Below the pieces are notes generated by a model, which was not told the DNA's origin, did not search any database, and saw only the letters and a list, made by a program, of their open reading frames with translations. The position numbers were made by a program, and so were the translations under genes. Shown here in pieces: positions 1 to 25,603 of a stretch of 25,603 bases of DNA (position 1 is its first letter; every line of letters starts with the position of its first letter). This DNA is from a bacterium (GTDB taxonomy: Bacteria; Armatimonadota; Zipacnadia; Zipacnadales; Zipacnadaceae): positions 1 to 25,603 of the forward strand of contig JAUVXR010000035.1 in NCBI GenBank assembly GCA_030603495.1, read 5' to 3'.

Positions 1-221
1 CGTTCCGCCCGTGACGCAATGCCAACCATGTGGGTGAGGCGGTCAACTTCACATTGAAAGTCGAGGTTGCGCTTCCAGCGTTGCACTGTGCGCCTCGTGA
101 TCTTGGCAATCTCTGCTGCCTCGCGATCTGTATATCCCCCAGCGAGCGCAAGCGCGACCTTTTCGCGCCGCCGTGTCCACTTAAATGGTTTTGGACGCAG
201 GCCATACTCAGGAAGTGACAT
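1..221 (-). CDS. Helix-turn-helix protein, partial (possible terminase small subunit)
   Basis: The frame starts at ATG 221 and stays open for 73 codons to the left edge, so the C-terminus is missing. Residues about 21-52 (ALALAGGYTDREAAEIA, then TRRTVQRWKR) read as a helix-turn-helix of the kind found in phage terminase small subunits and phBC6A51-like proteins. The ribosome-binding site is weak (AGGGTG upstream). The gene follows a terminator and a hairpin, so it probably opens a new leftward transcription unit. Terminase small subunit is inferred from the HTH plus position after the lysis genes; an ordinary DNA-binding regulator is equally possible. The opposite strand here is only a shadow frame. 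Confidence 0.65.
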   Translation of the reverse strand, partial: MSLPEYGLRPKPFKWTRRREKVALALAGGYTDREAAEIAKITRRTVQRWKRNLDFQCEVDRLTHMVGIASRAE

Positions 222-231
222 TTTAGTGACA
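214..231. promoter_or_regulatory. Tandem TGTCACT heptamers over the HTH start codon
   Basis: Read leftward, TGTCACT occurs twice with an 11-base period (plus-strand AGTGACA at 214-220 and 225-231), covering the start codon of the HTH gene. One-turn spacing suits an operator for a dimeric regulator, possibly the HTH protein itself. This is inference; two 7-mers could also recur by chance. Confidence 0.3.
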
Positions 232-257
232 CCCTAATCTAATCTCAATCCCCCGCA

Positions 258-285
258 GCGGGTGGAGGGGAGGGCCTCCACCCGC
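258..285. repeat. Perfect 11-bp inverted repeat hairpin
   Basis: Arms at 258-268 and 275-285 pair perfectly around a 6-nt loop, giving a GC-rich stem between the 339-572 gene and the HTH gene. Neither strand has a T-run after it, so it is not a classical terminator. It may be an RNA-stability or leader hairpin for the HTH transcript. Confidence 0.5.
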
Positions 286-289
286 CTCA

Positions 290-330
290 CGAAAAGGAGG
301 AAACAGGCGACGGTCGCTCAGGCCGTCGCC
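290..330 (-). terminator. Intrinsic terminator after the lysis-gene operon
   Basis: Arms GGCGACGG (306-313) and CCGTCGCC (323-330) form an 8-bp stem. On the minus strand it is followed by TGTTTCCTCCTTTT, a broken U-rich tract. It lies 9 bases past the stop codon of the 339-572 gene and separates that operon from the HTH gene. Confidence 0.6.
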
Positions 331-338
331 GGGAAACA

Positions 339-572
339 TCAGAACTGCTCGCGGATTCTGCGGATCTGCTCGACCAGTTGAACGGCATCGTTGATAGCCC
401 GTTCCAAATTCTGAGATAGTCGCGCCGCCATACTATCGGGCTCCTTGGCTTCGTCAGGCAAAGGCGCGACCGTCGTCGGGCCAATAACTCCGGCTGTTAT
501 CTTATATCCTTCATCGAGCGTAGCCTGCAACTGCGCCACCCGCTCGATCCATCCCTGTGCCTCGTCACTCAT
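339..572 (-). CDS. Hypothetical small phage protein
   Basis: This 77-aa acidic protein has a helical C-terminal half (residues about 48-77) with coiled-coil-like spacing. GGAGG precedes the ATG at 572 by seven bases. It is the last gene before the terminator and follows the XhlA-like and holin-like genes, so a lysis or virion-assembly accessory role is possible. No family was recognised. Confidence 0.6.
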   Translation of the reverse strand: MSDEAQGWIERVAQLQATLDEGYKITAGVIGPTTVAPLPDEAKEPDSMAARLSQNLERAINDAVQLVEQIRRIREQF

Positions 573-585
573 TATATTGCCTCCG

Positions 586-825
586 TCATCTCAATGACGC
601 GATGTAAACCGCTATCCCCGAACCAATCAACTGCCCGACAGCCAGCGCCACAGCAAACAGGCCCACGCGCTCTTTCATTCGGGCACTGTCCGTCTCCAGC
701 TTACGGATACGATCCTGGTGCTCGCTCAGCCCAACCTTGAACTCGGCCAGCTTCTCCAGCACGACCTCGATCTGCGCCAAGATGAGCGCCAATGTCACGC
801 CGTGCGGTCGTTCGTCATCAGTCAC
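586..825 (-). CDS. XhlA-like membrane protein (lysis accessory)
   Basis: This 79-aa protein has an amphipathic N-terminal helix (about 10-50, rich in Glu, Lys and Leu) followed by one membrane segment (about 55-78: VGLFAVALAVGQLIGSGIAV). That layout is shared by phage haemolysin XhlA and holin-associated proteins. Translation likely starts at GTG 825, and the GTGA overlaps the stop of the holin-like gene, so the two are translationally coupled. Family assignment rests on architecture and neighbourhood. Confidence 0.55.
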   Translation of the reverse strand: MTDDERPHGVTLALILAQIEVVLEKLAEFKVGLSEHQDRIRKLETDSARMKERVGLFAVALAVGQLIGSGIAVYIASLR

Positions 826-1160
826 CGCGATGTTGCCCCTCGGATGCGTGCCAATATGTCAATATCCTCGCTCGGCCCGCAGCAATGTGAAGCGTCGCCA
901 TTGCGCAGCCGGCGAGCGAAATCGTAGTAGCCCATCGCCGCCAGGCCGCCGGCCAGCGCGGTCACTGCGAGCTTGATCCACACCACGGCCGCGAGCGGAA
1001 TGAGGCTCTGCGTGAGTGCCTGGGCCAATCCGACGAAGAACACGCCCAGGCCCATAGCCAACGCCATGCTGCCCTTGCCCTTCACGCCAAACTGCTTGGC
1101 AGCCTCGACGATGCCGACGATCAACAGCGCGATGCTGATACCTGCGATAGAGAAATCCAT
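822..1160 (-). CDS. Holin-like three-segment membrane protein
   Basis: This 112-aa protein has hydrophobic segments at about 3-22, 33-52 and 58-85 and a polar, Cys-containing tail, as expected of a class I-type phage holin. The start at ATG 1160 is chosen because GGAGGT stands six bases upstream. The frame is open further upstream through a Pro/Thr-rich stretch described separately. It would form membrane lesions that release or activate the lysin; the candidate lysin lies at 20789-21553. Holin is inferred from topology, size and position before the XhlA-like gene; no sequence motif is diagnostic. Confidence 0.55.
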   Translation of the reverse strand: MDFSIAGISIALLIVGIVEAAKQFGVKGKGSMALAMGLGVFFVGLAQALTQSLIPLAAVVWIKLAVTALAGGLAAMGYYDFARRLRNGDASHCCGPSEDIDILARIRGATSR

Positions 1161-1372
1161 CAGAGCACCTCCAGAGAATTTGAACTCGAGCCACGGCGGG
1201 ACATAAGGCGGTTCAGGAACGGGACCAGGGCCGGGCGGTTTGGGCGTAGACGTGGGTAGCGGTGAAGGCGGAGGGGTCGGCGTGGACAAAGGGGATGGCG
1301 TCGCCGTGGGGACGATCAAGAGACGAGCAATAGTGATGCGGAGACTAACACGAGCGTAATCACATAGCGCAT
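1161..1372 (-). other. Signal-like leader peptide and Pro/Thr-rich in-frame extension of the holin gene
   Basis: ATG 1372, with a CAGGAG site, opens an 18-codon hydrophobic leader (MRYVITLVLVSASLLLVS) that stops at 1316. A TTG at 1319 overlaps that stop in the -1 frame. From there a Pro/Thr/Ser-rich stretch of about 50 residues runs in frame into the holin-like gene. The composition (TPTPPPSPLPTSTPKP) looks genuinely coding. It may be a secreted, Pro-rich protein whose signal peptide was separated by an indel, a stop-restart arrangement, or a -1 frameshift product. Only the leader has a clear start. Confidence 0.4.
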
Positions 1373-1393
1373 AGTAGTTGACTCCTGCGGTCT

Positions 1394-1422
1394 ATTATAG
1401 CAGGTCTGGGTAAGGTTGTCAA
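1394..1422 (-). promoter_or_regulatory. Sigma-70 promoter with extended -10 for the holin operon
   Basis: Minus-strand TTGACA (1417-1422), a 17-bp spacer and TATAAT (1394-1399), with TGC directly before the -10 box. Both hexamers match consensus exactly. It fires into the leader peptide at 1372 and the lysis-type genes down to the terminator at 290-330. Confidence 0.85.
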
Positions 1423-1461
1423 TTAGGGGATTCTAACCTAGAAGGCGGGTAGATGCCCACC

Positions 1462-1926
1462 TCATGCAGCCGTTTCTTTCCCTGGCATAAACTTTAAGCC
1501 ATACTTGTCGGCATCTTTCAGCGGGAGATAAAACGCCTTAATCGTCGTCTCTTCCTTTTCCTCATAATCCTTATTCTTGGCTTTATGCAACTTCACCAAG
1601 AATTTAGTCATAAAGAGCCAGAAGCAAGAATAATTACCCTGGACATAAAATAAGCTATTTCCAGCATAGATACCAGATTGCACCCAATCGGCTTCACTAG
1701 ACGTCTTTTCTGCTATCTCAATACTGAGACGCCCTGTCTCAGTGCATCGCCTGTCTAGCTTAATTTCATACCTTTGTACACTCTCGCCGTGGCTAAATTG
1801 ATACTTTCTACTGCCGAAAACCTGAATGATTATTCCGTGTTGTTTTGCCAACGTCTCCATCACAAAATCTTGAAACTCCAGGCCATCTTGTATCGAATTT
1901 TTATTCTTACAATCAGGGTATCTCAT
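1462..1926 (-). CDS. Putative PD-(D/E)xK nuclease next to MT-A70 methyltransferase
   Basis: This 154-aa protein is taken from ATG 1926, which overlaps the end of the MT-A70 gene by 14 bases. Residues 54-58 (EIKLD) and 70-74 (EIAEK) have the spacing of a PD-(D/E)xK-type core, and the following block (SGIYAG, then YVQGNY) resembles a phage-borne family often adjacent to DNA-modification genes. Base composition is clearly more AT-rich than the neighbours, suggesting recent acquisition. It could be a restriction partner of the MT-A70 enzyme or a host-DNA nuclease. Nuclease activity is inferred from motif spacing only. Confidence 0.5.
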   Translation of the reverse strand: MRYPDCKNKNSIQDGLEFQDFVMETLAKQHGIIIQVFGSRKYQFSHGESVQRYEIKLDRRCTETGRLSIEIAEKTSSEADWVQSGIYAGNSLFYVQGNYSCFWLFMTKFLVKLHKAKNKDYEEKEETTIKAFYLPLKDADKYGLKFMPGKETAA

Positions 1927-2875
1927 CGCCCCAGGTATCCCACCCCTCCACCGATTGACGGGCAAACAGTTCTATTTTCTTGCCGTATACATAGAGTGTA
2001 TCAATAATTCCCCGAAAGGCTTCTGGCTTCTCCGAATGTACGTTCCCTCGCTCTTTAGTCACTACGCTATCGAAGAGCTTTCTTTCATCTGGCTGGCAAC
2101 TACCCCGCGTACAGACCAACAACAACTCATGCCGTACAGAGTTATAATGTCCCATACAATGCCTTACCTTATCCCAGACAAAGGATGTCTTGTACTCAAA
2201 TCCCCATGCCTCGATCACATCAAATGCCTCTTCGAGGATAGGAGATGTCACCCACAGAAATAACACTGCATCGGGCTCTGCCAATTTCCCAACGGGCAAT
2301 GCGGCGATTTCGTCAGCGGTCATCAGGGAGTAATAATTGCCTTGTTCTGTGAAGTAATCGGGCATCGTATTGCCATATTCCCATGGCGGGTCGGCATAGA
2401 TGACGCGATACTTGTCGTCTGGCAAAGTTGGCGCCAGCGCCAACTTTCTTTGCTTAATTTGCCTGCGAAGCTCTGAGCGTCCCCATCCATTCTCCTCGGC
2501 CTGGTGTAGCCAATATTTCTGTTCTTCTGAATCCTCAAATTGAGCAACTATTCTATGGTGATACCAACTTAAATTGTCGGACCTGTCCGACAATTTAACT
2601 CGCCCGGCCACCCAGGCATCGTCCCTTAATGTGCCATACTTAAACTCCGTTTCATCCATCGCCTGGGCATATTTCTCACCCCACTTGCGCTCACCGTGAT
2701 TGAGCCAGTCGCCAATCCACCAGTGTACGGCGCCTTCCATAGCATGCAACATTGGCCCTATCGCTTCCCAATCCTCGAAGGAAAGCGTGCTGGGCGCTAT
2801 CCAGCCCGTTGGCTCCCAAGTCCCCGGTAGGCCCAGGCTCAGTTGTCGTTGTTCTACTGCGACGATCTCGTTCAC
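1913..2875 (-). CDS. MT-A70-family adenine methyltransferase
   Basis: This 320-aa protein starts at GTG 2875, six bases after GGGAGG. The C-terminal half carries the MT-A70 signature: DPPW at residues 162-165 in the context YRVIYADPPWEYG, then LFLWVTSP and a SEKP/FARQ-type tail ending WGDEIP. These enzymes transfer a methyl group from S-adenosylmethionine to the N6 of adenine. The N-terminal 140 residues (GDWLNHGERKWGEKY, then LSWYHHRIVA) match an accessory region frequently fused to phage MT-A70 proteins and probably help DNA recognition. It has its own promoter and a hairpin leader, and overlaps the putative nuclease downstream. The segment is AT-rich compared with its neighbours. Confidence 0.88.
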   Translation of the reverse strand: MNEIVAVEQRQLSLGLPGTWEPTGWIAPSTLSFEDWEAIGPMLHAMEGAVHWWIGDWLNHGERKWGEKYAQAMDETEFKYGTLRDDAWVAGRVKLSDRSDNLSWYHHRIVAQFEDSEEQKYWLHQAEENGWGRSELRRQIKQRKLALAPTLPDDKYRVIYADPPWEYGNTMPDYFTEQGNYYSLMTADEIAALPVGKLAEPDAVLFLWVTSPILEEAFDVIEAWGFEYKTSFVWDKVRHCMGHYNSVRHELLLVCTRGSCQPDERKLFDSVVTKERGNVHSEKPEAFRGIIDTLYVYGKKIELFARQSVEGWDTWGDEIP

Positions 2876-2881
2876 TCGTAA

Positions 2882-2952
2882 CCTCCCAAAAGGAAACCCT
2901 CACAGCCTGGGCGTTTGTCTGTCAAGGAGCAAACGGGTTTAAGCTGTGAGGG
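2882..2952 (-). promoter_or_regulatory. Hairpin leader or attenuator before the MT-A70 gene
   Basis: Ten-bp arms CCCTCACAGC (2897-2906) and GCTGTGAGGG (2943-2952) pair perfectly and enclose a second stem, CGTTTG (2912-2917) with CAAACG (2930-2935). In the transcript the hairpin is followed by UUUCCUUUU and then the GGGAGG ribosome-binding site (2882-2887). It could therefore end a short RNA, attenuate the methyltransferase, or control its translation. The apical loop contains CUCC, complementary to part of the ribosome-binding site. Confidence 0.6.
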
Positions 2953-2997
2953 CCACGAAAAAAACGCCACTGCCGCTATGTGCCCCCTGACGCGCAC

Positions 2998-3026
2998 ATT
3001 ATATCACCGCCGCGCAGGACTGTCAA
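2998..3026 (-). promoter_or_regulatory. Sigma-70 promoter for the MT-A70 and nuclease pair
   Basis: Minus-strand TTGACA (3021-3026), a 17-bp spacer and TATAAT (2998-3003), both exact consensus. The -35 box overlaps the stop codon of the upstream methyltransferase. Predicted transcription starts near 2991, leaving a leader of about 115 nt before the GTG at 2875. Confidence 0.85.
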
Positions 3027-4480
3027 CCACCGACCATCGCCTCCAGAGATTGAAACAGCGGCAGCCCCTCCAGCCCTCGCTCATTGTCCCCGTCCACGCC
3101 CCCCTCCCACGCCTCCAGCGCCAGTAGTCCCAACCGTTCGCGGGCCAGGTCGGCCAAGTAGTGGTGATTCAGGTCCAGCCCCACGCACACGACCGGCGTG
3201 CCCTTCTGGCATAGCTCCTGGCATACGACGGCGGTGGTACCGGACCCCACGAAGGGATCGAGCACCACGGAGGCAGTCACGGGCCAGGTGTCCACGTCGG
3301 CGGGCCATACGTCGCCCTCGGTCGTGCCGTCGATGCAGTGCGGACAGGGTGCGCCGGTTTCAATTGGCGGCGCAAATTCTCGGCCGTCGTGGTCCCGCTG
3401 TAGTCCGCCAATAGTTGCGCGACCCGGCGTCACCTGGCGGTATCCCTCAGTACCTCGTGGATATTCTCGCTCTCTCCCCGTCCCTCGACACTTCCCACAC
3501 CGCACCGGCCCGCGCGTGGGCGCTCCCTGGCAGGTGCAGGTGGGACGCCAAGCGGTGGTAGTTGTTGTTCTTAGCCCTCCAATTCCGCCCGTCTCTTTGC
3601 TGTTCGGCCTATATTGTCCAGCCCCGTTTTCACGAGCATGCCCCTTTTCCGTGGTTGCATCTACCTGGTGATACTGCGTTTTATTCTCCACCACCCGCCC
3701 CCACGCCGCCCCACACACCGGGCAAGTCCCTCTCTCGCTCACGCTGGCCTTGAGCATGATACGGACTAGCTCGCGCGGGTAGGCGGCGTAGTGGGAAAGG
3801 CTGAGCCCTTCGGGGTTCACGGTCCAGACGGTGCGGCGTGTGCGGAATGGCCGATCATAAACGGATAACGTGTCTCCGTCGCCTTGCATCTCACTTGCTC
3901 TCATCGCCTTTTGCCTTGGTGTTTCTGTGCATTTGCCAAGATGTGCCCGCGCCTGCGTACTCTCCGCTACTGGCTCCCTCACCGCGTCAATGTCGAAGAA
4001 GTCGTCCCGGCTCTTGTTCAGCCGATAGATGTACTCGAAATCGCGCGTGAACCGGTTCTGCTGGCTCCCTGGCATCGCGCTTTCTTTGTGCCAGATCACA
4101 GTATCCTCGTGCCGCCAGCCATCCGCCACCAGCGCCTCGACCAGCATCTCGGGCACTCGGAACCATTCACGGCCACTCGTGCGCTTGTCGCCAATATTGA
4201 TCCAGTTCTGCCCGTCGGCGCGCAAGCATCTGTACACCTCTCTGTACACCAGCACCAGATGCCCGATATAGTCTAACACGTGCGGCTCCCAGCCACACTC
4301 ACCACGCCACGGCTCGACGTGCCATCGTTCCGACAGGTACGGGCTGGGCCTGAATGTGACGGCAGGCCAGTCACAGACTACACCATAGCGGCGTTGGCGG
4401 TAGTAGGGCGGACTCGTGACACAAGTGTGCACCGTCCCATCCGCCAGCGGGACCCGGGCAGCGTTAGCCGTCGTCAGCAT
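3023..4480 (-). CDS. Beta-class DNA N4-cytosine/N6-adenine methyltransferase with zinc-finger insert
   Basis: This 485-aa protein has catalytic motif IV TSPPY at residues 22-26 and the S-adenosylmethionine motif DPFVGSGTT at about 408-416. That order, motif IV before motif I, is the permuted beta class. Between them lies an insert of roughly 150 residues with several CxxC pairs (CPVCG, CxC, CGKCRGTG, CPHC), resembling DnaJ-type and ribbon zinc sites seen in phage methyltransferases. Whether the product is N4-methylcytosine or N6-methyladenine cannot be read from TSPPY alone. Its first codons are duplicated downstream of the C5 methyltransferase (5085-5165). It overlaps the MazG-like gene by 17 bases. 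Likely role: protection of phage DNA. Confidence 0.88.
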   Translation of the reverse strand: MLTTANAARVPLADGTVHTCVTSPPYYRQRRYGVVCDWPAVTFRPSPYLSERWHVEPWRGECGWEPHVLDYIGHLVLVYREVYRCLRADGQNWINIGDKRTSGREWFRVPEMLVEALVADGWRHEDTVIWHKESAMPGSQQNRFTRDFEYIYRLNKSRDDFFDIDAVREPVAESTQARAHLGKCTETPRQKAMRASEMQGDGDTLSVYDRPFRTRRTVWTVNPEGLSLSHYAAYPRELVRIMLKASVSERGTCPVCGAAWGRVVENKTQYHQVDATTEKGHARENGAGQYRPNSKETGGIGGLRTTTTTAWRPTCTCQGAPTRGPVRCGKCRGTGREREYPRGTEGYRQVTPGRATIGGLQRDHDGREFAPPIETGAPCPHCIDGTTEGDVWPADVDTWPVTASVVLDPFVGSGTTAVVCQELCQKGTPVVCVGLDLNHHYLADLARERLGLLALEAWEGGVDGDNERGLEGLPLFQSLEAMVGG

Positions 4481-4486
4481 CGGTCA
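4441..4486. repeat. Gene-junction repeat, copy 1 (5' end of the beta-class methyltransferase)
   Basis: This 46-bp segment matches 5126-5171 at 42 of 46 positions. It covers the end of the MazG-like gene and the first codons (MLTTANAARVPLA) of the methyltransferase. The second copy lies at the end of the C5 methyltransferase gene. It marks a recombination junction. Confidence 0.75.
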
Positions 4487-4727
4487 CCTCATCACTACCA
4501 GCAAGTTCTCTCGCCTCAATAGTCGCCACCGCCACCGCCGCTATTTGTATCAACTCCTTACGCCACTCTGGCCCGTCACCACTTTCTAGCAGGGCCGTGG
4601 CGGCTTCGCCTACCTCTTCCACAAGAATTGCCAGCCACATCCCTGGCAAGTGCGCTTGAATGCCCCACTTCTCATCTTGTCGGCGGCGTTCCACCGTGAT
4701 GGCGTCAAAGATTTCCTGCCTGGTCAT
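4464..4727 (-). CDS. MazG-like all-alpha NTP pyrophosphohydrolase
   Basis: This 87-aa protein is read from ATG 4727. ERRRQDEKWG (about 13-22), LVEEVGEA (35-42) and a helix ELIQIAAVAVATIE (about 57-70) form the ExxE-type metal site typical of small phage MazG-like proteins. The family hydrolyses (d)NTPs to monophosphates, and in phages may adjust nucleotide pools or alarmone levels. A clear ribosome-binding site is missing. ATG 4754 is an alternative start that would overlap the upstream gene by 17 bases. The C-terminus lies in the duplicated junction repeat. Confidence 0.7.
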   Translation of the reverse strand: MTRQEIFDAITVERRRQDEKWGIQAHLPGMWLAILVEEVGEAATALLESGDGPEWRKELIQIAAVAVATIEARELAGSDEVTDADDG

Positions 4728-4737
4728 TGCGAAGCCA

Positions 4738-5070
4738 CTACGGTTGCGGTGCATCTGGCCACTCTGCCCAGGCGTATAGATGGTAGTCATCGTCTGAGGC
4801 AAAGTTGTTGCCGTCATCGAGCCAGCGTTGCTCGCTGTCATCCCAAACAGATCGCGCAACGTGAAACTCTTCATCGTTTGTCCAGGCTCCTAACACAGCC
4901 ACTCCAGACCCTGGCATACCGCCCTCGATGTACGTGAACCGTAAGCTAATCGTGGTGTATGCCACAGCCGTCCGTACTGGTGTCATCTCGTGGCACTCGG
5001 GACATTCCAAGGCAGTAGCAGATACTGGCGCTACTGCTACCCAGCAATGGTCACAATAATCGCATTTCAT
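4738..5070 (-). CDS. Zinc-ribbon protein of unknown function
   Basis: This 110-aa protein starts at ATG 5070, preceded by AAAGGAGAAATAGAA. A second in-frame ATG exists at 5094. The N-terminus holds CDYCDHC (about 3-9) and CPEC (about 23-26), a probable zinc ribbon. The rest is acidic and aromatic, with WDDSEQRWLDDG near residue 78. It sits between the methyltransferase fragment and the MazG-like gene, inside the segment bounded by the junction repeats. No family was recognised. Confidence 0.65.
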   Translation of the reverse strand: MKCDYCDHCWVAVAPVSATALECPECHEMTPVRTAVAYTTISLRFTYIEGGMPGSGVAVLGAWTNDEEFHVARSVWDDSEQRWLDDGNNFASDDDYHLYAWAEWPDAPQP

Positions 5071-5084
5071 TTCTATTTCTCCTT

Positions 5085-5165
5085 TTATCTCCATTTGCTT
5101 ACCTCATCACCAGCGGCAATCACACCCGCCAGCGGTATCCGGGCTGCGTTAGCGGTCGTCAGCAT
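5085..5165 (-). pseudogene. Remnant of the 5' end of a beta-class methyltransferase gene
   Basis: ATG 5165 opens a 26-codon frame beginning MLTTANAARIPLA, nearly identical to the start of the intact methyltransferase at 4480 (MLTTANAARVPLA). It then diverges and stops at 5085. It overlaps the end of the C5 methyltransferase gene, just as the intact copy overlaps the MazG-like gene. It is best read as the scar of an insertion or unequal recombination that placed two genes between the methyltransferase start and its former neighbour. Translation would be possible but pointless. Confidence 0.65.
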
Positions 5166-5171
5166 CGGTCA
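5126..5171. repeat. Gene-junction repeat, copy 2
   Basis: Partner of 4441-4486 (42/46 identical). A shorter related sequence, CATCACCAGCGGCA on the plus strand, occurs at about 5105-5118, 5164-5177 and 5872-5885, at the end of or after successive genes. Gene junctions here were therefore copied more than once. Confidence 0.7.
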
Positions 5172-5860
5172 TCACCAGCGGCAGCCACGGCCCCGACAAC
5201 AGCGCGAGCTATTGCACGGCCCATCGGAAGCGGAACACCATTGCCTATGGCCTTCCCCAAGGCCACCCGTTTGAATGGCGGAATATCAAAGGCGGCAGGC
5301 AAGCCCTGAAGTCGCGCCATTTCCCGCCAATTGCGGCCCTTTCCACGCCTGCTATTTTCCCAGTTGCCACCAGTATGATCGCTCGCCGTGACACAGTATT
5401 CATATACCGGATTATCAAAGATAGTCAATCCACCATCTATGATCAACTTATGCCCATCTTCTGTGCCGAAACTGAAACGACGAACACGATTTTGCTCCTC
5501 ACCAAAAGCGCGATTATTCACTAAAACATCATTCACTACATAGCTAGCTACCACAGGGATAGGAGCGCCCCTGACATTTTCCATCAAAAACCAGGCTGGT
5601 CGCGCCTCCAGCACGCACCTCTCAAACTCCGGTATCAAATTCTGGCGCTTAAGGCCAGGACGCAAACGGGCGGCGGTAGAGAACTTCTGACATGGCGGCC
5701 CACCAATCACGCCATCAAATCGCCCTGGCGGCGGATGGAACCTGCGAATATCGCCGCCCCACAGCAGGTCAGGCCCGCGCACCACGCAAAAGCCCACCTC
5801 CTCGAATGCCATATCGAGTAAGCCAATACCAGGGAACAGACTCAACACAAGTTCAACCAT
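5159..5860 (-). CDS. dcm-like: DNA C5-cytosine methyltransferase (Dcm family)
   Basis: This 233-aa protein (ATG 5860; GTG 5863 is also possible) shows the ordered C5 motifs. Motif I is LSLFPGIGLLDMAFEEVGF near the N-terminus, motif IV is GPPCQ with the nucleophile at Cys57, motif VI is MENV (about 93-96), motif VIII is QNRVRRF (123-129), and motif X is AIGNGVP near the C-terminus. It is shorter than most family members, so the target-recognition region is compact. It methylates cytosine C5 with S-adenosylmethionine. A standalone phage copy usually protects against host restriction. It overlaps the upstream gene slightly, and the junction remnant follows it. Confidence 0.92.
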   Translation of the reverse strand: MVELVLSLFPGIGLLDMAFEEVGFCVVRGPDLLWGGDIRRFHPPPGRFDGVIGGPPCQKFSTAARLRPGLKRQNLIPEFERCVLEARPAWFLMENVRGAPIPVVASYVVNDVLVNNRAFGEEQNRVRRFSFGTEDGHKLIIDGGLTIFDNPVYEYCVTASDHTGGNWENSRRGKGRNWREMARLQGLPAAFDIPPFKRVALGKAIGNGVPLPMGRAIARAVVGAVAAAGDDRC

Positions 5861-6254
5861 CACTCACCATCACCAGCGGCAGCCACACCCGCCACGCCAC
5901 GGTGGCCCACAATTCCCCGCCCTGCCACTCTGCCCCACTGTAGCAGTGCCAGTGGCCGCAGAAGCAGTCGCCGCCGGTAGGTGCGCCGATGTCCAGCGCA
6001 TTCCAGTGCACGGTCAGCCGGCTAAAGTTCGTGGCGCTGATCACCCGCACGCCGTCGTAGTACCGGCAATCGTCGCACGTCGGCGCGTGATTGAGCCACA
6101 CGAAATAGCCGCAGTCGCCGTCAGCCTCCAGCACGACGCGGTCGGAGTCCACGCTGGCAACCTGCATCGCGGGCGCACGCAGGGTTGCCAGCGTGAGAGC
6201 CAGGGCCAGGATTACGGCGGCTCCGGCAGCTATAGGGATTACTCGCTTTTTCAT
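5853..6254 (-). CDS. Secreted or membrane-anchored Cys-rich protein
   Basis: This 133-aa protein starts MKKR and has a hydrophobic segment at about 5-24, so it is a signal peptide or membrane anchor. The exported part contains CGYFVWLNHAPTCDDCRYYDG and DCFCGHWHCYSG, which could form disulfides or bind metal. ATGA couples it to the gene upstream. No family was recognised. Its Pro-Leu-Val tail falls in one of the junction repeats. Confidence 0.6.
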   Translation of the reverse strand: MKKRVIPIAAGAAVILALALTLATLRAPAMQVASVDSDRVVLEADGDCGYFVWLNHAPTCDDCRYYDGVRVISATNFSRLTVHWNALDIGAPTGGDCFCGHWHCYSGAEWQGGELWATVAWRVWLPLVMVSDG

Positions 6255-6634
6255 TCCGCACCTCCTCCAACGGTGGCCTGGCGAATGCCACGAACCAATT
6301 TACAGCCCGAGCAGTTGCAAGGCGGAAAATGGGGCCACGCTACGGCCTCGCTCTGCGCTCGTGCGGCCCCTTCGCGCAACTGCTGCTCCAGCTCCTCGAT
6401 GCGCTTCACTGCATCCCCAAATCCCTCGTCGCACACCTCGAGCTGGCCCGCCAGCAGGCAAATCCGACAATACGGCCATGTATCTTGCATCGCCGGACGC
6501 TCACAGGATATGCACTCAGCGCCGCTTTCGTGCGGCCCGTCGTCACCCCATATCACGGCAAGCTGTTGCTCAAGCTCCTCGATGCGCGCCGCTGCATATT
6601 GCACGTGCAGGTGCTCGGACAACGATGATCTCAT
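6251..6634 (-). CDS. Coiled-coil protein with zinc-site Cys pairs
   Basis: This 127-aa protein is taken from ATG 6634. It contains two copies of the nonapeptide RIEELEQQL (about residues 17-25 and 79-87), and the underlying bases are also repeated. Between them are CISC and CRIC, and near the end CNCSGC. The layout suggests two short coiled coils flanking a zinc knuckle, probably from an internal duplication. The ribosome-binding site is weak. It overlaps the preceding gene by 65 bases. Function unknown. Confidence 0.55.
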   Translation of the reverse strand: MRSSLSEHLHVQYAAARIEELEQQLAVIWGDDGPHESGAECISCERPAMQDTWPYCRICLLAGQLEVCDEGFGDAVKRIEELEQQLREGAARAQSEAVAWPHFPPCNCSGCKLVRGIRQATVGGGAE

Positions 6635-6776
6635 TCGTCTCTGGGCATGTCTGCATTCCCGCAGGTTGGCAATCATCACAGATCCACACTCCACTACCTG
6701 GAGGAGTTTGCACGCCATAACATTGTGCATCCTCATCAAAAATTGGCATGCCGCACTCTTTACATTTTGCTGACAT
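6570..6776 (-). CDS. Zinc-ribbon small protein
   Basis: This 68-aa protein starts at ATG 6776 after GAGGAAAG. It begins MSAKCKECGMPIF and continues with a Cys at about 19 and ICDDC at about 32-36, a four-Cys ribbon. The rest has no recognised motif. It belongs to a run of small overlapping genes with Cys pairs; a nucleic-acid or protein-binding adaptor is likely but unproven. Confidence 0.6.
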   Translation of the reverse strand: MSAKCKECGMPIFDEDAQCYGVQTPPGSGVWICDDCQPAGMQTCPETNEIIVVRAPARAICSGAHRGA

Positions 6777-6791
6777 CTTTCCTCCTCACCT

Positions 6792-7013
6792 TCACCTTGC
6801 CTCCTCATGCCGCCTCAGGCTGGCCCGGCACCTTTTACACTCTCGCAGGTCCGACGGCGGCTCTGAGAATACAACCCACTCGTGCCAAGAAGTTACCGCA
6901 GCCCACGGATCTCGTGTGCTTATGCCACACAGCGTCGCCCCGCCTTCTGCTATGTGGTACATCTCGCTATACACCAAGGCCACTATGGTCCTATTGAGCT
7001 TCTTGTGTTGCAT
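6792..7013 (-). CDS. Hypothetical small protein
   Basis: This 73-aa basic protein starts at ATG 7013, with GGAGGAGAA just upstream. It ends with ECKRCRASLRRHEEAR, a single CxxC in a basic tail. It overlaps the preceding gene by 31 bases. No family was recognised. Confidence 0.6.
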   Translation of the reverse strand: MQHKKLNRTIVALVYSEMYHIAEGGATLCGISTRDPWAAVTSWHEWVVFSEPPSDLRECKRCRASLRRHEEAR

Positions 7014-7213
7014 TTCTCCTCCTCCTTGACTGGTATCCCCAACTGCTCCCAGACTCCCAGCCGTGATAATTCCGCCAGCAAGTCATCCAGCCGCACGAAG
7101 AAGCCTGCACGATGACCGCCCTTTGGACCTGTTATCACGAAGTGCAAATCTGTGCGCTCGGCATCACCCCAACGCACCTTGACCCTAACCCTGGACCGTC
7201 CGCAAGTCCTCAT
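6983..7213 (-). CDS. Hypothetical small protein
   Basis: This 76-aa protein starts at ATG 7213 with AGGAGGAAAG directly upstream. An N-terminal basic strand (RVRVKVRWG) is followed by DLHFVITG and an amphipathic helix RLDDLLAELSRLGVW, suggesting a small alpha/beta fold. It overlaps both neighbours. Not recognised. Confidence 0.6.
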   Translation of the reverse strand: MRTCGRSRVRVKVRWGDAERTDLHFVITGPKGGHRAGFFVRLDDLLAELSRLGVWEQLGIPVKEEEKCNTRSSIGP

Positions 7214-7361
7214 CTTTCCTCCTCACTAACACCGCCCCTCCATCCCGCTTTATCTCCAACTCCTCCACGCCACATCCCAACAGCCGCGCCGCGTGCTTGC
7301 GGGCGTCGTCGGTGATGGTGTCGGCGCTGTATCCGAGCCATCTACCCGGTTTGAGTTTCAT
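7185..7361 (-). CDS. Hypothetical 58-aa protein
   Basis: ATG 7361 with an upstream GGAGAGG opens a 58-aa frame (MKLKPGRWLGYSADT, then GVEELEIKRDGGAVLVRRKDED). It fills what would otherwise be a gap between two genes and overlaps both. Its charged beta-strand pattern looks genuine. Function unknown. Confidence 0.6.
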   Translation of the reverse strand: MKLKPGRWLGYSADTITDDARKHAARLLGCGVEELEIKRDGGAVLVRRKDEDLRTVQG

Positions 7362-7524
7362 CGGTCAGCCTCTCCAATTTCTCCAGATCCCGCGCCGACA
7401 GGTACCGCCGTATGTATTCAGCGCTCCAGCCCGGCAAACCCTGCTGCCATTGAGCAATAGCGGCCCTGGCCATCTCCAGCGACCGGCCAGTGTAGCACAT
7501 TACGATTGCGGTTTCTTTATCCAT
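7342..7524 (-). CDS. Hypothetical 60-aa helical protein
   Basis: Starts at ATG 7524 and overlaps the stop of the preceding gene by 8 bases. It is mostly helical, with RSLEMARAAIAQWQQGLPGWSAEYIRRYLSAR suggesting an HTH-like or helical-bundle fold. No assignment is possible. Confidence 0.55.
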   Translation of the reverse strand: MDKETAIVMCYTGRSLEMARAAIAQWQQGLPGWSAEYIRRYLSARDLEKLERLTDETQTG

Positions 7525-7813
7525 TGCTCACCTTCTCCGTGTGCTTGAATGCGTGAGAGAATCCACACTCCTCGCAACTCGCGCGATAGTTCACGTGAAA
7601 CTCGTCCCCGTAAATCCCAATTTCCCAGTCCTCACGCATTGTCCACGCCTGTGATCCTTGCACGAGCGGCTGTCTTGACTGCTCAACTAGTTCCAAATAT
7701 TCATCTGCCGCAATTTTGCCGTAGTCAGTTTCAACCCGCTTTATCAAATCTGCTTTTGCCTGTTCTGCTGCCTTCATGCATTTCGGACAAAGTGACCACC
7801 TATCAGCACTCAT
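7517..7813 (-). CDS. Zinc-site protein of unknown function
   Basis: This 98-aa protein starts at ATG 7813. CPKC at about 9-12 and CEEC at about 80-83 bracket an acidic central region, so the two pairs may join into one zinc site. It overlaps the preceding gene by 11 bases. Not recognised. Confidence 0.6.
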   Translation of the reverse strand: MSADRWSLCPKCMKAAEQAKADLIKRVETDYGKIAADEYLELVEQSRQPLVQGSQAWTMREDWEIGIYGDEFHVNYRASCEECGFSHAFKHTEKVSNG

Positions 7814-8000
7814 TGCTCAATTCCTCCAATCTCTCCAGCCCCACCCGCCAGCTATCCGTACAGCATAGCGCCCAGGTCAGTTCCAGCAGCGTGTATGTGG
7901 CTATGATGCGCCCGCTTCTCCCGCGCCGCCATTTGCCGTGGGGCACGGGCAGAGGCGTGCGCTTGGGCAAGGAGAGGGTGATTGTGTCAAGCATCGTCAT
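7803..8000 (-). CDS. Hypothetical basic protein
   Basis: This 65-aa protein begins MTMLDTITLSLPKRTPLPVPH and has the basic stretch GKWRRGRSGR. ATG 8000 overlaps the previous stop as ATGA. Function unknown. Confidence 0.55.
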   Translation of the reverse strand: MTMLDTITLSLPKRTPLPVPHGKWRRGRSGRIIATYTLLELTWALCCTDSWRVGLERLEELSNEC

Positions 8001-8272
8001 CCGCCGATTATCCGTGCACGTCCGGGCCAATCCATCCAGCACGTAGGCGATGGCAGCGCAGCCTCCAAGATCAGCCCGACGAAATCAGCCGCGCACGGGT
8101 TGACGGCGAACTCCACTCCGTTCTCACCGGCAGTCCGAAAGCACCACAAAGCGCCGGTTGCCTCTGGGACATGTAGCACGGTGGCCCTATAAATCCACAT
8201 CCCGATTTGAAAATCAAACATCTGGCCCCGCGCCATGCACACAGTCACGGTGTCACCCTCTTTTATTGTCAT
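7997..8272 (-). CDS. Hypothetical beta-rich protein
   Basis: This 91-aa protein starts at ATG 8272, which overlaps the helicase-loader stop as ATGA. The beginning, MTIKEGDTVTVCMARGQMFDF, followed by WIYRATVLHVPEATGALWCFRTA, suggests a small beta-barrel (SH3- or KOW-like). That fold is a guess from strand pattern only. The coupling places its expression with replication genes. Confidence 0.6.
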   Translation of the reverse strand: MTIKEGDTVTVCMARGQMFDFQIGMWIYRATVLHVPEATGALWCFRTAGENGVEFAVNPCAADFVGLILEAALPSPTCWMDWPGRARIIGG

Positions 8273-9012
8273 GTCTCCCTCCTCATAGCCGGCCGCATCG
8301 AAGACGCCTCGATACGGCAAATCACGAACCGTCCATCCCGCAGCCGGTCGTAGATGTCTGGCGGCATCTCGCGCGGATCCGCGTTGAGTGCGAACAGCGT
8401 CACTGCCTGGCCTGCTTTTGCCAGCCGGTAGCGGTCGTCCAGGAACGCTGACCGGAACTCGAAAGCATAGGCCGTCATCCTGGCCTTGTCCACCTCGTCT
8501 ATCGCCAGCACCGGGACAGAGCGTAGGAACTGGTAGCGCTGGCGTTCGCTGCCCTCCCCGTCGCGGTCGTCGAAGCCGGCCCGAATGTAGTCGAGCAGGT
8601 CCTTGAATCGCACATAGGCCCCTTCCATCCCGACCCGCTGGCGCAACTCGTTGACCACGGCCTGGAGAATCAGTGTCTTACCGTTGCCTACCCCGCCCCA
8701 GAGCGTGAGAAAACCATAGGGATCGTCTACGATGCGCCGTGCCTCTGTCATCGCATCCGCTATGGCATCGCGCTCGCTCACATTGTCGAGCGTCAGGGTG
8801 AGCTCCTGTTCCTGCATCCCGGAGATGCGTACCAGCCGCGCCAATCGCTTGGCAGCAATTACGTCATAGATGCAGATGCAGGGTGCAAGCTCGCCAAAGC
8901 CGGTCTCGCCGGGCTGTGCATCGTTGCGCAGCCAGCCCACGCCGTTGCACGCCTGGCACACGTCAGCCTGGTGCAGCGGCGGCTTGTCCTCGGCGCTGTG
9001 CGGCCCGGGCAT
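8269..9012 (-). CDS. DnaC/IstB-like AAA+ helicase loader
   Basis: From ATG 9012 the product is 247 aa. Walker A GGVGNGKT is at about 106-113, and Walker B VPVLAIDEVD at about 166-175. An N-terminal four-Cys site (CQAC near 19-22, CIC near 45-47) precedes the ATPase, as in many phage DnaC-like proteins. The protein would load the replicative helicase with the organiser encoded just upstream, which it overlaps by 50 bases. No good ribosome-binding site precedes 9012. ATG 9123, with AAAGGGGAA upstream, is an alternative start but would overlap its neighbour by 161 bases. Confidence 0.88.
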   Translation of the reverse strand: MPGPHSAEDKPPLHQADVCQACNGVGWLRNDAQPGETGFGELAPCICIYDVIAAKRLARLVRISGMQEQELTLTLDNVSERDAIADAMTEARRIVDDPYGFLTLWGGVGNGKTLILQAVVNELRQRVGMEGAYVRFKDLLDYIRAGFDDRDGEGSERQRYQFLRSVPVLAIDEVDKARMTAYAFEFRSAFLDDRYRLAKAGQAVTLFALNADPREMPPDIYDRLRDGRFVICRIEASSMRPAMRRET

Positions 9013-9910
9013 CGACAGCGGCCTGAAACTCGGTGATCTCCTCCGGGGTAGGGTCGTTGTAGTCGTATGCTGTCGTCTGGCTTCCGATAAAACCTGCCGG
9101 CCGGCCTCGTAAGCTATTTGCATTGTTTTTCCCCTTTCCGTCGCCCGGTATCTCACGGCGGCGGTAAAATTCCAACATGCCATTGACATTCGTCGGTTTC
9201 CAGCCCAGGCCAACCCAGGCATGGACTATCTTGCCCCATAGCTCGAGATTGCCCGGATCGTCTCCGACGGTCTGAGCCACGTCACTGTACCACGACTTGG
9301 CCGGGTAGCGGTGTGCATTCTCTCGGAATACTCGGACGGCAGGTGGTACCGGCGTCCGAGGCTTCTTCTGGGATTTGCGGCGAGATTTTGGAGTGGACGG
9401 TGTGGGTGCGGGCGCTTGCGCCTCCGCCGTCTTCGGCGGCTCCGGTTCTGTCTCTGCCTCTGATTCTGTATCTATATCTATATCTATATCTGTATCTGCA
9501 TACCGACTCGTTACGTTCTCGTTACCTGGGTCGTTATGCCCTTGTTGCTCGTCTGTCTCATCGTCGTTATAGTATTGTGACTTCCTCTGCCTGTCGCGCC
9601 ATTGCTGCTGGCGTTCTGCGTTGCCGGTTGCCGCCTGGCGCTTGGCAAAGTTGATCACGTGCCAGTGGTCGCCGTTCGGCTCGACGATGCCCGCCGTTGC
9701 CAGCGCCTCCAAGTCTTCCATCACCTCGGCCTCTGTCGTGCGCAATCTCCAGGCTATGTCACTCGGAGGGGGAAGGGTGCCGTTACCATTCGTCTCACCG
9801 GCCAGCAGGAAAATCTCAATCGCCCGCCGCCAGGTGCGGTCCGGTAGGCGTCCCATCTTGGGATCCTCGAGGATTTCGTGATACAGTTTTATCCAATAGT
9901 TGGAAGGCAT
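8963..9910 (-). CDS. Phage replisome organiser / replication initiator
   Basis: This 315-aa protein has an N-terminal winged-helix-like domain of about 100 residues (YWIKLYHEILEDPKMGRLPD, then IAWRLRTTEAEVMEDLEALATAGIV). A low-complexity acidic linker (about 142-165: Asp/Ile, Asp/Thr and Glu/Pro repeats), a Pro/Lys-rich hinge and a C-terminal helical domain (about 195-265: WYSDVAQ, LELWGKIVHAWVG) follow. Such proteins bind the phage origin and recruit the helicase loader, encoded immediately downstream. The linker is encoded by a hexanucleotide microsatellite. The N-terminus resembles the 37-aa fragment at 10366-10479. Confidence 0.8.
   Translation of the reverse strand: MPSNYWIKLYHEILEDPKMGRLPDRTWRRAIEIFLLAGETNGNGTLPPPSDIAWRLRTTEAEVMEDLEALATAGIVEPNGDHWHVINFAKRQAATGNAERQQQWRDRQRKSQYYNDDETDEQQGHNDPGNENVTSRYADTDIDIDIDTESEAETEPEPPKTAEAQAPAPTPSTPKSRRKSQKKPRTPVPPAVRVFRENAHRYPAKSWYSDVAQTVGDDPGNLELWGKIVHAWVGLGWKPTNVNGMLEFYRRREIPGDGKGKNNANSLRGRPAGFIGSQTTAYDYNDPTPEEITEFQAAVDARAAQRRGQAAAAPG
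9465..9500. repeat. Hexanucleotide microsatellite in the organiser gene
   Basis: Six consecutive hexamers of the form TCTRTA or TCTGCA (plus strand) encode alternating Asp, Ile and Thr in the linker of the replisome organiser. Slippage would change linker length in steps of two residues without breaking the frame. Confidence 0.7.
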
Positions 9911-9913
9911 AGA

Positions 9914-10219
9914 CTACCTCAATTCCTCAATGTACGCCTTGATGTTTCTCTCAATCAAGTCAACCATTGCAAAGTCGCTATCCTGCAACGCGAACCATTC
10001 ACCCGTTACGTGCCTGCGAGAAAAGATATTATGCAACTGGCGCTCTGTGTGTCGCATATCCTCAGTCTCAATGGTGCGGATCATTTCCAGGATTTCATCT
10101 GGATAATTGCACCTGTGCTCTGCAAGCCTTTTTTGTGGGTGTTTGGACAAGCCGATTTTATGCAATCCGCTATCTGAATGAATGATGTAGACAAATCCCC
10201 ATGCCACTGACTGTATCAT
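9914..10219 (-). CDS. GIY-YIG / T5orf172-like nuclease-family protein
   Basis: This 101-aa protein shows FVYII (about 9-13), HKIGLSKHPQKRLAEH (about 20-35) and a distal ERQLHNIF plus GEWFAL. That is the order of the GIY-YIG fold in MUG113/T5orf172 phage proteins: variant GIY, YIG as KIG, catalytic Arg31, and a downstream Glu. Such proteins are DNA nucleases of unknown target. The start at ATG 10219 has only AAAGG upstream; GTG 10207 is possible. It follows a promoter and a structured RNA and precedes the replisome organiser by four bases. It might be a free-standing homing-type nuclease. Confidence 0.7.
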   Translation of the reverse strand: MIQSVAWGFVYIIHSDSGLHKIGLSKHPQKRLAEHRCNYPDEILEMIRTIETEDMRHTERQLHNIFSRRHVTGEWFALQDSDFAMVDLIERNIKAYIEELR

Positions 10220-10224
10220 CCTTT

Positions 10225-10351
10225 AACACAAAACGCCCTTTGTTCTGAGCGGGGCATGAAGGTGGCTCACGTGGTAGCCATTGCCCGCACCCAGAACAAA
10301 AGGCGCTTTCCCCACGTGACCAGCCCTTCACAGCCGGTTGGATTGTCAATC
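10225..10351 (-). ncRNA. Candidate pseudoknotted leader RNA or small RNA
   Basis: Downstream of the promoter at 10358-10385, the minus-strand transcript can fold into one long hairpin. The helices are CGCC/GGCG (10234-10237 with 10302-10305), a 9-bp TTTGTTCTG/CAGAACAAA (10239-10247 with 10292-10300), GCGGGGC/GCCCGC with one bulge (10249-10255 with 10283-10288) and TGGCT/AGCCA (10263-10267 with 10276-10280). Apical sequence 10267-10274 is complementary over 8 bp to 10312-10319 just outside the hairpin, allowing a pseudoknot. GUUUUGUGUU follows the stem, so it may terminate as a small RNA of about 125 nt or act as a leader for the GIY-YIG gene. Not matched to a known family. Confidence 0.5.
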
Positions 10352-10357
10352 ACCCTC

Positions 10358-10385
10358 ATTATATCCTACTTTCCCGCTATGTCAA
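10358..10385 (-). promoter_or_regulatory. Sigma-70 promoter for the structured RNA and replication genes
   Basis: Minus-strand TTGACA (10380-10385), a 16-bp spacer and TATAAT (10358-10363), exact consensus. It is preceded by TGC as in the promoters at 11148 and 18242. It overlaps the 3' end of the 37-aa fragment gene and drives the RNA, the GIY-YIG gene and the replication genes. Confidence 0.82.
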
Positions 10386-10479
10386 GCATCACCCACAACA
10401 ACCTGGTGAAGTCGTCTGGCATCTCGTGGATGTCCAGGCTTTCAGTCGCTTTTACGTGGAGTTTACGCCATTGTGGCAT
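10366..10479 (-). CDS. 37-aa protein resembling the N-terminus of a phage replication initiator
   Basis: ATG 10479, with GGGGA eight bases upstream, encodes 37 residues including MPQWRKLHV, ESLDIHEMPDDFTRLLWVM and a stop at 10366. This resembles the first helices of phage replisome-organiser proteins (W-R-K-x-H, then MPDDFTRLLW), which normally continue for 200 or more residues. Here the frame ends where the promoter begins. It may be a truncated relic of an older initiator or a domesticated microprotein that competes with the intact organiser at 8963-9910. Family resemblance is from memory of the motif. Confidence 0.5.
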   Translation of the reverse strand: MPQWRKLHVKATESLDIHEMPDDFTRLLWVMLDIAGK

Positions 10480-10483
10480 AATG

Positions 10484-10570
10484 CTATCCCCGTCTCTTTC
10501 TATTGATGCGGCGCTGTGCCTTGGCAGCCTTGCGCTTCTTCTTGCGCTGTGGTCGCCGTTTCTTAGTCAT
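10484..10570 (-). CDS. Hyperbasic 28-aa peptide
   Basis: ATG 10570 encodes MTKKRRPQRKKKRKAAKAQR and eight more residues; more than half are Lys or Arg. It overlaps the preceding gene by 8 bases and is followed 4 bases later by the 37-aa gene, as expected for an operon member. No strong ribosome-binding site. It may bind nucleic acid; a chance frame cannot be excluded. Confidence 0.4.
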   Translation of the reverse strand: MTKKRRPQRKKKRKAAKAQRRINRKRRG

Positions 10571-10751
10571 GCGTATCCCGACTATCACTTTCCACATGGT
10601 GTTCCTCCTCTGGAGTAGGTGCAAGTGATCGGACTGCCTGTACCTTTAGTTCCAGCGTGTGATATCCACCACCATCGAGGACATGATGAGAATCTTCATC
10701 CACGATCCAAATGTCACCTTCGCGTCTCACGATTATTAGATATGCATTCAC
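10563..10751 (-). CDS. Hypothetical small protein
   Basis: A 62-aa protein read from GTG 10751 (GTG 10754 is also possible) just after GAGGAGGAAA. NAYLIIVRREGDIWIVDEDSHHVLDGG suggests a two- or three-stranded sheet; the tail is acidic. It overlaps the preceding frame by 38 bases. Function unknown. Confidence 0.55.
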   Translation of the reverse strand: MNAYLIIVRREGDIWIVDEDSHHVLDGGGYHTLELKVQAVRSLAPTPEEEHHVESDSRDTHD

Positions 10752-11067
10752 CACTTTCCTCCTCAAAGACAAAAGTACGGACTGGGGCCAGATTCACACT
10801 TGGCTCCCTAGACTCGCATTCTGCGACCAACCACGTCTCAGCGCTACTTTGGATAGCAGTCCTTTTACGCTGAAACAACCCAGGCGCTGCCACGCCTCCC
10901 AGTCCATTACTGTTGCGGTCGGTGTGCTGCAACAGGAATACACCTGCTTTCCCAGCCTCGCATATCACACACCCGTTACCGCTGGCTTGACCGCTGCAAA
11001 AACAAAAGCACCTCTCTGGCCCATGTCGGTGGCCGGTAGCAGTTGACGGGAACGGGTCATCAAACAA
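10714..11067 (-). CDS. Cys-rich hypothetical protein, start uncertain
   Basis: The open frame gives up to 117 aa from TTG 11067. A cluster RCFCFCSGQASGNGCVICEAG near residues 19-39 looks like a real zinc site, supporting coding. The first part lies in the structured RNA region and has no ribosome-binding site, so initiation is doubtful; GTG within the Cys cluster is an alternative. It would be expressed from the promoter at 11148-11176. Confidence 0.45.
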   Translation of the reverse strand: MFDDPFPSTATGHRHGPERCFCFCSGQASGNGCVICEAGKAGVFLLQHTDRNSNGLGGVAAPGLFQRKRTAIQSSAETWLVAECESREPSVNLAPVRTFVFEEESGECISNNRETRR

Positions 11068-11142
11068 CCACCGGCATAGGCCGGAAAGGTGCTATTTGTT
11101 CCCGTGGGCTGCTACACCCCGTTGCGTGCTTTTTCTCACGCA
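11036..11142 (-). ncRNA. Candidate structured leader RNA
   Basis: Transcripts from the promoter at 11148-11176 begin near 11141. They can fold into a TGCGTG/CACGCA hairpin (11123-11128 with 11137-11142), then a long stem of 7 bp (11036-11042 with 11109-11115), a 3x3 internal loop and 8 bp (11046-11053 with 11098-11105). This encloses a CCGGC/GCCGG hairpin (11071-11075 with 11080-11084). Fifteen perfectly paired outer bases across 80 nt are unlikely in a non-functional spacer. No U-tract follows. It may be a cis-regulatory leader. A 29-codon frame (MGMREKKHATGCSS...) also crosses it and is not convincing. Confidence 0.45.
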
Positions 11143-11147
11143 TTCCC

Positions 11148-11176
11148 ATTATACACGATTCCTCCAAACTTGTCAA
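11148..11176 (-). promoter_or_regulatory. Sigma-70 promoter with perfect consensus
   Basis: Minus-strand TTGACA (11171-11176), a 17-bp spacer and TATAAT (11148-11153). The upstream context ATGCTTGACA matches the promoter at 10358. It lies 9 bases past the stop of the 36-aa gene and drives the structured RNA and Cys-rich gene. Confidence 0.87.
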
Positions 11177-11184
11177 GCATCTGC

Positions 11185-11295
11185 TCACCACCACCTCAGC
11201 AACTCTGGCAACTCCCCGGTATCCACCCGCCGCCAGCGACACTTGCGCCGCCAGCGGTTGATGATGCGCTGGTAGAGTTTGCGTAGTAGTTTCAC
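11185..11295 (-). CDS. 36-aa Arg/Trp-rich microprotein
   Basis: GTG 11295 preceded by GAGGAGGTCACC encodes MKLLRKLYQRIINRWRRKCR and 16 more residues, ending LLRWW. It is strongly basic and amphipathic, like membrane-active or nucleic-acid-binding peptides. The good ribosome-binding site supports translation. It is the last gene of its unit, directly before the next promoter. Function unknown. Confidence 0.55.
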   Translation of the reverse strand: MKLLRKLYQRIINRWRRKCRWRRVDTGELPELLRWW

Positions 11296-11331
11296 GGTGA
11301 CCTCCTCTCGATTTTGCTCCACCAACCCCTT

Positions 11332-11709
11332 TTATGGGACGATCGCGCCAAGCTGTGCAGCTATGAGCGCCGCCGCCTCGCGTAGGGCTGGGGTTGCTGG
11401 GCTGCCAGGGGTAACGAAGAGTGTCCCGCTTCTTGAGAGCCCTACTCGCATATACCCTCCAGCGCTCTTCCAGAGGTAACCCACCTTGCCTCCTGACTTC
11501 AGATCCGGGATTAGCTCCCGGGCTTCTTGTACGGCCTCGTCGATGTTAATCCCTCCAACCTCATCAGGCGTTGGCTTTGGTGTAGCAAGCTGCACAGTCC
11601 CAGCGCCTCCGAGCATCGCAAGCGCCAGTAGGCCAGTAACGCAGGCCAATAGGAACGCAGGCAAAATTGGTAGCGATGAACTTGTTCCGTACCCATTATA
11701 TGCACTCAT
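11332..11709 (-). CDS. Single-pass membrane protein
   Basis: This 125-aa protein starts at ATG 11709, after GAGGAAGAT. One membrane segment lies at about 12-35 (ILPAFLLACVTGLLALAMLGGAG), followed by a Pro/Thr linker and a soluble domain (GGINIDEAVQEARELIPDLKSGGKVGYLWKS, then FVTPGSPATP). It follows another small membrane protein, so the two may act together at the envelope. Not recognised. Confidence 0.6.
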   Translation of the reverse strand: MSAYNGYGTSSSLPILPAFLLACVTGLLALAMLGGAGTVQLATPKPTPDEVGGINIDEAVQEARELIPDLKSGGKVGYLWKSAGGYMRVGLSRSGTLFVTPGSPATPALREAAALIAAQLGAIVP

Positions 11710-11719
11710 TTTATCTTCC

Positions 11720-11965
11720 TCAGTTGGTTGCCGTCGGTCGCACCGTCGGCGCCGGGACCACGGTCGGCCTGGGCGTCGGGGCAGCGGTCGTGGCCCGGGA
11801 GACGTAGGGCAGGTACTCATAGTACTCAGCGGTGAGTGTAGGCTGGCCTGGCGCTGAATCAGCCGGCCCGGCGCAACTGAATACTAGCGCTGCCAGGCAC
11901 AGCCAGAACGGAATCGAGATGATGACGCTCCAGATTATGCCGCGTAGGTTCGCGCCGGGTTTCAT
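11720..11965 (-). CDS. Small membrane protein or lipoprotein with Thr/Pro-rich tail
   Basis: This 81-aa protein starts at ATG 11965, overlapping the RanBP2-type microprotein stop as ATGA. A hydrophobic segment of about 20 residues ends LAALVFSCAGPADS, which resembles a lipobox (Cys near residue 30). The tail from about 60 is Thr/Pro/Ala-rich. Size and layout resemble small phage lipoproteins. Pairing with the next membrane protein suggests an envelope or superinfection-related role; this is inference. Confidence 0.55.
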   Translation of the reverse strand: MKPGANLRGIIWSVIISIPFWLCLAALVFSCAGPADSAPGQPTLTAEYYEYLPYVSRATTAAPTPRPTVVPAPTVRPTATN

Positions 11966-12072
11966 TGGGACTTGGGCTCCTTGCAACTCCAGCAGGTCGT
12001 CCACGAGTCCATATTCCAGGCACCACATTTACATTGCCAGCTTGCCCAGATGCGCTTCAGTATCCGTTTCAT
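11962..12072 (-). CDS. RanBP2-type zinc-finger microprotein 3
   Basis: ATG 12072 with AGGAGG upstream encodes 36 aa: a basic helix MKRILKRIW, then W-x-C-x-C-x3-N-x6-C-x2-C (WQCKCGAWNMD...CWSC). This is the RanBP2 finger pattern, except that the first Cys pair is spaced by one residue. The same spacing occurs in the 51-aa paralogue at 12679-12834, and both end in SQ with an ATGA junction. RanBP2-type fingers bind RNA or ubiquitin in eukaryotes; the phage partner is unknown. Confidence 0.7.
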   Translation of the reverse strand: MKRILKRIWASWQCKCGAWNMDSWTTCWSCKEPKSQ

Positions 12073-12090
12073 CTCGAGCCTCCTGTATTA

Positions 12091-12334
12091 TTACGGCGGA
12101 CCGCTTGGCCCACTGCCGTCTGATATATATACTCGTCTGCTATGTGTCATCTGCCCCGCACCCCTACAGCGCTTGCACGTTACGCGCCCGTTGCCACAGC
12201 GGCAATCTCTGTAGTTACCTACCCATGCCGCTGGTCGGGTATCTCCCCCGACCGTTACAGATGCGACACTCTGTAGTCCTGTGTCCTCCGCACAGCCCGC
12301 AGGTGCGCGTCGTGCGTATCCATTGCCAGGCCAC
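12091..12334 (-). CDS. DnaJ-type zinc-finger protein with broken reading frame
   Basis: GTG 12334, after AAAAGGAGATAGTT, encodes CGLCGGH and CRICNGRG, then stops at 12215. A second frame continues to 12091 with CRCGNGR and CKRCRGAG but has no ATG or GTG of its own; only TTG 12336 could start it. Together the halves make the four CxxCxGxG-like repeats of a DnaJ central domain. A +1 shift at the run of five C on the plus strand (12245-12249) would join them. A sequencing or assembly indel, a true mutation or a programmed shift are all possible. Confidence 0.6.
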
Positions 12335-12348
12335 AACTATCTCCTTTT

Positions 12349-12558
12349 CTATCGCGGCTCCATCACCGCCGCGAAGCCAGCCTTGAGCCACGTACGATTG
12401 GCCCCGCGCACATATCCGTATGCCCGCATCACGCGCCTGAATGTGACGCGGGCCTCACGCAGATTGCTGCCCCCCCCCAAGACGCCAAGCTGGTGGTCAC
12501 ATTGCTTCTGTAGCGACCAAAACTCTACCGTGACGATTGGATCAATAATGTTAATCAT
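12349..12558 (-). CDS. Hypothetical basic protein
   Basis: This 69-aa protein starts at ATG 12558, eight bases after GGAGG. The N-terminus MINIIDPIVTVEFW is followed by a basic helix (LREARVTFRRVMRAYGYVRG). It lies between two zinc-finger microproteins. Not recognised. Confidence 0.55.
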   Translation of the reverse strand: MINIIDPIVTVEFWSLQKQCDHQLGVLGGGSNLREARVTFRRVMRAYGYVRGANRTWLKAGFAAVMEPR

Positions 12559-12562
12559 CCTC

Positions 12563-12682
12563 TCATCCTCCTTTGGGTTCACCGCAGCGCAGGCAGGCCG
12601 TGGCAAAGTCCACGTTCAGGGCCCCACACTTCGGGCACGTCCAGCGACACAGCAAGCTGTAGAGTATCAGATATGTGGTCAT
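12563..12682 (-). CDS. RanBP2-type zinc-finger microprotein 2
   Basis: ATG 12682 overlaps the previous stop as ATGA and encodes 39 aa. WTCPKCGALNVDFATACLRC fits the RanBP2 consensus W-x-C-x2-C-x3-N-x6-C-x2-C exactly. A short hydrophobic N-terminus (YLILYSLL) precedes the finger. It is a tandem paralogue of the gene immediately upstream. Confidence 0.75.
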   Translation of the reverse strand: MTTYLILYSLLCRWTCPKCGALNVDFATACLRCGEPKGG

Positions 12683-12834
12683 TGGCTCGGCCTCGCTGTC
12701 CCGCAGGAGACACACTTCCTGGCCTGCGAATGGTTCCACGTACCGCAGGCGCAGCGCCAGGCACCGCCCCGGTCGACGGGTAGCAGGCGCATGCCGTAGA
12801 ATAGGCTCATCACAAGATCAATCATCGTCAGCAT
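12679..12834 (-). CDS. RanBP2-type zinc-finger microprotein 1
   Basis: ATG 12834, nine bases after GGGAGG, encodes 51 aa. About 25 N-terminal residues (MLTMIDLVMSLFYGMRLLP) precede WRCACGTWNHS...CVSC, the finger with W, four Cys and the conserved Asn. The one-residue spacing of the first pair matches the copy at 11962-12072. ATG 12825 is an alternative start. It overlaps the upstream gene by 17 bases. Confidence 0.7.
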   Translation of the reverse strand: MLTMIDLVMSLFYGMRLLPVDRGGAWRCACGTWNHSQARKCVSCGTARPSQ

Positions 12835-13012
12835 CTTCTTGTACCTCCCTGGTCATTGCCTGCATCACGATGAAACGGTCGTCCACCAGGCAGCAAGCCA
12901 CGCCGCCGCTGGGATGCCAATCGCCTTGCTGATGCAAGATCACGTCCACCATCAGGTTGTCAGCAGCCACGCGATAGTTGCCATTGCCCTGCGTCAAGAT
13001 CGTGTATTCCAT
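12818..13012 (-). CDS. Hypothetical small protein
   Basis: This 64-aa protein starts at ATG 13012 after GGAGGAGAGCT. EYTILTQGNGNYRVAADNLMVDVILH suggests a beta hairpin; VACCLVDDRFIVMQAMTREVQEDADDD follows. Acidic C-terminus. Unknown function. Confidence 0.6.
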   Translation of the reverse strand: MEYTILTQGNGNYRVAADNLMVDVILHQQGDWHPSGGVACCLVDDRFIVMQAMTREVQEDADDD

Positions 13013-13023
13013 AGCTCTCCTCC

Positions 13024-13140
13024 TCATTTGAACTCCTCGCCACAGCCCAGGCACCGATAAACCAGCCTGCCATCGGGATCACGCCTGACGATTTCGTAAT
13101 GTCCCTCACGCCCGCAGTGCGGACAGATCAATCTCGGCAT
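13024..13140 (-). CDS. 38-aa zinc-ribbon microprotein
   Basis: ATG 13140 with GGAGGCAACGAA upstream encodes CPHC at about 6-9 and CLGC at about 30-33, separated by a basic strand (YEIVRRDPDGRLVYR). This is a complete minimal zinc ribbon of the type found in transcription and replication accessory proteins. It overlaps the 45-aa membrane peptide gene by 35 bases. Function unknown. Confidence 0.7.
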   Translation of the reverse strand: MPRLICPHCGREGHYEIVRRDPDGRLVYRCLGCGEEFK

Positions 13141-13243
13141 TTCGTTGCCTCCTCGAAATATACGCCAGCCAGACCACCGCGCCCACATCCAGTACCATCA
13201 GCGCGCCAATGATCAGGCCAAATGTGAATGCCAACGCTATCAT
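13106..13243 (-). CDS. 45-aa single-pass membrane peptide
   Basis: ATG 13243 overlaps the previous stop as ATGA. The product is mostly one membrane helix (MIALAFTFGLIIGALMVLDV, then GAVVWLAYI) ending in a basic SRRQR tail, giving an N-out or small-protein topology. The coupling and overlap at both ends support it. Function unknown. Confidence 0.6.
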   Translation of the reverse strand: MIALAFTFGLIIGALMVLDVGAVVWLAYISRRQRNAEIDLSALRA

Positions 13244-13764
13244 CCTACTCGCACCAACTTTCCACCGCGCATCTCGGCCGTGTATGGCTCGCCGCCGCGC
13301 GGGGTCACTCTGAACGCCGTGCCGTCCGGCATGCCGCTGAGCTTGATCATAAATTCCAGGTCTATCATCGTGAATTTATTGCCGATGGAAAATTGACCAC
13401 CTGGCGAGCAAATCACCTCCACCCCGCAGTGATCGGGTCGGCGGGCCTCGTTGCCCCGCTTGGCCTTCCCCTCCCTCTGCTGGCGCGCCCGCCAGCGCAG
13501 CGTACGGGTGCTGGAGAGATTGACGCCGAGGCTGCGGGCCAGGTCGTTGAGCGTGATACCGCCGGGATTCCAGGATATGAGGGCGGCGCGAGCTTCGGGC
13601 GGTATGGGTTTGCCGCGGGTTCTCACCAGGTTGCCAGGCCGCAGTTTTGGCCCATTCCCGCAGGTGGGTTCCAAAAGATACGGACCAGGATAGCAACCCT
13701 CGTCCTGGGGATAGCAATCCGTAAAATATGCACACTGTTTGCACCAACTGTAAATAGTTTTCAT
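13240..13764 (-). CDS. HTH protein with N-terminal Cys cluster
   Basis: This 174-aa protein starts at ATG 13764 (ATGA junction with VRR-NUC). Residues about 8-40 contain five or six Cys (CKQCAYFTDC, then GC and TC), a possible metal site. Around 65-95, ITLNDLARSLGVNLSSTRTLRW is a helix-turn-helix. The C-terminal part (SIGNKFTMIDLEFMIKLSG, then FRVTPRGGEPYTAEM) is beta-rich. A phage transcription regulator is plausible. Target unknown. Confidence 0.6.
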   Translation of the reverse strand: MKTIYSWCKQCAYFTDCYPQDEGCYPGPYLLEPTCGNGPKLRPGNLVRTRGKPIPPEARAALISWNPGGITLNDLARSLGVNLSSTRTLRWRARQQREGKAKRGNEARRPDHCGVEVICSPGGQFSIGNKFTMIDLEFMIKLSGMPDGTAFRVTPRGGEPYTAEMRGGKLVRVG

Positions 13765-14123
13765 CTCTCCTCCCTCCACGCCCCCTGTCCCACTGCCAGC
13801 CATTCCTCGATCATCGCCGGATGGCGGACGGTGATCCGGCGCAGGTGCGGGCCTTGATGTGGGACGATGCGGGCCTTAAATCGCTTCTGGCTGTCGCTCA
13901 GCCGGCCCCGCGGCTTCTTGCACTCTACGTACAGCGTGTGGTCGTGCTTCCAGCACAGCAGATCAGGCAGGCCACGAGATTGTGCACGTGTGGCCCGGTC
14001 CTGGCTGGTGACCAGCACCTCCCAGCCGGCGGCCTCCAATGCCTCCACGACCTGGCGCTGGATCTCAGATTCAGCCAGGTGGCCAGCATCTCCGATAAAC
14101 CAGGCGGGCCTAGGTTCGGTCAT
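13761..14123 (-). CDS. VRR-NUC-type endonuclease
   Basis: This 120-aa protein (ATG 14123, GGAGG nine bases upstream) has the compact VRR-NUC core of the PD-(D/E)xK superfamily. E18/E20 are in a helix SEIQRQVVEALEAAGW, D54 in GLPDLLCW, and E67-C-K69 in YVECKKPRGRLSDSQKRF. Phage members cut branched or structured DNA and often sit in replication or recombination modules, as here. It overlaps the preceding gene by 14 bases and is coupled to the HTH gene. Confidence 0.88.
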   Translation of the reverse strand: MTEPRPAWFIGDAGHLAESEIQRQVVEALEAAGWEVLVTSQDRATRAQSRGLPDLLCWKHDHTLYVECKKPRGRLSDSQKRFKARIVPHQGPHLRRITVRHPAMIEEWLAVGQGAWREER

Positions 14124-14742
14124 CTGCGTTTGCCTCCTCACCAGCCTCACCGACGCATCTAGCATAATCTTCATCTAAAGTCGCCAATCGCTGCATTAGC
14201 TCGGGCGACGGCACGAATGCTCGCAGGCGCTCAAGTTCAGCCCGTGCCAACTCCAGCGCATCCCGCATCGCCCACACGCCGTGATCCTTCCAGAATGAGC
14301 CGCAAGGCTCCTCCGTCTCGGGATTGAGTACCGGCGCGTAGAAATCGCCTAGGCTCTCGTCCACGGCGGCCAGCTCCTCGCGGGCCTGCTCTAATTCCGT
14401 GGTCCATTCGGCTTTCCTGATACTGTGGTTGACCAGCATCCCGGATACTCTACCTCGCAGCTTGGCATTCTCAAGCCGCGTCTCCCGCAGTTCCTCCACC
14501 AGCGCGGGAAGCCAGGTGCGGGAGCGGGCTGCAAACTTGAGGTTGGCAACAATTTGTTGTCTTGCCTCTGCTGGCGGCTCTGTATGGAAGTCAACTCCAC
14601 CAATTCTGTACGGTATTGTTGGCGCTGTGCCCCAGGGAACGCCAGGGGCCTCGATGTACAAGTAGTTGCCATCGTCAACGAACTCCCACGGCGCAGGCGT
14701 CGTCGGCTCGATATAGGCTTCAATCTCGTTCAGGTCGAGCAT
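14110..14742 (-). CDS. Ead/Ea22-like coiled-coil phage protein
   Basis: This 210-aa protein starts at ATG 14742 after GGAGG. Residues about 70-85 (VANLKFAARSRTWLPALVEELRETR) match the short motif found in many Ead/Ea22-type phage proteins, followed by long helices (LELARAELERLRAFVP). These early phage proteins have no agreed function. It overlaps its neighbours at both ends. Confidence 0.6.
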   Translation of the reverse strand: MLDLNEIEAYIEPTTPAPWEFVDDGNYLYIEAPGVPWGTAPTIPYRIGGVDFHTEPPAEARQQIVANLKFAARSRTWLPALVEELRETRLENAKLRGRVSGMLVNHSIRKAEWTTELEQAREELAAVDESLGDFYAPVLNPETEEPCGSFWKDHGVWAMRDALELARAELERLRAFVPSPELMQRLATLDEDYARCVGEAGEEANADDRT

Positions 14743-15152
14743 CGCGCCTCCTTCCACTCGTCATACTCCGCCACCAGCGCCTCGTCACGCCGCAGGTTGC
14801 GGACCGCTCCGCTGTCGACGCAGGCCCCGGCGGCTATCGCCAGGCGTGCCATACTGCAATTGCTGTGCACCTGAACGGCGCAGCGGTCGCACAGCGGGGC
14901 GCCGGTGGTCTCGGTGCGGCAGATGGAACAATGTCGCACCATCGCCAGCCGGCGACCACACTCGCACAATTGACCCATCTCATAATCCGCCCACGAGCGC
15001 CAGCGACCACATTTGCAATGCTTTCCAAGGCCAATATCATCATCCACCGGTATGTCTTTCTCTACCATCTCCCCTTCTCCTCCAGTCGTGCCGCGCCGTT
15101 TCAATCGGCGCGACAACATCCACTCCCTTTCGTCTTCCTCGTATCCTACCAT
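14730..15152 (-). CDS. Multi-zinc-ribbon protein
   Basis: The frame encodes 140 aa from ATG 15152. A second start at ATG 15068 (MVEKDIPVDD) would give 112 aa. Both starts have a family-B start module (GACTGGAGG) upstream. The core has CKCGRW, CECGRR, CSICRT and CDRC within 50 residues, enough for two zinc sites. The C-terminus is helical. Possibly a nucleic-acid-binding adaptor; the two starts might give long and short forms. Confidence 0.6.
   Translation of the reverse strand: MVGYEEDEREWMLSRRLKRRGTTGGEGEMVEKDIPVDDDIGLGKHCKCGRWRSWADYEMGQLCECGRRLAMVRHCSICRTETTGAPLCDRCAVQVHSNCSMARLAIAAGACVDSGAVRNLRRDEALVAEYDEWKEARCST
15079..15112 (-). promoter_or_regulatory. Family-B start module, copy 3, with hairpin
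   Basis: A copy of the GCCCGACTGGAGG element (one mismatch, 15079-15091) sits 11 bases before the internal ATG 15068. Its 5' side abuts a hairpin with 7-bp arms at 15092-15098 and 15106-15112. Compare the copies at 15160-15172 and 15341-15353. Confidence 0.6.
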
Positions 15153-15334
15153 CTCCCAGCCTCCAGTCGGGCCGTGATTGCGCCCTTGAGGTTGCGCAGG
15201 AACTCCTCGTAGTGCTCATCATCTTCGTCTCGAAGATTTTCCAAGACGAAGATGATCCAGTCTAATACCAAGGCGAGCGTCATCGTATAAGGAGCCCCCT
15301 CCAGCGAATCAATGAGATGTTCTCGGTCGATCAT
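15146..15334 (-). CDS. Hypothetical helical acidic protein
   Basis: This 62-aa protein starts at ATG 15334, seven bases after GGAGG. It is almost all helix (LALVLDWIIFVLENLRDEDDEHYEEFLRNLKGAITARLEAGRW) with an acidic patch. Not recognised. It ends inside the start of the zinc-ribbon gene. Confidence 0.6.
   Translation of the reverse strand: MIDREHLIDSLEGAPYTMTLALVLDWIIFVLENLRDEDDEHYEEFLRNLKGAITARLEAGRW
15160..15185 (-). promoter_or_regulatory. Family-B start module, copy 2
   Basis: GCCCGACTGGAGG (15160-15172, minus strand) precedes ATG 15152. A short GGGC/GCCC stem (15169-15172 with 15182-15185) lies on its 5' side. Confidence 0.5.
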
Positions 15335-15340
15335 ATCCAT

Positions 15341-15383
15341 CCTCCAGTCGGGCGTGGGCAGCGAGAGCAAGCGCCCACGCCCG
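15341..15383 (-). promoter_or_regulatory. Family-B start module, copy 1, with 11-bp hairpin
   Basis: GCCCGACTGGAGG (15341-15353) precedes ATG 15334. A perfect 11-bp inverted repeat (15349-15359 with 15373-15383) overlaps its 5' end, between the annealing-protein stop and this gene. No U-tract follows, so the hairpin belongs to the module rather than to a terminator. Confidence 0.65.
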
Positions 15384-15390
15384 GATCGTG

Positions 15391-16398
15391 CTACTCTGCC
15401 GCGTCCCCCATCTCCCCCGCCAACCAGGTGTTGGCGGTGACTGCGGCCTCTTTCGGTTCGGCAGTCGCGCGGGCCTCACCATACACCTTGAGCCAGTTGA
15501 GGACCATATCCTCCGCGTCGCCGGGATCGAGAGTGCTCAGATTGAGCCGCCCGACGATCCTATAGCTGTCCAGGCCCTCCGTCCTCATGGCTGCCTGGAC
15601 CACTTGCGCGGGCCAGGTACGCCCATTGCCGCCACCGTTGCCATTCGTGGTGGCAGCCTTCTTCGGGGCAGCCTTCTTCGGCTTGGGCTTGGCGGCTGGC
15701 TTGCGCGGCGCTTTCTTCTTCGGCTCCTCCTCCGTCACATCGGTGTAGGTGCCGTCGACCAGATCCTCCATATCCTGCGTGAAGAACTCGCTCGCGCCGG
15801 TCGCTACCAATACGGCAGCCACGAGCGCCCGTTTCTGCGCCATCTTCTGGAGTGTGTTGACCAAGTCCCACGGCTCCGGGTTCTCGATGCGCCCCGTCTC
15901 TTGGCCTTCGATTGCCGGTGCGCCGTCTGGGAACTTGGCCCCGCAGCCGCCCTTCTTCTTCCAGCATACCCGCCCGCCGCCGTACTCTGCGCGGCCTTTG
16001 ATGATGGTCTCCTGCCCACAAGTCGGACAGATCAAGGGTTTGGTGCGCCAGCGGTATTTTACCTCCAGGCTATTGCAACTGCCCTCAGCGTCGGCCATCA
16101 CCTGGCCCGCTGCGTCGAGCAGGACACAACGGTACCGGTAGTGAAAGCGTCCAATGTCCCAATCCTCCAATGCGTCCTGGAGACGGAAGGTGGGCCGCAG
16201 ACCGAATAGCGTGCTCAGTTTTTCTGCGCCCGGTTTGAGCAGTGTCTTCCTGCCGCCCGTGCCGGGGATGACGCCATAGTCCACGCCATCGCGGAACACA
16301 TCCCGCGTAGCCTGGACGAGCGCCTGATACCTGGCTTTCATCGTGGCCAGGTCGCCGGTCATCGAGACCGGCCTTACCGTCAATGCCTTGTCCTCCAT
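15391..16398 (-). CDS. Putative ssDNA-annealing recombination protein (Rad52/Erf-like)
   Basis: This 335-aa protein starts at ATG 16398 after GAGGAGGTTCACG. The N-terminal domain has DYGVIPGTGGRKTLLKPGAEKLSTLFGL compressed around residues 40-67, and later KMAQKRALVAAVL and FTQDMED near 189-216. These recur in phage proteins assigned to Rad52/DdrA- or Erf-like annealing proteins. A four-Cys ribbon (CPTCG... and C...GGCG, about 124-153) is inserted. A Lys/Ala/Pro linker (about 226-262) leads to a helical C-terminal domain that may recruit partners. VRR-NUC lies downstream. The family call is moderate; a generic ssDNA-binding protein is the alternative. Confidence 0.6.
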   Translation of the reverse strand: MEDKALTVRPVSMTGDLATMKARYQALVQATRDVFRDGVDYGVIPGTGGRKTLLKPGAEKLSTLFGLRPTFRLQDALEDWDIGRFHYRYRCVLLDAAGQVMADAEGSCNSLEVKYRWRTKPLICPTCGQETIIKGRAEYGGGRVCWKKKGGCGAKFPDGAPAIEGQETGRIENPEPWDLVNTLQKMAQKRALVAAVLVATGASEFFTQDMEDLVDGTYTDVTEEEPKKKAPRKPAAKPKPKKAAPKKAATTNGNGGGNGRTWPAQVVQAAMRTEGLDSYRIVGRLNLSTLDPGDAEDMVLNWLKVYGEARATAEPKEAAVTANTWLAGEMGDAAE

Positions 16399-16409
16399 CG
16401 TGAACCTCC

Positions 16410-16661
16410 TCAGTTCTCTTGAGTGTACGTGAATGTCTGCAACGCCTTCTCCCCGCCCACCATCGGCACGGTGAGCGCGTCCAGCCGCTCGATCAGCGCC
16501 CTCGAAAGCTCCATCTGCGCCGCCAATAGTTCAGTCTGCGCCACCAGTGCGCAGGCGATGGCGAGTTGAGCATTGGCCTGTGCCCCTGCGCCGCCGATAT
16601 CCACTATCTGCGCTCGCTCGATATTGCGTCTTGCCGCGTACAGAAAATCAATGTCCTCCAT
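16410..16661 (-). CDS. Hypothetical helical protein, paralogue A
   Basis: This 83-aa protein starts at ATG 16661 after AAGGAGGTTACACG. It contains ACALVA, IERLDALT and GGEKALQTFTY, shared in order with the next upstream gene (16674-16880), which has ACALVA, VKRLDALT and GGDKSLYVI. The two are tandem paralogues that differ by a 13-residue helical insertion. The start region also resembles that of the annealing-protein gene. Function unknown. Confidence 0.6.
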   Translation of the reverse strand: MEDIDFLYAARRNIERAQIVDIGGAGAQANAQLAIACALVAQTELLAAQMELSRALIERLDALTVPMVGGEKALQTFTYTQEN

Positions 16662-16673
16662 CGTGTAACCTCC

Positions 16674-16880
16674 TTATCGTGTGGTTGCTCGTGTGGTTAT
16701 GACATACAACGACTTGTCACCGCCAAATTCCGTGAGCGCGTCCAGCCGCTTGACCAGCGCCACCAGTGCGCAGGCAGTGGCGATTTGGCTTGCTACTGGC
16801 CCATATTGCTGATATGCCTCTTCGCTCGTCTGCACCTCAACGAAATCAATCTGCTTCTTTGCCTCTGCCAGATAATCCAT
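16674..16880 (-). CDS. Hypothetical helical protein, paralogue B
   Basis: This 68-aa protein starts at ATG 16880 with GAGGAGGATGTG upstream. It shares the core ATACALVALVKRLDALTEFG pattern with the downstream paralogue. Its C-terminal codons contain a tandem repeat of CAACCACACGA, which runs into the next gene's start region. Confidence 0.6.
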   Translation of the reverse strand: MDYLAEAKKQIDFVEVQTSEEAYQQYGPVASQIATACALVALVKRLDALTEFGGDKSLYVITTRATTR

Positions 16881-16903
16881 CACATCCTCCTCTGTGTGTG
16901 GTG

Positions 16904-17302
16904 CTACTGTGCGCCCGGTATCTCCGCCGCGTCCCGACCGTCTCCATTCTGACCCGTCGGCTCCTCTGCGGCCAGTGCGGTGTAATCGGGTGCCATTGGG
17001 TCGGTGGCGGGCAGGCACTCGTCGCAGTAATAATGTGCCAGGCCGCCGACAATGATCTCATATCGTGCAAATCCTCGGCATTCCTCGCATCGCTCTGGGT
17101 TGACCAGGGCCTCGATGCTGTGAGGCTGCCGGGCCTCCCATATTGTTCCCCTCGCCGCCTCAATGTGTACCGTGGCAATCCGCGTGAATCTCTGCGCCTC
17201 GGCGATCAGCTCCGCCAGACCGATCAGGGTCGCCATGTCCTCGGCGGTGTGGATCTTGCCGAGGTGCTGAATCATCCTGTCCGCTGCATCTGTCAGTTTC
17301 AT
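16904..17302 (-). CDS. Zinc-finger hypothetical protein
   Basis: This 132-aa protein is taken from ATG 17302, four bases after GGAGG; ATG 17305 directly abuts the site and is less likely. Helical N-terminal half (TDAADRMIQHLGKIHTAED), then CEEC near 74-77 and YYCDEC near 93-98, a four-Cys zinc site. Acidic tail. A family-A start module precedes it. Confidence 0.6.
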   Translation of the reverse strand: MKLTDAADRMIQHLGKIHTAEDMATLIGLAELIAEAQRFTRIATVHIEAARGTIWEARQPHSIEALVNPERCEECRGFARYEIIVGGLAHYYCDECLPATDPMAPDYTALAAEEPTGQNGDGRDAAEIPGAQ

Positions 17303-17306
17303 CATA

Positions 17307-17326
17307 CCTCCCTCGTGATTGTGGGG
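17307..17326 (-). promoter_or_regulatory. Family-A start module, copy 5
   Basis: On the minus strand this reads CCCCACAATCACGAGGGAGG, a variant of the module upstream of genes at 19882, 19539, 19302 and 20164. It supplies the ribosome-binding site for the gene starting at 17302. Confidence 0.6.
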
Positions 17327-17328
17327 TC

Positions 17329-17547
17329 TCAATCGCTCCTGGCTGCCACCGCGCAGGGGGGCAGCCCCCCATCCTGTTCGCGCAGGGTGAGCCAGCCTTC
17401 CCACCTGGTCAGCCAGGGAAACAATCCCTTGCTGAATACTCTGACGTAGACCCGCTGGCCGTCTATGGCCGTGATCTCACCAACCACACTGCTCCGGTCG
17501 GCGGGATACACTACAATGCTGTCGCCAATTTTTACCGTCATCGTCAT
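17329..17547 (-). CDS. Hypothetical beta-barrel-like small protein
   Basis: This 72-aa protein starts at ATG 17547 (ATGA overlap, GGAGGGACG upstream). GDSIVVYPADRSSVVGEITAI followed by GQRVYVRVFSKG suggests a small KOW- or SH3-like barrel. The C-terminal codons include a perfect 7-bp inverted repeat of G and C (17356-17370). Function unknown. Confidence 0.6.
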   Translation of the reverse strand: MTMTVKIGDSIVVYPADRSSVVGEITAIDGQRVYVRVFSKGLFPWLTRWEGWLTLREQDGGLPPCAVAARSD

Positions 17548-17789
17548 CGTCCCTCCGCCTCCGCCCTGCGCTCCAGGGCGTCGCAGTATTCCTCGTGCTG
17601 GGCGAGCTGTTTGGCCCGGTCCAGCTTTGTATCCTCCGTCACCTGCCGCCGCCACTCTGCGAAGATGGCGCGTAGTCCAGCGGTCAGGTTGCCGGTATCG
17701 CCGACGTGGTGGGCCATCGCCAGGATGTCGGCGATGATGTCAGCGCTCAGACGGAAGGTGCAACTCTTGCCAGCTTCATTTTTTATCAT
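17544..17789 (-). CDS. Possible ribbon-helix-helix DNA-binding protein
   Basis: This 81-aa protein starts at ATG 17789 (ATGA overlap). CTFRLSADIIADILAMAHHVG, then TGNLTAGLRAIFAEW, resembles a ribbon-helix-helix layout: a short strand with alternating residues, then two helices. A helical charged tail follows. DNA-binding is inferred from the pattern only. Confidence 0.5.
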   Translation of the reverse strand: MIKNEAGKSCTFRLSADIIADILAMAHHVGDTGNLTAGLRAIFAEWRRQVTEDTKLDRAKQLAQHEEYCDALERRAEAEGR

Positions 17790-18007
17790 TGTGAGAACCT
17801 TTCCCGAATACAACGGTCGAATGCCTTATTGATCTCCTCAATAATTGTCTTGATGTGTTGTTGTCGTGATTCTGCTTCTCCACTATAATCACGACAGGTT
17901 GCAGTGATGCGCTTGCCATTGACATAGGTATCTACCTGATAACCATACGATACGAGCCATACCTTAAACTCTATATCTGGTATTGGGTCTGGCATTAGCT
18001 TATCCAT
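17786..18007 (-). CDS. Hypothetical small protein
   Basis: This 73-aa protein starts at ATG 18007, overlapping its upstream neighbour by 13 bases. FKVWLVSYGYQVDTYVNGKRITATC suggests two strands, followed by a helix EEINKAFDRCIRERF. Not recognised. The DNA is more AT-rich than average here. Confidence 0.55.
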   Translation of the reverse strand: MDKLMPDPIPDIEFKVWLVSYGYQVDTYVNGKRITATCRDYSGEAESRQQHIKTIIEEINKAFDRCIRERFSQ

Positions 18008-18198
18008 TGTGGCAGATACGTGTAGTTCTTGTGGCTCAAAAACTTGCCTACTCGAACTTCAAATACCTCTACGGTGTCCAGAATCTTAGCGGCCCTCGCC
18101 GTTGCATTTTCCCATGTGCCGGTGAAGACTTCTGCGAATTCCCAGCCTCCAAGAGGTTGTCTCTTTTCGATTCCCCAGTCTCTGATTTTTGTATCCAT
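17995..18198 (-). CDS. Hypothetical small protein, first gene of its promoter
   Basis: This 67-aa protein starts at ATG 18198, about 37 bases after the predicted start of transcription. WEFAEVFTGTWENATARAAKILDTVEVFEVRVG suggests an alpha/beta fold. The ribosome-binding site is only AAAGAGAGAG. Not recognised. Confidence 0.6.
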   Translation of the reverse strand: MDTKIRDWGIEKRQPLGGWEFAEVFTGTWENATARAAKILDTVEVFEVRVGKFLSHKNYTYLPQWIS

Positions 18199-18241
18199 TT
18201 GTTTCTCTCTCTTTGTTTGTTATCACTTGTCTTACAATGTT

Positions 18242-18270
18242 ATTATACTCCAAGTCGTTGCCCCTGTCAA
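18242..18270 (-). promoter_or_regulatory. Sigma-70 promoter for the 18.2-kb leftward operon
   Basis: Minus-strand TTGACA (18265-18270), a 17-bp spacer and TATAAT (18242-18247), exact consensus, preceded by GTGC. It drives the gene at 17995-18198 and those beyond. Confidence 0.87.
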
Positions 18271-18276
18271 GCACTT

Positions 18277-18330
18277 GCCCCCTTTCCCCCTGAATTTTTA
18301 AGAATTAGGGCCGAAAAGGGGCATTTTATT
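18277..18330 (+). terminator. Hairpin with T-rich tail upstream of the 18242 promoter
   Basis: Arms GCCCCCTTT (18277-18285) and AAAAGGGGC (18313-18321) form a GC-rich stem around an AT-rich interior containing CTGAATTTTTAAG. On the plus strand ATTTTATTT follows. It may stop plus-strand read-through, or simply insulate the promoter. A weaker CCTCGTG/CACGAGG stem lies at 18333-18352. Confidence 0.35.
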
Positions 18331-18364
18331 TACCTCGTGGGAGAGCACGAGGGGGCGCGAGAAG

Positions 18365-18685
18365 TCACGAGATTTCGTGCGGCCATGGCAGGTCGAGTCG
18401 CATGACTGCTTTCACGTGCTCGTCCTGCGTCGAACATACGGCCTGGCCCGCCGTGCACCGCACGATCTCGCGCCGTACATAGCGCGAGTGCGGGCAGTCA
18501 TCGTGGTGATAGATTGTGTAGTGACTGCCGGGCCGTACTGCTGTAACCCGGCAGCCGCAGCCCGTCACCAAGCCCTCCACGACTTGCGTGACGTGACGGC
18601 CACCTGGCAATGATTGCAGGCCGCGCGATTCCCGCATGTTGTTGTGAAGCTCGTCTACCTCTGACTGAGATTTGAATCGATACAT
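18365..18685 (-). CDS. Hypothetical His/Cys-containing protein
   Basis: This 106-aa protein starts at ATG 18685 after AGGAGGAAAATA, its ATG overlapping the TAA of the DUF3307 gene. TGCGCRVTAVRPGSHYTIYHHDDCPHSRYV in pieces suggests a metal site of Cys and His near residues 45-75. Unknown function. Confidence 0.6.
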   Translation of the reverse strand: MYRFKSQSEVDELHNNMRESRGLQSLPGGRHVTQVVEGLVTGCGCRVTAVRPGSHYTIYHHDDCPHSRYVRREIVRCTAGQAVCSTQDEHVKAVMRLDLPWPHEIS

Positions 18686-19077
18686 TATTTTCCTCCTGCA
18701 TAGAACACCGCCACGATCACTGCCAGGTGGCACGCTTGATCCACCACCAGCCCGGGCCAGCGCGGCAGCCCAAATTTGTCGCAGCCGTCGATCACCAGGT
18801 GCGACGCGAACCCCGCCAGCCCGCCGGCCAGCGCTAGGCCAGGATCACCTGCAGCCAGGCCCAGGCCAGCGAGTGGGAGGAATCCAGCCACGAGGCTGTG
18901 CACCAGCAATGCGCGGCGGTCGGTGGCCTTGGTGGTCGCCCACTGCGTCTGGAGCGTGAAATCCAGTAGCAGGTGGAGCACCACGGCCACCACCAGCGGG
19001 GCATACTGCCGGGGCAACGCGGGGAGCATCGCCGCCAGCAGTATGCCCGTGAGGGAGGGGTAGTGGAACCAGGGCAC
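18685..19077 (-). CDS. DUF3307-family membrane protein
   Basis: This 130-aa protein has several membrane segments. The DUF3307 signature is visible: HLLLDFTLQTQW near 35-46 followed by a Lys at 50 and a conserved LVHSLVAG near 58-65, then further hydrophobic stretches and SHLVIDGCDKFGL. Family members occur in phages and bacteria and have no established function. GTG 19077 directly follows the upstream stop codon. Confidence 0.78.
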   Translation of the reverse strand: MPWFHYPSLTGILLAAMLPALPRQYAPLVVAVVLHLLLDFTLQTQWATTKATDRRALLVHSLVAGFLPLAGLGLAAGDPGLALAGGLAGFASHLVIDGCDKFGLPRWPGLVVDQACHLAVIVAVFYAGGK

Positions 19078-19296
19078 CTAAATCTCGCTTGCCAACGGGT
19101 CTGCTGGCTTTCCGCTTGCACAGATTGCCCCGGAATGGGGCACGCGCTCACGGCAATACCGACATGCCTCATCTGCGCCCTGGTATGCGCATAATTCGTT
19201 CCAGTCATCCGGGAGTTTGTCTTGGCAGGCCCTCACGCCTGCCACATCATACCCCTTCGTGCAATATGAACCCGCGCACCTCGATAGTCCTCTCAT
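19078..19296 (-). CDS. Cys-rich hypothetical protein
   Basis: Read from ATG 19296 (six bases after GGAG; ATG 19302 abuts the site), 72 aa with seven Cys: CAGSYC, a central pair spaced by about 15, then CRYC and a last single Cys. They may bind zinc. A family-A start module precedes it. Not recognised. Confidence 0.6.
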   Translation of the reverse strand: MRGLSRCAGSYCTKGYDVAGVRACQDKLPDDWNELCAYQGADEACRYCRERVPHSGAICASGKPADPLASEI

Positions 19297-19302
19297 TTCC
19301 AT

Positions 19303-19325
19303 CTCCTTTTCGTGTGATTGTGGGG
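19303..19325 (-). promoter_or_regulatory. Family-A start module, copy 4
   Basis: Minus-strand CCCCACAATCACACG followed by AAAAGGAG. A GGGG/CCCC mini-hairpin lies at its 5' side (19322-19333). It supplies the ribosome-binding site for the gene at 19296. Confidence 0.6.
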
Positions 19326-19332
19326 ACAGCCC

Positions 19333-19539
19333 CTAGACGGTCTCCTCGATCTCGTATTCCCCCACATCCGAGGTCATACAGTCCACATACATTTGCGCCG
19401 CCGCGTGTGTCGGGTAGATCACCCGTTCCTCTTCGATGCCGAGCACCCATCGCCACTTGCTGCCGACCCTGACGAGTCCGGCTATCCATAGCCCATCGGG
19501 GCAGGAGATTGCAAAGCCTTGTTCGTTCTCGTTTGTCAT
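19333..19539 (-). CDS. Hypothetical small protein
   Basis: This 68-aa protein starts at ATG 19539. Beta-rich N-terminal half (FAISCPDGLWIAGLVRVGSKWRWVLG), then a helix with AAAQMYVDCM and an acidic tail. Not recognised. It stands alone between intergenic hairpins and a family-A module. Confidence 0.6.
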   Translation of the reverse strand: MTNENEQGFAISCPDGLWIAGLVRVGSKWRWVLGIEEERVIYPTHAAAQMYVDCMTSDVGEYEIEETV

Positions 19540-19546
19540 CGTGCTG

Positions 19547-19560
19547 CCTCCTGTGTGATT
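19547..19560 (-). promoter_or_regulatory. Family-A start module, copy 3
   Basis: Minus-strand AATCACACAGGAGG directly before the gene at 19539. The 94-base spacer upstream holds two hairpins: 5-bp arms at 19583-19587/19596-19600 and 7-bp arms at 19617-19623/19632-19638. Confidence 0.65.
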
Positions 19561-19654
19561 GGTTGCCCCCTCAGCTTCTCCCGGCAGGCTTGGGACTGCC
19601 CTCGGCGTTTTAGGCAGCGCGGCTCCTCCGGGCCGCGCCTCGATTCTTGGCGGG

Positions 19655-19882
19655 CTATATCTCCTCTGTCCTGAACATCGGATAGACTGCGCCCGTGCCG
19701 CCGCCCTTGTTCCGCGCCTGGCTGATCCAGATGCTCGTGCTCCTGGCTACAATGTTACCATCATCGTCTTTGACGGCCCAATCGTAGCCATACGATGGCG
19801 GCCCGGTCACGTCCACCATAGCTACTGAGCGCGTCCAGCCGTCTGCCTCTGCCTGTTCTAGCGTTTCATAACTGTGAAGCAT
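19655..19882 (-). CDS. Hypothetical small protein
   Basis: This 75-aa protein starts at ATG 19882. The pattern SYGYDWAVKDDDGNIVARSTSIW suggests paired strands; the start is helical. Not recognised. Confidence 0.6.
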   Translation of the reverse strand: MLHSYETLEQAEADGWTRSVAMVDVTGPPSYGYDWAVKDDDGNIVARSTSIWISQARNKGGGTGAVYPMFRTEEI

Positions 19883-19891
19883 CTCGCCTTG

Positions 19892-19930
19892 CCTCCTGTG
19901 TGATTGTGGGGCGGCCTGGGTGGCCGCCCC
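19892..19930 (-). promoter_or_regulatory. Family-A start module, copy 2, with 9-bp hairpin
   Basis: The clearest copy: CCCCACAATCACACAGGAGG (19892-19911, minus strand) preceded directly by a perfect 9-bp GC hairpin (19908-19916 with 19922-19930). No U-tract follows, so the hairpin and the start site form one unit. Confidence 0.7.
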
Positions 19931-19939
19931 GGTTACCGC

Positions 19940-20164
19940 CTACTCTCCAATGATTACGCCGTCCATATCCAGGCGTACCATGAAGCCCCGCTCCTCTGCC
20001 CAGTTGCACATCTCGTTGCGCAGGTCGTTGTCCTGGTTGATGTTCTCAGGTGAGAGGTAGCGCGTGAATGTCTTGCCGCTGGGGTAGGTCATCGTGAACT
20101 TTCTGTATCCGTGGTCTGCCGCTTCTTCTTTCAGTACTGCTACTTTCTCTGTTGCCCCTGTCAT
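19940..20164 (-). CDS. Hypothetical small protein, first gene after the 20.2-kb promoter
   Basis: This 74-aa protein starts at ATG 20164, after GGGAGGTACACGGAG. A basic/aromatic middle (YRKFTMTYPSGKTFTRYLS) and an acidic helix (NDLRNEMCNWAEERGF). Not recognised. Confidence 0.6.
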   Translation of the reverse strand: MTGATEKVAVLKEEAADHGYRKFTMTYPSGKTFTRYLSPENINQDNDLRNEMCNWAEERGFMVRLDMDGVIIGE

Positions 20165-20173
20165 CTCCGTGTA

Positions 20174-20191
20174 CCTCCCTGTGTGATCGTG
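20174..20191 (-). promoter_or_regulatory. Family-A start module, copy 1
   Basis: Minus-strand CACGATCACACAGGGAGG, directly before the gene at 20164 and about 20 bases after the -10 box of its promoter. It is the only copy without an upstream hairpin. Confidence 0.55.
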
Positions 20192-20209
20192 CTTTCTCTA
20201 TCTGTATAT

Positions 20210-20218
20210 ATTATAGCA
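20210..20218 (-). promoter_or_regulatory. Extended -10 promoter for the 20.2-kb leftward operon
   Basis: Minus-strand TGCTATAAT. No good -35 box is present at 16-18 bp, as is usual for extended -10 promoters. It faces away from the plus-strand promoter at 20291 and drives the small-gene cluster at 20164 and below. Confidence 0.6.
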
Positions 20219-20257
20219 GCTATAGGTAAATATTAGGTGAAGGAACTCTTAAAAATT

Positions 20258-20285
20258 CAGCACAGGTGTTCTACAGCAAAGAGCC
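20258..20285. repeat. 28-bp direct repeat, copy 1 (flanks the plus-strand gene)
   Basis: Identical to 20705-20732 at 27 of 28 positions. It lies 5 bases before the -35 box of the plus-strand promoter. The same sequence in copy 2 is the distal half of the terminator stem and its tail. Confidence 0.85.
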
Positions 20286-20290
20286 AGGGA

Positions 20291-20319
20291 TTGACACTAT
20301 TGTACACTCGTGGTATACT
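20291..20319 (+). promoter_or_regulatory. Sigma-70 promoter of the plus-strand gene
   Basis: TTGACA (20291-20296), 17-bp spacer, TATACT (20314-20319). Repeated TACT/AGTAC words around the -10 (20316-20330) could be an operator for the ribbon-helix-helix product. Confidence 0.85.
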
Positions 20320-20348
20320 GAGTACATACTAGATGTGGAGGTGATAGA

Positions 20349-20627
20349 GTGAGCACAGAGCGAACGACCATACTGTTGAATGACGATGACCGGTGGGCCG
20401 TCGATGTGATCCGATGCTATACCGGCATCCAAAGCCGTAGCGCCATTATCCGTGACACTCTGCGCGAACGTGCGCGGGCAATTGAACGCGAAAAGGCAGC
20501 GGCAAGGGAACGCAAGAAGGCGGAGACACCGGCCAGCATTAGTGTTATGGAGGGAGTCTATGCCAGCATGGAACCACGAGCGCAGGCAGAGCACGAGGCA
20601 ATGTTGGCACAGTTGAGAGATATGTGA
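20349..20627 (+). CDS. Ribbon-helix-helix-like DNA-binding protein (moron)
   Basis: The only plus-strand gene, 92 aa, starts at GTG 20349 after GGAGGTGA. RTTILLNDDDRWAVDVIRCYTG, then SRSAIIRDTLRERARAIERE, matches a CopG/Arc-like ribbon-helix-helix: a short strand, helix A, a turn and helix B. A charged coiled-coil region and a helical tail follow. Its own promoter, opposite orientation and flanking 28-bp repeats mark it as an independently expressed insertion. It probably represses its own promoter or a host gene. No toxin partner is adjacent, so an antitoxin role is not supported. Confidence 0.7.
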   Translation: MSTERTTILLNDDDRWAVDVIRCYTGIQSRSAIIRDTLRERARAIEREKAAARERKKAETPASISVMEGVYASMEPRAQAEHEAMLAQLRDM

Positions 20628-20639
20628 TAGTTCAGTATA

Positions 20640-20660
20640 CTATGCTCGTTATGAGCATAG
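20640..20660. repeat. 8-bp inverted repeat after the moron
   Basis: CTATGCTC (20640-20647) and GAGCATAG (20653-20660) around a 5-nt loop, 13 bases past the moron stop. No T-run follows. It could be a weak terminator or an operator. GTATACT just before it also occurs at the moron promoter -10. Confidence 0.5.
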
Positions 20661-20704
20661 CGGGGCTCGGTGCGGCAGGGCTGGATCCGGCTTGGCTGGA
20701 TTGG

Positions 20705-20732
20705 CAGCACGGGTGTTCTACAGCAAAGAGCC
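20705..20732. repeat. 28-bp direct repeat, copy 2
   Basis: Partner of 20258-20285, offset by 447 bp. Its right end forms part of the terminator stem of the peptidase operon, so the repeat probably derives from the terminator and its tail. Confidence 0.85.
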
Positions 20733-20755
20733 CTTGCCGACACCGGCAAGGGCTC
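20728..20755 (-). terminator. Strong intrinsic terminator of the tail-lysin operon
   Basis: Perfect 12-bp stem: 20728-20739 with 20744-20755, loop of four. On the minus strand CTTTGCTGT follows. It lies 33 bases past the stop of the peptidase gene. The U-tract is short, but the stem is very stable. It may also block plus-strand transcription from the moron. Confidence 0.75.
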
Positions 20756-20788
20756 ACTCCGCTCAGAGACGATAATCGATGGTGACTA

Positions 20789-21553
20789 CTACGCCACTTC
20801 CCATACCCGCGCACCGGTGAGTGTGCGTTGTACCTTGGTGACGCCCTCGCGCTTCATCCAGTCGTTGTACCAGTCATCGTTAAAGTAGTCCAGCACACTG
20901 GTGTGCCCCTTCATCGGGTCCATCACCAGCAGGTCATCGTTCGGGCCACCGGTTGGATCGGCGACGTACTCGTAAGCCACGACAAAATGCTGATCCACGT
21001 CGGCGTCGTCCGGGTCGTAATCCACCTCTACCACGACCGGGTACTGGCGTAGCAGTAGCCGCAGTAGCACCAAGTCCGCCGGCCTATCGCGCCAGTGGAT
21101 CAGGCTGGTTTCCTGTTTCTCGTACAGCGGTGACCAGAATGGCGCATCCTCCCGCCCGTGCCACGTCAGCCGATTGTGTGACCTGGTGACGCGGGAGGGA
21201 TGCTGCAACAGATCCCCCTCGAACGCGCCATCGCGCCCCAGTGCTGCCGCCGTGGAGGGCGGATCGGTGACCATCCCGGCATAGGCTGCCAACGATGCCA
21301 CGCATGTCACCAAGCAACCGGCGCGACAGAACGACAAGCTGCCCCCGGGCGCATAGATTTTATTCCGCCAGCGAGGATCACACTGGAGGAATACTGGCGG
21401 CCTGTCGGGCGTCGGCGGTTCCTCCGGCTCCCACCGGCCCGTACGCTCGACCGTCACCACACCGGCAGGAATCGTGATGCGGTAGCCGGTGCCCCCGCTC
21501 TCGACAGTGATCGTCACTGGATAGGTGCCGTCGATTGCTGTGATCTTGTCCAT
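20789..21553 (-). CDS. C39-like papain-fold cysteine peptidase (candidate lysin or tail peptidase)
   Basis: This 254-aa protein starts at ATG 21553 (TGATG junction; GTG 21556 also possible). A beta-rich N-terminal region (about 1-45) and a Pro hinge precede a C39-like domain. LQCDPRW (56-62) and FCRAGCLVTC with the likely nucleophile Cys80 come first, then VDQHFVVAY with His189 and LLVMDP with Asp212. Phage proteins of this type act as endolysins or tail-tip peptidases that cleave peptidoglycan peptides. Being last in the tail operon suits either role. Peptidoglycan as substrate is inference. Confidence 0.7.
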   Translation of the reverse strand: MDKITAIDGTYPVTITVESGGTGYRITIPAGVVTVERTGRWEPEEPPTPDRPPVFLQCDPRWRNKIYAPGGSLSFCRAGCLVTCVASLAAYAGMVTDPPSTAAALGRDGAFEGDLLQHPSRVTRSHNRLTWHGREDAPFWSPLYEKQETSLIHWRDRPADLVLLRLLLRQYPVVVEVDYDPDDADVDQHFVVAYEYVADPTGGPNDDLLVMDPMKGHTSVLDYFNDDWYNDWMKREGVTKVQRTLTGARVWEVA

Positions 21554-21780
21554 CACTCCACCTCCGCTGCTACATCTCCCAGGGCACTCAACTTCCGCGT
21601 CAACTCGGCGATGGCCTTCTTGGCATTTTTCATCCGCAACACCGCCGCCGCCTTCATCTGGTCGTCACTCAGGACTTGGGCAATTTCGGCGTCTAATTGC
21701 GCATCATATTCGGTGTTGAGCCAAATCTGGATTTTCTGCTGGATTATATGGGCCTGAACTTCTACTGGTACGTCGCTCAT
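21553..21780 (-). CDS. Hypothetical helical small protein
   Basis: This 75-aa protein starts at ATG 21780 (ATGA overlap). Almost all helical: VPVEVQAHIIQQKIQIWLN, then MKNAKKAIAELTRKLSALGDVAAEVE with heptad-like spacing. Between tail protein and peptidase genes; perhaps a tail or lysin chaperone. Not recognised. Confidence 0.6.
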   Translation of the reverse strand: MSDVPVEVQAHIIQQKIQIWLNTEYDAQLDAEIAQVLSDDQMKAAAVLRMKNAKKAIAELTRKLSALGDVAAEVE

Positions 21781-22037
21781 TGCGCCTCCTCTGGTTCGAT
21801 CCATTCCTCCAGGTCGGTAGCTGCCTCAAATTGCGCTTTGTCACGCAGGAAGATAGCGACGATAGCCTGGCGTTCCTGGGACGTGAGTGTTGAGCCCTGA
21901 TTCAAGATACCTATTGGGCCGCCATCGCTGTTTCGCAACGCGATATCATACGTTGCTACCACGTCACCGTCGACCTGCTGAATACCCATGCGCAACACTT
22001 TATAGTATTTCGGTATGAATCCATCCAGTATTGCCAT
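21777..22037 (-). CDS. Hypothetical small tail-operon protein
   Basis: This 86-aa protein starts at ATG 22037, after GGAGGAAC. Beta strands (FIPKYYKVLRMGIQQVDGDVVATYDIAL), then a helix ending in an acidic tail. Coupled by ATGA to the next gene. Not recognised. Confidence 0.6.
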   Translation of the reverse strand: MAILDGFIPKYYKVLRMGIQQVDGDVVATYDIALRNSDGGPIGILNQGSTLTSQERQAIVAIFLRDKAQFEAATDLEEWIEPEEAQ

Positions 22038-22045
22038 TGTTCCTC

Positions 22046-23902
22046 CTATGCATTGTACAACGGGATGTACTTGTGTCCCACGCCTGCCACGCTCACGCGC
22101 ATCTTGCCATAGTATCCGCCGCCGACCGCGGCAGTGTCGATCGGATTGCCGGCGCCCACGGTTGTAGCCAGTTCGATGAATTCCTCGCTCAGGTCAGCCT
22201 GGTCGAGGTAAAGCACCGGAATAGTTGCCGTTGCGCTAGGTTGATCTACGTGCAACTTTGCGAGTGGAGCAGTTACCCCACCCAGGGCCATATTTCCAGA
22301 GGTGTCTATGACGAATCGTATCAGATTCCCAGCAGTGACGTCGAAAATCTCAAATATATCGTTGACCGCCCCATCTATTCTAAAATCATAACGCTGCACA
22401 TCGTTGCGCACGCTAAATCCGGGTGAGCTGTTTACCGCTGTGTCCTTGATGATGATTTTAGTAAATCCAGTTGCTCCCTCTATGTGACAATCGGCTGCTG
22501 GTATTCTCGTTCCGATGCCAACTTTGTCCAGCGTCGTCACATAGCTGTTCGTGAGGTCATACATCCATGCACAATTGGCATCAGCACCCACCCAGCAGTC
22601 ATCTGGCACCACGACGGAGGTCACGCCTGCGAATGTGAAGTTTCCAATGGCGTTGACAATCAACCTCTCGTTGCCGAGAATACCAAACCACCCTCCATTT
22701 CCCGCGTCTACGTAGGCTGCATACACTTTCCAGCGGTGTGTGGCGTCGCCCAGATTCTGCCCGGCGGCAGCGACGGGATTGATGGCACCGGCAATAGTGA
22801 TAGTGTCGGTAGCCGCATTGTATACCAGTCCAGCGTCACTCGCCAATGTATTCGCATCTGTCCAGTATGCGATTCGGGTAGCCAGGCCGGTGCCACCGCC
22901 TATCACTGCCGTACCCGTCGCTGGTACGGTCAGCGTGAAGCCACCCAGCACCAGCGACCCGGCAGACCAGCCCATCTCCAGCGCCGTGGATTGTAGCACG
23001 CGATTGGCTGCAGCAGGATGGGCCAACCGCGTCCACAGAGGAACTACGCCTTGGCCCGTCATCAAGTCACCGCGCACGACCGCTGCCGGTGTAGTGCCGC
23101 TGTGCGTGACAGATAAAATATCGTGAGACGCGCCCCCGCCCCCGGACGCCTGGAAGCGCAAGTCCACGATGTCTTGCTCCGTCCTCGTCTCCGTGAGGCC
23201 AGTCTGGCCGGCGTACAGTCGCACGGCGGCCAGCGGGAACTCATCACCGAGGGGGGCAGGGCAGTCGGAGAATAGCAGCGCGTTGGACGGGGCCACGATG
23301 GCTCCCAACCGCCGCTGGAGAACGCCAGCGCTATCCAGATACACCAGGACCCAGCGCGCACCGATGGCCGGCTGGTCACCGGCGAGGTTGAGTTGCTGCG
23401 TCGCTATCCACTCCCACAGCCCGGTGCCGACGCGGAAGAGTGGCCCGCGTCCCACCTCGACCTGGAAGGCTACCGCAGTGGTTCCGATCCGTAGGCTCAA
23501 AATCTGACGCCAGGCTACGTAGGTCACGTCAGAACCGTCGGCCGCCCCATCGGCTTCGGTGGGCCAGGTGTGGGTCGCCCCGTGCGGTCCCACCTCCGGT
23601 ATGGGAGCATATCCCGCCCCCACCCAGTCCTCCTGGCGGATGCTGAGCACCTGAAACTCCGGTGAGATGCCATCGTAACCCACGTACACCGCCAGATCAT
23701 AAGTGTCGGGCACTCTCTTGTTCCGCGCCTGTCCCGCCGTCTCGTCAGAACCGATTCGAACGTGGACGTAGCCCGCCCGCCCGGCGACGGGCACCAGTCC
23801 ATCAGAGACCCGTCCCAGCAGGGCCGGCCAGGATTGTAACACATCCTGCTTAGCATCCATCTGCGCCTGCAGTGCCCGTCTCAGATCATCTAATGTAGCC
23901 AT
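22046..23902 (-). CDS. Tail fibre or baseplate appendage protein
   Basis: This 618-aa protein starts at ATG 23902, overlapping the previous stop as TGATG. N-terminal region about 1-240 is beta-rich with an attachment-type helix at 5-25. From about 255 come HSGTTPAAVVRGDLMTGQ and GWSAGSLVLGGFTLTV, then GGTGLATRIAYWTDANTLASD and GQNLGDATHRWKVYAAYVDA, typical of phage tail fibre repeats. The C-terminal domain (about 400-618) presumably forms the receptor-binding or trimerisation tip. Its extreme C-terminus (GKMRVSVAGVGHKYIPLY) resembles the tip strand of such fibres. Host range would depend on this gene. Confidence 0.75.
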   Translation of the reverse strand: MATLDDLRRALQAQMDAKQDVLQSWPALLGRVSDGLVPVAGRAGYVHVRIGSDETAGQARNKRVPDTYDLAVYVGYDGISPEFQVLSIRQEDWVGAGYAPIPEVGPHGATHTWPTEADGAADGSDVTYVAWRQILSLRIGTTAVAFQVEVGRGPLFRVGTGLWEWIATQQLNLAGDQPAIGARWVLVYLDSAGVLQRRLGAIVAPSNALLFSDCPAPLGDEFPLAAVRLYAGQTGLTETRTEQDIVDLRFQASGGGGASHDILSVTHSGTTPAAVVRGDLMTGQGVVPLWTRLAHPAAANRVLQSTALEMGWSAGSLVLGGFTLTVPATGTAVIGGGTGLATRIAYWTDANTLASDAGLVYNAATDTITIAGAINPVAAAGQNLGDATHRWKVYAAYVDAGNGGWFGILGNERLIVNAIGNFTFAGVTSVVVPDDCWVGADANCAWMYDLTNSYVTTLDKVGIGTRIPAADCHIEGATGFTKIIIKDTAVNSSPGFSVRNDVQRYDFRIDGAVNDIFEIFDVTAGNLIRFVIDTSGNMALGGVTAPLAKLHVDQPSATATIPVLYLDQADLSEEFIELATTVGAGNPIDTAAVGGGYYGKMRVSVAGVGHKYIPLYNA

Positions 23903-25603
23903 CAATACTCGAAGATACGGACGATGCTGTTGCCGGTGGAACTGCCGGTCCAGCCAGTCCAGTTAGCCGCCAGTGCGACGAAAAGGTTATTGGTCCAATC
24001 GACCCAGGTCGCCCCGGCGTCGTCGGAGTAGACGACCACCAGATGAGTACCGTCTATCGCCGGGTTGCCACACACCCACACGATGTGGTCGTCGTCACCC
24101 CGCAGATACATGCCCATGGAGCCCACGCGGCCAGCGCCAAACTCGTCGGGCGCGTCGCCAATCTTCGACAGGCAGTCTTCGTACAGGTCGTTGTCTGCAT
24201 CTCGTGTCACGAGATACTGACCGCCCTCCGCGAAGATGCCCGTGCTGGGGAAGACGTTCTGATTACATTCGGGATTGGCGGGCGACCAACCGCTGTAAGT
24301 CGAGATGCCGTCGAGGGACGCAGGCCCCACGCCATTGTAGCCCATCACCTCACCGTCGAAGCACGCCTGCGTGTAGCCCCACATGAAGCCGGTGAAGTCG
24401 ATCTCGGTGAACGGTGCCCCGGCGCCATAGACCACGTGTGGCCTGTTGGTGGCACCGTTCCCACAACAGATATAGACCACGCCAGCGCCGTCCACCCACA
24501 CGCTGTGCAGCGTTCCATCGAACGGCTGCCGCTGGAACAATGCCTGTCCGGCGACCACGGGCAGATCGTGCCACGTGCCAGAGTTTCCGGTTCCTATGAG
24601 GATGGCCTGCGGACCGGCATCGTCCGGCACGGCATTGCCGGGTACGTGAAATAGAGCCGCCCAGGTGCCATCTGTCCCGACGTAGACCGAGCCAAAAGTA
24701 CCAGTATAGCCCGTGGCGGCCTGCGCCTGATTGGCCGACACGATGAGCGTCCAGGCTACCCCTGCGCCGGCAGCGACGTTGGAACAGTAGAACAGGCCCG
24801 TGTTGGCTTTGTCCCCATCGTTCCTCGTGGTTATCCACCCTTCGATGCCCTTGACCGCGATGCTCTGGAACACGCCCGCCAAATCCACGTTGGGGTCCAG
24901 GTCTGCCCAAGTGGGGGCCACGCCGGTGACGAAATCCGGGTCAAAGGTGATGGCCACCTGGTCGTCATTCAGGAGTACCAGGCCGTTCTCTGGCGGTGGC
25001 GGTGGCACGGGCGGTGGCGGTGGAGGAGGCGGTGGTGGCGGCGGTGACGGCGGCGGTGGCTCTGGCGGTATGTCGCCGTCGGTGCTGTCCGACTCGTCCG
25101 TGTACGCCTCGATCTCTACGTCTGCCAGCATCGTGCCCTCGCGCATCTGGAAACTAACCTGGCGTGGCACCCATTCCTTGTTCGCCGGCCACACGATCCC
25201 ACGCTCTGTATCGTCGACTGTGATGCCCATCGCCACGTATTGCCGCGGCGTGACGTCGATGCAGCGATTGTTTGCCCGCAGTGGGACGTCCACGTATGGA
25301 TACTCATTGTTGTCGTTCGAGATCACCAGCCCCGCCAAAATGTTGGACTGGGCCTGTGATGCCAGTGCCAAGCTGGTGGATTTGCGCGGCTGGCCGTAGT
25401 GCTTGAATATGTGGCCGTGAGAGAGTGAGAAGAAAGCCGCCGCCACACCATTGAGGTAACGCACACCCGACAGATCAACCAGGCTCGTCTTCGATACAGT
25501 ATGCCGCCGGATGTCTACCCGCCTCCGCCAGTCCGCCGTCGTCAGTGGCATCACGACCGGGATGCCCGCGCGATCACCGGTTGGGAGTAGTTGACTATTT
25601 ACC
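23902..25603 (-). CDS. Large tail protein with poly-Pro hinge and Asp-box propeller, 5' end outside the window
   Basis: The frame is open to the right edge. Reading from the edge gives VNSQLLPTGDRAGIPVVMPL before the GTG at 25554, with no stop, so the true start is probably outside. N-terminal region: beta-rich tail or baseplate domain of about 160 residues. Next an acidic stretch and a poly-Pro hinge of about 30 residues. Then a propeller-like domain of about 350 residues with an Asp-box, SDDAGATW, near its end, as in sialidase-type beta-propellers of receptor-binding proteins. It would bind host surface glycans or protein. No catalytic residues are evident. Confidence 0.7.
   Translation of the reverse strand, partial: VNSQLLPTGDRAGIPVVMPLTTADWRRRVDIRRHTVSKTSLVDLSGVRYLNGVAAAFFSLSHGHIFKHYGQPRKSTSLALASQAQSNILAGLVISNDNNEYPYVDVPLRANNRCIDVTPRQYVAMGITVDDTERGIVWPANKEWVPRQVSFQMREGTMLADVEIEAYTDESDSTDGDIPPEPPPPSPPPPPPPPPPPPVPPPPPENGLVLLNDDQVAITFDPDFVTGVAPTWADLDPNVDLAGVFQSIAVKGIEGWITTRNDGDKANTGLFYCSNVAAGAGVAWTLIVSANQAQAATGYTGTFGSVYVGTDGTWAALFHVPGNAVPDDAGPQAILIGTGNSGTWHDLPVVAGQALFQRQPFDGTLHSVWVDGAGVVYICCGNGATNRPHVVYGAGAPFTEIDFTGFMWGYTQACFDGEVMGYNGVGPASLDGISTYSGWSPANPECNQNVFPSTGIFAEGGQYLVTRDADNDLYEDCLSKIGDAPDEFGAGRVGSMGMYLRGDDDHIVWVCGNPAIDGTHLVVVYSDDAGATWVDWTNNLFVALAANWTGWTGSSTGNSIVRIFEY
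25003..25070. repeat. GGCGGT-type repeat encoding the poly-Pro hinge
   Basis: A purine-rich run of GGTGGC/GGCGGT-like triplets on the plus strand encodes the Pro hinge of the large tail protein on the minus strand. Length variation by slippage would stay in frame. Confidence 0.6.

Follow-up and report, generated by a model that had tools for sequence, protein, structure and literature searches.

A start-associated leader repeat in short gaps before small genes of a phage-like contig

A repeated leader before five small genes

Several small genes of this locus are preceded by nearly the same sequence, which raises the question of whether this leader is more than the Shine-Dalgarno (SD) sequence that it adjoins and, if so, what it may do. 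The window, i.e. the whole stretch of DNA that was analyzed, comprises positions 1 to 25603 of one contig (C54) in a host assembly of 2.67 Mb and 62 contigs, and nearly all of its genes are encoded on the minus strand. Profile scans revealed phage-type functions among them, including helicase loaders, a VRR-NUC/Holliday-type nuclease, a holin, and DNA methyltransferases. We infer that the window is part of a tailed-phage genome, an assignment kept at that level because these scans detected neither a capsid nor a portal nor a large-terminase gene in the window. No overlap was seen between the contig ends. A divergent ribbon-helix-helix (CopG-like) gene (Table 1) probably encodes a regulator; its position next to the genes carrying the leader, together with the non-structural content of these genes, suggests that they are early genes.

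Five minus-strand genes (ATG at 20164, 19882, 19539, 19302, and 17302) have (C)CCCACAATCACAC in common, immediately 5' of a strong SD. A preliminary description of this DNA had counted these five copies, and all were confirmed at their positions, on the minus strand and each in front of a plausible ORF with an ATG; it had overlooked two weaker members, located before ATG 16661 and ATG 16880.

Table 1. Coordinates of the leader copies and of neighboring features in the window.
Feature	Coordinates	Strand	Remarks
Leader copy 1, CACGATCACACAGGGAGG...ATG	20162..20191	-	ORF 20164-19940
Leader copy 2, CCCCACAATCACACAGGAGG...ATG	19880..19911	-	ORF 19882-19655; reference copy
Leader copy 3, CAACCAATCACACAGGAGG...ATG	19537..19566	-	ORF 19539-19333
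Leader copy 4, TCCCCACAATCACACGAAAAGGAG...ATG	19300..19326	-	ORF 19302-19078
Leader copy 5, CCCCACAATCACGAGGGAGG...ATG	17300..17328	-	ORF 17302-16904
Weak member 6 (probable), CACCACACACAGAGGAGG	16878..16906	-	ORF 16880-16674; shuffle P 0.056
Weak member 7 (probable), CAACCACACGATAAGGAGG	16659..16687	-	ORF 16661-16410; shuffle P 0.015
9-bp GC hairpin	19908..19930	-	-23 kcal/mol, z -4.5; copy 2 supplies the CCCC at its 3' foot
Ribbon-helix-helix (CopG-like) gene	20349..20627	+	PF01402, E 2.7e-4; divergent from the presumed early gene cluster
Perfect sigma-70 consensus promoter (TTGACA-17-TATAAT)	18242..18270	-	upstream of ORF 18198, which follows a gap but lacks the motif

The full 20-mer, allowing up to 3 mismatches, was found at 2 sites, compared with 0 in 100 shuffles, and three of the other copies match the core ACAATCACAC with 0 to 1 mismatch. 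When the SD was masked, the five 25-nt leaders showed a summed pairwise similarity of 97.5, while 3000 dinucleotide shuffles gave 43.7 ± 3.4 with a maximum of 59.5. The observed similarity thus lies ∼16 sd above the shuffles and was reached in 0/3000 of them. Conservation well beyond the SD, as had been claimed, is therefore borne out; the outcome that would have spoken against it, a motif no commoner than any SD-containing region, was not observed with these SD-masked shuffles. Pairwise comparison of the window's 27 SD-led starts gave 24 pairs with a score of at least 7, compared with a mean of 5.6 and a maximum of 14 in 200 shuffles. A sequence model built from the five copies assigns them 17.9 to 22.8 bits (E ≤ 1e-4) and the rest of the window at most 7.8 bits, but the shuffle test is the main evidence, because training sequences score high in such a model by construction. 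The repeat among copies 1 to 5 is real and above chance. The five downstream genes are without mutual similarity in BLASTP, in agreement with their earlier description as unrelated.

ORFs 16661 and 16880 are preceded by family-like leaders (caaccacacgataaggagg before ATG 16661, caccacacacagaggagg before ATG 16880), and judged by this resemblance these leaders are probably further, weak members of the family. The five-copy model places them 2nd and 6th outside its training set, with insignificant E values (0.73 and 4.9, respectively). As the two ORFs are paralogous (33%, E 5e-6), these members are not independent of each other.

Anatomy, placement, and predicted structure

The best conserved block of the leader is CCCCACAATCAC rather than the SD, which differs among the copies (GGGAGG, AGGAGG, AAAAGGAG). 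CCCCACAATCAC occurs unchanged in copies 2, 4, and 5, and all five contain AATCAC or GATCAC. The conserved block starts 18 to 25 nt upstream of the ATG. In copies 1, 2, 3, and 5, ATCAC is separated from the SD's GGAG by 3 to 4 nt; in copy 4 and in both weak members, by 7 nt. The leader is C/A-rich and G-poor (CCCCACAATCACAC), with a strong SD 3 to 7 nt further on; A+C accounts for 84% of the 15 nt before the SD, compared with 46% in other leaders. In copy 1, a TATAAT is located some tens of nucleotides further upstream, and a hairpin is absent.

All leaders are confined to the non-structural cluster at 20.2 to 16.6 kb and have a single orientation. Between 20.2 and 16.4 kb, a leader precedes seven of the nine genes whose upstream gap is 11 nt or more, the two weak members included, and none of the five overlapping or abutting genes (Fisher P 0.02). 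This contrast is only supportive, because coding constraint alone keeps a fixed sequence out of overlaps. The gap genes without a leader are 16398 and 18198, the latter with a perfect consensus promoter of its own. The element thus has the general features of start-associated repeats: it is asymmetric, intergenic, in one orientation, at a near-constant short distance to the starts, and followed by unrelated genes.

The preliminary description had also reported GC hairpins abutting copies 2 and 4 and further hairpins above copy 3. Pairing exists at copies 2 and 4, where the motif contributes its CCCC as the 3' foot of a stem, but above-chance stability is predicted in copy 2 only; the 4-bp GGGG/CCCC stem upstream of copy 4 has a z of -0.63. 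The structures above copy 3 turned out to be no better than those of shuffles, and the same applies to copy 5. The hairpin arms have no common sequence beyond GGGG/CCCC. As only one of the five copies has a significant hairpin in these folding predictions, a hairpin does not define the element. The leader before the SD is predicted to be somewhat less structured (uncorrected P 0.04, small numbers, three comparisons), so that a less structured linker is mildly supported. The predicted accessibility of the SD is no higher than in other genes (P 0.56, small numbers); an upstream GCTGCCT is the predicted pairing partner of the SD in copy 3, and partial sequestration of the SD is predicted in copies 2 and 3.

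Distribution and published counterparts

In the host assembly outside C54, the 17-mer with up to 3 mismatches occurs at 8 sites, compared with 4 for the reversed control. One of these sites (C24:120607, 3 mismatches) does precede an ATG, and the other contexts that were read had no clear start; within the host assembly, forms closer than 3 mismatches are confined to C54. The exact 16-mer was found in 0/290 other genomes of the phylum, and the exact 17-mer is present in five viral stretches, none with a series of copies. Searches for relatives with four window proteins and whole genomes yielded only homologues of the 16398 gene (∼37 to 56% identity), and a matching series of leaders was seen in none of them. 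The core 14-mer followed by ATG was found in at least 75 viral stretches among the matches listed, and its permuted control likewise in at least 75; as the two agree among these matches, there is no sign of wide selection for the sequence.

Of 175 loci screened, which total 1.72 Mb with the window and are almost all viral, just the window and L058 have at least three SD leaders with a common 10-mer. L058 belongs to an unrelated phage, in which a different junction sequence is repeated five times and also encodes the ends of the upstream genes. Three other loci (L027, L030, and L088) were considered as carriers of the same hairpin-leader module and rejected as coincidence, since their RBS lies inside a different inverted-repeat element with one copy per locus. 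The palindrome GTGTGANTCACAC occurs at many places in L068, L072, and L099 and is not a leader.

An analogy had been drawn to the start-associated sequences and their extended forms (SAS/ESAS) of cluster K mycobacteriophages. SAS are 13-bp RBS repeats with 11 to 19 copies per genome, occur at non-structural genes only, and are without proven function (Pope et al. 2011, PMC3203893). The leader is likewise a short asymmetric RBS repeat at many non-structural genes, in one orientation, with unrelated downstream genes, conserved past the 16S-pairing part, and rare or absent in the host. The analogy thus holds for position, orientation, gene content, beyond-SD conservation, and the difference in sequence. 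Its ESAS half is weak, since the 17-bp imperfect inverted-repeat consensus is absent here and a significant hairpin occurs in copy 2 only; the ESAS inverted repeats themselves were judged improbable as RNA hairpins by their describers (PMC3203893). Moreover, SAS are conserved on both sides of the SD core, 3 to 7 bp from the start, whereas conservation here lies 5' of the SD. The 13-bp SAS GGGATAGGAGCCC, with up to 2 mismatches, gave one match, which is chance level (0.86 expected), on the plus strand within a minus-strand gene, and none at starts.

The nearest arrangement in geometry is that of cluster EC Microbacterium phages, in which an 18-bp asymmetric motif is found in small intergenic regions 21 to 30 bp before starts and 5' of the RBS, with 12 copies (PMC7302621). 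Both elements are asymmetric, uniformly oriented, intergenic, and 5' of the RBS, the AATCAC block here starting 18 to 25 nt before the ATG. In contrast to the leader, some EC copies lie among structural genes, and the EC sequence TAGaCTCTaGGTgTaAgC differs when compared by eye. Cluster EF Microbacterium phages have a SAS/ESAS-like GGGAAAGGACCCC with a weaker conserved part upstream (PMC7302621), and the leader resembles these repeats in its location at the RBS and in a less conserved stretch farther upstream, within intergenic gaps; GGGAAAGGACCCC with up to 2 mismatches gave 0 matches. These published equivalents of clusters K, EF, and EC, found in actinobacterial phages, all have other sequences and no proven function (PMC3203893, PMC7302621). 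Since the K and EF sequences are absent at these starts and the EC sequence differs by eye, the leader appears, on sequence comparison, to belong to start-associated repeats generally and outside the named families, EC being set apart by eye only.

PeSL cassettes of T4-type phages (Arbiol 2010, Comeau 2014), as outlined in PMC4503421, combine an early promoter with a stem-loop. In the account given there, PeSLs resemble the leader in repeating a regulatory sequence where small early genes adjoin, and they are proposed to aid gene shuffling (PMC4503421). Unlike PeSLs as outlined there, most copies here have neither promoter nor stem-loop; no promoter-like or terminator-like match was found on the minus strand for copies 2 to 5.

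As an independent case with another sequence, on a phage-like contig without detectable close relatives, the leader would suggest that phages repeatedly arrive at common start modules for small early genes. The five to seven leaders also make up a compact set that lends itself to testing.

Possible roles of the leader

An extended SD was rejected as an explanation. An exact GGATCACCTCCTTTCT is present in the host assembly and was taken as the 16S 3' end; it pairs with GGAGG only and cannot pair with CCCCACAATCAC or ACAATCAC. Because 16S pairing leaves ACAATCAC unexplained, while a less structured linker is mildly supported and the SD is not more accessible, we favor, at about even chances, a phage-specific start-associated repeat that would let uncoupled early genes start translation independently and would have spread by copying between gene junctions. 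The leader would occupy short gaps in front of early genes whose translation is uncoupled from that of the upstream neighbor, so that each small early gene would obtain its own ribosome-loading site. Copies may have arisen through duplication between gene junctions and may have been retained since a newly placed gene would profit from a functional start module. In favor of this are the beyond-SD similarity, the location of all copies at RBSs on one strand, the unrelated genes of copies 1 to 5, the contrast between gap and overlapping genes (7/9 vs. 0/5), the A+C-rich and somewhat less structured leader, and the published phages with the same layout. Against it stand the SD accessibility, which is not raised, and the partly sequestered SD of copies 2 and 3. 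Ribosome standby sites are defined by structure, not by conserved sequence. The leader resembles them, as they are described in PMC3936740, in that a single-stranded segment adjoins a structured element 5' of the SD; an unstructured leader has no need of 12 identical bases.

This surplus of identical bases, which a mere loading site would not require, is the main argument for the leader as a sequence-specific target of a trans-acting reader, i.e. an RNA-binding protein of phage or host, or a small RNA, by which the early genes would be switched together. CCCCACAATCAC, located outside the SD, also keeps its sequence although its spacing to the SD varies (3 to 4 or 7 nt). Such a reader is nevertheless unlikely, given that the Pfam and PHROG scans run revealed no known RNA-binding family and that the window holds no exact complement of the leader besides the sites themselves. 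A CsrA/RsmA site was rejected, as PF02599 has no match in the host assembly and does match control genomes. Less likely still is the narrower proposal that an undescribed translational regulator encoded by the phage binds the leader, with the unrelated small early genes as a regulon defined by the common 12-14-nt sequence; if true, this would be a phage regulon of a new kind.

We consider it similarly unlikely that the leader is a recombination seam, a short junction homology for swapping small genes whose role is limited to carrying the SD. The copies do lie exactly at junctions between unrelated small ORFs, 16880/16661 is a local duplication, ORFs 16661 and 16398 have GGAGGTT(A)CACGATGGAGGACA in common across their starts, and L058 has its own fivefold junction sequence. 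However, the common block ends near the SD and the flanks differ, where recent exchange would give common flanks, and no related genome shows gene gain or loss between two leaders, no close relative having been found.

A DNA-level operator or stoperator of a phage repressor, e.g. the divergent ribbon-helix-helix protein, would be in keeping with an asymmetric, intergenic element of single orientation and with the CopG-like gene adjoining copy 1. It is improbable, as every copy is locked to an RBS and no copy was found in the window in front of the regulator gene or at any place other than a gene start. Coincidence among A/C-rich SD regions, compatible with the permuted control among the viral matches listed and still possible for member 6, is the least probable reading and is ruled out for copies 1 to 5, because composition-preserving shuffles never attain the observed similarity and only L058, besides the window, has a comparable set of leaders among the loci screened.

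Shared sequences at starts and leaders within the window

The sequence GGAGGTT(A)CACGATGGAGGACA was found to span the start codon of both ORF 16661 and ORF 16398, which are non-homologous. Two adjacent leaders have GCCCGACTGGAGG in common, and the first of them is immediately preceded by a long GC hairpin (z -2.7). In the methyltransferase region, a 52-bp repeat (88%) is located at a gene start and a gene end.

Direct repeats around the RHH/CopG-like gene

One copy of a 28-bp direct repeat (96%) was identified on each side of the RHH/CopG-like gene. These repeats may indicate that the gene is a cassette insertion. One of the copies is adjoined by a terminator-like hairpin.

Repeated elements in other loci

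In the unrelated viral contig L058, GGCGGCTCTCCGTACTACCAAGGAGG recurs at about five gene junctions, where it codes for the end of the upstream proteins and contains the SD for the gene that follows. Four further loci (L027, L030, L088, and L192) have an inverted-repeat element whose centre carries CACAATCACACAGGAGG, or a close variant, plus ATG. The unrelated ORFs following it in L027, L030, and L088 all start with MSASS, and the element is possibly a separate mobile start module. Many copies of the palindrome GTGTGANTCACACAG, in some cases at an RBS, are present in the related viral contigs L068, L072, and L099.

Coordinates of the repeated elements and associated features
Feature	Position	Strand
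GCCCGACTGGAGG leader, first	15334-15392	
GCCCGACTGGAGG leader, second	15152-15180	
52-bp repeat	4435-4486, 5120-5171	
28-bp direct repeat	20258-20285, 20705-20732	
RHH/CopG-like gene	20349-20627	plus (opposite strand)
Terminator-like hairpin	20755-20728	
GGCGGCTCTCCGTACTACCAAGGAGG junction repeats	L058, ~6190-7990 of reverse complement	reverse
CACAATCACACAGGAGG inverted-repeat element	L027:9908-9990
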